From: Gemmobacter lutimaris
GTDB taxonomy: Bacteria; Pseudomonadota; Alphaproteobacteria; Rhodobacterales; Rhodobacteraceae
DNA length: 64,000 nt
Direction of reading: 5' to 3'
Assembly (NCBI RefSeq): GCF_003570715.1
Contig: NZ_QXXQ01000004.1
Coordinates: forward strand, 124,001-188,000
This document shows positions 1-64,000 of this stretch, piece after piece (positions within the stretch are counted from its first letter, which is position 1; the number at the start of each line of letters is the position of its first letter). The translations under genes and the position numbers were made by a program. Below the pieces are notes generated by a model. That model saw only the letters and a list, made by a program, of their open reading frames with translations. It was not told the DNA's origin and searched no databases.

Positions 1-402
1 GCCGAGGATCGTTGCCTCCTGCCCGCCATGGGGGTTCTGCGCCGAAGTCATTGCGCTGATCGGCTTGCCTGACAGCGCGCCCTTGAACCACAGCCCGCCA
101 AGCGTGTCGATGAAGGCGCGCATCTGCGAGGGCGCCTGGCCAAAGCGGGTGGGGGCCGAAAACAGATAGGCATTGGCCCATTCCATGTCCTCCGGTGTTG
201 CCACCGGAATGTCCTGCATCTTGTCCAGCGTGGCTTTCCACGCCTCTTGCCCGTTCACCACCTCGGCCGGTGCGGTTTCGGCGACACGACGCAGACGGAC
301 CTCGGCCCCTGCAGCCTCGGCTGCCTCGGCGGCGATGCGGGCCATCTGAAGGTTGGTCGAATAGGTCGAGTAAAACACGATTGCGAGCTTGACGGCGGTC
401 AT
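1..402 (-). CDS. WrbA-like NAD(P)H:quinone oxidoreductase (3' end outside window)
   Basis: The minus strand reads [17 protein letters not shown] and continues for 134 codons to the window edge without a stop. The N-terminal FYSTYSTN is the flavodoxin-fold FMN phosphate-binding loop, and [21 protein letters not shown] followed by [12 protein letters not shown] (residues about 86-130) matches the WrbA / type IV NAD(P)H:quinone oxidoreductase family. These cytosolic FMN enzymes reduce quinones by two electrons and limit redox cycling. The ATG at 402 is preceded by AGGAGGACAGG, a strong ribosome site that fixes the start. It lies 108 bp downstream of nadE on the same strand. Family assignment is confident; the substrate is unknown. 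Confidence 0.85.
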
Positions 403-510
403 CCTGTCCTCCTGTCGGGTGCGATTATGCCGCTAACATAGGACGCCGGTGGCCCTACGCCCATTCGGTGCGGCCGCAGGGCGGATGTTCGCTGATGCAC
501 GGAACCGGGT

Positions 511-2172
511 TCAGCCCGGATCGCGGAAGCGGTTGGCGATGGGATAGCGGCGGTCCAGCCAGAAGGCGCGGGGGGTCAGCCGCACACCGGGCGCCGACTG
601 GAAGCGTTTGTATTCACTGATATAGAGCAGATGCTCTACCCGCTTGACGGTCGCGTGATCATACCCCTGCGCGACGATTTCAGCCACTGAAAGCTCACGG
701 TCTACCAACCCGTCAAGAATCGCATCCAGCACCTCATAGGGCGGCAGGCTGTCCTGATCTTTCTGGTCGGGGCGCAATTCGGCGCTCGGTGGTTTGGTGA
801 TGACCCGTTCGGGGATCACCGCGCCCGCCGGGCCTTTCATCCACGGGCGATGATGGTCATTGCGCCAGCGGCAGGTTTCGAACACGCGGGTCTTGTACAT
901 ATCCTTGATCGGATTGTAGCCGCCATTCATGTCGCCATAGATGGTGCAATAGCCCACCGCCATTTCGGATTTGTTGCCGGTGGTCAGCAGCATCTCGCCA
1001 AACTTGTTCGACAGCGCCATGAGCATCAGGCCACGCAACCGGCTTTGCACGTTTTCCTCGGTGATGCCCGGTTCGGCGCCCGTGAACAGATCGGCCAGTG
1101 CTTCGCCCACTGCTGCCTGCGCCCCGCCGATCGGCACGGTATCCAGCCGGCAGCCCAGATTGCGCGCGACCTCGCCCGCATCCTCCAGTGAATGTTCCGA
1201 CGTATAGGCCGAGGGCAGCATGACGCAGCGCACATTCTCTGGCCCCAGCGCATCTGCGGCGATGGTGGCGACGATAGCGCTGTCGATGCCACCCGACAGG
1301 CCCAACAACACCTTGCGGAAGCCGGTCTTCGCCATGTAATCCTGCAAGCCCATGACGCAGGCACGATAATCCGCCTCCCAGATGCGGGGGATTTCGGCGA
1401 TCAGGCCGGGTTCGGCGCGCCAGCCCTCGGGCCCGCGCGTGAAATCCACATGGGTCAGGCAGGTATCGAATTGCGGCATCTGCACCGCCAGCGTGCCGCC
1501 GGGGTTCAACACCATGCTGGAGCCGTCGAAAACCTGATCGTCCTGCCCGCCCACCATGTTGAGGTAAACCAGTGGCAGCCCGGTCTCGACCACCCGCGCC
1601 ACCATCAGGTTCAGCCGCAGGTCGGGCTTGCCCCGGTGATAAGGCGAGCCATTGGGAACCAGCAAGATCTCGGCCCCGGTCTCGGCCAGCGTTTCGGCCA
1701 CATCGGGGTGCCAGGCATCCTCGCAGATCGGCGTGCCGATGCGGACCGGCCCGATGCGATAGGGGCCGGAGACATCGGCGGGCGAGAAGATACGCTTTTC
1801 GTCGAAAACGTCGCTGTTCGGCAAATGGTGTTTCAGGACTTTTGCCACCAGCTTGCCGCCCTGAAGCACCCACCAGGCATTGTGCAGCCGCTTGCCCACC
1901 CGCGCGGGGCCACCGATGCCGATGGCCGGACCGTCGGCACAATCGGCGGCCAGCGACAGGATCGCTGCCTCCGCCGCATCGGCAAAGACCTGCTTCAAAA
2001 TAAGGTCCTGCGTCTGATAGCCGGTGATGAACATTTCGGTCAGCGCCAGCATGTCGGCGCCTGCGGCCTTCGCCTCGGCCCAGGCGGCGCGGGCCTTGGC
2101 GGCATTGCCTGCAATATCGCCCACAACCGGGTTCAGTTGGGCAAGCGTCAGGCGAAAGCGGTCTGCGGCCAT
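511..2172 (-). CDS. nadE: Glutamine-dependent NAD+ synthetase
   Basis: This 553-residue enzyme makes NAD+ from deamido-NAD+, ATP and glutamine-derived ammonia, the last step of NAD synthesis in the cytosol. The N-terminal half is a nitrilase-fold glutaminase: the Glu of LTEMFITGY, the Lys of VLKHHLPNSDVFDE and the nucleophile Cys of PICEDAWHPD are all visible. The C-terminal synthetase has the PP-loop LLGLSGGIDSA near residue 290 and TTGNKSEMAVGY near 400. Length fits the two-domain form. The gene lies head to head with the MORN gene at 2285 across about 112 bp and upstream of the WrbA-like gene on the same strand. The call is secure. Confidence 0.97.
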   Translation of the reverse strand: MAADRFRLTLAQLNPVVGDIAGNAAKARAAWAEAKAAGADMLALTEMFITGYQTQDLILKQVFADAAEAAILSLAADCADGPAIGIGGPARVGKRLHNAWWVLQGGKLVAKVLKHHLPNSDVFDEKRIFSPADVSGPYRIGPVRIGTPICEDAWHPDVAETLAETGAEILLVPNGSPYHRGKPDLRLNLMVARVVETGLPLVYLNMVGGQDDQVFDGSSMVLNPGGTLAVQMPQFDTCLTHVDFTRGPEGWRAEPGLIAEIPRIWEADYRACVMGLQDYMAKTGFRKVLLGLSGGIDSAIVATIAADALGPENVRCVMLPSAYTSEHSLEDAGEVARNLGCRLDTVPIGGAQAAVGEALADLFTGAEPGITEENVQSRLRGLMLMALSNKFGEMLLTTGNKSEMAVGYCTIYGDMNGGYNPIKDMYKTRVFETCRWRNDHHRPWMKGPAGAVIPERVITKPPSAELRPDQKDQDSLPPYEVLDAILDGLVDRELSVAEIVAQGYDHATVKRVEHLLYISEYKRFQSAPGVRLTPRAFWLDRRYPIANRFRDPG

Positions 2173-2284
2173 GGGCGGCTCTCCGTCTGGCAGCGGGAGC
2201 AGCGTCCCGAGGATTTGTCTTGCTTTCTAGCAGACTGACGGCCAAGGAAAAGGAGGAAGCGGCACAAGGATCCGGGGGGCGAGG

Positions 2285-3745
2285 ATGCGGAAGCGGTTCG
2301 GGATGGGCATGGGCGCGGCGGGGCTGGCGGTGGTTCTGGCCTTGCCGGTCGCGGCGCAGGACACATCCGATGTGCTGGTCAAGCAATATGATGACGGTTC
2401 GGTCTACGAGGGGCAGTTCCTCAACGGGCGACAGCACGGGCAGGGCACCTACCGCCTGACCAACGGGTTTGAATACAGCGGCGAATGGGTCGAGGGCGAG
2501 ATCCGCGGCCGCGGTACCGCGCGTTATCCCAATGGCTCGGTCTATGAGGGCGATTTTCTGGGGGGAAAACCCTTCGGCAAGGGCAAGATCACCTATGCCG
2601 ACAACAGCACCTATGAAGGCGACTGGTCGGATGGCAAGATCACCGGCAAGGGCATCGCGCGCTATGCTGACGGTTCGGTCTACGAGGGGGATTTCGTCGA
2701 TGCCGTGCATGAGGGGCAAGGCAGGCTGACCTCGGCCGAGGGGGCGGTTTACGAAGGCGGCTGGCTCAAGGGGATGAAAGACGGTCAGGGCAAGCTGACC
2801 TACCCGGACGGCACCGTCTATGACGGCGGCATGAAGGCGGGTAGCCGCGACGGCAAGGGCAGGCTCAGCATGCCCGACGGCCTGATTTACGAAGGCGACT
2901 GGGCCAAGGGGCAGATCAACGGGCTGGGCAAGCTGACCCAGCCCAACGGATCTGTCTATGAAGGGGCTTTCGTCGACGGCGAGCGGCAGGGTCGTGGCAA
3001 GATGACCTACAAGGACGGGTCGGTCTACGAAGGCGGCTTCAAGGGCGATCAGCGTGACGGCAAGGGCGTATTCCGCACAGCCGACGGCTACAGCTATGAT
3101 GGCGACTGGGTGGCCGGGCGGATGGAAGGGGCCGGGCGGATGACCTATGCCGATGGCTCGGTCTATGAAGGGGCCTTCAGGGCGGACAAGCCCGAAGGGC
3201 GCGGGCGCATCACCTATGGCGATGGATCGGGCTATGAAGGCGATTGGGTCGCGGGCGAAATCGCGGGGCAGGGTCGTGCAACTTATGCCGATGGCGCGGT
3301 CTACGAAGGTGCCTTTGCCGATGGGCAGGCACAGGGCAAAGGCGTGCTGACGCGGCCCGACGGCTATCGCTATGAAGGCGACTGGGTGGCGGGAAAGCGC
3401 ACGGGTGAGGGCACCGCGACCTATGCGGATGGCGCGACCTATTCCGGCGGTTTCGTCGATGGGGCGCGGCAAGGCAAGGGCCGGATGACCATGGCCGACG
3501 GCTTCAGCTATGAAGGCGACTGGGTGGCGGGCGAGATGACTGGTCAGGGCATCGCACGTTATGCCAATGGTGACGTCTATGAAGGCGCCTTCGTCAAGGG
3601 GCGGCGCGAAGGGCAGGGCGCGCTGCGTTACGCCAATGGCCGGGAAAGTGCCGGTCAGTGGCTGAACGGAATTCTGGTCGCCGCGCCTGAACCTGCCCCC
3701 GCCGGGTCGGCACCTGATGCGGCCCCCGCCGTAACCGGGAACTGA
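2285..3745 (+). CDS. Secreted/periplasmic MORN-repeat protein
   Basis: This 486-residue protein begins with a Sec-type signal peptide (MRKRFGMGMGAAGLAVVLALPVAAQ, probable cleavage after VAAQ or AQD). From about residue 37 to 470 it is made of 18 full and one partial MORN repeat of 23 residues (pattern GSVYEGDWxxGxxxGxGxxxYAD), with no other recognisable domain. The tail from about 470 is Ala/Pro-rich. MORN repeats form elongated beta-hairpin sheets used for protein or lipid contact; the specific role here is unknown. Even and odd repeats differ (GDWVAG against GAF), giving a 46-residue higher-order period. Its 3' end converges on the H-NOX-associated kinase gene. The start is the ATG immediately before the signal peptide. 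Confidence 0.85.
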   Translation: MRKRFGMGMGAAGLAVVLALPVAAQDTSDVLVKQYDDGSVYEGQFLNGRQHGQGTYRLTNGFEYSGEWVEGEIRGRGTARYPNGSVYEGDFLGGKPFGKGKITYADNSTYEGDWSDGKITGKGIARYADGSVYEGDFVDAVHEGQGRLTSAEGAVYEGGWLKGMKDGQGKLTYPDGTVYDGGMKAGSRDGKGRLSMPDGLIYEGDWAKGQINGLGKLTQPNGSVYEGAFVDGERQGRGKMTYKDGSVYEGGFKGDQRDGKGVFRTADGYSYDGDWVAGRMEGAGRMTYADGSVYEGAFRADKPEGRGRITYGDGSGYEGDWVAGEIAGQGRATYADGAVYEGAFADGQAQGKGVLTRPDGYRYEGDWVAGKRTGEGTATYADGATYSGGFVDGARQGKGRMTMADGFSYEGDWVAGEMTGQGIARYANGDVYEGAFVKGRREGQGALRYANGRESAGQWLNGILVAAPEPAPAGSAPDAAPAVTGN

Positions 3746-3779
3746 GCCACGCACGAAAACGACATCGCGGGGGAACGGG

Positions 3780-5120
3780 TCAACCATTCCCGGCCTCCGC
3801 AATCTGACAGAGCGCCCACAGCAGCCGTTGCCGTGAAAAGGGTTTTGCCACATGGCCGGCAAAACCCTGCGCGGCGTAATTCTCGACCTGATGGCGCATG
3901 GCATTGGCGGTGATGGCCAGTGCGGGCACGGTGGCTTGGCGGGATGCCCGTTCCGCTTCGCGGATCGCATGAAGGGCGGTGACGCCATCCACGACCGGCA
4001 TCGAAATATCCAGCAGGATCAGATCGAACCGCTTTTCTGTCGCCCGCGCAATGGCCTGACGCCCGTCACAGACCAGATCGACCGCGATCCCGCAGGGGGC
4101 CAGCATCGCCGCGAGGATCTTGCGGTTGGTGGCATTGTCATCGGCCGCAAGCACCCGCAAACCGGCAAGCCGGTGCAGGGGCAGGTCGGGCGAAGGCTCC
4201 GGCGCGGCGGCGTGGTTCTCCTCCGCCTCTGGCAATGGGAGGGTCACGCGGATGCGGGTGCCGAAGCCGGGTTGCGATTGCGCGCTGACCTCGCCCCCCA
4301 TCATCCCGACCAGTTTCTTGACGATGGCCATGCCCAGCCCGGTGCCGCCGAAGCGGCGGGTGATCGTGGGGTCGGCCTGCTGGAAATCCTCGAACATGCG
4401 GGCAAGCTGGTCTGCGGTCATGCCAATGCCGGTATCGGTGACATCCAGCGTGACGGGCCGCCCCGGCGGGCAGGTCATCAGCACGCGGATCTCGCCGGTT
4501 TCGGTAAACTTGATCGCATTCCCCAGCAGGTTGTGCAGGATCTGGGCCATACGATGCGGATCGCCCAGCCGCAGCCGCGTGGCATCGGCGCTGGCGAGGA
4601 TGGCGAAGGACAGCCCCTTTTCCTGCGCCCGCAGGGAATAGAGCGCCTCGACCCGCGCCACCACATCGGCAGGGCGAAAGGCCGAGGTTTCCAGTTCCAT
4701 GTGGCCCGCATCGATCTTCGAAAGGTCCAGAATGTCGTTCAGCACCCGCAGCAGTGTTTCACCGGATTCGCGGATCGTGGCCACCATGGCGCGCTGTTCG
4801 GGCGGGTCGATCAGCGGCTCCAGCAGTTCGGCCATGCCCAGAACCCCGTTCAGTGGTGTGCGGATTTCGTGGCTCATATTAGCCAGAAACAGGCTTTTGG
4901 CGGCATTCGCCGCCTCTGCCTGCTGACGGGCGCGGTCCAGATCGGCGGTGCGCAGCCGCACTTCGGTTTCCAGATTGCGGGCCTGGCCTTCGAGCGCACA
5001 ATTCGCCTCGTAAAGCTCGCGGCTTTTCTGTTCCAGCAGGGCCTCGGCCTCTTCTCGCGCGCGTCGTTCCCGGTCATAGCGACGGCGTGACACCGGATCG
5101 GGCGGCGGAAGCACGGTCAT
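3780..5120 (-). CDS. Hybrid histidine kinase paired with H-NOX
   Basis: This 446-residue soluble hybrid kinase has no membrane segment. Residues 10-75 form a charged coiled coil, followed by HisKA with the phospho-acceptor His84 in [12 protein letters not shown]. The HATPase domain shows an N-box ([10 protein letters not shown]), DTGIGM and [11 protein letters not shown]. From about residue 315 there is a receiver domain (AADDNATN, acceptor Asp in [11 protein letters not shown], Lys in HVAKPFS). The chosen ATG at 5120 overlaps the stop of the H-NOX gene as ATGA, so the pair is translationally coupled. In known systems NO-bound H-NOX inhibits its cognate kinase. The output path after the receiver is not visible here. 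The same open frame runs further upstream, but that part is a shadow of the H-NOX gene. Confidence 0.92.
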
Positions 5121-5665
5121 GGCATGTCGTGCCGGATGGTGAATTCGGCCCGCGCCTGACCGGGGGTGGAAAGATCGCGTGTGGTGATGGTGGCGGGCCT
5201 GCCGAAATGATCGACACAGCCCTCGATCAGCCCGGCACAGAATGGCACCAGCGGGCGGGTGGAGCTGTAATCCATCCGCAACTCGCCGGGGCCGAGCCTT
5301 TCGGTGGCGAAGGTCGGCAATTCGGCGCTGGGATAGATCTTGCGCACCTCCACATGCACCTCGCCCTCGATCGCCTCCAGCATGGCCAGCACATCGGGCT
5401 TGTCCTCGAAGAAGGCGGGGTAATAGGTTTTGAAGGTGTTCATCATCCAGTGGCCGAAGCGGCGTTGCAGTTCCTCGCCCGGCAGGCCGGTCACGCGGGA
5501 AAACGCGCCGACCAGCGCGACCAGATCGGCGCAAGGGTAATCCCCCACGGCGGAAAATGCCCCGCCGGTGGATAGCGGCGTGTCGTCCAGCACCTGATCC
5601 ACCGCAGCCTCGCCCAGCAGGTTTTCGGCCATCTTCAGCAGTTCGACAAAAACGATTCCCTTCAT
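5117..5665 (-). CDS. hnoX: H-NOX (heme NO-binding) sensor protein
   Basis: This 182-residue protein matches the size and signature of bacterial H-NOX domains, cytosolic heme gas sensors. The proximal heme ligand is His104 ([18 protein letters not shown]), and the propionate-binding Y-x-S-x-R motif is Tyr133, Ser135, Arg137 (MDYSSTRPL). The position equivalent to the distal Tyr140 of the O2-binding Thermoanaerobacter protein appears to be Phe142, so I infer an NO sensor that excludes O2. The start at 5665 ([11 protein letters not shown]) is the family start; upstream in-frame codons extend into the divergent promoter region and were not used. It is coupled by ATGA to the hybrid kinase. Confidence 0.93.
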
Positions 5666-5768
5666 CGCCGTCACCCTTTCGTGCGTTCCGCCCCAGTCCT
5701 GCATGGCAGAGGTTGACAAACCGCTAAGCCGCGCGCATTTCGCCGGGCTTTCCAAAAGGGCGATGGCG

Positions 5769-6791
5769 ATGAAGGCTTTGACCACTGTGAGTGACCTGAC
5801 AGCGGCGGGGCTGGTGGAGCCTTCGGCGGCGCTGGATTCCGTGGCGGAGCGGTTTCGCATCCGGCTGAGCCCCGAAATGCAGGCGCAGGCCGGGTCGGCG
5901 GGTGTCGCGCGCCAATTCGTGCCCGATGTGGCGGAACTGCTGATCCGGCCGGAGGAGCGCGCCGACCCGATCGGTGACCGTGCCTTCAGCCCGGCGCCGG
6001 GCCTGACGCATCGCTACCCCGACCGGGTGATCCTTGCCGTCACCCAGACCTGCGAGGTCTATTGCCGTTTCTGTTTCCGGCGCGAGACGGTGGGGGCGGC
6101 GGGCGCCTTGCCCGCGGCCGATCTGAACGCGGCGCTGGCTTATATCGCCGCCACGCCCGCGATCCGCGAGGTCATCCTGACCGGCGGCGATCCGCTGTCC
6201 CTGTCAGCGCGGCGGCTGGGGGCCGTGCTCGACCGGCTGGAGGCGGTGCCGCATGTCGAAACCCTGCGCATTCACAGCCGGGTGCCGGTGGTCGCGCCGG
6301 AGCGGATGGATGCGGCGATGCTCGCGGTGCTGGACCGTGAGAAGCCCGTGCATCTGGTGATCCATACCAACCACCCTGATGAGTTGGGCGAACCCGCGCG
6401 GGCCGCGCTGCGGCGGCTCAACCGCGCCGGGGTTGCGATGTTCTCGCAATCGGTGCTGCTGCGCGGCGTGAATGATGATGCCGACACGCTGGAGGCGCTG
6501 TTCCGCACCCTGATCCGCAACCGGGTGAAGCCTTACTACCTGCATCACTGCGATCTGGCCGAGGGCACCAGCCATTTCCGCACCACCATCGCCGAGGGCC
6601 GCGCGCTGATGGGCGAGCTGAAACGCCGCCTTTCTGGCCTCGCGCTGCCGGCCTATGTGCTGGATATTCCGGGTGGCGCGGGCAAGATCGCCCTGACGTC
6701 GGGCATGGCGGAGGAGGTCGCGCCGGGGGAATGGTGGGTGACGGACCGGCTGGGCGGGGTGCATCTCTATGCCGACCCGGCGCGCGACTGA
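5769..6791 (+). CDS. KamA-family radical SAM protein (lysine-2,3-aminomutase-like)
   Basis: This 340-residue protein carries the radical SAM cluster motif C-x3-C-x2-C at Cys95, Cys99 and Cys102 (TCEVYCRFCFR), followed by ILTGGDPL, a hallmark of the KamA/EpmB group. HTNHPDE and QSVLLRGVNDD downstream match the aminomutase barrel, and YYLHHCDLAEGTSHFR is the PLP-lysine region seen in this family. Length is close to EpmB (elongation factor P lysine aminomutase) and shorter than catabolic KamA, but no efp or epmA neighbour is present, so the substrate is open. The ATG at 5769 has AAGGG about 8 nt upstream; alternative in-frame starts at 5703 and 5763 exist, and a TTGACA at 5713 argues against 5703. 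Confidence 0.85.
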   Translation: MKALTTVSDLTAAGLVEPSAALDSVAERFRIRLSPEMQAQAGSAGVARQFVPDVAELLIRPEERADPIGDRAFSPAPGLTHRYPDRVILAVTQTCEVYCRFCFRRETVGAAGALPAADLNAALAYIAATPAIREVILTGGDPLSLSARRLGAVLDRLEAVPHVETLRIHSRVPVVAPERMDAAMLAVLDREKPVHLVIHTNHPDELGEPARAALRRLNRAGVAMFSQSVLLRGVNDDADTLEALFRTLIRNRVKPYYLHHCDLAEGTSHFRTTIAEGRALMGELKRRLSGLALPAYVLDIPGGAGKIALTSGMAEEVAPGEWWVTDRLGGVHLYADPARD

Positions 6792-6850
6792 CACCGCTTG
6801 CAGGCTGACCCGCGCCGCGCCACAACTATGGGGTGCAAGTGAGGTCCGCC

Positions 6851-8902
6851 ATGCCCCGTATCCCCTCTGTCGCCGCGTTTCTGGACCCCGAGAACGGCTA
6901 TGAGCCGACCGAGGCGGAACGGCGGCTAATCAAAGCCTGTCAGGAGGGCGGCATTGCAGACATAAGTAATACGTGTCCGCAGGTCGCTTCCCATGAGAAT
7001 ACAGTTCGGGCTCGAATTATACGCCTTCTGATACTGGGTGGAACGGAAAGGTGTGGACTTCATGAAAGTGGTGTGTGGCTTAAAGGCGCATGGATCGTCG
7101 GTGAATTGGATTTGCGGTTCACTACATGCCGTGGAAGATTGCGATTGGAGAAGTGTAATTTTGATAAGAGGCCTAATTTAACTCAAGCGAAGTTGGATCA
7201 ATTTTGTCTTGACGGTTGTAAACTTCCCGGACTGCTTGCCGAGCGAATTTTGGTACGAGGAAGTGTATACCTGCGTGACCTGAGATCCAGTGAGACGGTT
7301 GATTTTGTTGGAGCAAGCATTGGCGGACAACTTGTGCTGAATGATTCCTATATTTTCAATAGGGACATGGAAAGGGGAAAGGCAATAAATGCTCAGGGTA
7401 TAAGTGTTGAAGGTAGTGTGCTGTTGAAAAAGGTTTTCGTTTTTGGATCTATTGTGTTAATGGGGGGCAAGATCAACGGTCAGCTAACCTGCGCTGAATC
7501 TATTGTGCTAGGCGCAAGTAAGGCGATAAATGGGCAGAGGCTCCGGATTGGCCAAAGTCTTTTTCTGGACGATCTTTGGGCTCTTGGTGGAGTCGGATTA
7601 AATAGTTCGTGTGTCAAGGGAAATATAAGCGCAACCGGCAGCGTGTTGGTTGGAGGTGACAATTTTTCTCTGAATGCCAGTTATCTCGACGTGGGGCAAA
7701 GTTTAAATCTGACCAATGTAATTAGTATTGGACCCATTTCTCTGCGTGGTGCTAAAGTTTGCGCGCAACTGAAGTTGAATGAGGCAGAAGTGTATGCGGA
7801 TCAAGAGAATTTCTTTCCTCTAGGGAAGGATTTTCCTAGGAGGTCTAGCGCCATATGCGTGGCTGAAGCCCTGAATTTTCAATCTATTAATGTTGGCAGT
7901 GGTGTTTTTTTGACAAATTCCCTTTCAAGGGGCGCAGTTGTTTTTGATGAGGCAAGAATAGGTGCGCAGCTATGCCTTAGGGTTGCTGTGCTTGATGGTT
8001 GTGGTGGGCGTGCGCTCAGCGCAAAGCGTATGAATGTTGCGCATTCATTGTTTTTCCGTAAATTGAATAAGGTTCATGGAAGTGTTTCGTTCTCTTCTGC
8101 CCATGTTGCGAACTTGGAAGATGATTTTAAAAGTTGGGAAATGATAAGCGGTGATTTGGACATTGATGGCTTTACGTACGACGGATTTGTTGGGTCATCT
8201 CTAGATGTCGCAAAGCGTTTGGAGTGGGTGGAAAAGGGCGTGCGAGATTCTGGAACATGTTCGCCTCAACCTTATACTCAACTTGCTAAAGTCTTGGCTG
8301 CGATGGGGCACAAAAGGTCAGCAAGACGTGTTCTTTTTCAGCGCGAAGTGACGCTGGGTGAGGAAAGCCGTCAAGAAGCTTTTGATGTCGAGGTGCAGAC
8401 CTCGCCTGCGATATTTAAGAAGCCGTTGGCGAAAGTTAAATTTTGGGGCCGATTGGTTGGAGATGGTCTGTCGCGGCTTATTGTTGGTTACGGGCATGAC
8501 CCATGGCGAGCTCTGGCTTGGATGATTGTCTTGTGGACAATTTCGACACTTCTGGCGCATTTAGCTTGGATCAACGGCGATTTCGCCCCCAATTCGGATG
8601 TCATGCTGGTCTCCGACGGCTGGCTTGCGCAACTGGAGACGCCGAACCCGGCCGAGGCATGGTCCTCAAAAGGCGCGGCGGGGCAGGATTGGGAATCCTT
8701 CAACCGCTATGCATGGGGGCTGGATCTGGTAGTGCCGATCCTCGACATCGGGCAGACCGACGCATGGCAGCCGTCAAGGGACCGCGGGCCCGACGGGTAT
8801 CGGCTCTGGTGGGCGCGCTGGCTCCTGCAAGGCATGGGCTGGCTGGTCTCGGCGCTGGGGGTGGCGGCGATTACCGGGATCATGCAGAAGGACCGGGACT
8901 AG
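6851..8902 (+). CDS. Beta-solenoid-like repeat protein with two C-terminal membrane segments
   Basis: A 683-residue protein with no enzyme motif. From about residue 75 to 430 it carries imperfect repeats of roughly 40 residues with alternating hydrophobics, such as GSVLLKKVFVFGSIVLMGGK and QSLNLTNVISIGPISLRGAK. This resembles a right-handed beta-solenoid like those in proteins named membrane-associated oxidoreductase in actinobacteria, a name without known function. Two membrane segments follow near the C terminus (ALAWMIVLWTISTLLAHLAW, and WLLQGMGWLVSALGVAAITG). The ATG at 6851 has GTGAGG at a good distance; an in-frame GTG lies at 6833. The region about 6950-8560 is clearly AT-richer than all neighbours, while both ends have local GC content, which suggests acquired or recombined DNA. 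Function unknown. Confidence 0.75.
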   Translation: MPRIPSVAAFLDPENGYEPTEAERRLIKACQEGGIADISNTCPQVASHENTVRARIIRLLILGGTERCGLHESGVWLKGAWIVGELDLRFTTCRGRLRLEKCNFDKRPNLTQAKLDQFCLDGCKLPGLLAERILVRGSVYLRDLRSSETVDFVGASIGGQLVLNDSYIFNRDMERGKAINAQGISVEGSVLLKKVFVFGSIVLMGGKINGQLTCAESIVLGASKAINGQRLRIGQSLFLDDLWALGGVGLNSSCVKGNISATGSVLVGGDNFSLNASYLDVGQSLNLTNVISIGPISLRGAKVCAQLKLNEAEVYADQENFFPLGKDFPRRSSAICVAEALNFQSINVGSGVFLTNSLSRGAVVFDEARIGAQLCLRVAVLDGCGGRALSAKRMNVAHSLFFRKLNKVHGSVSFSSAHVANLEDDFKSWEMISGDLDIDGFTYDGFVGSSLDVAKRLEWVEKGVRDSGTCSPQPYTQLAKVLAAMGHKRSARRVLFQREVTLGEESRQEAFDVEVQTSPAIFKKPLAKVKFWGRLVGDGLSRLIVGYGHDPWRALAWMIVLWTISTLLAHLAWINGDFAPNSDVMLVSDGWLAQLETPNPAEAWSSKGAAGQDWESFNRYAWGLDLVVPILDIGQTDAWQPSRDRGPDGYRLWWARWLLQGMGWLVSALGVAAITGIMQKDRD

Positions 8903-8935
8903 TGCATTTCCTCTTTTCTTTCCCGTCTCGGCCGT

Positions 8936-8941
8936 TATAGT
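8936..8941 (+). promoter_or_regulatory. Candidate -10 element of the leuA leader transcript
   Basis: TATAGT matches the TATAAT consensus at five of six positions and lies 8 bp before the ATG of the leader peptide. The -35 region is poor (CTTTTC at 17 bp spacing). If used, transcription would begin at or within about two bases of that ATG, giving a leaderless message. This is inference from spacing only. Confidence 0.4.
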
Positions 8942-8949
8942 CCGGCCCC

Positions 8950-9033
8950 ATGAACACGGGCTTCCATATCATTTCCTGCGCGCCGCTGTGCGCCCCGGCC
9001 GCCCGTGGCCTGCTTCTCCTTAGCTGCCTCTGA
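8950..9033 (+). CDS. Putative leucine-rich leader peptide of leuA
   Basis: A 27-codon frame reads MNTGFHIISCAPLCAPAARG then LLLLSCL and a TGA stop, ending 77 bp before leuA. Four consecutive Leu codons (CTG CTT CTC CTT) sit just before the stop and six of 27 residues are Leu, as expected for a ribosome-mediated attenuator that senses charged tRNA-Leu. Immediately downstream lie two mutually exclusive stems. No Shine-Dalgarno is visible, but a -10-like TATAGT just upstream suggests translation from a leaderless transcript, as known for the trpL leader of Sinorhizobium. That this is the leuA sensor is inference; the peptide composition and position are seen directly. Confidence 0.7.
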   Translation: MNTGFHIISCAPLCAPAARGLLLLSCL

Positions 9034-9034
9034 G

Positions 9035-9074
9035 CGTGCCTTCGGGTGCGACCGCTCGGAGGTGACCAGCACCC
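9035..9074 (+). promoter_or_regulatory. Alternative hairpins between the leader peptide and leuA
   Basis: Right after the leader stop, CGTGCC (9035-9040) can pair across a TTCG tetraloop with GGTGCG (9045-9050). The same GGGTGC (9044-9049) can instead pair with GCACCC (9069-9074). The two stems exclude each other, which is the logic of attenuation. No T-tract follows either stem, so any control would be translational or Rho-dependent rather than by an intrinsic terminator. Confidence 0.45.
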
Positions 9075-9110
9075 AGGGATCGAAGCACCAGAATTCTCAA
9101 GGACAAGCAC

Positions 9111-10688
9111 ATGACCGACAGCAGCGCACAACCCCGCGTCGTGATTTTTGACACCACCCTGCGCGATGGCGAACAATCGCCGGGCGCCACCATGACCCAT
9201 GACGAGAAGCTGGAGATCGCCGGTCTTCTGGACGAGATGGGCGTCGATGTGATCGAGGCGGGTTTTCCCATCGCCTCGGAAGGCGATTTCAACGCGGTGA
9301 CGGAAATCGCGAAACGCGCCAAGAACAGCACGATCTGCGGGCTGAGCCGGGCGAATTTCAAGGACATCGACCGCTGCTGGGAAGCGGTGAAACACGCCGC
9401 TTCGCCGCGCATCCACACCTTCATCGGCACCTCGCCGCTGCACCGCGCCATTCCGAACCTGACCATGGACGAGATGGCCGAGCGGATCCATGACACGGTG
9501 ACCCATGCCCGCAACCTGTGCGACAATGTGCAATGGTCGGCCATGGATGCGACGCGGACCGAGCATGATTATCTGTGCCGGGTGGTGGAAATCGCCATCA
9601 AGGCGGGCGCCACCACCATCAACATCCCCGATACCGTGGGTTATACCGCGCCGCGCGAAAGCGCCGATCTGATCCGCATGCTGCTGGAGCGGGTGCCGGG
9701 CGCCGACGAGGTGATCTTCTCGACCCATTGCCACAATGATCTGGGCATGGCGACGGCGAACAGCCTCGCCGCAGTCGAGGCCGGCGCACGGCAGATCGAA
9801 TGCACGATCAATGGCCTAGGCGAGCGCGCGGGCAATGCGGCGCTGGAAGAAGTGGTGATGGCGCTGAAGGTCCGCAATGACATCATGCCCTATGCCACCG
9901 GCATCGACACGACGAAGATCATGCATCTGTCGCGCCGGGTTTCCACCGTTTCGGGCTTTGCGGTGCAGTTCAACAAGGCGATTGTCGGCAAGAATGCGTT
10001 TCTGCATGAAAGCGGCATCCATCAGGATGGCGTGCTGAAAAACGTCGAAACCTTCGAGATCATGCGCCCCGAAAGCATCGGTCTGACGGCAAAGAACATC
10101 GCCATGGGCAAGCATTCGGGCCGCGCCGCGCTGCGGGCCAAGATGAAGGAGCTGGGCGTCGAACTGGCTGACAACCAGCTCAATGATCTGTTCGTGCGCT
10201 TCAAGGCTTTGGCCGACCGCAAGAAAGAGGTTTATGACGAGGATCTGCTGGCGCTGGTGAAGGATGCCGATACCAACGAGGCGCATGACACCATTCAGGT
10301 GAAACGCCTGCGGGTGATCTGCGGCACCGAGGGCCCGCAGGAGGCGGAGCTGACGCTGACCATCGACGGGGTGGAACATTCGATCGACGCCACCGGCGAC
10401 GGCCCGGTGGATGCAGCCTTCAACTGCGTCAAGATGCTCTATCCCCACAAGGCGCGTCTGCAACTCTATCAGGTGCACGCGGTGACCGAAGGCACCGATG
10501 CGCAGGCCACGGTTTCAGTGCGGATCGAGGAAGAGGGGCGCATCGCCACCGGCCAGTCGGCCGATACCGATACGATTGTGGCCAGCGTCAAGGCCTATGT
10601 GAATGCGATCAACCGCCTGATCGAACGCCGGAAGAAATCCAACCCCGGCGATGATGTGAAGACGGTGGATTACCGCGACGCCGGTTGA
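9111..10688 (+). CDS. leuA: 2-isopropylmalate synthase
   Basis: This 525-residue enzyme condenses acetyl-CoA with 2-oxoisovalerate, the first committed step of leucine synthesis, in the cytosol. The HMGL-like TIM barrel starts with FDTTLRDGEQSPGATM; the metal-binding His pair is in STHCHNDLGMA and the family signature INGLGERAGNAALEEV follows. The C-terminal allosteric LeuA dimer domain (about residues 390-510) is the leucine feedback site in the family. Length is typical. It stands alone behind a leucine-rich leader peptide and ends at an intrinsic terminator. Citramalate synthase is less likely because the N-terminal region is classical LeuA. The start has AAGGAC upstream. Confidence 0.96.
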   Translation: MTDSSAQPRVVIFDTTLRDGEQSPGATMTHDEKLEIAGLLDEMGVDVIEAGFPIASEGDFNAVTEIAKRAKNSTICGLSRANFKDIDRCWEAVKHAASPRIHTFIGTSPLHRAIPNLTMDEMAERIHDTVTHARNLCDNVQWSAMDATRTEHDYLCRVVEIAIKAGATTINIPDTVGYTAPRESADLIRMLLERVPGADEVIFSTHCHNDLGMATANSLAAVEAGARQIECTINGLGERAGNAALEEVVMALKVRNDIMPYATGIDTTKIMHLSRRVSTVSGFAVQFNKAIVGKNAFLHESGIHQDGVLKNVETFEIMRPESIGLTAKNIAMGKHSGRAALRAKMKELGVELADNQLNDLFVRFKALADRKKEVYDEDLLALVKDADTNEAHDTIQVKRLRVICGTEGPQEAELTLTIDGVEHSIDATGDGPVDAAFNCVKMLYPHKARLQLYQVHAVTEGTDAQATVSVRIEEEGRIATGQSADTDTIVASVKAYVNAINRLIERRKKSNPGDDVKTVDYRDAG

Positions 10689-10708
10689 TCGGCGGGCCGC
10701 GACAAAGG

Positions 10709-10737
10709 GGGCGCCGGTGCGAAACCGGCGCCCTTTT
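10709..10737 (+). terminator. Intrinsic terminator after leuA
   Basis: A perfect 10 bp stem GGGCGCCGGT/ACCGGCGCCC with a 5 nt loop (GCGAA) is followed by TTTT. It lies 20 bp after the leuA stop and 3 bp before the end of the convergent RTX gene, and a short A-run on the other side may let it serve both directions. Confidence 0.85.
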
Positions 10738-10740
10738 GCA

Positions 10741-13700
10741 TTAGGTCAGCAGGTCGAAATGCCCGGCGGTCAGATCAAGCCCCGCGCCGATCAGCGCGAT
10801 CAGCTTGCGCGCACCCGCGCCGCTGCCATTGGCATCAAGGAACAATTCGCCCGATCCGCTGTCATAGATGAGGCGGTCGTCGGCATCGACCCTTGCACCG
10901 GAAATGCCGATGATCTTGAAAGCATCGCCGGAAAGGCTGCCACCCAGCGCCCCGAAGGCGCTGCCCGCAAGGGCGATGCTGTCGGCGGCCGTGTCGAAAT
11001 CGGTGATCCGGTCAACATTCCCCTTCTTCAGCGCGGCGTCGAAGACAAAGACATCCGCCCCCGCATCGCCGGTCAGCACATCCTTGCCCGTTCCGCCGGT
11101 CAGTCGGTCATTGCCCGAGCCGCCCAGCAGCGTATCGGCACCGCCAAGACCCTCCAACCGGTCGCCGCCGCCATTGCCCTCCAGCCGGTTGGCAGTGCCG
11201 TTGCCCGTCAGGCTGTCGGCGGCGCTGCCGCCGGCGACATGCTCGATCCCGCGCAGGATGTCGGTGCCGATCCCCTTGCCGCTGGCCTGCCCGTCGGCGC
11301 TTCCGGCCCCCAGCGCGACTGTCACGCCGGTCTTCACCTTGGCATAGCTGACCAGATCGGTTCCGGCTCCGCCGTCGAAAATGTCATTCCCGGCGGATGA
11401 ACGGAAGGTATCCGCCCCGGCCAGAGCCATCAGCCGGTCGTCGCCCTTGCTGCCTGCCATGACATCGTCACCACCGCCGCCGCGTGTGACCTTCATGCCG
11501 ACCAGCGTGGCTGCGCCGCCGCTGACCTCGATCGCCAGTTCGGTTTTCGACAGGCCCGAGAGGGTGAAGCTGCGCAGCCCCGCGCCGGTATCGTAACGGA
11601 ACAGACCTTTGGCGGAAAAACTGAAATCCTCGTAGTGTCCATCGGCACCCAAGGTATGGGCGGTGCCCAGTTCCAGCCGGTCGCCCGTGTCGAAGCCGGT
11701 GATGCGGAAGCTTGCCTCCGTGGCCCAGACATCGCGGGTGCGGATGGTTTCCGTGCCGGTCCCGCTGAGCGTGGTTGTATCGTTGGCGTCCCCGTTCAGG
11801 ATCAGCGTGCCTCCGGCCGCAACGCCAAGCCGACCGCTGCCTGTAAGATCGTCATGCAGGTCCAGCGTGCCGCCGCGCACCTCGATCAATCCATCGTTGC
11901 GAAGGGTTCGCCCGGTGTCGAGTGTCAGGGTCTGGCCCGCCGTGGCGCGGATCGTGCCTCCGTCGGCATTGACCAGCTTCAGCTCTCCGCTGCCCGCCAG
12001 CGAACCGATGAAGCCACCACCGAGGATGGTGCTGGCATTGGTCAGCGTGGCCACGCTTGCGCCGCTGCCGGTCAGGCTGTCCTGGCCCGTCAGCCCGTCG
12101 AGGACAAGACTGCCGCTGCCGGTCAGCGCGGCCCCTTTAGTATGGATACCCAGCCGGGTTCCGCTGCTGTCGTCGAAACGGATCTGGCCGCTGTTGGCAA
12201 TCTCGCCGCGCAGGGTGGTGGTGCCCATCACCCGGAACGTGCCCTGCACCTTGACCGCCTCGGTGCTGCCGTCCAGCACCGCGCCGCCAAGGCCAAGGAT
12301 TTCCCCACCCTTCACGGTGGCAAGGGTGCCGCCCTGCACGGTCAGGCTGGCGGTGCCGCCCGCAAGTTCCACCCGCGCCTCGGCCCCTGAGGCACGCAGG
12401 GTGCCACCCCGATTGTCGATCACCATGTCGGCATCTTGGCCCGAAGCATCTCTCCCCACGGCGAGTTGCAGCCTGCCGCCGTTCATCGCCTCGGCCAGCC
12501 CGTCGTTGCGGAAGGTGGTCAGCCCCTCCAGCCGCAGCGTCTGGCCCGCCTGATCGGCGCTGATCCGGCCCGCATTGGCATTGGTCAGCGACAGCCCATG
12601 ACGGAAATAGCCCGTGGCCCCTGAGCCAGCCCAGAAGCTGCCCAGTGTGCCCGCGCCATGCAGCCAGTTGTCGAGGTTCTCAAGCGTTGCCTCGCCGCTT
12701 TGCGTGGCCCCCCGGATCTCGCTGCCGGGGGTGCCGGTCTCGGCCAGCAGCACCTCGCCCTTGCCGCCCAGTTGCGCGGTGCCCTCGATCAGCAGGCGCT
12801 GCGGACGGTCGCTATCAAAATGCAGGTCGCCCTTGTTGTCGATCCGGCCGGTCAGCGTGCCGCCGCCCTGCACACGGATGTCGCCCAGAAGGGTGACCGC
12901 ACCGCGCGCGGTGCTGCCGTCCAGCACCGCATTGGCGTTCATCAGCCGGATTTCACCGCCCGAACGTCCCTCAAGCGTGCCACCTTCGACCGTCATGGTC
13001 CGGGTGTTGCCCAGAAGCTCGACCAACGATCCGGTGCCGGTAGCCAGAAGCAGACCGTCCTGATTGTTCAGGACCTGAGATTCGTCCACATAGCCGGTAG
13101 CCACACCGCCAGCACCTGCCGAGATGCGCAGCGTGGCCCCTGCTTCGGCCCGCATCAGCCCGGCGTTGCGAAAGCTCTCCAGCCCCTGCAACGTCAGAGA
13201 AGACCCTACCTCATCGGCCGCGATGATCCCGTCGGTGCGGTTTTCCAGCGACAGGCGGATGGCTTCGGACTGGCCCATCCCGATGGGGGCCTGTTGTCGG
13301 CCGATCTGGCCAGAGCCATGGATCAGGTTGTCCACGTTGATCAGACGCCCCGTCGCGTTCTGGTCGGTGCCCTGGATCAGCGCATCGCGGTATTGCGTGC
13401 CCGAGGGCACATCGAAGGCCATTTCGACCTCGCCACCACCGCTGAGCGTGACATTTCGGGCCGCAATCCGGCCGCTGTAACCGTCAAGCTGGATCGTGCC
13501 CTGATTCATGATCGGGCCGCGCAACTCCAGCGTCCCCGTCACCCGCACCACCGATCCGCTGTCGATAGTCAGTGCGCCCGCACTGGTGCTGCCGTCCAGC
13601 GTGGAGTAAAAATTCGCCGTCTCGATCCGCCCGCCGTCCGTGGTGGCCAGATGACCCCCGGCGATGCGCCCGTCATGGAGCTTCACCAGCGATCCCGCGC

Positions 13701-14493
13701 CGTCCGCGCGCAGTTCGGCGCCAGCGGTCTGTTCCAGCACCGGCACTTGCAGATAGAGAATCCCGCCATCTGTGGCCCGCATGATCCCTGCATTGGTCGT
13801 CGGGTTCGCCTCGGTTACATCGGCGCTGTAAAGATGCAGCCGCACCCCGGCGACATTGGCATCGACCAGCCCGCCGGTGGCGTTGTGCAGCACCAGATCG
13901 CCGCCCGGATCGCCGAGGTTCCTGTTGAACCCGATGGTGCCCGCGCCCTCGATGCTGCTGTGGTTCACCAGCACCGCAAGCCCGGCATCGCCGTCCATGC
14001 CGGTCAGTTGCGTGGAAAGGCTGTTCGACGCCCCCCCTTCCATCCGCGAGCCAAGCACCAGCCGACCCGCGCCGGTCAGCGTGGTTATGCCATCCCCCAG
14101 CCGCAGCGCCGAGGAATTGTTGTTCTGCGCAGCATCCGACTGGATGGAGATCGTGCCCGCGTTGTCGATGCTGCCGCCCAGAACGGTCATGTAGTCGGTC
14201 AGCAGAGACCAGTCGCCCGCGTTGCTGACATCGCCGTTGATGGTCAGATCCGAGCGGTAACCCTCCAGCACCGCGCCGGACTGAATGTCGAGGTTACGGA
14301 TGTTCAGCGGCTCGGCCGCCAGCGTGGGTTCCACGATCTGCGCAAGGCTGCCCGCGCCAGCGCCGCCGATCCGCACATCGGTTTCATCATCGGGGATGGT
14401 GTCCACGTCGAAATTGGTGCCGACGATCTCGCCTTCCTCGTCCAGAAGCACAGCCGTCCATGACGGGCCGCGCGCCCCGGTGAATACTGCCAT
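10741..14493 (-). CDS. Large RTX adhesin-like protein with beta-strand repeats
   Basis: This 1250-residue protein has no N-terminal signal peptide. Residues about 60-950 are repetitive beta-strand sequence with recurring blocks such as GGEILGLGGAVLDGST and NRTDGIIAADEVGSSLTL, of the kind found in autotransporter passengers. Residues about 1030-1180 hold Ca2+-binding RTX nonapeptides (GGADTLLGGSGNDRLTGGTG). The end (FLDANGSGAGARKLIALIG) is like C-terminal type I secretion signals. I infer export by a type I system not encoded here and a role in surface attachment. The ATG at 14493 follows GGGAGGGTGGG; an in-frame ATG at 14607 gives a 38-residue extension without such a site. The gene is divergent from the MATE transporter gene. 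Confidence 0.8.
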   Translation of the reverse strand: MAVFTGARGPSWTAVLLDEEGEIVGTNFDVDTIPDDETDVRIGGAGAGSLAQIVEPTLAAEPLNIRNLDIQSGAVLEGYRSDLTINGDVSNAGDWSLLTDYMTVLGGSIDNAGTISIQSDAAQNNNSSALRLGDGITTLTGAGRLVLGSRMEGGASNSLSTQLTGMDGDAGLAVLVNHSSIEGAGTIGFNRNLGDPGGDLVLHNATGGLVDANVAGVRLHLYSADVTEANPTTNAGIMRATDGGILYLQVPVLEQTAGAELRADGAGSLVKLHDGRIAGGHLATTDGGRIETANFYSTLDGSTSAGALTIDSGSVVRVTGTLELRGPIMNQGTIQLDGYSGRIAARNVTLSGGGEVEMAFDVPSGTQYRDALIQGTDQNATGRLINVDNLIHGSGQIGRQQAPIGMGQSEAIRLSLENRTDGIIAADEVGSSLTLQGLESFRNAGLMRAEAGATLRISAGAGGVATGYVDESQVLNNQDGLLLATGTGSLVELLGNTRTMTVEGGTLEGRSGGEIRLMNANAVLDGSTARGAVTLLGDIRVQGGGTLTGRIDNKGDLHFDSDRPQRLLIEGTAQLGGKGEVLLAETGTPGSEIRGATQSGEATLENLDNWLHGAGTLGSFWAGSGATGYFRHGLSLTNANAGRISADQAGQTLRLEGLTTFRNDGLAEAMNGGRLQLAVGRDASGQDADMVIDNRGGTLRASGAEARVELAGGTASLTVQGGTLATVKGGEILGLGGAVLDGSTEAVKVQGTFRVMGTTTLRGEIANSGQIRFDDSSGTRLGIHTKGAALTGSGSLVLDGLTGQDSLTGSGASVATLTNASTILGGGFIGSLAGSGELKLVNADGGTIRATAGQTLTLDTGRTLRNDGLIEVRGGTLDLHDDLTGSGRLGVAAGGTLILNGDANDTTTLSGTGTETIRTRDVWATEASFRITGFDTGDRLELGTAHTLGADGHYEDFSFSAKGLFRYDTGAGLRSFTLSGLSKTELAIEVSGGAATLVGMKVTRGGGGDDVMAGSKGDDRLMALAGADTFRSSAGNDIFDGGAGTDLVSYAKVKTGVTVALGAGSADGQASGKGIGTDILRGIEHVAGGSAADSLTGNGTANRLEGNGGGDRLEGLGGADTLLGGSGNDRLTGGTGKDVLTGDAGADVFVFDAALKKGNVDRITDFDTAADSIALAGSAFGALGGSLSGDAFKIIGISGARVDADDRLIYDSGSGELFLDANGSGAGARKLIALIGAGLDLTAGHFDLLT

Positions 14494-14609
14494 CCCACCC
14501 TCCCGCAGAAATCCGATTTGTCCGGTAATTTGCGGCGATGCTGCCATGGACCGGGGGCGTAGGCAATCAAACTGAAGGTTGAGAAACGCACCACGCAGGC
14601 TGGACATTT

Positions 14610-14643
14610 CCGCTCGCCCGGCGCTGACTGTCGCCGCGAGCGG
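14610..14643 (+). promoter_or_regulatory. 5' leader hairpin before the MATE gene
   Basis: CCGCTCGC (14610-14617) pairs with GCGAGCGG (14636-14643), with additional inner CGGCG/CGCCG pairing, leaving the ribosome site GGGACAGG free just before the ATG at 14655. It may stabilise the transcript or be a site for a regulator; nothing in the sequence decides this. Confidence 0.35.
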
Positions 14644-14654
14644 ACAGGGACAGG

Positions 14655-16049
14655 ATGATGGCGCAGGCGCGGTTTGTAGAGGGCAATCTGTTTGCCCATG
14701 TGGCGGTGATGGCGCTGACCTCTTCCGTCGGCCTGATGGCGATCTTCGTCGTCGATCTCATCAACATGGTCTACATCTCATGGTTGCGCGACCCCGAGGC
14801 GACGGCGGCCATCGGTTATGGCGGGGCCGTGCTGTTCTTCACCACCGCCTTTGGCATCGGCCTGTCGGTCGGGGTCTCGGCACTGACCGCGCGGGCGGTG
14901 GGCGCGCGCGACCCGGCACTGGCACGCGACCGGGCGACGCAGGGCCTGCTGCTGGGGGCGCTGTTCGGTGTGGTCTTCTCGGCGCTGGTCTGGGTTCTGC
15001 TGCCGCAGATCGTGAGCCTGCTGGGCGCGACGGGCCGCACGGCGGAACTGACGCTGTGGTTTCTGCAACTGGTGACGCCGGGCCAGCCGCTTCTGATGAT
15101 CGGCATGATCGGCGCCGCGATCCTCCGCGCGCATGGCGAGGCGCGGGCCTCGATGATGGTCACGGTCTGGGGGGCGGTCGTGCTGGCCGCGCTGGACCCG
15201 GTGCTGATCCTCTGGGCCGATCTGGGGCTGACCGGCGCGGCCATAGCTGGATGGGGATCGCGGCTGGCGATGGTGGTCATGGCGCTGTGGCCGATCTGGC
15301 GGCGCCATGGCGGCTTCAGCCCGGTCACGCCGCGCAGCCTGCGCGAGGCAGTGGCGCCGCTGTCGGCCATTTCCGGCCCGGCGATCCTGACGCAACTGGC
15401 AACCCCGGTAGGGCAGGCGCTGGTGACGCGGCTGGTGGCGGGCTATGGCGAGGCGGCTGTGGCGGGCATGGCCATCGCAGGGCGGCTGACGCCGGTGGCC
15501 TTTGGCATGATCTTCGCGCTTTCGGGCGCCATCGGCCCGATCATCGGCCAGAACCTTGGCGCCGGGCGGATGGACCGTGTGCGCCGCGCCTTCCTTGACG
15601 CGATCCTGTTCACCGGCCTCGTTATCGCCGGTATGTCGGCGCTGCTGTTCCTGCTGCGTGCGCCCATCGCTGCGCTGTTCCATGCCGAGGGGCTGACCCG
15701 CGATCTGGTCTATCTGTTCTGCGGCCCGCTGAGCCTGCTGTTCTTCTTCAACGGGCTGATCTTCGTCGCCAATGCCGCCTGCAACAATCTGGGTGCCGCT
15801 TTTCAGGCGACGCTGGTCAACTGGGGGCGGCACACGCTGGGCACCGTGCCCTTCGCGCTGTGGCTGGCGCAGCCCTATGGCCCGCAAGGCGTGCTGGTCG
15901 GGCAGGCGGCGGGGGGCATCGTCTTTGGCATGCTGTCGGTCTGGCTCGCGCTGCGCGTCATCGACCGCCGGGCCCGCGCGATGTCGGAAACGATTGGCAT
16001 ACCGTCGGATACGAAATTTCCCTTGCCTCAGACCGGGCGGCTGGGCTAG
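14655..16049 (+). CDS. MATE family efflux transporter
   Basis: This 464-residue inner-membrane protein has about 12 hydrophobic segments in two similar halves, as in MATE (multidrug and toxic compound extrusion) antiporters, which export cationic drugs or metabolites against Na+ or H+. Typical features are HVAVMALTSSVGLMAIFVVDLINMVYIS in the first helices, GQPLLMIGMIGAAILRAHGEAR in the first half and PIIGQNLGAGRMDR in the second. It starts with two adjacent ATGs; GGGACAGG precedes them. It is transcribed toward the glycine riboswitch but is not likely to be part of the gcv operon. The substrate cannot be told. Confidence 0.9.
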   Translation: MMAQARFVEGNLFAHVAVMALTSSVGLMAIFVVDLINMVYISWLRDPEATAAIGYGGAVLFFTTAFGIGLSVGVSALTARAVGARDPALARDRATQGLLLGALFGVVFSALVWVLLPQIVSLLGATGRTAELTLWFLQLVTPGQPLLMIGMIGAAILRAHGEARASMMVTVWGAVVLAALDPVLILWADLGLTGAAIAGWGSRLAMVVMALWPIWRRHGGFSPVTPRSLREAVAPLSAISGPAILTQLATPVGQALVTRLVAGYGEAAVAGMAIAGRLTPVAFGMIFALSGAIGPIIGQNLGAGRMDRVRRAFLDAILFTGLVIAGMSALLFLLRAPIAALFHAEGLTRDLVYLFCGPLSLLFFFNGLIFVANAACNNLGAAFQATLVNWGRHTLGTVPFALWLAQPYGPQGVLVGQAAGGIVFGMLSVWLALRVIDRRARAMSETIGIPSDTKFPLPQTGRLG

Positions 16050-16064
16050 CAGTAAACCTGTCAG

Positions 16065-16250
16065 GATCGGGAGAATCCGGCGGGGGCGCAAACCCCGGAG
16101 CCGGTGCCGAAGGAGCAACCGCCCCGGTAAACTCTCAGGCGACAGGACCGTCCTGGCATAAGACTCTGGAGAGTGGCGCGTGACGCGCCCGCCGAAGGGA
16201 TAACGATCTCAGGCGCCGCGTGCCAAATGGCCGGGGCAGGGACAGAGGGG
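16065..16250 (+). ncRNA. Tandem glycine riboswitch (gcvT leader)
   Basis: Two aptamers lie in series. The first has GGGAGA, then GCCGAAGGAGCAA (16106-16118) and CTCTCAGGC (16132-16140). The second opens with TCTGGAGAG and has GCCGAAGGGATAA (16191-16203) and ATCTCAGGC (16206-16214), closing with GGGACAGAG. These are the conserved cores of the glycine riboswitch, which in characterised cases turns on glycine cleavage genes when glycine is high. Downstream, CCTGTC (16272-16277) can pair with GACAGG on either side and GGCACC (16250-16255) with GGTGCC (16282-16287), a likely expression platform. gcvT starts at 16324. Confidence 0.95.
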
Positions 16251-16323
16251 GCACCGCACGACAGGGGTTGGCCTGTCGACAGGTGCCGGACCTATGCGAT
16301 GACCGGCGGAAGAGGAGGCGCGC

Positions 16324-17442
16324 GTGAGCGACCTTTTGCGGCTGGGTCTCAATGACCTGCATGAGGAACTGGGCGGCAAGATGGTGCCCTTCGCGGGCTA
16401 TTCGATGCCCGTGCAATACCCGATGGGGGTGCTGAAGGAACATCTTCACACCCGCGCGGCGGCGGGGCTGTTCGATGTCAGCCATATGGGGCAGGTGATC
16501 CTGCGGCCGAAGGGTAGCTACGAGGCGACGGCGCTGGATTTCGAACGGCTGATGCCGGTCGATGTGGCCGGGCTGGCCGAGGGGCGGCAGCGCTATGGCC
16601 TGTTCACCAATGATGCGGGCGGCATTCTGGACGACCTGATGTTCGCCAATCGCGGCGATCATCTGTTCGTCGTGGTTAACGCGGCCTGCAAGGCCGCCGA
16701 CATTGCCCATATGCAGGCGCATCTTTCCGGGACGACCGAGGTTCTGCCGGTAACAGACCGCGCGTTGCTGGCGCTGCAAGGCCCGGCGGCCGAGGCCGCG
16801 CTGGCGCGACTGGTGCCGCAGGTGGCTGCGATGCGCTTCATGGATGTGGCGCAGGTGCCGACGGTGTTTGGCGAGTTGTGGATCAGCCGCTCGGGTTATA
16901 CTGGCGAGGATGGCTATGAAATCTCGGTGCCCGATGGCGGTGCCGAGGGGCTGGCCCGCGCGCTGCTGGCGATGGCGGAGGTCGCGCCCATCGGTCTGGG
17001 CGCGCGCGACAGTCTGCGCTTGGAAGCCGGGCTTTGCCTCTATGGCCATGACATTGACGAGACGACCTCGCCGGTCGAGGCCGGGCTGACCTGGGCGATC
17101 CAGAAGGCCCGCCGCGCGGGTGGTGCGCGCGAAGGCGGTTTCCCCGGTTCCGCGCGCATCCTGCGTGAACTGGCCGAAGGCCCCGCGCGCCGCCGCGTCG
17201 GTCTGCGCCCCGAGGGCCGCGCCCCGATGCGCGAGGGCGTCGAGCTTTACGCGGGCGAGACCGCCGTGGGCCGCATCACCTCGGGCGGGTTCGGCCCGTC
17301 GGTCGAGGCGCCGGTCGCCATGGGCTATGTTGCGGCGGATCATGCCGCCACCGGAACCGCCCTCGCGGGCGAATTGCGCGGCAAGCGCCAGCCGGTGACG
17401 GTGGCCGACATGCCGTTCCAACCTACCACCTACAAACGCTGA
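16324..17442 (+). CDS. gcvT: Aminomethyltransferase (glycine cleavage T protein)
   Basis: The 372-residue T protein transfers the aminomethyl carbon from lipoyl-GcvH to tetrahydrofolate, releasing ammonia. Family landmarks are GGKMVPFAGYSMPVQY near the N terminus, GLFDVSHMGQ, TNDAGGILDDLM and the folate-site region SRSGYTGEDGYEI, followed by LGARDSLRLEAGLCLYGHD. The C-terminal barrel ends with KRQPVTVADMPFQPTTYKR. The start is GTG at 16324 behind GAGGAGG. It is the first gene of gcvT-gcvH-gcvP under the glycine riboswitch. Confidence 0.97.
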   Translation: MSDLLRLGLNDLHEELGGKMVPFAGYSMPVQYPMGVLKEHLHTRAAAGLFDVSHMGQVILRPKGSYEATALDFERLMPVDVAGLAEGRQRYGLFTNDAGGILDDLMFANRGDHLFVVVNAACKAADIAHMQAHLSGTTEVLPVTDRALLALQGPAAEAALARLVPQVAAMRFMDVAQVPTVFGELWISRSGYTGEDGYEISVPDGGAEGLARALLAMAEVAPIGLGARDSLRLEAGLCLYGHDIDETTSPVEAGLTWAIQKARRAGGAREGGFPGSARILRELAEGPARRRVGLRPEGRAPMREGVELYAGETAVGRITSGGFGPSVEAPVAMGYVAADHAATGTALAGELRGKRQPVTVADMPFQPTTYKR

Positions 17443-17457
17443 AACAGGGCTAAGGCA

Positions 17458-17817
17458 ATGAAATATACCAAGGAACACGAGTGGCTGCGCGTCGAGGGCG
17501 ATCTTGTGGTGGTCGGCATCACCGAACACGCGGCCGAGGCGCTGGGCGATGTGGTTTTCGTCGAACTGCCCGAGCCGGAAACGCAAGTCGGCGCCGGGGA
17601 TGAGGTCTGCGTGATCGAAAGCGTCAAGGCAGCCTCGGACATCCTCGCCCCGGTCGAGGGCGAGATCGTCGCCGTGAACGAGAAACTCGCCGACAATCCC
17701 GGTCTGGTGAACGAAGACCCGCTGGGCGAGGCGTGGTTCTTCAAGATGAAGCTCGATGACCTGAGCGTGCTCGACGATTTCATGGACGAGGACGAATACA
17801 AGGAACTGATCGGCTGA
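17458..17817 (+). CDS. gcvH: Glycine cleavage system H protein
   Basis: This 119-residue lipoyl carrier shuttles the aminomethyl group between GcvP, GcvT and the dihydrolipoamide dehydrogenase. The lipoylated lysine is in [11 protein letters not shown], the conserved motif, and the preceding [12 protein letters not shown] is typical. It starts 15 bp after gcvT and is full length. It is cytosolic and belongs to the same riboswitch-controlled operon. Confidence 0.97.
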
Positions 17818-17872
17818 GGCCGGTTGGCTGAGGACGGAAAGGGCGGGGGCGTTGCCCCTGCTGCCACCACGT

Positions 17873-17890
17873 TATTTTCGGACAGAAAAT
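17873..17890 (+). repeat. Short dispersed repeat, partial copy
   Basis: TATTTTCGGACAGAAAAT lies between gcvH and gcvP. The same core with one base changed occurs twice, in inverted order, between cobS and cobT (34202-34264). The neighbouring GGGGGCGTTGCCCC is another element of the same repeat style. Confidence 0.6.
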
Positions 17891-17926
17891 GGGAGCGCGG
17901 CGGTTTGGTCCGTCGCGGGATGTGAC

Positions 17927-20764
<2,838 letters not shown>

Positions 20765-20770
20765 AGGCGC

Positions 20771-20810
20771 CCGGTCGCCCCGCCTTTGCGCGGGGCGGCC
20801 GGTGTTTTTT
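20771..20810 (+). terminator. Intrinsic terminator of the gcv operon
   Basis: CCGG-T-CGCCCCGC pairs with GCGGGGCG-G-CCGG around a 6 nt loop, with an internal T/G mismatch, and is followed by a run of six T (20805-20810). It lies 6 bp after the gcvP stop. Confidence 0.85.
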
Positions 20811-20834
20811 GAGTATTTGGGCAAGAAGCAAATG
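20811..20834 (+). repeat. Dispersed repeat copy after gcvP
   Basis: GAGTATTTGGGCAAGAAGC directly follows the gcv terminator. Near-identical copies lie at 38135-38156 and, inverted, at 38204-38224; the related GAGGATATTTGGGC form is at 36276 and a reverse copy is in xdhA at 62232. Confidence 0.6.
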
Positions 20835-20891
20835 CAGGGCTGGACGCGGGGGCGGCTGACCTTTAGCTGCATCCGGGTGAGCCTTGGGGGG

Positions 20892-21587
20892 ATGATGCGG
20901 CAGGGGGAAAGCGGGTTCGCGGCGGGGCTGATGGCGGCACTGCCGATTGTGCTGGGCTACTTTCCCATTGCCTTTTCCTTTGGCGTGGCCGGAACGCGGG
21001 CGGGGCTTGGCTTTGCCGAGGTGATGGCCTTTTCGGTGATCATGTATTCCGGCGCGGCGCAGTTTCTGGCGGTGGCGCTGGTTTCGGGCGGGGCGCCCTT
21101 GCTGGTTTCGGTGTTCACGCTGGTGGCCATGGGGTTGCGGCATCTGGCCTATGGACCCGCCCTTATGGCGGCGGCGGGCACGCGGCAGCAGACGCGGCGC
21201 GCCTGGGTCTGGGCTTTCGGGCTGACGGATGAGGTGTTCGGCACTGCGTTGGGCGCGCTGTCGCGCGGACGGCGGTTTTCTGAGCCTTTCATGTTCGGGC
21301 TGGGGCTGGCGGCCTATGTGGCCTGGGTTTCGGGCACCGCTGCGGGGGCGGCGGCGGGAGGCGGGGCGCTGGCGGCCTATCCGGCCGTCGAGGCGGCGCT
21401 GGGCTTCATGTTGCCCGCGCTGTTTCTGGCGCTTCTGCTGTCGATCCTGAGCCGGGCGCAATTGCCGGTCATCGCGGTGGCGGCGGTGGTCACCGTCGGG
21501 GTGACGCTGCTGCATTCTGCGACCTCGGGGATTCTTTCCGGGATGGTGGCCGGGGCTCTGGCCGGGCTGTCGCGGGGGCGGGCATGA
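20892..21587 (+). CDS. azlC: AzlC family branched-chain amino acid exporter, large subunit
   Basis: This 231-residue membrane protein has about seven hydrophobic segments and the AzlC signature GYFPIAFSFGVAGTRAGLG followed by VIMYSGAAQFLAVAL. AzlC with AzlD forms an inner-membrane exporter for branched-chain amino acids, as shown for YgaZH in Escherichia coli. The ATG pair at 20892/20895 is chosen because the family starts close to GFAAGLMAALP; an in-frame ATG at 20739 overlaps gcvP and is rejected. Its stop overlaps the azlD start by 4 bp (ATGA). Confidence 0.9.
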   Translation: MMRQGESGFAAGLMAALPIVLGYFPIAFSFGVAGTRAGLGFAEVMAFSVIMYSGAAQFLAVALVSGGAPLLVSVFTLVAMGLRHLAYGPALMAAAGTRQQTRRAWVWAFGLTDEVFGTALGALSRGRRFSEPFMFGLGLAAYVAWVSGTAAGAAAGGGALAAYPAVEAALGFMLPALFLALLLSILSRAQLPVIAVAAVVTVGVTLLHSATSGILSGMVAGALAGLSRGRA

Positions 21588-21895
21588 GGGCTGAGGTTCT
21601 GGCGCTTGTGGTGATCGTGGGTGCGGCGACATGGGCGTTTCGTTACCTGCCGTTCCGGCTGAACCTGTCGGCGCTGTCTGCGGGTGGCTGGCCGGGGCGG
21701 ATGCTGGCCGCGACCGGCCCGGCGGCGATTGCGGCCCTGTTTGCCGTGTCGGTTCTGCCGCTTCTGGCGGGCGGGGTGCAGGCGCCATTCTGGGCGGGAA
21801 CGGCGGCAGTAATCGGCCTGTGGTTCTGGTGTCGGTCGGTTGTGCTGGCGACCTTGGGTGGGGCGCTGGTCTATGGCGTGGTTTTCGCGATCTAG
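21584..21895 (+). CDS. azlD: AzlD family exporter, small subunit
   Basis: A 103-residue membrane protein with about four hydrophobic segments and the AzlD-type start ALVVIVGAATWAFRYLPF. It is the small partner of AzlC and is translationally coupled to it by an ATGA overlap. The order azlC-azlD and the sizes are those of the known pair. The substrate is assumed from the family. Confidence 0.9.
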   Translation: MRAEVLALVVIVGAATWAFRYLPFRLNLSALSAGGWPGRMLAATGPAAIAALFAVSVLPLLAGGVQAPFWAGTAAVIGLWFWCRSVVLATLGGALVYGVVFAI

Positions 21896-21926
21896 GCCCC
21901 TTGCGGGTGTTCGGGGTACCGCCAAT

Positions 21927-21946
21927 ATATTCCGCAACGGGAATAT
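21927..21946. promoter_or_regulatory. Inverted repeat, SqrR/BigR-type operator candidate
   Basis: ATATTCC (21927-21933), 6 nt, GGAATAT (21940-21946) is a perfect 7 bp inverted repeat. Within it ATTC-N8-GAAT is the site reported for SqrR, the persulfide-responsive ArsR-family repressor of Rhodobacter. It lies 14 bp before the thioredoxin start, so bound repressor would block transcription. Assignment to SqrR is inference; no sqrR gene is in the window. Confidence 0.5.
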
Positions 21947-21960
21947 GAATGGAGGCTCCG

Positions 21961-22398
21961 ATGGAAGCCGTGAAACTGGCCTGTGCTACCTGCGGGCAGA
22001 TGAACCGGGTGCCCCGCGACCGTCTGTTGGCCGCGCCGAAATGCGGCAGTTGCGGAGAGCCGCTGGACGATGGCCGCGTGCATGAACTGGACCGGCTGAG
22101 CCATGACAAGGCGGTGCGGGGCGATGACCTGCCGCTGCTGGTGGATTACTGGGCGCCATGGTGCGGCCCCTGCCGGGCGATGGCGCCCGAATTCGCCAAG
22201 GCGGCGAAGGCGCTGGCCCCCGAGGTGCGTCTGGCCAAGCTGAACACCGAGGATCATCCCGATATTGCCGGGCGCGCGCGCATTCAGGGCATTCCGGCGC
22301 TGGTGCTTTACCATCGCGGGCGCGAAGTGGCGCGGCTGGCGGGAGCACGCCCTGCGGCGCAAATCGCCGATTTCGTGCGGCAGAACCTGCGCGGCTGA
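21961..22398 (+). CDS. trxC: Thioredoxin 2 (zinc-ribbon thioredoxin)
   Basis: This 145-residue protein has an N-terminal zinc ribbon (CATC...CGSC, residues 7-30) joined to a thioredoxin fold with the active site WAPWCGPCRAM and the cis-Pro loop IQGIPALVLY. This is the TrxC type, a cytosolic disulfide reductase active under oxidative stress. The ATG at 21961 follows GGAGG with 5 nt spacing; an in-frame ATG at 21949 is too close to the same site. A palindrome matching the SqrR consensus lies directly upstream, which would link it to reactive sulfur. Confidence 0.92.
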   Translation: MEAVKLACATCGQMNRVPRDRLLAAPKCGSCGEPLDDGRVHELDRLSHDKAVRGDDLPLLVDYWAPWCGPCRAMAPEFAKAAKALAPEVRLAKLNTEDHPDIAGRARIQGIPALVLYHRGREVARLAGARPAAQIADFVRQNLRG

Positions 22399-22489
22399 GG
22401 TGTCGGACCGCTCTGTGTTTGATGCAGGGCAAGGTGGGGCGGGCTTGGGCGCGGTATAATCACGCCAAGACCTGAAAGAGGAGGGGACC

Positions 22490-24625
22490 ATGGCGGATGT
22501 GACGATTACCAACAGGGCGGCGGAGCTGGTAACTGGTGGCGTGAATGACCGGTTGACCTACATCTATGATGCCCAGACCAATGATGTCTGGCTGAACGGC
22601 CTGACCCCGGCGGGGACAGGGGCCGAACACCCGGAAACCGGCTATGACGGCAAGTTCGACGGGATGGGGGGCAATGACGCCTATTTCTCGGGCTTCGGTC
22701 ATTTCACCTTCATCGACCGGGCAGGCGGCAATGATTCCATCGCCACGGGCGACGGCGATGACAGCCTGATCGGCGGGGCGGGGGATGACAGCCTTTACGG
22801 CAGCGGCGGGCGCGACACCGTCGATGGCGGCGAGGGCATTGACCGCTGGCAGGCCAATGTCAGCTGGTTTACCGGCAATGTGACGGTGAACCTGAACGGG
22901 ATCTCGCGCTTTGCCGACGGAGCAGAGGCGCGCGATGTCGAGGTGCTGGACCTGACGACCGGCAAGGGCAATGACCGCATCACCAACCATGCCGGCGGGT
23001 ATGGCTATGACGTGGTGTCTTCCGGCGCAGGCAACGACCGGATCCGCATCTACATGGGGGCCACGGACCGTGTCGATGGCGGCGGCGGCAGCGATGTTCT
23101 GGAGGTGATCTATGACCAGCCCACGAATGACGTCTGGCTGAACAACCTGTCGGCCGACGAAGGTGGCGGCTACAGTGGCACCTTCAACGGCATGGGGGGC
23201 AACGACCTGATCTTCACCGGGATCGAGCGCTTCTATTTCGACGACCGGACGGGGGGCAATGACAGCATCCATACCGGCGACGGCAATGACACGCTGCTGG
23301 GCCGTGCGGGCAATGATACGCTGATGGGCGGTGCCGGGCAGGACCGGATCGACGGTGGTGCGGGCAAGTTCGATTACTGGCAGGGGCGGTTGGGCGATGC
23401 CACGTCTGCGGTGAAAGTCAACCTCAACGGCCCGTCAAAGACTGTTGGCACCGGCTGGGTCAAGGGGATCGAGGGCATGGATGTCGAAACCGGGGCGGGG
23501 CGCGATGCGCTGACCGTTCACCGGGTCGCCAATATGAGTGACATCGTCACTGCGGGCGCGGGCAATGACACGATGACCTTCTGGGACGGCGGGTCTGACT
23601 GGGCTCACGGCGGCACGGGCACCGATCTGCTGCGCTACACGGTGGAGGAATTCGGTAGCGGCGTCTGGCTGGAGGGGCTGACCGCCGGGGCAGATGGCTA
23701 CAGTGGACGTCTGAACGGTGAAGGCGGCAACGACCTGAACTTCACAGGGATCGAGCGGTTCCGGTTTGAAGACCGCGTGGGCGGCGATGACATTCTGGTC
23801 TTCGGTAAGGGCAATGACACGGTTCTGGCCGGTGGTGGAGATGACCGGGTCGATGTCGGGCGCGGCAATGATCAGGCCAATGGTGGCGGGGGGCTCGATT
23901 TCTGGACTGCCGATCTGCACAGCGCCGGCAAGGCCATCCGTATCGACCTGAACAAGGCGTCCACCTACCTCGCCTCGGGCAAGGTCGAGCAGTTCGAGGG
24001 GATGAACCTGCAAACCGGCCGCGCCAATGACCGCGTGACCGGCCATGAGACCGGCGCGATGAGCGACGTCATCGACACTGGCCGGGGGAGTGATGTGGTC
24101 TCCTTGTATGCGGGCGGCACCGATCAGGTGAACGGTGGGGCCGGGGTGGATACGCTTATCCTGACCTATGCCATTGCCAGCAACGATGTCTGGCTGCGCG
24201 GTCTGACCGCGACCGATGGCGGCGGCTGGAGCGGCCGGTTCGACGGCATGGGCGGCAATGATGTCAACTTTACCGGCATCGAGAAGTTCGCCTTCTACGA
24301 CATGTCGGGCGGCAATGACATCATCCAGACCGCCAGTGGCCGCGATACGATTTCCGGCGGGCTGGGCAATGATGATCTGACGGGCGGCGGCGGTGCGGAC
24401 CGCTTCGTCTATGACCGGTTGGCGGATGAGGGCGACGATGTGATCCGCGATTTCACCGACAGGGTGGACCGCATTGTCCTGTCGGGCGGCAGCATGGCGG
24501 ATGTGACCATCGAGGCGGTGAACGACGGTGCCGACACGCGTATCACATTGGACAGCGGCACCACGATCCTGCTGGAGGATGTGGCTGCCGGCAAGATCGG
24601 CAGCGCCGATTTCCTGTTCGGCTGA
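22490..24625 (+). CDS. Modular RTX calcium-binding protein
   Basis: This 711-residue protein has no signal peptide and is built of about three and a half tandem modules of 175-182 residues. Each module has a NDVWLNGL-type strand (about residues 31, 213, 390 and 565), then GMGGND, FTGIERFxFxDR, an RTX run ([22 protein letters not shown]) and a solenoid stretch VKVNLNG. The end ([23 protein letters not shown]) is the usual RTX C-terminal block that precedes the type I secretion signal. I infer a secreted Ca2+-stabilised protein; no catalytic motif is seen. The start has GAGGAGGGG just upstream. Its module arrangement does not match a family I know. Confidence 0.8.
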
Positions 24626-24636
24626 GATCCTCGCGC

Positions 24637-24663
24637 GGGGCCGCGCCGCTTTGACGCGGCCCC
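24637..24663 (+). terminator. Hairpin after the modular RTX gene
   Basis: GGGGCCGCG pairs perfectly with CGCGGCCCC across a 9 nt loop 11 bp after the stop. There is no T-tract, so it may be a processing or Rho-assisted end rather than a true intrinsic terminator. Confidence 0.5.
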
Positions 24664-24737
24664 GGCAAAGCCGTGAAAAATGGCGCCTGTCCCGCTTGAC
24701 ATTCCCCGCGCCATGGGCGAGATAGCCCGCAGGTCGA

Positions 24738-24813
<76 letters not shown>

Positions 24814-24960
24814 GACCTTCCCCGCAAAATACTGCAAGAACCGGCGCTATGATCGCCTTCGGATCTGTGCATCTGCGCGCAGTCACGTCATGCTGCGCTG
24901 CGGCTTGAAAGTGCTGCGCGCGCGCATACATCGACTGTCCAACGATATGGAGTGCGCGAG

Positions 24961-26073
24961 ATGACCGCGACCGAGCCGCTGTTCCGTCCTTTCCAGCTGA
25001 AGGGGCTGGAGCTGAAAAACCGCATCGTCATGGCGCCGATGACGCGCGACATGGCCCCCGAAGGCGTGCCGGGCGCGGCCAATGCCGAATATTACCGCCG
25101 CCGGGCCGAAGGGGGCGTGGGGCTGATCCTCAGCGAGGGCACGGTGATCGACCGCCCGGCCTCGCGTAATCTGCCGAACATCCCGTTCTTCCACGGTGAC
25201 ATGGCGCTGGAGGGCTGGCGCGGCGTGGCCGAGGCGGTGCATGGCGCGGGCGCAAAGATCGGGCCACAGATCTGGCATACTGGCTCGACCAAGGGCGGCC
25301 CGTGGAAGCCCGAGGCGGAGGTCGAGAGCCCTTCTGGCCTGCTGGCGCCGGACAAGCCGCGTGGCCGCGCGATGACCGAAGAAGACATCGCCGATACCAT
25401 CGCGGCCTTTGCCCGCGCCGCCGCAGATGCCAAGCGGATCGGCATGGATCTGGTCGAGGTGCATGGCGCGCATGGCTATCTGATCGACCAGTTCTTCTGG
25501 CAAGGCACCAACCTGCGCGACGACCGCTGGGGCGGGGCAACCCTGCCGGAACGCAGCCGCTTTGCCGTGGAAATCCTGAAGGCTGTCCGTGCTGCCGTCG
25601 GGCCGGATTTTCCGGTGCTGCTGCGCGTCAGCCAGTGGAAACAGCAGGATTACGGTGTGAAACTCGCCGCCTCGCCACAGGAAATGGAAGCCTGGCTTGG
25701 CCCGCTGGTCGAGGCCGGGGCTGACGTTCTGCATTGCTCGCAGCGCCGGTTCTGGGATGCGGAATTCCCGGAAATCGACGGCGAGGCCGGGTTGAATTTC
25801 GCGGGCTGGGCCAAGAAATTGACGGGCGCACCGACGATCAGCGTGGGGTCGGTGGGGCTTGGCGGGGCCGAGTTCCTTGCGGCCTTCCGGGGCGAGGGCG
25901 CCGGGGCCGCACCGCTGGGCCAGTTGCTTGACCGCATGGCGCGCGACGAGTTCGACCTGATTGCCGTGGGCCGCGCGCTGATTTCCGACCCGGACTGGGT
26001 TCGCCATGTGCAGGCAGGCGAGACCGATGCGCTGCGCGGCTTTGACGCCCGCGATCTGGCCGAACTGGTCTGA
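24961..26073 (+). CDS. Old Yellow Enzyme family NADH:flavin oxidoreductase
   Basis: This 370-residue FMN enzyme has the OYE barrel: LFRPFQLKGLELKNRIVMAPMTR at the N terminus, QIWHTGS, the His pair in VEVHGAHGYLIDQFFW, and the phosphate-binding end FDLIAVGRALISDPDW. OYE members reduce activated C=C bonds of enones or nitro compounds with NAD(P)H. The ATG at 24961 has GGAG 8 nt before it; GTG at 24952 is the alternative. It stands alone between the tRNA and a strong terminator. The physiological substrate is unknown. Confidence 0.9.
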   Translation: MTATEPLFRPFQLKGLELKNRIVMAPMTRDMAPEGVPGAANAEYYRRRAEGGVGLILSEGTVIDRPASRNLPNIPFFHGDMALEGWRGVAEAVHGAGAKIGPQIWHTGSTKGGPWKPEAEVESPSGLLAPDKPRGRAMTEEDIADTIAAFARAAADAKRIGMDLVEVHGAHGYLIDQFFWQGTNLRDDRWGGATLPERSRFAVEILKAVRAAVGPDFPVLLRVSQWKQQDYGVKLAASPQEMEAWLGPLVEAGADVLHCSQRRFWDAEFPEIDGEAGLNFAGWAKKLTGAPTISVGSVGLGGAEFLAAFRGEGAGAAPLGQLLDRMARDEFDLIAVGRALISDPDWVRHVQAGETDALRGFDARDLAELV

Positions 26074-26082
26074 TCCGACGCG

Positions 26083-26119
26083 ACGGGAAAGCCGCAACCG
26101 GCGGCTTTCCCGTGTTTTT
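26083..26119 (+). terminator. Intrinsic terminator after the OYE gene
   Basis: A perfect 13 bp stem ACGGGAAAGCCGC/GCGGCTTTCCCGT with a 5 nt loop is followed by G and five T. It begins 10 bp after the stop. Confidence 0.92.
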
Positions 26120-26132
26120 ACGTTGAAAAAGG

Positions 26133-26161
26133 TTCACATCGCCGCGTTGGGCGCCTATAGC
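26133..26161 (+). promoter_or_regulatory. Candidate sigma-70 promoter of rnd
   Basis: TTCACA (26133-26138) and TATAGC (26156-26161) are separated by 17 bp, matching the -35 consensus at five positions and the -10 at four. The site lies between the preceding terminator and the rnd start at 26203. Confidence 0.5.
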
Positions 26162-26202
26162 GGAAAAGCGGGACACCCCCGTAAGCCAGACGAAAGACGC
26201 CC

Positions 26203-27363
26203 ATGCGCACCATCACGACGACCGAGGCGCTTGCCGAATTCTGTGCGGCAGCCAAGGCGCAGCCCTATGTGACCATCGACACCGAGTTCCTGCGCGAACG
26301 CACCTATTGGTCGAAACTCTGCCTGATCCAGATGGCCCTGCCGGGCGCCGAAGGCGAGGCGGTGCTGGTCGATCCGATCGAAGGCGAGGGCATGTCGCTG
26401 GAACCGCTTTATGACCTGTTCCGCCACGAGGCGACGGTCAAGGTGTTCCACGCCGCCCGACAGGATCTGGAAATCTTCTTCGTGGAAGGCGGGGTCTTCC
26501 CGGTGCCGCTGTTCGACACACAGGTCGCGGCCATGGTTTGTGGCTATGGCGAACAGGTGGGCTACGAGACGCTGGTGAAGAAGATCGCCAAGGCCAGCCT
26601 CGACAAGACCTCGCGCTTCACCGACTGGTCGCGCCGCCCGCTGAGCGCGGCGCAGAAGGAATATGCGCTGGCCGATGTGACGCATCTGCGGGTGGTCTAT
26701 GAAAGCCTCGCGCGGCAGATCGCCAAATCGGGGCGCGAACGCTGGGTGGCGGAAGAGCTCAACCTGCTCACTGACCCCGAGACCTATACGATCCGCCCGG
26801 CCGAGGCGTGGCAGCGCGTCAAGACGCGCACCACCTCGGGGCGGTTTCTGGCGCTGGTCAAGGCGCTGGCCGAGTTCCGCGAAAGCTATGCACAAACGAA
26901 CAACGTACCACGGTCGCGGGTGATGAAGGACGACGCCCTGCTGGAACTGGCCTCGACCCGGCCGCAGACGCATGAGGAGCTGGGCCGCTCGCGCCTGCTG
27001 CTGCGCGAAGGGCGGCGGGGCGATATCGCCGACGGGATCATCGCGGCCGTGAAGGCCGGGCTGGAGATGAAGCCCGAGGATATGCCGAAACCCGACCTTG
27101 CGCGGGAACAGTTGCAGGTCAATCCGGCGCTGGCCGATCTGCTGCGCGTGCTGCTGAAGGCCAAATCGGAAAGCCTGTCAGTGGCGGCGAAGCTGATCGC
27201 CTCGGCCGCCGATCTGGATGCCATTGCGGCGGGCGAACGTGATCTGCCGGCGCTGAAGGGCTGGCGGATGGAAGCTTTCGGCGAGGATGCGCTGCGGCTC
27301 TGCAAGGGCGAGATCGCGCTGACCGCGCGCGGCAATGAGGTTCGGGTGGTGAAGCTGGGCTGA
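26203..27363 (+). CDS. rnd: Ribonuclease D
   Basis: This 386-residue 3'-5' exoribonuclease trims tRNA and other stable RNA ends. The DEDD catalytic motifs are present: ExoI VTIDTEFLRERTYWSKLCLIQ, ExoII VKVFHAARQDLEIFF and ExoIII SAAQKEYALADVTHLRVVY. The central HRDC domain (about residues 215-295) contains LVKALAEFRESYAQTNNVPRSRVMKDDALLELA in two blocks. Length is typical. Its TGA overlaps the gluconokinase ATG by one base, so the two are co-transcribed. Confidence 0.96.
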   Translation: MRTITTTEALAEFCAAAKAQPYVTIDTEFLRERTYWSKLCLIQMALPGAEGEAVLVDPIEGEGMSLEPLYDLFRHEATVKVFHAARQDLEIFFVEGGVFPVPLFDTQVAAMVCGYGEQVGYETLVKKIAKASLDKTSRFTDWSRRPLSAAQKEYALADVTHLRVVYESLARQIAKSGRERWVAEELNLLTDPETYTIRPAEAWQRVKTRTTSGRFLALVKALAEFRESYAQTNNVPRSRVMKDDALLELASTRPQTHEELGRSRLLLREGRRGDIADGIIAAVKAGLEMKPEDMPKPDLAREQLQVNPALADLLRVLLKAKSESLSVAAKLIASAADLDAIAAGERDLPALKGWRMEAFGEDALRLCKGEIALTARGNEVRVVKLG

Positions 27364-27845
27364 TGGCCCCGCGCATCGTTGTCATGGGCGTCTCGGGCTG
27401 CGGCAAGAGCCGCTTGGGTGCAGCGCTGGCCGGGGCGACGGGGCTGGCGTTCCGCGATGCCGATGATCTGCATCCGCCTGCGAATATTGCGAAAATGACG
27501 CGGGGCGAGGCCCTGACGGATGCCGACCGCTGGCCTTGGCTTGATGCCTGCGGTGCGGCGCTGGCACAGGGCGGGGTGTTGGCCTGTTCGGCCCTGCGCC
27601 GCGCCTATCGTGACCGGCTGCGCGATTTTGCGCCCGATCTTCGACTGATTTATCTGACCGCGCCAGAGGCGGAAATCACAGAGCATCTGCATGCGCGGCA
27701 GGGGCATTTCATGCCGCCCGCGCTGCTGGCAAGCCAGCTTGCCGCACTGGAACCGCCGGGGGTGGAGGAGCATGCGCTGATCCTGCGGGCCTTCCGGCCC
27801 ATCGGGCAGATGGTGGCCAAGGCGCGGGACGGGCTGAACCTGTAA
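27363..27845 (+). CDS. gntK: Gluconokinase
   Basis: This 160-residue P-loop kinase phosphorylates gluconate to 6-phosphogluconate, feeding the Entner-Doudoroff or pentose phosphate route. The Walker A is VMGVSGCGKS, and FRDADDLHPPANIAKMTRGEALTDADRWPWL is the family signature for substrate binding; CSALRRAYRDRLR and HARQGHFMPPALLASQLAALEPP follow. It overlaps rnd by one base. No gluconate transporter is adjacent. Confidence 0.95.
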   Translation: MAPRIVVMGVSGCGKSRLGAALAGATGLAFRDADDLHPPANIAKMTRGEALTDADRWPWLDACGAALAQGGVLACSALRRAYRDRLRDFAPDLRLIYLTAPEAEITEHLHARQGHFMPPALLASQLAALEPPGVEEHALILRAFRPIGQMVAKARDGLNL

Positions 27846-27860
27846 CAAGGGCGCATCGCC

Positions 27861-27877
27861 GGGGGCATCGAGCCCCC
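27861..27877. terminator. Short hairpin between convergent genes
   Basis: GGGGGC-ATCGA-GCCCCC lies between the ends of gntK and the convergent lipoprotein gene. It has no T-tract on either strand, so it may only weakly end transcription. Confidence 0.4.
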
Positions 27878-27904
27878 GTCAAAGCGGCTGCCGCGGTGCG
27901 GATG

Positions 27905-28363
27905 TCAGCGGCGGCTTGTCATGCCGTTGGTGGCGGCCTGCACCGTGATCGAGGTGATTTCCTGCAATTGCCGGGTGGTCAGGAAAACCGCTGCCGTGAT
28001 CTCACGCGAGCGGGGCGTGTTGACCCCGGCCTGGCCCTTGGGAGGTGACATGCGGAAGTCATAGATGCGGGCGCCGTTCTCGTCAGGGCTGCGCTTCACC
28101 AGTTCTGCATCCCACCAGCCCTGTGTTGGCGGCAGGGCGGTGACGCGCAGGATGGCGCCGCCGGAGGCCGGTTCCACCTTCAGTGCGGTGATCTGCTGGG
28201 CCAGCGGGCGGGGGTCTTGCACTGCACCGGGGGTCACCTCAGCTACCGCCACGGTTTCGCTGCGCTTGAACCAGTTGAACGGGTTGAGGCGCGACTCGCG
28301 CACCGCCCCGCAGGCGGAAACGAACATCACCAGCGCCAGCGCGGCAAGCAGCGGTTTTCTCAT
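27905..28363 (-). CDS. Putative lipoprotein of unknown function
   Basis: This 152-residue protein starts with MRKPLLAALALVMFVSACGAV, a signal peptide with lipobox VSAC, so Cys18 is the probable lipidated residue. Residue 19 is Gly, not Asp, so outer-membrane sorting is likely. The mature part has a recognisable block TALKVEPASGGAILRVTALPPTQGWWDAELV, but I know no function for it. It is convergent with gntK and divergent from sufE. Confidence 0.8.
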   Translation of the reverse strand: MRKPLLAALALVMFVSACGAVRESRLNPFNWFKRSETVAVAEVTPGAVQDPRPLAQQITALKVEPASGGAILRVTALPPTQGWWDAELVKRSPDENGARIYDFRMSPPKGQAGVNTPRSREITAAVFLTTRQLQEITSITVQAATNGMTSRR

Positions 28364-28531
28364 CCCATCCCCTTTCGCGCCTGTGCGGCGCCTGATCGTG
28401 CCCGGTAACGCGCCCAGTAACGCGGCCAGCCTGACCCTTGGCTAACCCAAGCGCGGGCTTTTGAAAAGCACTCCTCTGGACCTTTGGCGCGCTTCGGCCT
28501 AGCTGTGGCCCGATACGGTAAGGAGCGCAGC

Positions 28532-28951
28532 ATGGCCACCCCCGCCTTTGAAGAGATCGTGGAAACCTTCGAATTCCTTGACGACTGGGAAGACCGCTAT
28601 CGCCATGTGATCGAACTGGGCAAGGCTTTCCCCGATCTGGACGCGGCCTTTCAGGTGCCTGCCTTCAAGGTGGAGGGCTGCGCCAGCCAGGTCTGGCTGC
28701 GCCCGATGGTCGAGGGGCAGGGACCGGGCGCGCGGTTCGATTTTCAGGGCACGTCGGATGCGATGATCGTGCGCGGTCTGATCGCGGTGCTTCATGCGCT
28801 TTACTCCGGGCTGACGGCAGCCGAGGTTGGCCACGTCGATGCACCCGCCGAACTTGCCCGGCTGGGCCTGAACGAACATCTGTCGGCGCAGCGGTCGAAT
28901 GGCGTTCGGGCGATGGTGGATCGCATCCGCAAAACCGCCGCCAGCGCCTGA
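28532..28951 (+). CDS. sufE: SufE family sulfur acceptor
   Basis: This 139-residue protein accepts persulfide sulfur from a SufS-type cysteine desulfurase for Fe-S cluster assembly in the cytosol. The catalytic Cys is in FKVEGCASQVWLRP; DDWEDRYRHVIELGKAFPDL at the N terminus and HLSAQRSNGVRAMVDRI at the end are typical. The ATG at 28532 follows AAGGAG; an earlier in-frame ATG at 28484 lacks a ribosome site. No other suf genes are in the window. It converges with bolA. Confidence 0.95.
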   Translation: MATPAFEEIVETFEFLDDWEDRYRHVIELGKAFPDLDAAFQVPAFKVEGCASQVWLRPMVEGQGPGARFDFQGTSDAMIVRGLIAVLHALYSGLTAAEVGHVDAPAELARLGLNEHLSAQRSNGVRAMVDRIRKTAASA

Positions 28952-28954
28952 GCC

Positions 28955-29206
28955 TCAGCCGATGTCCAGCGCCAGCGCGTGAATGCGTGTGGTCAGATCG
29001 CCAAGCGCGCGATGCACGGCACGGTGCCGTTCCACGCGACCGAGGCTGGCAAGCGCAGGCGCGCGGATTGTCACGTTGAAATGCGTCTCACCGCCTTCGC
29101 GCCAGCCGCCATGACCGCGATGTTTTTCACTATCGTCTTGAATTTCCAGAACTTCCGGCGCAAAGGCCACCGTCAGTCTTTCTTTGATTTCGTCATGGAC
29201 AGACAT
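28955..29206 (-). CDS. bolA: BolA family protein
   Basis: This 83-residue BolA-fold protein contains the conserved HFNVTIRAPALASLGRVERHRAVHRAL block. BolA proteins form [2Fe-2S]-bridged heterodimers with monothiol glutaredoxins and affect iron and redox control. It ends 3 bp from the sufE stop on the opposite strand, so both are linked to Fe-S metabolism by family as well as by place. The start ATG is at 29206. Confidence 0.93.
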   Translation of the reverse strand: MSVHDEIKERLTVAFAPEVLEIQDDSEKHRGHGGWREGGETHFNVTIRAPALASLGRVERHRAVHRALGDLTTRIHALALDIG

Positions 29207-29293
29207 TTTCAGCGCGCTCCCCCTTCAATCCGGCGCGTAAACATCTAAACTCTCGCCTCCGAGTCGGAAAGGCAGTGTCGGAAAGGCCGCAAG

Positions 29294-29923
29294 ATGCAGA
29301 AACCCCCGTTCGAATTCGACATCCGTGTTTCCTCGGACAAGAAGCGCCGCAAGACGGGCCGCCGGGGCATGTCGGGGGCGTTCGAAACCTCGCAGAAGAA
29401 CTGCGAATATCCGGGCTGTCAGGAGGCGGGTCTTTATCGCGCGCCAAAATCGCCGGATCTGCTGGACGAGTTCTTCTGGTTCTGCAAGGACCACGTTCGG
29501 GAATACAATCTGAAGTGGAACTTCTTCAACGGCACCTCGGACGAGGAATTCCAGAAGTTCCTCGACAAGGCCCGTGTGTGGGAACGCGAGACGAAGCCGT
29601 TCAGCCAGAAGGACGATGGCCGGGCCTGGGCGCGGCTGGGGGTCAATGACCCCATGGCGATCCTGGGCGAGAAAGGCACGCAGAACCCCGGCAAGGTGCA
29701 GTCTGCCGTGACCCGCAAGCTGCCCTCGACCGAACGCAAGGCGCTGGAGATCCTTGATGCGCGCGACACCTGGACGCGCACGGAAATCCGCAAGCAATAC
29801 AAGAGCCTCGTGAAGGATCTTCACCCCGACATGAATGGTGGCAACCGCGATGACGAATCGCGGCTGCAAGAGGTTGTCTGGGCGTGGGAGCAGATCCGCG
29901 AAAGCCGCTATTTCCGGGACTGA
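29294..29923 (+). CDS. J-domain protein with a possible N-terminal metal site
   Basis: This 209-residue protein ends with a J domain (about residues 155-209) including the HPD motif in KSLVKDLHPDMNGG, which stimulates DnaK ATPase. Residues 37-67 contain Cys37, Cys42, Cys64 and His67 (NCEYPGCQEAG ... FWFCKDHVREYN), a plausible zinc site. Between them is a charged linker. This layout is common in alphaproteobacteria but its client is unknown. It is not DnaJ itself: the J domain is C-terminal and there is no Gly/Phe region. It overlaps the convergent glycosyltransferase gene by 16 bp. Confidence 0.88.
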   Translation: MQKPPFEFDIRVSSDKKRRKTGRRGMSGAFETSQKNCEYPGCQEAGLYRAPKSPDLLDEFFWFCKDHVREYNLKWNFFNGTSDEEFQKFLDKARVWERETKPFSQKDDGRAWARLGVNDPMAILGEKGTQNPGKVQSAVTRKLPSTERKALEILDARDTWTRTEIRKQYKSLVKDLHPDMNGGNRDDESRLQEVVWAWEQIRESRYFRD

Positions 29924-31596
29924 GCGGGGGGCAGGCGGCGGATATAGCCGTATTTCAGCAGCCAGATCAGCAGGCGGTCCACCGTCAGCGGGTTGTATTT
30001 GTGGGCGCTGGCCAGCTCATCGCGGCTGATCCCGGCAGAGCCGGCGGCGGCGATAGCTTCGGCCATGGTGGCGAAAGCTTCGGGACGTTCGGTCGAGCGA
30101 CCCAAGCCGGCATAGTTGCGCAGGGCCAGAACCTCGGCCACCGGCAGCGGTGGCTGTGGCGCGGCACTGGCAAAGCGCACCCCGGCAAAGCTGCCTGCGG
30201 CGGTGGGGTATTCGGCGAAATAGACGAAGGGCGATGGTGCGACCGGCAACCTTCCGGCCGGGGGTGGGGCAAGCGCCACGGCGGCGCGGCGGCGCGCGGC
30301 CAGTTCCCCCCACAGCGCCTGCATCTGCGGCACGATCACCCGCCAGTCATAAAGTCCTGCCGCTCGGGCCTTTCCGGCCGTCCCCATCTTGCGCCGCAGC
30401 GCCGGGTTGCCCGCAAGCGCAAGGATCGCCTCGACCAAGGCGCGCATGTCGATGGCGGTCATCTGCGAAGCCAGCGCACAATATTGCGGGTAGGTGTCGG
30501 CCCCGCCGAAATGGCGCAGCGCCTCGGAAATCGCATGGCCGGGGCCGAGCGTGCGGGTCGGCACCCGCAGCCCCACATCGGGCGTAACGGTGTCGCGCAT
30601 TCCGTCCCAGTCCGAGACCAGCACGGGCAGGCCCGCCGCCATGGCCTCGATCGGGGCAAGGCCGAAGGTTTCCTGAATGTTGTCGATCGGAAAGGCAAAG
30701 ACATCGGCCCCCGAAAGCGCGGCGCGTCGTTCCGCAGGATCGGCGCCGTCCAGCACCAGAAAGCCCACATCGGGCATAAGCCGGGCGGCGCCGTCCTCGA
30801 ATACCTTGCGGGAATAGGCATCGCGGAAAATGCCGCAGAGCGCCAGATGCAGCTTCTGCCGGGCGCCAAGGCGACGCTGCGCCTCGGCCAGTGCGATATA
30901 GAAGGGCAGGGGATCGAATTTCTCGTAAGGGGTCAGGCGCGCGATGCAGGTAAAGACCACATCGCCCTTGTCTGCCCCCAGTCGCGCACGCAGACCTGCC
31001 CCGGCGGCCGGATCAGGGGCGAAGGCGGTGCAGTCGATGCCAAGCGGGATGACCGGCAGTTGCGGACGCGGCGGCGGATTGGCCATGAACCGCGCTCTGG
31101 CGTGTTCGTCGATCATTTCCATCTGTGTCAGCACAGCGGATTGCACCGCGCGTGAGGTGCAGATGATGGCATCCCATTCCATCTGCGGTGCCATGCGCAG
31201 GTCGAAGAAGCCCTGCATTACGCCCTTGGTGGAAATGGTATGTGTGATACCGCAGACCGACCAGCTTGCCGGGCCATGCGGCGCGCGGCGCCAGCATTCA
31301 TGGGCGAAATTCGGACTGGGAAAGAACAGCGTTCCGGGCTCGGCCAGCCGCTGCGGGCTGCGCAGCGGCAGGTGCTGCACGGTATGGCCGGGGCGTTCCT
31401 GACCTGCGAACCGGGCAAACAGGTCCTGATCCGCGCGCTTCTGGGCGAAAGACAGCAGCGCAGGCACCTCTGCATGGCGAAAGAACCCCCGGATGAAGCT
31501 TTCCCCGGCGACGCGGCGGCCATTGATGCCCTTTGCGCCGGGATCGTAGCCATCGGCGGCAAAATAGATCGCGGCATTTGTCGCGTGGCCGGTCAT
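29908..31596 (-). CDS. Glycosyltransferase family 4-type protein with C-terminal helix-turn-helix-like tail
   Basis: This 562-residue protein has a GT-B glycosyltransferase core: VPLGIDC-like LPVIPLGIDCTAFAPDP near residue 200, VFTCIARLTPYEKFDPL, and the donor-site ETFGLAPIEAMAAGLPVLVSDWDGMRDT. The last 40 residues (GISRDELASAHKYNPLTVDRLLIWLLKYGYIRR) look like a winged helix-turn-helix, unusual in this family. The ATG at 31596 overlaps the FkbM-like stop (ATGA), giving a coupled pair. I infer modification of an exported glycan or small molecule; donor and acceptor are unknown. Confidence 0.8.
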   Translation of the reverse strand: MTGHATNAAIYFAADGYDPGAKGINGRRVAGESFIRGFFRHAEVPALLSFAQKRADQDLFARFAGQERPGHTVQHLPLRSPQRLAEPGTLFFPSPNFAHECWRRAPHGPASWSVCGITHTISTKGVMQGFFDLRMAPQMEWDAIICTSRAVQSAVLTQMEMIDEHARARFMANPPPRPQLPVIPLGIDCTAFAPDPAAGAGLRARLGADKGDVVFTCIARLTPYEKFDPLPFYIALAEAQRRLGARQKLHLALCGIFRDAYSRKVFEDGAARLMPDVGFLVLDGADPAERRAALSGADVFAFPIDNIQETFGLAPIEAMAAGLPVLVSDWDGMRDTVTPDVGLRVPTRTLGPGHAISEALRHFGGADTYPQYCALASQMTAIDMRALVEAILALAGNPALRRKMGTAGKARAAGLYDWRVIVPQMQALWGELAARRRAAVALAPPPAGRLPVAPSPFVYFAEYPTAAGSFAGVRFASAAPQPPLPVAEVLALRNYAGLGRSTERPEAFATMAEAIAAAGSAGISRDELASAHKYNPLTVDRLLIWLLKYGYIRRLPPAQSRK

Positions 31597-32396
31597 TTGC
31601 GTGTCATCCAGAGCCAGGGTGTCGGCGAGGCCCGCCATTCCCACAACAGCAGCAGACGGTCCATGTCCGACAGCCGTTCCGCCCAGTCCGGCAGGGCATC
31701 ATCCGCAAGCTGCCGCCCGATCTGGCGAATGTCATGCGTCGCCTCGAACCGGCGGCGCAGCAAGTCCAGCGTGCCGGGTTTCATGCCTTCGTGCACCTCG
31801 ACCAGAAGGTCGGCGCCCAGCAGCGCGGGGGCGGCCTCCGGGTCCAGCAATTCCGCCTCGGCCCCCTCGATGTCGCAGAGGATGGCGCAATCGCCGGGTG
31901 GCAGCGCGGCGAAATCGGCATGGGTCAGCACCCCGCCGATCCTCACCCGGTCGGCCACGCCATTGGTGGCGGCCAGTTCGGCACAAAGCGCGCGGGCGCG
32001 CGGGTCGCCATCATGGGCAAGGATGCGGGCGCCGGGCATCCGCAGCGCGAGGCCTACGGCATAATAGCCTTCGGCCGCGCCAATATCGACAACGACGCTG
32101 TAGCGCCGGGCCACCATGGCCTCGATCACCGGGGCCAGAGAGGATTCGTAAACCCCCAGAAGCCGCGCCAGTCGTGCCCCTTCCGAGGCGCGCACACCAT
32201 AGGCCATTCCGGCGAAGGGCCCGGCGGGAATCTGTTTCGGCAGACGGCGGAGCAGTGCGCGCTCCAGCCATGCCGCGCGCCATTTGGCCAGCAGTCGCAG
32301 CGCCTGGGCCAGGTCGCGGTCACCCGCGCCCGGACCGGCCAGCCGCCGCACCTCGGCCGCCACGCGGACAGCCAGCTCGTCGGTCGGGGGGGACAT
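31593..32396 (-). CDS. FkbM-type SAM-dependent methyltransferase
   Basis: This 267-residue protein has a Rossmann methyltransferase core: motif I VVVDIGAAEGYYAVGLALRMP near residue 100, an acidic end of strand 2 (ILAHDGDPRARALC) and DIEGAEAELLD, the pattern of the FkbM group that methylates sugars and polyketides. It lies upstream of and overlaps the glycosyltransferase gene by 4 bp, so it probably acts on the same glycan. Substrate unknown. Confidence 0.75.
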   Translation of the reverse strand: MSPPTDELAVRVAAEVRRLAGPGAGDRDLAQALRLLAKWRAAWLERALLRRLPKQIPAGPFAGMAYGVRASEGARLARLLGVYESSLAPVIEAMVARRYSVVVDIGAAEGYYAVGLALRMPGARILAHDGDPRARALCAELAATNGVADRVRIGGVLTHADFAALPPGDCAILCDIEGAEAELLDPEAAPALLGADLLVEVHEGMKPGTLDLLRRRFEATHDIRQIGRQLADDALPDWAERLSDMDRLLLLWEWRASPTPWLWMTRK

Positions 32397-32485
32397 GCTC
32401 GGACCCTCGCCATGGGGACGGACTTCGGCCGCCTTCCGCGCGAGTCTAGCCGTCGCCCGGCCATCGGACCAGTGCTTTCTTGGCC

Positions 32486-32944
32486 TCAGGCTGCGCGGAA
32501 TACCAGTGCTGCCCCATTGATGCAGTGCCGTTTCCCGGTGGGGGGCGGGCCGTCATCGAACACATGGCCCAGATGCCCGCCGCAATTGGCACAATGTTCC
32601 TCGACCCGCCGCATGAAGAAGCTGCGATCCTCGCGGTTGCCCACCGCACCGGGCAGGGCGGCGGTGAACGAAGGCCAGCCGGTGCCACTGTCAAACTTCG
32701 TCCTGGACGCATAAAGCGCCTGATCGCAGCCCGCACAATGGAAGGTGCCCCGGCGCTTCTCGTCATTCAGCGGCGAGGTGAAGGCGCGCTCCGTCGCCTC
32801 GTGCCGCAGCACGTCATAGGCCAGCGGCGAAAGGCGCGCGCGCCATTCCGCATCGGAAAGCGTGAAGGGAAAGCTGTCCCCGGCAAGGGCCGGACGCGCG
32901 GCGATCAGTGCCAGCGCGCTGGCAAGAAGGGTTCTGCGTTGCAT
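32486..32944 (-). CDS. msrB: Exported peptide-methionine (R)-S-oxide reductase
   Basis: This 152-residue MsrB reduces methionine-R-sulfoxide in proteins. An N-terminal signal (MQRRTLLASALALIAARPALA) with paired arginines suggests export to the periplasm by Sec or Tat. The zinc cysteines are in CAGCDQALY and CANCGGHLGHVF, and the catalytic Cys is in KRHCINGAALVF. Exported MsrB forms repair envelope proteins in related bacteria. It stands alone upstream of the FkbM-like gene on the same strand, 89 bp away. Confidence 0.93.
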   Translation of the reverse strand: MQRRTLLASALALIAARPALAGDSFPFTLSDAEWRARLSPLAYDVLRHEATERAFTSPLNDEKRRGTFHCAGCDQALYASRTKFDSGTGWPSFTAALPGAVGNREDRSFFMRRVEEHCANCGGHLGHVFDDGPPPTGKRHCINGAALVFRAA

Positions 32945-33162
32945 GATGTCCTCCGTGTTCCTGCTTTACCATACGCACAGGTCGGGTCAGATGTTTCACA
33001 GTTCACGCAAATGCGACGCGCGCGGCCAAAATCGCCGCCCATTCAGGGCGCGGATGCGGCCGATTGTGTCGGGGACAAGCCTTGCCCTTGCAGCGGGGGG
33101 CGATATGTTCCACAAAACCACGGATACGAACCCGCACCCCGGCCCTCGGGGTGCCCGATGCG

Positions 33163-34149
33163 ATGGCGGACGGAATGCTGGATCAAGTTGCGAAACCCAC
33201 CGAAGAAATCTCTGTGCGGGATGTCTTCGGGATCGACACCGACATGAAGGTCAAGGGCTTTGCCGAGCGCACCGACCGCGTGCCCGAGATCGACCCGACC
33301 TACAAGTTCGATCCCGATACGACGCTGGCGATCCTCGCGGGCTTTGCCTACAATCGCCGCGTGATGATCCAGGGCTATCACGGCACCGGGAAATCGACCC
33401 ATATCGAACAGGTGGCGGCGCGGCTGAACTGGCCGTGCGTGCGCGTGAACCTCGACAGCCATATCTCCCGCATCGACCTGATCGGCAAGGATGCGATCAA
33501 GCTGCGCGACGGCAAGCAGGTGACCGAGTTCCACGAGGGTATCCTGCCCTGGGCGCTGCGCAACCCCGTTGCCATCGTCTTCGACGAATATGACGCGGGC
33601 CGGGCGGATGTGATGTTCGTCATCCAGCGCGTTCTGGAACATGACGGCAAGCTGACGCTGCTCGACCAGAACGAGATCATCACACCGCACCCGTCCTTCC
33701 GCCTGTTCGCCACTGCGAATACCGTGGGTCTGGGCGATACGACCGGGCTTTACCATGGTGTGCAGCAGATCAACCAGGCGCAGATGGACCGCTGGAGCCT
33801 TGTGGCCACGCTGAACTACCTCAGCCACGATGCAGAGGCGGCGATCGTGCTGGCCAAGAATGCGCATTACAACACCGAGAAAGGCCGCAAGACCATCAGC
33901 CAGATGGTCACCGTGGCTGATCTGACGCGCACCGCCTTCATGAATGGCGATCTGTCCACCGTCATGTCGCCGCGCACCGTGCTCAACTGGGCGCAGAACG
34001 CCGAGATCTTCCGCAATGTCGGCTATGCCTTCCGGCTGTCCTTCCTGAACAAATGTGACGAGCTGGAGCGCCAGACCGTCGCCGAATTCTACCAGCGCTG
34101 CTTCGGCGAGGAACTGCCGGAAAGTGCCGCCTCGATGGCGATGAAGTGA
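33163..34149 (+). CDS. cobS: Cobaltochelatase subunit CobS
   Basis: This 328-residue AAA+ ATPase is part of the CobNST complex that inserts Co2+ into hydrogenobyrinic acid a,c-diamide in aerobic cobalamin synthesis. Walker A is [16 protein letters not shown], Walker [15 protein letters not shown], and [20 protein letters not shown] is the sensor region specific to CobS. The ATG at 33163 (MADGMLDQ) is chosen before the conserved [18 protein letters not shown]. cobT follows after a 200 bp repeat region. cobN is not in the window. Confidence 0.96.
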
Positions 34150-34160
34150 ACCGTCGCAGG

Positions 34161-34320
34161 GGGGCGCTCGCGCCCCCCTCGGCCTGCGGCCTCACCCCCC
34201 TGAGGATATTTCCGGACAGAAAATGAGGCGGTGGCTCACCGATTTTCTGTCCGGAAATATCCTCGGGGGGAGCTTCCCGAAGGGAAGCGCGGGGGGCAGA
34301 CAGCCCCCCGGCTTTGGGGG
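34161..34320. repeat. Intergenic palindromic repeat region between cobS and cobT
   Basis: Three elements fill this gap. AGGGGGGCGC-TC-GCGCCCCCCT starts at 34161. A perfect 23 bp inverted repeat follows (34202-34224 and 34242-34264; outer end GAGGATATTTCC, inner end GGACAGAAAAT), with an inner CGGTG/CACCG stem. Then comes GGGGGGCAGACAGCCCCCCGG. Parts recur at 17873, 36276 and inside xdhA at 62232. It probably forms a stable RNA hairpin that could affect cobS/cobT expression. Confidence 0.75.
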
Positions 34321-34349
34321 CAACATCCGACCCGGAGCGCGCGCGCGAC

Positions 34350-36221
34350 ATGACCAAACCCGCTGACAACCCCGCCGATCCGTTCAAGAAGGCTCTGGCC
34401 GAGGCCACCAAAACCATGGCCGACGATCCGGAGATGACGGTCAGCTATTCCGTCGATCCTTCGGGCATGACCAAGGATGGCATGCGCCTGCCGCAGGTCA
34501 GCCGCCGCATGACCCGCGACGAGGTGATGATGGCGCGCGGCACCGCCGATGCGCTGGCGCTGCGGCGGCGTCACCATGATGAAGGGGTGGCCGCGAAATA
34601 CGCCCCCCCCGGCGGCATCGCGCGCGAGATCTATGAGGCGATGGAAACCGCGCGGGCCGAGGCGCTGGGGGCGCGCGCCATGCCCGGCACGGCGGTAAAC
34701 ATTGCCCACAAGCTTGGCCACGAGGCCGAGCGCAAGGGTTATGGCCAGATCACACAGGCCGCCGACGCGCCGCTGTCTGTCGCGGCGGGCTATCTGGTGC
34801 GGCATCTGGCAACCGGCCAGCCGCTGCCCGCCGCCGCGGCGAATGTGATGAACCTCTGGCGCGGTTTCATCGAACAGCAGGCGGGCGGGGCGCTGGATGA
34901 CCTCGACGCCGCGTTGGCGGATCAGTCAGCCTTCGCGCGTCTGGCGCGGCAGGTGATCTCGGATCTTGGTTATGGCGACCAGTTGGGCGACGACCCGGAC
35001 GCCGATGACATGGATGACGAGGCGCAGGACGAGGCGCAGGAGGACGAGGACAACGCCGAGAGCACCGGCGAGGACAGTCAGGAGGAGGAGGCCGAGGCCG
35101 AACCCGAGCGCAGCCAGGAAGACAGCCAGGACCAGAGCCAGGCCCAGGTCTCGATGGATGACAATGCGGATATGGAGCAGTCGGAAGAAGCCGAACTGCC
35201 CGAGGGCGAGGCGCCGCAGGAACCGCCGCCGCCGGCGCCCTATTCCGATGCCGACCCGAATTACACCGTCTATACCACGGAATTTGACGAGGAAATCCGC
35301 GCCGAGGATCTGGCCGAGGCGGCAGAGCTGGAACGCCTGCGTGCCTATCTGGACCAGCAGCTTGAACCGCTGAAAGGTGCGGTCAGCCGACTGGCCAACA
35401 AGCTTCAACGCCGGCTTCAGGCGCAGCAGAACCGCTCGTGGCTGTTCGATCTGGAGGAAGGCACGCTGGACGCAGGCCGTCTGGCTCGGGTGGTTGCCAA
35501 CCCGACGACGCCGCTGTCGTTCAAGCAGGAGAAGGATACAGAGTTCCGCGATACCTGCGTGACGCTGCTTCTGGACAATTCCGGCTCCATGCGCGGGCGG
35601 CCGATCTCGATTGCCGCGATCTGTGCCGACGTGCTGGCCCGCACGCTGGAACGCTGTGGCGTGAAGGTCGAAATCCTCGGCTTCACCACGCGGGCGTGGA
35701 AGGGCGGGCAGAGCCGCGAGAAATGGCTGGCGGCGGGGCGTCCGCAACAGCCGGGCCGTCTGAACGACCTGCGTCATATCATCTATAAATCTGCCGATGC
35801 GCCCTGGCGTCGGGCGCGGCCCAATCTGGGACTGATGATGAAAGAGGGGCTGTTGAAGGAAAACATCGACGGTGAGGCGCTGGAATGGGCGCATCGCCGC
35901 ATGGCCTCGCGGCCCGAAGCGCGCAAAATCCTCATGGTGATCTCGGACGGCGCGCCGGTGGATGATTCCACCCTGTCGGTGAATCCCGCGAGCTTCCTTG
36001 AAAAGCATCTGCGCGACGTGATTTCGATGGTGGAAAAGCGCAAACAGGTGGAGCTGATCGCCATCGGCATCGGCCATGACGTGACGCGCTATTACCAGCG
36101 GGCGGTCACGATTACCGATGTGGAACAGCTTGCCGGCGCGATGACCGAGCAACTGGCCGGGCTGTTCGACACCGACCCGCGCAAGCGGGCGCGCGTTCTG
36201 GGGATGCGCAAGGTCGGCTGA
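34350..36221 (+). CDS. cobT: Cobaltochelatase subunit CobT
   Basis: This 623-residue protein partners CobS and CobN. Residues about 215-310 are a very acidic, low-complexity linker ([20 protein letters not shown] and on), typical of CobT. The C-terminal von Willebrand A domain has the MIDAS motif [15 protein letters not shown] and later [12 protein letters not shown]. The ATG at 34350 ([12 protein letters not shown]) starts the conserved part; an earlier in-frame ATG at 34314 lies in repeat DNA. Length is typical. Confidence 0.96.
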
Positions 36222-36275
36222 CGGGGCGGCGAGGGGGCTCGCCCCCTCTGCGCCCGTGCCGGGCGCATTCACCCC

Positions 36276-36302
36276 GAGGATATTTGGGCCAAGGTAAAGA
36301 GG
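36276..36302 (+). repeat. Dispersed repeat copy before pepP
   Basis: GAGGATATTTGGGCCAAGG and a few more bases end directly at the ribosome site (AGAGG) of the aminopeptidase gene. It is preceded by two GC-rich hairpins (GAGGGGGCTCGCCCCCTC and GCGCCCGTGCCGGGCGC). The same core is found at four other places in the window. Confidence 0.65.
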
Positions 36303-36307
36303 CGGGC

Positions 36308-38107
36308 ATGTTTCAGGATTTCACCGCGCAGACAGACCCGTCGCAGGGCGCAGGGCGGTTGGCCGCGCTGCGGGGCAGGCTGGCGGCTGAAGGGTTGTCC
36401 GGGTTTCTGGTGCCACGCGCCGATGCCCATCAGGGTGAATATGTCGCGGCGCGGGACGAGCGGCTGTCCTGGCTGACCGGCTTTACCGGCTCTGCCGGGT
36501 TTTGCATCGTGTTGCCGGGCATCGCGGGTGTTTTCGTCGATGGCCGCTATCGCACTCAGGTGCGCGCGCAGGTCGATCTGGCGATGTTCACGCCGGTGAA
36601 CTGGCCAGAGGTGAAGCCGGGTGACTGGATCGCTGATCATCTGGCGGAAGGCGTGATCGGCTTCGATCCGTGGCTGCACGCGGTGGACGAGATTGCAAAG
36701 CTTGAAACCGCACTGGCAGGCAGCGGAGTCATCCTGCGGCCCTGCGCCAATATGGTCGATGCAATCTGGCCCGATCAGCCCGAGCCACCGCAGGGGCGCG
36801 CCTTCCTGCACCCCGAAGCTTTGGCCGGGGAAAGCAGCGCCTCGAAACGGGCGCGGCTGGCCGAGGGGTTGCGTGCGGCGGGCCAGCGTGCGGCCGTCAT
36901 TACGCTGCCCGACAGCCTGTGCTGGCTTTTGAACCTGCGTGGGGCCGATGTGCCGCGCAACCCGGTCCTGCATGGCTTTGCGGTGCTGCATGACGACGGG
37001 CGGGTGACGCTTTATGCCGATCCGGCGAAATTCGACGCAGAAACCCGCGCGGGTCTGGGTGATCATGTGACCCTGCGCCCGGTTGCGGCCTTTGTGCCGG
37101 GCTTGCACAGCCTGCCCGGCCCGGTGCGGATCGACCCGGCCAGCGCGCCGGTCTCGGTAGCGCAGGAACTGGAGGATGCGGGCGTTGCGGTGGCGACCGG
37201 CGACGATCCTTGCGCTTTGCCGAAGGCCTGCAAGAACGGGGCCGAAATCGCCGCGACCCGCGCCGCGCATCTGCGCGATGGCGCTGCCATGGTGCGCTTC
37301 CTTGCCTGGCTGGATGCCACTGCGCCGCAGGGCGGATTGACCGAGATTGCGGTGGTCGAGGCGCTGGAAGGTTTCCGGCGCGAAAGCAACCAGTTGCACG
37401 ACCTGTCCTTCGACACGATCAGCGGGGCAGGGCCAAATGGCGCCATCATCCATTATCGGGTGACCGAGGCCACCAATCGCGCGGTGGCGCCTGGCGATCT
37501 GCTGCTGGTGGACAGCGGCGGGCAATATCTGGATGGCACGACCGACATCACCCGCACCATCGCCATCGGCGAACCGTCAGAACCTGACGCGCGCGACTGT
37601 TATACCCGCGTGCTGCAAGGCATGATCGCGGTGGCGCGCACGCGGTTTCCGAAGGGGTTGGCCGGGCGGGATCTGGATGCGCTGGCCCGCGCGCCGCTCT
37701 GGCTTGCGGGCTATGATTATGACCATGGCACCGGGCATGGCGTCGGCGCCTTCCTCTCGGTGCATGAGGGGCCGCAGCGGATTTCGCGGCTCTCCAACGT
37801 GCCGCTGGTGCCCGGCATGATCCTGTCGGACGAGCCGGGCTATTACCGTGAGGGGGCATTTGGCATCCGGCTGGAAAACCTGATCGTGGTGCGGGAGGCG
37901 CCGCCGCTGGGTGACCACCGCGCGCAATATGATTTCGAGACGCTGACCTTCGTGCCCTTTGACCGGCGTCTGATCCTGCCGGACATGCTGTCAGCAAGTG
38001 AGCGCGGCTGGCTTGACGGCTATCACGCCGAGGTTCTGGCGAAGATCGGGCCACTGGTTGATGGTGCCGCGCTGGAGTGGCTCAAGACCGCCTGCGCGCC
38101 GCTCTGA
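36308..38107 (+). CDS. pepP: Aminopeptidase P family (Xaa-Pro aminopeptidase)
   Basis: This 599-residue metallopeptidase removes N-terminal residues before proline. It is the long three-domain form: two creatinase-like N-terminal domains (GFLVPRADAHQGEYVAARDERLSWLTGFTGSAG; second from about residue 170) and a C-terminal pita-bread domain. Metal ligands are the Asp pair in LLVDSGGQYLDGTTDITRT, His in GTGHGVGAFLSVHEGP, and Glu in LSDEPGYYREGAFGIRLEN. The ATG at 36308 follows AGAGG. It is likely cytosolic (no signal). The gene name is by family. Confidence 0.92.
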   Translation: MFQDFTAQTDPSQGAGRLAALRGRLAAEGLSGFLVPRADAHQGEYVAARDERLSWLTGFTGSAGFCIVLPGIAGVFVDGRYRTQVRAQVDLAMFTPVNWPEVKPGDWIADHLAEGVIGFDPWLHAVDEIAKLETALAGSGVILRPCANMVDAIWPDQPEPPQGRAFLHPEALAGESSASKRARLAEGLRAAGQRAAVITLPDSLCWLLNLRGADVPRNPVLHGFAVLHDDGRVTLYADPAKFDAETRAGLGDHVTLRPVAAFVPGLHSLPGPVRIDPASAPVSVAQELEDAGVAVATGDDPCALPKACKNGAEIAATRAAHLRDGAAMVRFLAWLDATAPQGGLTEIAVVEALEGFRRESNQLHDLSFDTISGAGPNGAIIHYRVTEATNRAVAPGDLLLVDSGGQYLDGTTDITRTIAIGEPSEPDARDCYTRVLQGMIAVARTRFPKGLAGRDLDALARAPLWLAGYDYDHGTGHGVGAFLSVHEGPQRISRLSNVPLVPGMILSDEPGYYREGAFGIRLENLIVVREAPPLGDHRAQYDFETLTFVPFDRRLILPDMLSASERGWLDGYHAEVLAKIGPLVDGAALEWLKTACAPL

Positions 38108-38134
38108 CCGCCGCGCTTCTGGTAGAGCTTGCCT

Positions 38135-38224
38135 GAGTATTTGGGCAAGGAGCAAACAGCAGAGCTTTTGCGGGGGCGGCAAAACGGCGCGCGACCGGCT
38201 GTCTTGCTTCTTGTACAAATACTC
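38135..38224. repeat. Inverted pair of dispersed repeats after pepP
   Basis: GAGTATTTGGGCAAGGAGC (from 38135) and an inverted near-copy (38204-38224, reading GAGTATTTGTACAAGAAGC on the minus strand) enclose a GC-rich 47 bp spacer. The unit is the same as that after the gcv terminator. As an RNA the two arms would form a stem between the convergent ends of pepP and malate synthase. Confidence 0.65.
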
Positions 38225-38233
38225 AAATAACCA

Positions 38234-38260
38234 CGCCCCCGCCGGGAATGCGGCGGGGCG
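38234..38260 (-). terminator. Intrinsic terminator of malate synthase
   Basis: On the minus strand CGCCCCGCCG pairs with CGGC-GGGGGCG across CATTCC with one bulged base, followed by TGGTTATTT. It lies 6 bp after the glcB stop. Confidence 0.65.
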
Positions 38261-38266
38261 TTCGGG

Positions 38267-40423
38267 TCAGCGGGCCTTGGCCTCCAGCCGACGGCGGTGC
38301 AGCACGGGTTCGGTATAGCCCGAAGGCTGGGCGCAGCCTTCGAAAACCAGATCACAGGCGGCCTTGAAGGCCGGGCCATCGAAGTCGGGCGCCATCGGGC
38401 GATAGCCGGGGTCGGTGGCGTTCTGGCGGTCTACCACAGCGGCCATTTTGCGCATCGCCTCCATCACCTGCGCCTGCGAGATGACGCCGTGATGCAGCCA
38501 GTTGGCAAGCGCCTGACTGGAGATACGACAGGTGGCGCGGTCTTCCATCAGGCCGACATCATGTATGTCGGGCACCTTGGAACAGCCCACCCCCTGATCA
38601 ACCCAGCGCACGACATAGCCAAGGATGCCCTGCGCGTTGTTCTCGATCTCGGTAGTGATTTCGGCTTCGGACCAGTTGGTGCCTTGGGCGAGCGGAATGG
38701 TCAGCAGGTCGCGCAAGGTGCCGCGCGGGCCGCCTTTGGCAATCGCATCCTGCCGGGCCAGCACATCGACGCGGTGGTAATGGGTGGCATGCAGCGTGGC
38801 GGCGGTGGGCGAGGGCACCCATGCGCAGTTTGCCCCGGCCTGAGGATGGGCGATCTTCTGTTCCAGCATGGCGGCCATCAGATCGGGCGGCGCCCACATA
38901 CCCTTGCCAATCTGCGCACGGCCACGCAGCCCGCAGGCAAGACCGATGTCAACATTGCGGTCTTCGTAGCTTTTGATCCAGGCGGCGTGTTTCATCTCGC
39001 CCTTGCGGACCATCGGCCCGGCCTCCATCGAGGTGTGGATCTCGTCGCCGGTACGATCAAGGAAGCCGGTATTGATGAAGGCGACACGGGATTTCGCGGC
39101 GCGGATACATTCCTTCAGGTTCGCGCTGGTGCGGCGCTCCTCGTCCATGATCCCGAGCTTCACGGTATTGCGTGGCAGGCCGAGCGTATCTTCCACAAGG
39201 TCGAAGATTTCGGCGGCGAAGGCCACTTCCTCGGGGCCGTGCATCTTGGGCTTCACGACATAGACCGAGCCGGTGGCGGAGTTGCGGCTGCCAGCAGTCT
39301 TCTTCAGGTCGTGCATCGCGCAAAGCGTGGTGACGAAGGCATCCATAAGACCCTCGGGCACTTCGGCGCCTTCGGGATCAAGGATGGCGGGGTTGGTCAT
39401 CAGGTGGCCGACGTTGCGCACCAGCATCAGGGCGCGGCCCTTCACCGTCAGCGGCGTGCCATCCGCGCCGGTCCAGTTGGCATCGGGGCGCAGGCTGCGG
39501 GTGAAGGTCTGGCCGCCCTTGCTGACCTCTTCGGTCAGCGTGCCGGTCATCAGGCCCAGCCAGTTGCCGTAAGCCACCACCTTGTCGGCGGCATCCACCG
39601 CCGCCACGCTGTCCTCGCAATCCATGATCGCGGACAGGGCGCTTTCCAGCCAGATGTCGGAAATATGTGCGGCATCCGAAGCGCCGATGGCGGAACGGTC
39701 ATCCATGACCACTTCGATCAGCAGCCCGTTGTTGCGCAACAGGAATTGTTGCGGCGCGCGGGCCTCGCCCATATGCGCGGCGAATTGTGCGGGGGTTGCC
39801 AGCGCCTTGCCGCCCTGAGCGGTTCGGACCACCAGCGCGCCAGCTTCAACGGCAAAGCCAAGCGCATCCTTCCAGCTGGCACCGGCCAGCGGCACAGCGC
39901 TGTCGAGGAAATCGCGGGCCCAGGCGATGACGCGGGCGCCGCGCGCCGGGTCATAACCCTTGCCCGAGGGCAGATCCCCCAGCGCATCGGTGCCGTAAAG
40001 TGCGTCGTAAAGGCTGCCCCAGCGGGCATTGGCGGCGTTCAGCGCATAGCGCGCGTTCATCACCGGCACCACCAGTTGCGGGCCGGGGATCATGGCGATC
40101 TCGGGGTCGATATTGGCGGTTTCAATGCTGAAATCCGGGCCTTCGGGCACCAGATAGCCGATCTCGCGCAGGAAGGCTTCATAAGCTTCGGCCTCGAACG
40201 GCTGGCCGCGCCGGGCTTTGTGCCAGTCGTCGATGCTGGATTGCAGCGCGGCGCGTTTGTCCAGCAGGGCGCGGTTCTTTGGTCCCAGCGTGGCAATCGC
40301 GGTGGCGAGGCCGCTCCAGAAGGTGTCGGCGCTGACGCCGGTGCCGGGCAGGGCGCGGGTTTCGATGAAATCGGCCAGCTGGCGTTCCACCTGAAGTCCG
40401 TTCTTGGCAATCCGTCCGGTCAT
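38267..40423 (-). CDS. glcB: Malate synthase G
   Basis: This 718-residue enzyme condenses glyoxylate with acetyl-CoA to malate, in the glyoxylate and glycolate routes. The length identifies isoform G. Family blocks include [17 protein letters not shown]-like [35 protein letters not shown] with the catalytic acid, [18 protein letters not shown], and [35 protein letters not shown] closes the chain. The ATG at 40423 ([14 protein letters not shown]) is chosen; the open frame extends further but without family similarity. No isocitrate lyase is nearby. An inverted repeat upstream may be an operator. Confidence 0.96.
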
Positions 40424-40521
40424 TTCCGACTCTCCGCTGTGACTGGCGGCGAGGATGCGGAAAAACCGCCTTCCGGGCAACCGAAGCCGACGCCGGATTT
40501 GAAAGCTCTGGCGAAAAACAC

Positions 40522-40541
40522 TTATCGGGCATTCTTGATAA
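40522..40541. promoter_or_regulatory. Inverted repeat upstream of glcB
   Basis: TTATC (40522-40526) and GATAA (40537-40541) are separated by 10 bp, about 100 bp before the glcB start. The spacing suits a dimeric repressor, but the arms are short and the regulator is unknown. Confidence 0.3.
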
Positions 40542-40565
40542 ACGGATTCCGGGGGCAATGCCTGT

Positions 40566-41918
40566 TCAAAGGTCGAAGCAAAGCTGACCGCCGGGGTGGG
40601 TGCGGCTACCTTCGATCAGTGCGGAGAGGACAGGACGGATGCGACGGGGCGGCGGGCTTGCGCAAGTGCGTCGGGCTGCCGTCAGGCGGTCGCGGGCGGC
40701 GCGGGCCGCGCTGGCGGGGTCTACCACCGGCTCGGGGTAGCGGCGGCCCAGCAGACCAGGGGCACCGGACCATTTCCATGGTTCCTGCAACAGCGCATCG
40801 GGGACCGGGGCGAGTTCGGGCAGCCAGCGCCGGGTGAAGCTACCGTCGGGGTCCAGCGTCTGACCCAGCCGTATCGGGTTGCAGATGCGCGGCGTGGTCT
40901 CCGCCAGACCGGCGTGGCGCCAGACCTGTGCCCAGTGGATCGACGGGGTGTAATCGGTGAACCGCCGGGCCAGCGCCTCGCCCGCCGACCGGGGATCGAG
41001 CGACAGGTGGTGCACCGCACAGCCGAGCACCATCGACCGCGTGGCATGGGGCAGCCAGCCTGTCGCGTTGAGGTAACGCAGGCAGGCGTCCAGATAGGGC
41101 AGGCCGGTTTCGCCCGCAGTCCAGGCGGCCAGTCGCGCGGCATCGCTTTCAGCGGTGGGGCGAGGGCGGGCAGAGGCGTCGCCATCGCCATATCGCACCG
41201 CAATCCGGGCCTGCGTGCCGCGCAGGGTGGCAATGGCTTGCGAAGGGGGGCGCCCGGCCAGTCGTGCCTCGATTGCCGCGGTGACTTCGGTGGCCGACAG
41301 CGTGCCAAAGGCCAGATGAGCGGACAGGCGCGAACTGACGCGTTCAGCCCCGGCGGGGGTATTGGACGAGGGGCGCCCAAGGGCGGCGCGGCTGGCCAGA
41401 AAACTTTCCAGCATCGTCAGCGCGGCCACGCGCCCGCCGCGCTGCCGGTGCGGGCAAGGGTCATCCGCCAGCCGCAAAGCGCGGGCAGAAGGCAGTGCGC
41501 CGGGTGATACGCCTTCAATCCCGCGCGCGATCAATGGTTCTGCCGGGGCATCGGCGGGCAGGGCCGTCCAGCGCAGGCCCGAGGCGCGTGCCCAGGCGGC
41601 CACACGCGATTCTGCCGCGCTGCCGCCCTGTTGTGTGACAATTTCGGTAATGCGATGGGCGCGCACCAGACGTTCCATCACCGTGACCGGATCGCCGACC
41701 CGAATCGCCAGCGGCAACCCTTGCGCGGCCAGCGCCTCGGTCAGATCGGTCAGGCTTTCGGCGCAGAAGGCCCAATGGCGGCCCGACCGATCCGGTCTGG
41801 CCCAATCGTCGGGGTCCACCACATAAAGCGGCAGAACCGGCCCGCGCGCCGCGGCGAAAGCCAGCGCCGGATGGGCCTCGTGCCGCAGATCACGGTTCAT
41901 CCAGATGAGAACATTCAT
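40566..41918 (-). CDS. Cryptochrome/photolyase family protein
   Basis: This 450-residue protein has the N-terminal Rossmann antenna domain ([29 protein letters not shown]) and the C-terminal FAD-binding domain ([48 protein letters not shown]). The usual [24 protein letters not shown] stretch is replaced by [23 protein letters not shown], so it belongs to a divergent branch; repair of cyclobutane dimers cannot be assumed. [14 protein letters not shown] is conserved. Signals for light or stress control were not found. It is divergent from the small-RNA candidate. Confidence 0.85.
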
Positions 41919-42099
41919 GGAACATTTCTAGCTCGCCACGCGGCGCCCGTCAAATGTCATGCAACGGGAAGGGTCATGCGGGCGCCGGCTGACGCCCGCG
42001 CATCCCTTTGTCCCCGACGGGCAGATTGTCGCCGAACCGGGCGGGAATTGTGGCGGAATTGAGGCTCTGACGCAGTCAAATCCCGGTGGTTTACTTATT

Positions 42100-42193
42100 T
42101 TGGGCGCATTTGGGGGGCAAACAGCCGAACAGTATGAGGCATTCCTCTACTGCTCAGCCTTGCCCTGTCGCCAAACGCGGCAGGGCTTTTTTT
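42100..42193 (+). ncRNA. Candidate small RNA with two hairpins and its own terminator
   Basis: In the 308 bp gap between the photolyase and LysR genes (both on the minus strand) the plus strand has a full intrinsic terminator with no upstream plus-strand gene. Before it, CAGTA-T-GAGG pairs with CCTCTACTG around a CATT loop (42130-42152), a 9 bp stem with a bulged T. A weak promoter (CTGACG at 42067, TACTTA at 42092) would start the RNA near 42100, about 94 nt. No coding frame of believable composition fits. I infer an Hfq-type regulatory RNA; the 5' end is uncertain. Confidence 0.6.
42162..42193 (+). terminator. Intrinsic terminator of the small-RNA candidate
   Basis: GCCCTGTCGC (42162-42171) pairs with GCGGCAGGGC (42177-42186) over a CAAAC loop with one G-T pair, followed by seven T. 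On the other strand the stem is followed by AAGG, so it works only for plus-strand transcripts and cannot serve the LysR gene. Confidence 0.9.
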
Positions 42194-42226
42194 CATGTCT
42201 TTTCAACAGATTCGCGATGTGCGGCC

Positions 42227-43126
42227 TCAGGTTGCCATCCGGCGCAGCACGCGGGTCAGGATGGCGGCGACGGCGACATGGGCGGGGGAGGGGCTTCGAT
42301 CGCGGGCGCGCAGCAGCGCCACCTCGCGCGCGATGTCGGGGGTGGTCAGTGCACGCGCCAAGATGGCGCGGGCATGCACAGCGGCCTTGGCATAGGCGGG
42401 CAGAACGGCAATCAGCCCCGCCTGTTCCACCAGCGCCAGCGCGGTATGGATCTGATGCACCTCCAGCGCCGGACGGTAGGGCTGGCCCGCGCTTTCGAAG
42501 CCCACCTCGGCCAGCAGGCGCAGCCCGCTTTCGCGCGTCAGCGCCACTTGCGGCTGGCCCGCGATCTGCGCCCATGTCAGCTCTGTCTGATCGGCGAGCG
42601 CATGGTCCGCCGCCAGAAACACCATCAGCCGGTCGCGCAGCACCGGGGTTACCACCACGCCCTCCTCGCCGGGCTGGAAGGTGCCAAGCCCCAGATCGGC
42701 GCGACCGTTGCGCACCTGCTCGACGATCGCATCGGTGCCCAGATCCTCGACCTGCAGCGACAGATCCGGGTGCTGCGCAGCGGTTTCGCGGAGCACGGCG
42801 GGCAGCACGGCGGCGGCCAGCAGCGGCGGCGCCGCAATCCGCAGCCGCCCGCGCCGCAACTGACCCAGATCCTGCACATTGCTGACCGCACGATCCAGTT
42901 CCGCCAGCACCACGAAGGCCGAGGCGGCAAAGGCCTCGCCCGCCTCGGTCAGATCGACGCGGCGGGTGGTGCGGTCGAACAGCCGAGCGCCCAACCCGGT
43001 TTCCAGATCGCGGATCGCCTGGCTCAGCGCCGGTTGCGTGGTGTTCATCCGCTCGGCGGCACGGGAAAAGCTGCCAAGCTCCGCCACCGCCTGAAAGCAT
43101 TCGATCTGTCGCAGGCTGGGCTTCAT
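42227..43126 (-). CDS. LysR family transcriptional regulator
   Basis: This 299-residue regulator has the N-terminal LysR helix-turn-helix (LRQIECFQAVAELGSFSRAAERMNTTQPALSQAIRDLE) and a periplasmic-binding-protein-like effector domain from about residue 90. The C-terminal region includes GLIAVLPAYAKA, a typical inducer-cleft strand. It lies 56 bp downstream of the aldehyde dehydrogenase gene on the same strand, so it may be in that operon or regulate it. The effector is unknown. Confidence 0.92.
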   Translation of the reverse strand: MKPSLRQIECFQAVAELGSFSRAAERMNTTQPALSQAIRDLETGLGARLFDRTTRRVDLTEAGEAFAASAFVVLAELDRAVSNVQDLGQLRRGRLRIAAPPLLAAAVLPAVLRETAAQHPDLSLQVEDLGTDAIVEQVRNGRADLGLGTFQPGEEGVVVTPVLRDRLMVFLAADHALADQTELTWAQIAGQPQVALTRESGLRLLAEVGFESAGQPYRPALEVHQIHTALALVEQAGLIAVLPAYAKAAVHARAILARALTTPDIAREVALLRARDRSPSPAHVAVAAILTRVLRRMAT

Positions 43127-43182
43127 CGCATGTCCCCTGGCTTATGAAAGCCCTGTATACATGCGATGAAGCCAATGGCCAA

Positions 43183-45552
43183 TCAGGCGCCGTAGGGCAG
43201 CCAGATGGTTTTCACCTGCACCGCGCGGTGCAGGAAGTCGCGCCCCTGTCCCTGCGCCGGATCGAGCCAGTCGCGGGTCAGGCCCTGATCAGTCCAGACC
43301 GGCTTCAGGTTCCCGGCGCTCGCGGTTTCCACCATCGCCACGCCACTGGCCGAGCCGCAATACCACAGCGCCGCCACATCATCGTGCTCGGCCAGCGTTT
43401 TCGCCAGTTCGTCCCGGGTGCCGGTCAGCAGGTTCACCACGCCGCCCGGAATATCCGAGGTTTCCAGCACCTGATAAAGCCGCGTCGCAAGCAGCGGGTG
43501 GCTTTGCGAGGCGACGGCGACCACCCGGTTGCCCATGGCGATGGCGGGCAGGATCAGCGACATCAGGCCCAGAAGCGGCGCTTCGTCCGGGGCGATCAGG
43601 CCCATGGTGCCAAAGGGCTCGTTCACCGTCAGCGTGACGTGGTTCGATTTCGTTGCTGTGACCGTGCCGTCGAACTTGTCGGCCTGCGCGGCATACCAGA
43701 AGGCGCGGCGCAGGGTTGCCGCGACTTCCTCGGCCGGTTTCGGGGTGCCGCAGGCGGCCAGTGCGGCGGTGAATTCCTCGGCCCGCTGCGACAGGTTCTC
43801 GGCCAGGAAATACAATACCTGCGCGCGGTTATGCGCCGTCACGCCGCCCCAGCCGCCTGCTTTGCCCGCAGCCTCCACCGCGTTGCGCACATCCTTGCGG
43901 TTGGCCAGCGCCGCCTGACCCAGCGCCACGCCACCCTTGCCGGTGACGGTATAGCTTTGCCCGCCATCGGCCCGGGCCTGCTTGCCGCCGATATAGAGCT
44001 TCGCGGTCACGTCGATGCTCGGGCGGTCGGCCTTGCCCGCATGGGGGGCAACGCCGGACAGTGGCGCCGGATCGGGGCGCGGCTTGCCCGGCCGCGCGGG
44101 GGCGGTGAGGTATTCGCGCATCCCCGCGCGGCCCCCCTCGCGTCCATAGCCGCTTTCGCGGAAGCCGCCGAAGGGGGCGCCGGCGTCGAAGATATTGGTG
44201 GCATTGATCCAGACCACGCCCGCCTTGACCTTGGCTGCGATCTCGATCGCCCGGTCGATGTTCTGTGACCAGACCGAGGCGGCAAGGCCATAGCGCGTGT
44301 CATTGGCCAGCGTAATGGCCTCGTCCGGGGTGCGGAAGGTCAGGGTGGTGGCGATGGGGCCGAAGATCTCGGTCTGGCTGACGGTATGGGCGGGGGCGGT
44401 GCCGGTCAGGAAGCCCGGTGCGCAGAAGGCGCCTTGCGCGGGCATCTGCGCGGGTGCGCGATGCAGGGTCGCGCCCTCGGCTTCGGCCTGTGCCAGCAGG
44501 CCGTTGATCCGCGCCAACTGCTTGCGCGACACCAAGGCGCCGACATCCATGGTCTTGTCCAGCGGATCGCCGCCGCGCAGCGTTTCCATCCGTTTGCGCA
44601 GCCGGTCAAAGAAGCGCGGCGCGATGCCCTCCTGCACCAGAAGGCGTGAGCCGGCACAGCAGACCTCGCCCTGATTGAACCAGATCGCATCGACGACGCC
44701 TTCGACGGCGGCGTCCAGATCGGCATCCTCGAACACGATGAAGGGCGATTTGCCGCCCAGTTCCAGCGACAGCTTCTTGCCCGAACCTGCGATCTGGCGG
44801 CGGATCACCCGGCCCACCTCGGTCGAGCCGGTGAAGGCGACCTTCGCCACGCCCTCATGCCCCGCGATCAGGGCGCCGGTGGCGCCATCGCCGTTCACGA
44901 TGTTCAGAACGCCGGGCGGCAGGCCGATCTCGGCGCAGATTTCGGCGAAGGCATAGGCGGTCAGCGGCGTCAGATCGGCGGGTTTCAGCACCACGGTATT
45001 GCCCGCCGCCAGCGCGGGGGCCACCTTCCACGCCAGCATCAGCAGCGGGAAGTTCCACGGGATGATCTGTCCGCAGACCCCCAGTGCCGTATGGCCCGGG
45101 AAGTCATCGGCCATCAGTTCGGCCCAGCCGGCATGGTGGTAGAAGTGCCGCGCGACCAAGGGCACGTCGATGTCGCGGCTTTCGCGGATAGTCTTGCCGT
45201 TGTCCAGCGTCTCCAGCACCGAGAAGAAGCGTTCGCGCTTCTGCACATGACGGGCGAGGGCGTAAAGGTAGCGCGCCCGGTCATGCCCCGGCAGGGCCGC
45301 CCATTTGGGGAAGGCGGCGCGGGCGGCCTGCACCGCCGCATCCACCTCGGTTGCCGTGCCAAGCCCCACGCGGGTCAGCACCGCATCGGTCGCGGGGTTC
45401 ACCACCTCCACCGTCTCGCCTTCGGGGGCGGTGAAGCGGCCGTTAATGAAATGCCCGATCACGGGGCGGTCGGCGATCCAGGCCAGCGCCTCGGTCGCGG
45501 ATTCGGGGGCGGGGCCGTAATCCATGGTCTGCATGAGATCCTTGATGGTCAT
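43183..45552 (-). CDS. ALDH16-type two-domain aldehyde dehydrogenase
   Basis: This 789-residue protein is a fusion of two aldehyde dehydrogenase domains. The first (residues about 30-500) is complete: [19 protein letters not shown], catalytic Glu in [11 protein letters not shown] and nucleophile Cys in [16 protein letters not shown]. The second (about 530-789) lacks both catalytic residues and looks structural. This is the ALDH16 layout, known from a crystal structure of a Loktanella enzyme. Placed 10 bp after deoC, it probably oxidises acetaldehyde from deoxyribose-5-phosphate cleavage to acetate. The ATG at 45552 ([13 protein letters not shown]) is preceded by GAGAGCACC. Confidence 0.9.
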
Positions 45553-45562
45553 GGTGCTCTCC

Positions 45563-46522
45563 TCAGGCCAGCGCATGCCGGTTGGCGGCCGAGTAGCGGC
45601 CCGTCACATGGTGTTCCAACTGGCGTTCAATATCGCCCAGCAGCGACGAGGCGCCGATGCGAAAGAGATCGGGCATGCACCAGCGGCTGCCCATTTCCTC
45701 TTTCATCAGGATCAGCCAGTTCATCGCGTCCTTCGCGGTTTTCAGCCCGCCCGCAGGTTTGAACCCGACCCACTGGCCGGTGCGATCGCCAAAGTCGCGC
45801 AGCGCCCGCACCATGGTCAGCGAGACGGGCAGGGTGGCGTTCACCTCTTCCTTGCCGGTCGAGGTCTTGATGAAATCGGCGCCCGCCTGCATGGCGACCA
45901 TGCTGGCCTTGTAGACATTGGTCAGGGTTTTCAGATCGCCGGTGGCAAGGATCGCCTTCATATGGGCGTCGCCGCAGGCCTCGCGCATCTGGCGGATTTC
46001 ATCGTAAAGCGCCGCCCAGTTGCCGGTCAGTGCCTGTTCGCGGGTGATCACGATGTCGATCTCGGTGGCGCCCTGATCGACGGCATAACGGATTTCCGCC
46101 AGCCGCAGCGGCAGGGGGGTCAGCCCGGCGGGAAAGCCGGTAGCGACCGAGGCCACGGGGATGCCCGAGCCTTCCAGCGCTTTCACCGCATGGGGCACCA
46201 TGGTTGGATAGACGCAGACCGCGCCGACGGTCAGCGCGTCAAGCCCCAGCGCCGCCAGCAGGTCAGGCCGCAGCGGATGCCGTGCCTTGGCGCAAAGCCG
46301 CTGCACGCGTCCGGCGGTGTCATCGCCCGCCAGTGTCGTCAGGTCGATGCAGGTGATGGCGCGGGCCAGCCATGCCGCCTGATGATCCTTCTTCACCGTG
46401 CGGCGACCCGGCAGGCTGGCGGCCCGGCGTTCGGCGGCGGATCGGTTGACGCTGACATTTTCGAACCATTCCGGGATAAATTCCGTGCCGGTCATCCGGG
46501 GGAACGTGCCGTTTTCACTCAT
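45563..46522 (-). CDS. deoC: Deoxyribose-phosphate aldolase
   Basis: This 319-residue enzyme cleaves 2-deoxyribose-5-phosphate to glyceraldehyde-3-phosphate and acetaldehyde. The Schiff-base Lys is in ADFIKTSTGKE and the relay region is MKAILATGDLKT. It is the long form with an N-terminal extension (residues 1-60). It overlaps the SorC regulator gene by 8 bp upstream and the ALDH16 gene follows 10 bp downstream, so regulator, aldolase and dehydrogenase form one operon for deoxynucleoside use. No nucleoside phosphorylase or deoxyribokinase is visible here. Confidence 0.95.
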   Translation of the reverse strand: MSENGTFPRMTGTEFIPEWFENVSVNRSAAERRAASLPGRRTVKKDHQAAWLARAITCIDLTTLAGDDTAGRVQRLCAKARHPLRPDLLAALGLDALTVGAVCVYPTMVPHAVKALEGSGIPVASVATGFPAGLTPLPLRLAEIRYAVDQGATEIDIVITREQALTGNWAALYDEIRQMREACGDAHMKAILATGDLKTLTNVYKASMVAMQAGADFIKTSTGKEEVNATLPVSLTMVRALRDFGDRTGQWVGFKPAGGLKTAKDAMNWLILMKEEMGSRWCMPDLFRIGASSLLGDIERQLEHHVTGRYSAANRHALA

Positions 46523-47504
46523 TCGGGGTCTCCAGCAGGAAATGGGCGGTGGCGTCGTCAGTCACGAGGACCGACACATATCCGGCCTGCAAGGCGGCGC
46601 GGGCGATGGCGTGTTTTTCCGCCCCCGCCACAAGGGCCAGACGATGTTCGGCATGGGGCAGGCGGTGCAGCGGCAGGCCCAGCGTGCGGGCATCCAGTGC
46701 CGCATCGACGGGCTGCCCCGCCGCATCGACGAAATGGCCAAGGATGTCGCCCACCGCGCCATGGGCGCGCAGCGCGTCAATCTCGGCGGGGCTGAGGTAG
46801 CCCTGCGCGCAAAGGGCGGAACGATGCGAGACGCCACCCATCGAAAACGCCAGAAGCGGCGCGGCGGCGCCACGGGCCAGCGCGCGTGCGATCACCGGAT
46901 CGGCCTCCAGCGCGCGGCAGGTCGAGGGCTGGCCAAGGATCGCGGGCACCGGCAGCAGCGTGGCGCTGCCCCCCGCCGCCTGCGCCACCGCCTCGGCCAC
47001 GGCGGAACTGCGCGGGTCAGTCACTGTCAGGGCGGCGGCGCCGTTCAGGAGCACCACTTCCAGCCCCGGTGCCCAGCCTTGTGGCAGGGCACGCGCCAGT
47101 GCCGCCATGGTGCGGCCCCAGCTTACGCCCATCAGCGCAGGTTTCGGCGTCAGCGTTGCCAGCCAGCGCGCGGCGGCCTGCGCGATGCCTTCGTTCAGCA
47201 TGTCGGGATCGGTGACGCCGCCCATCGGCACCACAAGCGCCTCGCGCAGGTTCCAGCGCGCTTGCAAAGCGGCCTCCAACCCTGTCGCGCGGCGCGCGCG
47301 CGGCACGATCTCCACCCGCACCACGCCCTCGGCCTTGGCCTCGGCGAGAAGGCGGCCGACCTGCCAGCGGGTCAGGCCCAGTTCATCCGCCACCTGCGCC
47401 TGTGTACGGTCGAGGTCGTAATAGAGCTTCGCCGCCTGAATCATCAGGTGGTCGCGGCTTTCATCGGCTGGCAGGCGTGCGGAATAGGGGCTGCGGTCGC
47501 TCAT
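46515..47504 (-). CDS. SorC/DeoR-type sugar-binding transcriptional regulator
   Basis: This 329-residue regulator has an N-terminal helix-turn-helix (DRTQAQVADELGLTRWQVGRLLAEAKAEGVV) and a SorC-type sugar-phosphate-binding domain (about residues 70-320). It is like Bacillus DeoR, which is a SorC-family repressor released by deoxyribose-5-phosphate; with deoC next in line, that effector is likely here too. The gene is first in the operon and overlaps deoC by 8 bp. A palindrome lies just upstream of its start. Confidence 0.88.
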   Translation of the reverse strand: MSDRSPYSARLPADESRDHLMIQAAKLYYDLDRTQAQVADELGLTRWQVGRLLAEAKAEGVVRVEIVPRARRATGLEAALQARWNLREALVVPMGGVTDPDMLNEGIAQAAARWLATLTPKPALMGVSWGRTMAALARALPQGWAPGLEVVLLNGAAALTVTDPRSSAVAEAVAQAAGGSATLLPVPAILGQPSTCRALEADPVIARALARGAAAPLLAFSMGGVSHRSALCAQGYLSPAEIDALRAHGAVGDILGHFVDAAGQPVDAALDARTLGLPLHRLPHAEHRLALVAGAEKHAIARAALQAGYVSVLVTDDATAHFLLETPNE

Positions 47505-47521
47505 CTGCGCAAAAATACATC

Positions 47522-47545
47522 ATTTGCAGGATAAAGCAACATTTG
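47522..47545. promoter_or_regulatory. Candidate operator of the deoC operon
   Basis: TTGC-N8-GCAA (47524-47539) lies within two direct copies of ATTTG (47522 and 47541) spaced 19 bp, just before the regulator gene start at 47504. This local AT-rich block between two divergent genes is a good site for autorepression by the SorC regulator. Confidence 0.5.
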
Positions 47546-47615
47546 TAACCTTTGGTGAGCCAACCTTTGCGTGAACGGCCTTTTGCCTTTCTGGCCAGAC
47601 GCTTATTCTGCGTTC

Positions 47616-50135
47616 ATGAATATCATTCTCATCATTGCCGCAGTGGCGCTTCTGTTCGTCGTCATTGCCTTGGCCGAGCCTGTGGCCGAGCGTCTGCGCC
47701 TGCCCTACACGGTGGCGCTGGCCGCCATTGGCGCGCTTCTGGGGATTGGGGCAGCGACGCTGACCGCGACCATGGGCACGCGCCTGCCGGACGAGATTTC
47801 AGCGCTGCTGGCGCTACCGATCCGGTCCAGCGTCTTCCTTTACGCGCTGCTGCCGACACTGGTGTTTCAGGTAGCGCTGGGGCTGGATCTGCGGCGGATG
47901 CTGGATGACTGGGTGCCGATCCTTGTGATGGCGGTGCTGGCGGTGCTGGCGGCGACGGCTTTCGTGGGCGGGGCGCTGGTGCCGTTCAGCCAGATGTCGG
48001 TGCTGGCCTGTTTTCTTGTGGGCGCCATCGTGTCCACCACCGACCCTTCCGCGGTCGTCAGTATCTTCCGGGGGCTGGCCGCCCCGCAGCGGCTGGCGCG
48101 GATTGTCGAGGGCGAAAGCCTGCTGAACGACGCGGCGGCCATCGCGCTCTTTGGCTTCTTCCTGACCTTCGTGATGGCGGGGGTGCCGAACCCGACGCTG
48201 CATGACGCCTTCATCGGCCTGCCGGTGCAGGTAGCCAGCGGGATGCTCACCGGCTGGATCGTGGCGCAGGTGGCGCTGTTCGCCATGGTGATGCTGGCAG
48301 CCTGGCCGCTGGCGCAACTGTCGCTTTCCGTGGCGGTGCCCTATGCGACCTATCTGATCGCCGATCAGCTGCTGGGCGCCTCTGGCGTGGTGGCGGTGGT
48401 TTTTGCTGGCATGACGCTGAACTGGGCCGGGCCGGGGCGGATGTCGCCCGGTGCATGGACCAACCTGCGCGAGGTCTGGGATCTGCTGGCGCATTGGGCC
48501 GGGGCGCTGATCTTCGTGCTGGCCTCGCTGCTTATTCCGCGGCTGATGGCGGATGCGCGGTTGTTCGATCTGTTCCTCGTGCTGGTCGTCGTGGTGGCGG
48601 CGACGGTGGCGCGGATGCTGATGCTGTGGGTTCTGCTGCCCCTGCTGGCGCGGTTGCGGCTGTCGCCGCAGGTGGATCAGCCCTATCGCGTGGCGATCCT
48701 CTGGGGCGGCTTGCGCGGGGCGGTGACGCTGGCGCTGGCGCTGGCGGTGACGGAAAACCTGCGCGTTCCTGTCGATGTGCGGCGCGAGGTCGGCATTCTG
48801 GCAACCGGCTTCACCCTGTTCACCTTGTTCGGACAGGGCACCACCCTGCGCCTGCTGATCCGCAGGCTGGGGCTGGCCAAACTTGCGCCTCTGGATGTCG
48901 CGCTGTCGCGGCAGGTCATCGCTGTCGCGCTTCAGAATGTGCGCGAGGAGGTGGCGGAAAGCGTGAAGGAACATGGTCTCAGCCGCGATATCGCGCGGGC
49001 CGAGGCGAAAAGCTTTGCCGCGAGGCTGGATCAGGCGGTGGAGCTGGCGGATGAGAGTTCGGACATCGGCGAGAAGGACCGGATCACCCTTGGCCTGCTG
49101 GCCCTTGCCGGGCGCGAGCGTGATCTGGTGCTGGAGGCGTTCCGTGAGCAGGAAATCACCCCCGGCCGTGCGCAGCAGATGCTGACAGATGCCGACCGGC
49201 TGATGGAGGGCACACGGGCGGGCGGGCGCACCGGCTATCGCCGGGCGGCGCGGCGGGCGCTGGGGCGGGGGCGGCTGCACCGTGTTGCGGTCTGGCTGAA
49301 CAACCGGCTGCGCATTTCATGGCTTCTGGCGCTGCTGACCGCGCATCGCTTTGAAATTCTTGAAAACCAGCGCATCCTTCTGAAGGATCTGCACGGCTAT
49401 ATCGACAGCAAGATCCGTCGTATCCACGGTCGCCGCGTGGCCGATCTGCTGCACCGGCTGCTGACGCAGCGCGAGGAAGAGGTGGAACAGGCGCTGGATG
49501 CGCTGCGCCTGCAATACCCCGGCTATGCCGAGGAAATGGAGCGCCGCTTCATCCGCCGTCTGGCCCTGCGGCTGGAGGAACGCGAATATGACACGCTGCT
49601 GGAAGACGGGCTGATCGGGCGCGAACTGCACATGACCCTGCGCCAGTCGCTTGGCGGTGCGCGGCGGCGGCTGAACCGGCGGCCGCGTCTGGATCTGGCG
49701 GTGCAGAAAAGCGCCATGCTGCGGCAGATGCCCGCGCTGGCCGGGCTGGATGCGGCACAGTTGCGCATGGTGCAGAAGCGGGTGGCGACGGTTTACGCCC
49801 AGCCCGGCGATGTGCTGATCCGCAAGGGTGATCCGGCGCGGCACGTGTTCTTTATCGCCTCGGGGGCGGTGGAGGTTGAATTCGCCAGTCAGGTGGAACG
49901 TCTGGGCCGGGGCGAGATGTTCGGCCAGCTTGGCATTCTGACCCGCCGTCCGCGCCGGGCGCAGGTGACGGCGATCACCCATTGCACGCTGCTGACACTG
50001 GATGAGGCGCGGTTCCTCGATCTGCTGTCGCGCGATGCGACGCTGCGCGAGGCGGTCGAGAAAAGCACGGCGCGTCGGGGGCTGATGGAGGCGGCGGCCC
50101 GCGTCCCGCCACCGGAGCCTGCCCCGGTCAGATAA
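47616..50135 (+). CDS. CPA1-type cation/proton antiporter with cyclic-nucleotide-binding tail
   Basis: This 839-residue membrane protein has about 12 hydrophobic segments (residues 1-400) with CPA1/NhaP-type motifs VGAIVSTTDPSAVVSIF and EGESLLNDAAAIALF, the ion-binding Asp pair region. A helical cytosolic part (about 420-690) leads to a cyclic-nucleotide-binding domain (about 700-820: MLRQMPALAGLDAAQLRM ... GEMFGQLGILTRRPRRAQV). It may exchange Na+ or K+ for H+ under control of cAMP or cGMP; this control is inference. The ATG at 47616 starts the first helix; GTG at 47571 is an alternative. It overlaps the convergent regulator gene by 8 bp. Confidence 0.88.
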   Translation: MNIILIIAAVALLFVVIALAEPVAERLRLPYTVALAAIGALLGIGAATLTATMGTRLPDEISALLALPIRSSVFLYALLPTLVFQVALGLDLRRMLDDWVPILVMAVLAVLAATAFVGGALVPFSQMSVLACFLVGAIVSTTDPSAVVSIFRGLAAPQRLARIVEGESLLNDAAAIALFGFFLTFVMAGVPNPTLHDAFIGLPVQVASGMLTGWIVAQVALFAMVMLAAWPLAQLSLSVAVPYATYLIADQLLGASGVVAVVFAGMTLNWAGPGRMSPGAWTNLREVWDLLAHWAGALIFVLASLLIPRLMADARLFDLFLVLVVVVAATVARMLMLWVLLPLLARLRLSPQVDQPYRVAILWGGLRGAVTLALALAVTENLRVPVDVRREVGILATGFTLFTLFGQGTTLRLLIRRLGLAKLAPLDVALSRQVIAVALQNVREEVAESVKEHGLSRDIARAEAKSFAARLDQAVELADESSDIGEKDRITLGLLALAGRERDLVLEAFREQEITPGRAQQMLTDADRLMEGTRAGGRTGYRRAARRALGRGRLHRVAVWLNNRLRISWLLALLTAHRFEILENQRILLKDLHGYIDSKIRRIHGRRVADLLHRLLTQREEEVEQALDALRLQYPGYAEEMERRFIRRLALRLEEREYDTLLEDGLIGRELHMTLRQSLGGARRRLNRRPRLDLAVQKSAMLRQMPALAGLDAAQLRMVQKRVATVYAQPGDVLIRKGDPARHVFFIASGAVEVEFASQVERLGRGEMFGQLGILTRRPRRAQVTAITHCTLLTLDEARFLDLLSRDATLREAVEKSTARRGLMEAAARVPPPEPAPVR

Positions 50136-50835
50136 GCCCGCGCCTGCTGGCCGCCAGCGCCGCCTCGGCCCGGCTGGAAATGTTGAGCTTGCGGTAGATC
50201 GACTTCGTATGCGAGGCGCAGGTGTTGGGGGTGATCCCCAGCGCGGCAGCGATGTCGGTGCCGGTAAAGCCTTTGCCCAGCAGGCGCAGCACCTCCTGCT
50301 CGCGCGCGGTCAGCGCCACGTCGGGCAGGGCGGCCTCGGGGCGGGGGGTGGCGGCATGGGCCTGAAAATGCGCGATCATCCGTTGCGCGATGCGCGGCGA
50401 AATGGGAGGCTCGCCCGCTGCGATGCGGCGGAACTGGTCGGCAAGGCTGGCGGCCTTCACGCCTTTCAGAATATACCCCATCGCCCCGGCCGCCAGCGCG
50501 TCGAACAGCGAGGCGTCATCCTCGAAAATTGTGATGACCACCGGCAGCGTATCGGGCAGGTCGCGGGCGATGGCGCGGATGATGTCGATGCCATGCCCGT
50601 CCGGTAGGTCGAGGTCGATCAGCGCGAAATCATAGCGCGTGCCGCTTTGGAACAGTGCGGCTTCGGCCTCGGCACAGGTTGCGGCGGTGGCGATCACCGC
50701 GCCGGGTAGCGTGGAAAGAAGTGTCTCGCAGATCCAGTTGCGGGTTTCACGATTATCGTCCAGCACCAGCGCATGCAGCACCCCGCCATCCGGGCGGAGC
50801 GATCTGGACAGGTCTGCATCGCGGCTTTGATTCAT
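50128..50835 (-). CDS. NarL/LuxR-type response regulator
   Basis: This 235-residue regulator has a receiver domain with the phospho-acceptor Asp in FALIDLDLPDGHGIDII, the Lys region ILKGVKAA, and a C-terminal LuxR helix-turn-helix (LTAREQEVLRLLGKGFTGTDIAAALGITPNTCASHTKSIYRKLN). It lies 39 bp downstream of the sensor kinase gene on the same strand and is surely its partner. Target genes are unknown; the divergent RTX gene next to the kinase is one candidate. Confidence 0.93.
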   Translation of the reverse strand: MNQSRDADLSRSLRPDGGVLHALVLDDNRETRNWICETLLSTLPGAVIATAATCAEAEAALFQSGTRYDFALIDLDLPDGHGIDIIRAIARDLPDTLPVVITIFEDDASLFDALAAGAMGYILKGVKAASLADQFRRIAAGEPPISPRIAQRMIAHFQAHAATPRPEAALPDVALTAREQEVLRLLGKGFTGTDIAAALGITPNTCASHTKSIYRKLNISSRAEAALAASRRGLI

Positions 50836-50874
50836 GGGTCCGTCGGGGGTTCGGTCTTGCCGGGTTGGCTTGGC

Positions 50875-53043
50875 TCAAGTCTTATCAACGTTCAGAGGAA
50901 GATAAAGTTCCATAAGATACTGTCCATCCGGCGTCGGACCGGCCTCCATGCGCCCTTGCAGGGCTTCGGCGCGATTGCGCATGTTGCCGGTTCCATTGCC
51001 GCGCATGGGCTGTTCCCCTGCGGGTGTCATATTCACCATGTCATTCGTCATGGACAGACGGAGGATGCCGCCCTCACAACTGGTGGTGACGGTGATGTCG
51101 CCCGTCCCGTGGGTCAGTGCATTGGACAGCGCCTCGCGCTGGAGGGCGGTGAGATTGCGCTGGAATTCATAGCGTAGAGGAATTTCGCACTCATCCGCGC
51201 CGCCCGGCGGCCATATCAGGTGGCGGGCCAAGGCCTCGGCCCGGCTGCGGCTTTCGGCGCGCAACTGGCCGACCAGCGTGGCAAGCGACACCTCGCGTCC
51301 CGAAAGCCCGGTGGCGATCTGGCGCAGGTCGGACAGCGCCTCGATCAGAAAATCCTGACGCTGGCTTTCATCGCGGGCGTGCAGGCTGGACAGCAGACGC
51401 GCGCCCACGTCGTCATGCAGGTCACGGGCGATGCGCTGGCGCTCGCGGGCCACGGCGGTTTCATAGGCCATGCGGTCACGCCCTGCCGCTTCTGCCATTG
51501 CGGCCAGTTCGTCGGCAAGCGCGCGATCCTCGGCATTGAACAATCGTCGCCCCGAGGCGGCATAGCCCAGCCGCAGCGCAGGGGTGCCTTCGGGGCCGGG
51601 CACCAGCAGCGAAAGGCCCTCGTCCTCCAGCGCGGCGGCGGCGAGGGGCGCGGGCAGGTTTTCCATCCGCAGAGGTGCGAACAGCCGTTCCATCACGCCG
51701 CGCCATGCGGCCGCCTTGGCCTGCCCGCCATGCTGAAAGGCCACCGACAGCGTATCGCGGTAAAGCGCCGCCAGATCGGGGCGCCGCCGTCCCAGCCAGC
51801 GGTCGAAGACCAGATCGCGCAAGGGGAAATAGACCAGCCCGACCAGCGCCACGGCCGACGCCAGCGAGGCGGGACCGGACAGGCTGAGCGTGAGCAGGAA
51901 AATCGTATCGACAAGGATCATCAGCCCGACGACGGCAAGGCTGAACAGCACTCGCAGGGCCCAGCGGTCCAGATCGAACAGCCGGTAGCGGGCAAGCGCC
52001 AGCGCGGTGCCGACATAGATCGCGCAAAGCGGCACGAAGGCGAGCCCCTGCGACAGGATCGTCTCGGCCCCTACCAGCGCCGGCAGCGAGACCAGCAGCA
52101 CGAAGACGCCCGACCCCAGCAGCACCGAAAGCCCCAGCCAGCGCAGCGCGGCGCGGTCTGCCGGCTGACCGCGCGTGGCGCGCAATTGCAGCAGGATCAG
52201 CGCAAGGATGGCAAGGAACATCAGCCCGATCAGCACCTGCGGCTTGATCAGGTCATAGGGCGGCAGGTGCAGGCGATAGGCAAGTTCATTGACCGCCGCC
52301 AGAACCGCCACCACCCAGACCCAGCGGGCAGAAAGAACCGGGCGCGGATAGCGGGCAAAGAGGCCGATCATGCCGACACCAAAGGCGAATGTTCCGGCGT
52401 GGTTGACGATGCTCAGTCCCCATTGCAGGGCGGGGTCGATCGACAGGTCTCGGGTGCCGTAGATGGCCGAGGTGAAGGCGGCCGTGGCGACTCCGGCCCC
52501 GGCCAGAACGAAACCGCCCAGGCCCTCCGGTCGCGGCCCGGCGTTCCGGCCGCTGCGCAGCACCAGAAGAAAGGCGGCGATGGCCAGCACCACGATCCCG
52601 ACCGCCCACTGCACCCAGAACATCACCGGAAGGTGCCGAAGCGGTGTTTCCAGGGCCACCGGCAGCGCGATTTCCCGGCCATCCGCCAGCAACAGGCGCA
52701 GCGGTTGCCCGGCCGTGGCCGCGCGCCGGGCCAGCGCTGTCATGTCGCCCTGAAGATCCAGATAGGCGCGGAAACCGGCATAGCTGTTCAGCATGTCGGG
52801 GTCTTCGACCAGCAGTTCGGCGGTGAGGGCGATTTGCGGGCCGGGCATGCCCTGCGGCGGCAAGAGCCAGCCCGCAGCAACGGGGCCATCGGGTGTGACG
52901 GCCACCACGGCCGCCCCCTCGGGCAGCAGGGTCACGCCGTAGTCGGGCTGGCTTTCACGCAGGGCCAGCACGGCAAGCGCCAGCAGCAGGATTGCCACGC
53001 AAGCGGCCAGAAGGCGCAACGCAGGCGTGCGCAATTCATGCAT
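50875..53043 (-). CDS. Membrane sensor histidine kinase (HisKA_3 type)
   Basis: This 722-residue kinase starts with a membrane helix (LLAACVAILLLALAVLAL), then a periplasmic part of about 110 residues with a PDZ-like look (GVTLLPEGAAVVAVTPDGPVAAG), then about eight more membrane segments (residues 140-380). A GAF-like region precedes HisKA_3 with the phosphorylated His in RQRIARDLHDDVGARLL; the ATPase domain follows (REALSNALTHG). It heads a two-gene operon with the NarL-type regulator. The periplasmic region suggests an envelope or small-molecule signal; nothing decides which. Confidence 0.88.
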   Translation of the reverse strand: MHELRTPALRLLAACVAILLLALAVLALRESQPDYGVTLLPEGAAVVAVTPDGPVAAGWLLPPQGMPGPQIALTAELLVEDPDMLNSYAGFRAYLDLQGDMTALARRAATAGQPLRLLLADGREIALPVALETPLRHLPVMFWVQWAVGIVVLAIAAFLLVLRSGRNAGPRPEGLGGFVLAGAGVATAAFTSAIYGTRDLSIDPALQWGLSIVNHAGTFAFGVGMIGLFARYPRPVLSARWVWVVAVLAAVNELAYRLHLPPYDLIKPQVLIGLMFLAILALILLQLRATRGQPADRAALRWLGLSVLLGSGVFVLLVSLPALVGAETILSQGLAFVPLCAIYVGTALALARYRLFDLDRWALRVLFSLAVVGLMILVDTIFLLTLSLSGPASLASAVALVGLVYFPLRDLVFDRWLGRRRPDLAALYRDTLSVAFQHGGQAKAAAWRGVMERLFAPLRMENLPAPLAAAALEDEGLSLLVPGPEGTPALRLGYAASGRRLFNAEDRALADELAAMAEAAGRDRMAYETAVARERQRIARDLHDDVGARLLSSLHARDESQRQDFLIEALSDLRQIATGLSGREVSLATLVGQLRAESRSRAEALARHLIWPPGGADECEIPLRYEFQRNLTALQREALSNALTHGTGDITVTTSCEGGILRLSMTNDMVNMTPAGEQPMRGNGTGNMRNRAEALQGRMEAGPTPDGQYLMELYLPLNVDKT

Positions 53044-53133
53044 TCAGCAACCCCTTGGGGTGTCGATCCGGCCGGATGTGCAAAGTCCCCATTCTCCCCG
53101 GCAAACCTGTCCCCCGCAGGCCTGCCCAAAAGA

Positions 53134-53146
53134 CCATAACGTATGG
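53134..53146. promoter_or_regulatory. Small palindrome between the kinase and RTX genes
   Basis: CCATA-ACG-TATGG sits in the 238 bp divergent gap, about 90 bp from the kinase start and 135 bp from the RTX start. A NarL-type regulator site is possible. A further AT-rich block (GATAAAATTTTTC, 53254-53266) probably holds the -10 of the RTX promoter. Confidence 0.3.
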
Positions 53147-53281
53147 AAAATACCCTGCAACCCGCTGTAGGATGACTGTGGCAATTCCTGGGTCTTTCCG
53201 GGGCGCCTCCCCTGAACGGGGGATGGGTTTGCGGCGCTGGATGCGTCATATCAGATAAAATTTTTCAAACGGGGTTTGACC

Positions 53282-56200
53282 ATGGCCTATCTTCCCGGCG
53301 ACGACAAAAAGAACACCATTAAGGGCACGGACGAGGCGGACCAGATTCTTGCCCAGGGTGGCAACGACAAGGTGTTCGGCGGCTTCGGCAATGACAATGT
53401 TCTGGGGGGCGAGGGTAACGATACCCTCTATGGTGGCTTTGCCACCGACGTCCTCAATGGCGAGGCCGGCAATGACGTGATTTATGGCGACAGCGCCGGA
53501 GATATTCTCAGCGGTGGTGCGGGCAAGGACCGGATCTTTGGCGGCAGCGGATCGGATACGATCGGCGGCTACGGTCAGCCGATCTCGGATTACGATGGCG
53601 ATGTGATCGACGGCGGCACAGGGCTTGACTGGCTGTATCTGGATTACTCGTCGCGCGGCAGCAAGCTGACGCTGACCATCGGTGACTGGATCAAGACCCA
53701 GACGCTGACCGGCAACGTCAAGGTGACATGGGTCGATGTGTTCAACATCACCGGCACCGCGCAGGGCGACAAGATCACCGGCGGGATGTTCTTCGACTTC
53801 CTGTATGGCGGTGACGGCAATGACCGCATTGACGGCGCGGGCGGCAATGACTCGATCCTCGGGGCGGCTGGCAATGACACGCTGCTGGGCGGGATGGGCA
53901 ACGACTCGCTCAATGGGGGCGAGGGCGACGACAGGCTGGATGGACAGCAGGGCGCCAATTATCTGGATGGCGGCGCGGGCAATGACACGCTGAACGTCGG
54001 GCTGGCGGGCTGGCTTTACGGAGGCGAAGGCAACGACAAGATGACCGGCGGCATCACCAACGACACGTTCGATGGTGGCCTTGGCAACGACTCGATGTAT
54101 GGCGGCGCGGGCAACGACACTTTCACCGATCCCGACGGCAATGACCTGATCGACGCAGGCGCGGGCGATGACAATGTGACCCTGCGGTATGGCGTCGGCC
54201 GTGATACGGTAAAGGGTGGTGCGGGCAGCGATACGTTGGTGCTTCAGGGGATTACCGACAACTTTACTGTCAAGGCTCCGGGCAAGACGGTTTCGCTGCC
54301 GGGGGGCACCAAATACAATGGCTTCGAGAATTTCCGTCTGGAAGCCTCGAACCAGGGGCAGGGCATCAAGTTCACCTCGCTGGCAGGCAATGACACGCTT
54401 TATGCCACCTCGGGCAATGACGTGCTCAACTCGGGTGGCGGCAGCGACAGCATCTTCTCCTATGGCGGCAGCGACAAGGTGAACGGCGGTGCGGGCGACG
54501 ATTTCCTGTCGGTGGATTCCGCGGACAAGGACACCGTTGACGGCGGCACCGGCCGTGACACGCTGTCGATGGGTAATTATGCCGATACCCGTGATCTGGT
54601 GCTGGCCTTCACCGGCACCAAGGGCACGCTGACCGGCGGTTCGGTCTTCAAGGGGATCGAGATCGTCAGCACCAGCTTCGGTTCGGGCAATGACAAGTTC
54701 GTCAAGGTGGGCGCACTGCAATCCGTCAATGTCAGCGGTGGGGCCGGGAACGACACGCTGTCAGGCACCAAGAACAACTGGGACTATCTGCGCGGCGATA
54801 CCGGCAATGACAGCCTGAATGCAGGCGCTGGCGACGACACGCTGGATGGCGGCGAAGGCGACGACACCCTGATCGGCGGCGATGGCAACGACTGGATCAA
54901 CGATTCCTACGGCACCAACGAGGTCGATGCCGGGGCAGGAAACGATTATGTCTCGCTGTTTGAATATTATGCAGGCATCGCGGGCTATGACATCGGCGGC
55001 AACACCAAGATGGGCACGGGTGACGACAGCCTGTACATCACCCTCAAGGCGGCCAGCACCGGCAAGCTTGTGGCAGATGGCGGTGCCGGGACCGACCTGA
55101 TCGGGCTGACGCTGACCGACCAGACCGAAAATGTCGTCTTCGACATCAAGAAGACGAAATCGCTTCTGGACGGGCGCATCAAGATCAGCGGATTCGAGAC
55201 GGTCAACATCGCCACCGGCTCCGGTAATGATGCGCTGACCGGCGGGGCGAACAACGACACGCTGAGCGGCGGCGAGGGCAATGACAAGCTGTTCGGCGGC
55301 GATGGCAGTGACCGGTTGGATGCGGGCATGGGCCGCGACATCCTGCGCGGCGGGGCCGGGATGGACTACCTTTATGGTGGCAGCTATTGGGGCAACTCGG
55401 AAACCGGCGACGTGCTGGATGGTGGGGCCGACAACGATGTGATCACGACCGGCCTTGGCGCGACCGCGATCGGCGGCGGCGGGTTCGACACGCTGATCCT
55501 GAACCTGTCGGAACAGACCGCCAATTACACACTGAACATCGGCAAGGCTTCGCAGAAGCTGGACGCGAACACCAAGGTTTCAGGCTTCGAGGCGGTGCAA
55601 TATCAGGGCAGCGCGGGCAAGGACAAGGTAACCGGCGCCAATGGTGTCGATGTGCTGAATGGCAATGGCGGCAATGATACGCTGATCGGCCGCGGCGGCA
55701 CCGATACCATGACCGACGGTGCGGGCGATGACCGGCTGCTGGGCGGTTCGGGCGATGACATGCTGTGGCGCAGCGATGCGACCGGCAAGGATTTCTTCGA
55801 CGGTGGCACCGGCACCGACACGCTCCAGTTCTCTGGCTATTACGGCAGCGTGATCTTCGACATGGCGAACCAGTCGAAGAATGATGGTCTGGCCAAGGGG
55901 CTGACGGCGAAGAACATCGAAAGGGTGCACGGCAGCTATGCCGAGGACCGGATCAGCGGTGACGGCAAGAACAATTACATCAACGGCTTGCTGGGCGATG
56001 ATACGCTTGATGGCCGCGCCGGCAACGACACGCTGGACGGCGGTGGCGGCGACGACTTGCTGACCGGCGGCGCCGGGGCCGATGTGTTCATGCTGAGCCG
56101 TGACGGCAATCAGGGTGACATCTTCACCGATTTCACCCGTGGCTCCGACAAGCTGGGTATCGGCTACTACTTCGGCATCTATGCGGGCAGCGGCACGACT

Positions 56201-56383
56201 TTCGAGGTTGTGACCGGCGCGTCGCCCGTAGCCAAGACCACGGGACCGACCTTCCTGTTCGAAACCGATAACGGCCGTCTCTGGTTCGACGCGGACGGCA
56301 AGAGCGATGTTGCAGAAGCCGAGTTCATTGCCCAGTTGCGTGGTGTCAGCAACCTGTCGGTCAACGATTTCGTGTTGATCTGA
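53282..56383 (+). CDS. RTX calcium-binding secreted protein
   Basis: This 1033-residue protein has no signal peptide and consists mostly of RTX nonapeptide blocks (GGNDSILGAAGNDTLLGGMGND and many more) spaced by beta-rich inserts such as KLTLTIGDWIKTQTLTGNVKV and ENVVFDIKKTKSLLDGRIKI. The C-terminal block (GGGGDDLLTGGAGADVFMLSRDGNQGDIFTDF and NLSVNDFVLI) fits type I secretion. It is divergent from the kinase gene and ends at an intrinsic terminator. No enzyme domain is recognised, so a structural or surface-layer role is likely. Confidence 0.85.
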   Translation: MAYLPGDDKKNTIKGTDEADQILAQGGNDKVFGGFGNDNVLGGEGNDTLYGGFATDVLNGEAGNDVIYGDSAGDILSGGAGKDRIFGGSGSDTIGGYGQPISDYDGDVIDGGTGLDWLYLDYSSRGSKLTLTIGDWIKTQTLTGNVKVTWVDVFNITGTAQGDKITGGMFFDFLYGGDGNDRIDGAGGNDSILGAAGNDTLLGGMGNDSLNGGEGDDRLDGQQGANYLDGGAGNDTLNVGLAGWLYGGEGNDKMTGGITNDTFDGGLGNDSMYGGAGNDTFTDPDGNDLIDAGAGDDNVTLRYGVGRDTVKGGAGSDTLVLQGITDNFTVKAPGKTVSLPGGTKYNGFENFRLEASNQGQGIKFTSLAGNDTLYATSGNDVLNSGGGSDSIFSYGGSDKVNGGAGDDFLSVDSADKDTVDGGTGRDTLSMGNYADTRDLVLAFTGTKGTLTGGSVFKGIEIVSTSFGSGNDKFVKVGALQSVNVSGGAGNDTLSGTKNNWDYLRGDTGNDSLNAGAGDDTLDGGEGDDTLIGGDGNDWINDSYGTNEVDAGAGNDYVSLFEYYAGIAGYDIGGNTKMGTGDDSLYITLKAASTGKLVADGGAGTDLIGLTLTDQTENVVFDIKKTKSLLDGRIKISGFETVNIATGSGNDALTGGANNDTLSGGEGNDKLFGGDGSDRLDAGMGRDILRGGAGMDYLYGGSYWGNSETGDVLDGGADNDVITTGLGATAIGGGGFDTLILNLSEQTANYTLNIGKASQKLDANTKVSGFEAVQYQGSAGKDKVTGANGVDVLNGNGGNDTLIGRGGTDTMTDGAGDDRLLGGSGDDMLWRSDATGKDFFDGGTGTDTLQFSGYYGSVIFDMANQSKNDGLAKGLTAKNIERVHGSYAEDRISGDGKNNYINGLLGDDTLDGRAGNDTLDGGGGDDLLTGGAGADVFMLSRDGNQGDIFTDFTRGSDKLGIGYYFGIYAGSGTTFEVVTGASPVAKTTGPTFLFETDNGRLWFDADGKSDVAEAEFIAQLRGVSNLSVNDFVLI

Positions 56384-56411
56384 TCGCTGCACCGAAAAAC
56401 CGGGCAATGCT

Positions 56412-56451
56412 GGCCGCGCGGGGATCCCCTCCTTCGCGCGGCCTTTGCTTT
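56412..56451 (+). terminator. Intrinsic terminator after the RTX gene
   Basis: GGCCGCGCG (56412-56420) pairs perfectly with CGCGCGGCC (56435-56443), with GGGATCCC in the loop, and TTTGCTTT follows. It lies between the RTX gene and the convergent phospholipase D gene. Confidence 0.75.
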
Positions 56452-56455
56452 CGGG

Positions 56456-57994
56456 TTACATCATCCATTCGACGGGCAGAAAGCCGATGACTGTCAGCGC
56501 GATGCGATGGAACAGGCTGGTGCCGGGTTCATCGGTCCGGGGAACCCCGCTGCCATCGGACCAGACAAGCCCGTCAGGCGCTTCCGTCACGCGCCAGGAT
56601 GTTTCCCCCAGATGACTGTCAAAGCTTTCACGCATGGCGGTGGCAAGGCCGGGGCTCTGGATCAGAAATCCCATCTCGCAATTCAGCAAGACCGAGCGCG
56701 GATCGAAGTTGAACGAGCCGACGAAGATCCGGTTGTCATCCAGTGCGAAGGTCTTGGCGTGCAGGCTGGCGCCTGAACTGCCCAGCAGGCCAAGCCGTTC
56801 GGCGCTTTCGGCCGAGGCGGGGCTGCGTTTCAGTTCATAGACCTCGACCCCGCCCTCCAGCAGTGCCTTGCGGTATTTGACGTAAGAGGCATGCACCGGC
56901 AGCACATCCGTCGCCTCCAGCGAATTGGTCAATGTGCGCACCTTGACCCCGCGCGCGGCAAGGCCGGTCAGCACCTCGACCCCCCGCTTTCCCGGCACGA
57001 AATAGGCCGAGACAAGATCCAGCCGCTGTTCGGCCGTGCCGACGATGGCGGCCAGACGGCCCAGCATCAGCGCCTCGGGGGCGACGGGCCCAAGCCCCTT
57101 GGCCGGATCGTCGGAAACCAATTGCACCGGCACCCATTCGAAGATCCGTTTGCCTGCCAGCAGATCGGCCACAAGCCGCGTGTCCCGCAAGGCCGCGTCA
57201 TAGCGGCCAGAATCCGGCGCGGCATGGGCCTCGGCGACGGCCGCGGCGAAGCGGGCGGCATCGGTGGCCACAGGCTTCATCAGCAATTCATGCGGATAGG
57301 CCGAGCCACTGTTCCAGTAGGCATCGAAATCGGCATCGACCTCGGGCAGGATGGCTCCGGTTGCCAGAAGGTCGAAATCTGCGAACTGCGTATCGGCGGC
57401 GCGCGAAAAGTAGATGTCGCCGATATTGCGCCCGCCGATGATCGTGGCGGCGCCATCGACGGTAAAGCTCTTGTTGTGCATCCGGCGGTTCAGGCGCGGA
57501 AAGTCGAAGGCATAGGACAGCATGCGCGGCTTGCGCAGCGTGAAGGGGTTGAAGATACGCACCTCGGCCGAGGGCAGGGCGTTCAGCGCCGCAAGTTCGG
57601 TATCCAGATCCGACGTACCATTGTCATCCACCAGCAGCCGCACCCGAACCCCGCGTTCGGCGGCGGCGCGCAATTCATCCAGCAGTGGCAGGCCGGTCAG
57701 ATCGCGTTGCCAGATGTAATAACGGGCGTCGATGCTGCGGGTGGCGGCGCGGGCCAGCAGCATCCGTGCCGCATAGGCTTCGGCCCCATGGTGCAGCGGA
57801 CGGATGCCGGTCAGACCGGGATGTGCCCCGGCCTCGGGCTGCAAGGCGCGGCTGAGCGGGGTTTCCGGTGCGGCGGGCAGGGCCTGGCTTGGGATGCGGC
57901 TTTCCAGAGACGGCAGGGGAAACAGGAACCGCGCCAGAATGATCAGTGCGACACAGACCAGCGCCAGCTTCAACACGAACCGCAAGAACCCCAT
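56456..57994 (-). CDS. Phospholipase D family protein, cardiolipin synthase C-like
   Basis: This 512-residue protein has one N-terminal membrane anchor (FLRFVLKLALVCVALIILARFLF) and two HKD motifs, MHNKSFTVDGAATIIGG and LHAKTFALDDNRIFVGSFNFDPRS. This matches ClsC-type cardiolipin synthases, which join phosphatidylglycerol with another phospholipid at the inner membrane. The ATG at 57994 follows GGAAGGGGTGGG; GTG at 58000 is also in frame. It lies 19 bp downstream of dnaE on the same strand. Other phospholipase D activities are possible. Confidence 0.87.
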   Translation of the reverse strand: MGFLRFVLKLALVCVALIILARFLFPLPSLESRIPSQALPAAPETPLSRALQPEAGAHPGLTGIRPLHHGAEAYAARMLLARAATRSIDARYYIWQRDLTGLPLLDELRAAAERGVRVRLLVDDNGTSDLDTELAALNALPSAEVRIFNPFTLRKPRMLSYAFDFPRLNRRMHNKSFTVDGAATIIGGRNIGDIYFSRAADTQFADFDLLATGAILPEVDADFDAYWNSGSAYPHELLMKPVATDAARFAAAVAEAHAAPDSGRYDAALRDTRLVADLLAGKRIFEWVPVQLVSDDPAKGLGPVAPEALMLGRLAAIVGTAEQRLDLVSAYFVPGKRGVEVLTGLAARGVKVRTLTNSLEATDVLPVHASYVKYRKALLEGGVEVYELKRSPASAESAERLGLLGSSGASLHAKTFALDDNRIFVGSFNFDPRSVLLNCEMGFLIQSPGLATAMRESFDSHLGETSWRVTEAPDGLVWSDGSGVPRTDEPGTSLFHRIALTVIGFLPVEWMM

Positions 57995-58013
57995 TCCCAC
58001 CCCTTCCGGCCTG

Positions 58014-61000
58014 TCAGACCTCTTCCACCATTACAACGCCCTGCATCGCCTTGATCGCCCCTTTGATTTGCGGCGAGACCGGATAAAGCTGCGGCAACGT
58101 CAGATCAATCTCGCGCCCCGCGTCATCGGCCACCGTCAGGGTGATCTGTCCCTTGGACCGTCCGGCCTCCACCCGCGCGAACAGCGCCGCGACCGAGGCG
58201 ACGGCCTCGGCCCGGTCGAGATGGATGCGCAGGTTGGTGCCGCCCGCTTCGGCCGCCACGCTGTCGATCGGCTGGGCCGAGCGCGCCAGCAGTTTCAGCG
58301 TGTCGCCTTCCAGATTGGCCTCGACCGTCAGGACGACATTCATGCCGGGTTCCAGATGATGGCGGCATTGTTCCAGCGTGTCGGAAAACACCGTGACCTC
58401 GTAAAGCCCGGTCGGATCAGACAGTTGCACAAAGGCGAAACGGTTGCCCTTGGCCGATTTGCGCTCCTGTTTCGAGGAAACGGAACCGGCGATCTTGGCA
58501 GCCACCGGACCGTTCTCGCAAGCCAGCGTCAGTTCGGCCAGCGTCAACACTTTCTTGCGCTTCAGCGGACCCATGTAATCGTCCAGCGGGTGACCGGACA
58601 GGTAGAAGCCGATGGCCTGATGTTCCTGCGCCAGCCGCTCGACCGGCAGCCAGTCGTTGCGGTTGGCCATGCGCGGTTCGGGGATGTCCGAGCCCGATTC
58701 ACCGAACAGAGATACCTGGGCCGAGGTCTTGGCCTCGTGGATCGCCGCCGAATAGGCGACCAGCCCGTCCAGCCCGTCGAACACCCGCGCGCGGTTCGGG
58801 TCCAGCATGTCGAAACAGCCTGCCCGCGCCATCATCTCCAGCGGGCGTTTGCCCACACGCTTCAGGTCGACGCGGCGCGCGAAATCGAACAGCGTGGCAA
58901 AGGGCTTGTCAGTGCCGTTCGCACCGCGCCGCGCCGCGACGATCAGGCCCATCGCATCGACGCCCACATTCTTCAGCGCGCCCAGCGCATAGACCACCTT
59001 GCCGCCGTTCACGCTGAAGGTGGCAAGGCTGCGGTTCACGCAGGGCGGCACCACCGGGATCGACAGCTTGTCCAGCTCGCGTTTGTAGACGGCCAGCTTG
59101 TCGGTCAGATGAATATCGCAGTTCATCACCCCGGCCATGAATTCGACCGGGTGGTTGGCCTTCAGCCAGCCCGTCTGATAGCTGACCACCGCATAGGCGG
59201 CGGCGTGGGATTTGTTGAAGCCGTAGTTGGCGAATTTCTCCAGAAGGTCAAAGACCTCACCGGCTTTCTTCGCGTCGATGTTGTGGGTGGCCTTGGCGCC
59301 TTCGATGAATTTCGGGCGCTCCTTGGCCATCTCCTCGGCGATTTTCTTGCCCATGGCGCGGCGCAGAAGGTCGGCGCCGCCGAGGCTGTAGCCCGCCATG
59401 ACCTGCGCGATCTGCATCACCTGTTCCTGATAAACGATGATGCCCTGGGTTTCGGCGAGGATCGGGTCGATGGTCGGATGCAGGCTTTCCAGCGGGCGCA
59501 AGCCATGCTTCACCTCGCAATAGACCGGGATGTTTTCCATCGGGCCGGGGCGATAGAGCGCGACCAGCGCGACGATGTCCTCGATGCAGGTCGGTTTCAT
59601 CCGCCGCAGCGCATCCATCATGCCCGAGCTTTCAACCTGAAACACCGCAACCGTCTTGGCCTGTGAATAGAGGTCGTAGGTCGCCTTGTCATCCAGCGGG
59701 ATATGGCCGATGTCATTCTCGGCCCCCGGCTTCGGCTCGTAAAGCCGGGTGCCGTCCGGTGCCTCGTGCAACTGGCGCCCGGTGCCAAGGATCAGGTCGA
59801 TGGCGTTCTGGATCACCGTCAGCGTCTTCAGACCCAGAAAGTCGAACTTCACCAGACCGGCGGCTTCCACCCATTTCATGTTGAACTGGGTGGCAGGCAT
59901 ATCGGACCGCGGGTCCTGATACAGCGGCACCAGCGCATCCAGCGGCCGGTCGCCGATCACCACACCGGCGGCGTGAGTGGAGGCGTTGCGCAGCAAGCCC
60001 TCGATCTGCATGCCGTAATCCAGCAGGCGCTTCACCACCTCCTCGGCCTTGGCCGCCTCGCGCAGGCGCGGCTCGTCCGCCAGCGCCTTCTGGATGCTGA
60101 CCGGCTTCACCCCCTCGACCGGGATCATCTTCGACAGCCGGTCCACCTGCCCGTAAGGCATCTGCAAGACACGGCCCACATCGCGCACGGCGGCCTTGGA
60201 AAGAAGCGCGCCGAAAGTGATGATCTGCCCCACCTTGTCGCGGCCATAGCGTTCCTGCACATAGCGGATCACCTCTTCGCGGCGATCCATGCAGAAGTCG
60301 ATGTCGAAGTCGGGCATCGACACCCGTTCCGGGTTCAGGAAGCGTTCGAACAGCAGCGCATAACGCAGCGGGTCAAGGTCGGTGATGGTCAGCGCATAGG
60401 CCACCAGAGAGCCTGCACCCGACCCCCGCCCCGGACCGACCGGGATGGCATGCGCCTTGGCCCATTTGATGAAATCGGCCACGATGAGGAAATAGCCCGG
60501 AAACTTCATCCGCTCGATAATGTCGAGCTCGAATTGCAGGCGCGCCTCGTATTCCTCGACCGGCGCGGCATGGGGGATCACCTCAAGCCGCGCCTTCAGC
60601 CCGGCCCAGGCCTGACGGCGCAGTTCCTCCACCTCGTCATCGGCGAAGCGTGGCAGGATCGGCGCGCGCTTTGCGGCCTTGAAAGCGCAGCGCTTTGCGA
60701 TTTCGACCGTGTTCTCCAAAGCCTCGGGCAGATCGGCGAACAGGGCGCACATCTCGGCTTCGGACTTGAAGTAATGCTGCGGAGTCAGCCGCCGGCGCGG
60801 CTCTGCCTGATCGACATAGGCGCCTTCCGCAATGCAGATCAGCGCGTCATGCGCCTCATACATCTCGGATTTGGGGAAATAGACGTCATTGGTGGCGACC
60901 AGCGGCAGGCCCTGATCATAGGCGATCTCGACAAAGCCGCGCTCGGTCGCAGCTTCGGCCGCCATCAGCCGCCCGCCTTCGCCGGGGTGGCGCTGCAATT

Positions 61001-61520
61001 CGACATAGAGCCGCCCCGGATAGATCGCGGCCAGCCGGTCCGCCAAAGCCTCGGCCCGGCCCCGGTTGCCGGTTTGCAGGATCTTGCCCAAAGGCCCCTC
61101 GGCGCCGCCGGTCAGACAGATCAGCCCCTCTGCATGCGCCTCCAGATCCGCGAGCGTCACCTGCGGCAACTGCCCGCCCTGATCGAGGTAAAGGCAGGAG
61201 TTCAGCTTCATCAGATTGCCGTATCCCGTCTCGTCCTGCGCCAGCAGCACGACAGGGGCGGGCGCCTTCGGCTTTTCCCCCGGCGCGGGCGTCTCATAGG
61301 CAAGGCTGACCTGACAGCCGACGATAGGTTGCACCCCGGCGCCGCTCGCGATGGTCGAAAACTCCAGCGCCGCGAACATGGCATTGCTGTCGGTCACCGC
61401 TACCGCAGGCATGTTCTGCGCGGCACAAAGCCCCACAAGCTTTTTCACCGGCACCGCGCCTTCCAGCAGCGAATATTCGGTATGGACACGCAGATGGATG
61501 AATCGGACTGGATCGCTCAT
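58014..61520 (-). CDS. dnaE: DNA polymerase III subunit alpha
   Basis: This 1168-residue enzyme is the replicative polymerase. It has an N-terminal PHP domain ([19 protein letters not shown]), the catalytic aspartates in [20 protein letters not shown] with the upstream [16 protein letters not shown], the fingers and little-finger regions ([30 protein letters not shown]), and an OB fold near residue 990. The length is that of DnaE1, not the shorter error-prone DnaE2. The ATG at 61520 ([12 protein letters not shown]) is the family start; the frame extends 22 codons upstream without similarity. Confidence 0.97.
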   Translation of the reverse strand: [1168 protein letters not shown]

Positions 61521-61731
61521 GCCCGATAGCCTAGCCTGTCGGCGTCCGGCCGGAAAGGGTGCCACATTCTTCGGCATTTCTTGCAACTGCTTTCGGAAAA
61601 CACAAAAAAGTAATGCTTGCCAGACGACGGGCCCTTGGGGTCATCTATAAGGAACCAGAACAAGGCTGCCCCTCTTACGCCGCATCGGAGGGGAATAACC
61701 GGGCCAAGGGGGTAACGCGGCGGGACGACCG

Positions 61732-63126
61732 ATGACCGGAGTAGCGTTTCTGCTGAACGGAACGCCGGTGCGCCTGGGTGAAACCAGCCCGACGCGCACC
61801 CTGTTGCAATACCTGCGCGAGGATCGGGGCCTGACCGGCACCAAGGAAGGCTGTAACGAGGGCGATTGCGGCGCCTGCACGGTGATCGTGACCGATGAAC
61901 ACGGGCCACGCGCGCTGAACGCCTGCATCCTGTTCCTGCCGCAACTGCACGGCAAGGCGGTGCGCACGGTCGAGGCGATTGCCGCCGCCGACGGCACGCT
62001 CCACCCCGTGCAACAGGCCATGGTCGATCACCACGGCAGCCAGTGCGGCTTCTGCACGCCGGGCTTCATCGCCTCGATGGCCGCCGCCCATGCGCAGGGC
62101 CGCAAGGATCATGACGTGGTGCTGGCCGGCAACCTCTGCCGCTGCACCGGCTACGCCCCGATCATCCGCGCCGCCGAGGCCGCCGAAGGCCAGCCACTTC
62201 CCGCCTGGCTGGAAGACGACCGTGCTTTCATCTTGGCACAAATATCCTCGGGGGTCCGGGGGCAGACAGCCCCCGGCGCCTTCCGCCCCGTGACGACCGA
62301 TGAACTGGCGGACTGGTATGAAACCCACCCCGAGGCCACACTGGTCGCCGGCGCCACCGATGTCGGCCTCTGGGTGACCAAGCAGCTGCGCGACCTGCCT
62401 CAGGTCGCCTTCCTGAACGGCATCCCTGAAATGCAGCGCATCGCGCCGCAGGGCGATGCAATCCGCATCGGCGCCGGTGTCACCCTGACCGACCTGCGCG
62501 CCGCCATGGCCGGCCCGCATCCGCATTTCGCCGCCATGCTGACCCGTTATGCCTCCGAACAGGTGCGGAACGCCGCGACCATCGGTGGCAACATCGCCAA
62601 TGGCTCGCCCATCGGCGATGGCCCGCCCGCGCTGATCGCTCTGGGGGCGCGGCTGCATCTGCGCAAGGGGGCTGCACGGCGCGAGATGGCGCTGGAGGAT
62701 TTCTTCCTCGACTACCGCAAGCAGGACCGCCAGCCCAGCGAGTTCGTGGAGGCCATCACCCTTCCCGCCACCGCGCCGGGGCTGCGCTGCTACAAGCTGT
62801 CGAAACGCTTCGATCAGGATATTTCGGCGGTGCTTGGCTGTTTCAACCTGACGGTGGAAAACGGCACCATCACCTCGGCGCGCATCGCCTTTGGCGGCAT
62901 GGCCGGGATTCCGAAACGGGCGCATGCGGTGGAGGCGGCGCTCACGGGCCAAAGCTGGCCCGCCGCGCGCGCACCCGCGCGCGCCGCTTTCGCGGCGGAT
63001 TTCGTGCCGCTCAGCGATATGCGTGCCAGCGCCGACTATCGGCTGGAGGCCGCGCGCAACATGCTGGATCGCTATATGCTCGACCTCGCGGGCACCCCGG
63101 TCTCGGTGCTGGAGGTGCGGGCATGA
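61732..63126 (+). CDS. xdhA: Xanthine dehydrogenase small subunit
   Basis: This 464-residue subunit passes electrons from the molybdenum site to NAD+. The first [2Fe-2S] motif is in [16 protein letters not shown], the second in [13 protein letters not shown] and [11 protein letters not shown]. The FAD domain starts near residue 190 ([17 protein letters not shown]) and contains [23 protein letters not shown]. The linker, residues about 168-182 ([16 protein letters not shown]), is encoded by a copy of the dispersed repeat seen in intergenic regions. The start is ATG at 61732, and the stop overlaps the xdhB start as ATGA. Substrates are hypoxanthine and xanthine by family. Confidence 0.95.
62232..62276 (-). 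repeat. Dispersed repeat copy inside xdhA
   Basis: CTTGGCACAAATATCCTCGG followed by GGGTCC and GGGGGCAGACAGCCCCCGGC shares both parts with the cobS-cobT gap (AAATATCCTCGGGGG at 34255 and GGGGGCAGACAGCCCCC after it). Here the repeat is read in frame and supplies the linker between the iron-sulfur and FAD domains. Confidence 0.7.
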
Positions 63127-64000
63127 GCATCGGCAAACTGCTTCCGCATGACGCCGCCGCCCTGCATGTGACCGGGGCCGCGCGCTATACCGATGACATC
63201 CCGCTGCCGGCGGATGCGCTGCATCTGGCCTTTGGCCTGTCGACCTGCGCCCATGGCGCGATCACCGCGATGGACCTCGCGGCGGTGCGCGCCGCGCCGG
63301 GTGTGGTGGCGGTGTTTTCCGCCGGGGACTGGCCCGAGATGCCGGATTGCTCGCCCTCGCTGGGGGACGAGCCGCTGTTGGCCACGGGCGAGGTGCATTA
63401 TGTCGGCCAGCCGGTGTTCCTTGTGGTGGCCGAAAGCCATCTGGCGGCGCGCAAGGCCGCGCGGCTGGGCAAGATCGGCTATGACGAACGCCCGGCGCTG
63501 CTGACGGTCGAGGCCGCGCTGGCGGCGAACAGCCGGTTCGAGGCCGGCCCGGTGGTCTGGGCGCGCGGCGATGCGGCGGCGGCGATCGCCAGGGCGCCGC
63601 AGGTGGTGGAAGGGCAGTTCGAGGTCGGCGGGCAGGAGCATTTCTATCTGGAAGGTCAGGTCGCGGCCGCCCTGCCGCAAGAGGGCGGCGATATGGTCGT
63701 CTATGCCTCCACCCAGCACCCGACCGAGATCCAGCACAAGGTCGCCCATGCCCTGCATCTGCCGATGAGCGCGGTGCGAGTCGAGGTGCGCCGCATGGGC
63801 GGCGGTTTCGGCGGCAAGGAAAGCCAGGGCAATCATCTGGCCATTGCCTGCGCCATGGCGGCGCGCGCCACGGGGCGACCCTGCAAGATGCGCTATGACC
63901 GCGACGACGACATGGTCATCACCGGCAAGCGCCATGATCTGAAGATCGGCTATCGCGCGGGGTTCGATGCGACCGGGCGGATTTTGGGGGTGGAGTTCAC
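63123..64000 (+). CDS. xdhB: Xanthine dehydrogenase large subunit (3' end outside window)
   Basis: The first 292 codons of the molybdopterin subunit, which hydroxylates hypoxanthine and xanthine. The a/b hammerhead domain ([25 protein letters not shown]) is followed by the molybdopterin-binding start: [18 protein letters not shown] and [13 protein letters not shown]. The start overlaps the xdhA stop by ATGA, so translation is coupled. The gene runs off the window; xdhC, needed for sulfuration of the cofactor, would be expected beyond. Confidence 0.95.

Follow-up and report, generated by a model that had tools for sequence, protein, structure and literature searches.

What does a strong plus-strand terminator end when no plus-strand gene leads into it? 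This question is raised by a 308-bp interval in the window, the 64,000-nt stretch of Gemmobacter lutimaris DNA that was analyzed here. The interval lies between a photolyase gene (40566-41918, minus strand; flank confirmed) and a gene encoding a LysR-type regulator (lysR; 42227-43126, minus strand; assigned by Pfam). Both neighbors are therefore oriented opposite to the terminator between them, as an earlier note on this DNA had described. The same note regarded the terminator and a hairpin just upstream of it as parts of a small RNA (sRNA) of the Hfq-dependent type, conceivably with a role in light or oxidative stress.

The terminator and its upstream hairpin

The intrinsic terminator (42162-42193, plus strand) was located by a scan for stems followed by T runs and by RNA folding. 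Its stem arms, GCCCTGTCGC (42162-42171) and GCGGCAGGGC (42177-42186), form 10 pairs, including one G-U pair, around a 5-nt loop and are followed by a T7 tail (42187-42193). Folded alone, this structure reaches -20.6 kcal/mol (z -5.8). Upstream lies a second hairpin (42130-42152, plus strand; RNA fold) of nine pairs with a bulged T and a CATT loop (arms CAGTA-T-GAGG and CCTC-TACTG), which two extra pairs lengthen to 42127-42155. The two stems are separated by the 9-nt spacer CTCAGCCTT (42153-42161, plus strand). Both structures thus agree with their first description, which gave 10 bp with seven T for the terminator and 9 bp with a bulged T for the hairpin 9 nt upstream.

The upstream stem is unusually stable (equaled by 1 of 200 shuffles), and the two-hairpin RNA as a whole (42126-42194, 69 nt; hereafter the intergenic element) reaches -32 kcal/mol (z -5.8), better than any shuffle. 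Stems of at least 9 pairs followed by T7 were absent from all 200 dinucleotide shuffles of the window. When stems of at least 7 pairs followed by at least five T are counted on both strands, 0.165 are expected per shuffle, versus two real ones in 64 kb. The other strong intrinsic terminator of the window (26083-26113) comes after a plus-strand frame that ends at 26073. The terminator of the intergenic element is genuine, far beyond chance and one-directional.

The statement that no coding frame leads into the terminator stands in part: no plus-strand gene extends into it, but long plus-strand open reading frames (41959-42885 and 42086-43147) cross the intergenic element. These are antisense frames (to lysR) of GC-rich DNA. 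A Pfam search of the plus-strand frames that run through or into the element gave no match, and a coding explanation was dropped on this ground. Among short frames that start in the 269-bp block described below and end before the element, the longest (41976-42062) would encode 28 aa rich in arginine; nothing supports it as a gene.

A consensus scan of the photolyase-lysR interval for sigma-70-type promoters found none. Hexamer scoring picks out weak promoter-like hexamers at 42067-42101 (plus strand), consisting of CTGACG-N17-TTTACT plus TATTTT (42096-42101). The top-scoring hexamer pair of 41957-42130 is equaled or exceeded by 12% of stretches drawn at random from the window, on a promoter matrix that was hand-written after the E. 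coli consensus and is only a rough guide for this organism.

Conservation of the element and the 269-bp block

Within the genus, the photolyase-LysR pair was found in one further genome, that of Gemmobacter caeni, the nearest relative with these flanks. Comparison of the two loci delimits a 269-bp block in G. lutimaris (41957-42225), in whose place G. caeni has 8 bp. Both stems are absent there, at the same locus and between the same flanking genes. The earlier note had stated that its proposal would be refuted if close relatives lacked the stems at this locus, and this result indeed counts against the sRNA reading. The block is either a gain in G. lutimaris or a loss in G. caeni, on a comparison of two genomes without an outgroup of the same synteny.

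In DNA searches that covered 101 relatives as well as 394 family genomes, the only matches besides the window were short and at chance level. A covariance model built from the single sequence found no convincing relative within the genus, and the covariance search of Rhodobacteraceae genomes that had been proposed earlier yielded no counterpart of the intergenic element. Among the genomes searched, the element is restricted to this species. Because it is not conserved in any relative, it carries no sign of selection.

Rfam, at gathering as well as relaxed thresholds, gave no family for the intergenic element. The alphaproteobacterial MmgR (suhB) RNA likewise consists of an upstream stem plus a terminator, and this sRNA family (RF00519; 77 positions) is similar to the intergenic element in these two features. 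Membership was rejected at 12.6 bits, versus a gathering threshold of 41, and an E-value of about 5. Higher-scoring suhB/MmgR-like candidates are located elsewhere in the genome; the best of them (contig C63, 79893-79972, minus strand), at 32.9 bits, also lies under the threshold of 41 and may be a diverged MmgR RNA. The window itself also contains a glycine riboswitch aptamer (RF00504; 16058-16159, plus strand; 57.4 bits).

Transcripts that the terminator may end

Our tentative answer, put forward with less than even confidence, is that the terminator ends a short, lineage-specific plus-strand non-coding RNA that is started within the 269-bp block. From the fold and the hexamers we infer a start just after the weak promoter-like site, which would give an RNA of roughly 42102-42193 (plus strand; ~92 nt). 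If functional, its likeliest role would be that of an orphan sRNA, with Hfq bound by the terminator stem and its U7 tail, and with the unpaired 5′ part pairing with mRNAs as putative targets. The genome contains an hfq gene (113 bits, above cut-off). An intrinsic terminator with a U-rich tail, as expected for an Hfq-dependent sRNA, is present in the form of the 10-pair stem and T7. Conservation in relatives, which is usual but not obligatory support for such an sRNA, was not found.

Two stems followed by a U tail had been taken as the shape of Hfq-dependent RNAs, to which this shape is not specific. The succession of stem, spacer, terminator and U tail is likewise found at the 3′ ends of ordinary mRNAs in this family, for example after ccrM, and is thus not by itself indicative of Hfq. 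What remains of the sRNA proposal is the orphan plus-strand terminator, the upstream stem and the presence of hfq, set against the lack of conservation.

In Rhodobacter sphaeroides, 38 of the 79 listed sRNAs are classed as orphan (PMC8625941), so that this class is common in the family. Like these orphan sRNAs, the intergenic element lies between genes, has its own terminator and contains no frame of a known family; it would also resemble them in its length of ~90 nt, provided that its start is correctly placed, and in the presence of hfq in the genome. The orphan sRNAs of R. sphaeroides were predicted or confirmed with RNA data, whereas the intergenic element is known from sequence and has no clear promoter or relative. 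Given that orphan sRNAs are numerous in R. sphaeroides (PMC8625941) and that hfq is present here, the candidate is still a reasonable one. A more specific version seems unlikely to us, in which the element is a newly arisen sRNA gene that is expressed, acts in trans and occurs in this species alone, having been gained with, or having escaped a deletion of, the 269-bp segment. If transcribed, the intergenic element would add another orphan sRNA to a genus that has been little studied and, since G. caeni lacks it, would illustrate on a small scale how an sRNA was recently gained or lost. The origin of such a young sRNA could be dated against G. caeni. Taken alone, the element answers no open question.

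Alternatively, the terminator may serve to keep plus-strand transcription that is spurious or antisense from entering lysR at its 3′ end, in which case any short RNA would be a by-product without function in trans. The position of the terminator is consistent with such a role, as lysR, which runs the opposite way, ends 34 bp away and the terminator points into this gene; the missing clear promoter and the missing conservation fit as well. However, a guard of this kind does not need a stable second stem, yet the upstream stem stands out in the shuffling comparison. We consider this alternative possible, if somewhat on the unlikely side.

Another explanation is that the 269-bp block is the remnant of a plus-strand gene or of an acquired segment, with the two hairpins as its former 3′ end. 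The presence of the block here and of 8 bp instead in G. caeni agrees with this, as do the G+C content of its right half (mostly 0.47-0.57, versus 0.65 for the window) and the two-hairpin layout of genuine mRNA 3′ ends in the family. On the other hand, the plus-strand frames, which lack Pfam matches, preserve no protein remnant. Searches for the block in plasmids and phages gave no DNA match, as was the case for the family genomes, and a search of viral contigs for exact core patterns was negative. Terminal and flanking repeats were not convincing either, and for this reason an insertion-element origin was rejected. Altogether, a relic of this type appears improbable; together with the guard role, it ranks as a serious rival of the short-RNA reading.

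The plus-strand RNA could also act in cis, by altering the stability of a read-through RNA from lysR to photolyase or its extension towards photolyase. The window scan found no strong minus-strand intrinsic terminator between the two genes, so that the plus-strand RNA would find its full complement in such a read-through RNA. Against this, the photolyase start has a regulatory box of its own, so read-through may not matter, and we regard an effect in cis as very improbable. The box has the form GTTC-N7-GTTC and lies over the photolyase start codon (41909-41923, minus strand); it is found at the same photolyase position in most relatives. We take it to be the alphaproteobacterial LexA box, and its presence suggests that the photolyase is under SOS control. 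A conserved LexA-type box belonging to the photolyase gene itself is a simpler account of its control, for which the intergenic element is not needed. The proposed role in light or oxidative stress was based on the neighborhood only and is not supported; in the sister species G. caeni, the same gene pair occurs without the element.

Comparison with the RNA element after ccrM

A two-hairpin RNA element that is conserved across Rhodobacteraceae was observed just 3′ of the ccrM stop codon; ccrM encodes the cell-cycle DNA methyltransferase. Its consensus reads TTACCGCCGGTGCC-T-GTGG, a loop, CCAC-GGCAC, AACCTTG, GCCCCGCC...GGCGGGGC and a T run. A similar element was found at nearly every ccrM 3′ end from 29 relatives, with a diverged form in Gemmobacter; that of the present genome lies directly after ccrM on contig C12 (308576-308641). 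Within the ccrM element, both partners have changed in 16 of 19 base pairs, which greatly exceeds the shuffled and slid controls, in an alignment that also contains the intergenic element and was fitted to the model structure, which favors covariation. A model of five ccrM elements gave high-scoring matches that adjoin ccrM in all 40 cases fetched. With a larger model of 67 ccrM sequences, 270 of 384 family genomes yield a match at E ≤ 1e-4, where adjacency to ccrM is not implied for each match.

Rfam at its thresholds gave no match for four ccrM element loci, nor did a relaxed Rfam search for the ccrM locus of this genome. In the open-access literature, covered mainly at the level of titles and abstracts, no description of a ccrM 3′ element was found. 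The element may be a 3′-UTR-derived RNA of the cell-cycle methyltransferase gene, and we regard it as a more valuable lead than the intergenic element.

The intergenic element and the ccrM 3′ end share a stem with a bulged U, a short spacer ending in CCUUG, a GCCC-type terminator and a U tail. When the single-sequence model was run against the 394 family genomes, the best four matches besides the window were located directly 3′ of the ccrM stop codon, on the same strand. With the five-sequence model, the intergenic element scores 38.3 bits and the ccrM element of the same genome 38.8 bits, with a next-best score of 26.8 bits in this genome; in six other genomes, second matches away from ccrM reach 33.8-36.6 bits. 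With the 67-sequence model, the score of the intergenic element falls to 32.6 bits, whereas ccrM elements that were left out of the training rise to 44-51 bits. Terminators not associated with ccrM score about 22-37 bits with this model, including one chance terminator at 37.0 bits.

The sequence motifs point in the same direction as the larger model. A CGCC motif at the first stem is present in 76 of 76 ccrM elements and CGCCNGTG in 74 of 76, while the intergenic element has neither at this place. Unlike the ccrM 3′ end, the intergenic element is not located beside ccrM, lacks the invariant CGCC and the GUG motif, and scores in the background. With a non-ccrM background of up to 36.6 bits for the five-sequence model in other genomes, a 67-sequence score within the non-ccrM range and the CGCC-N-GUG motif missing, it was rejected as a member of the ccrM 3′ RNAs. 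The two have a common layout without demonstrable common ancestry. That the intergenic element is a displaced copy of the conserved ccrM two-hairpin RNA, as the four ccrM matches and the near-equal five-sequence scores might suggest, is almost certainly wrong in view of its background score in the larger model, the absent CGCC and the ccrM element that this genome already holds.

One of the matches of the five-sequence model away from ccrM lies at the end of contig C1 of G. caeni (571464-571530, minus strand). Here, a similar terminator is found beside phage-lysis-like genes, among them an amidase-like frame, in surroundings that are probably a prophage.
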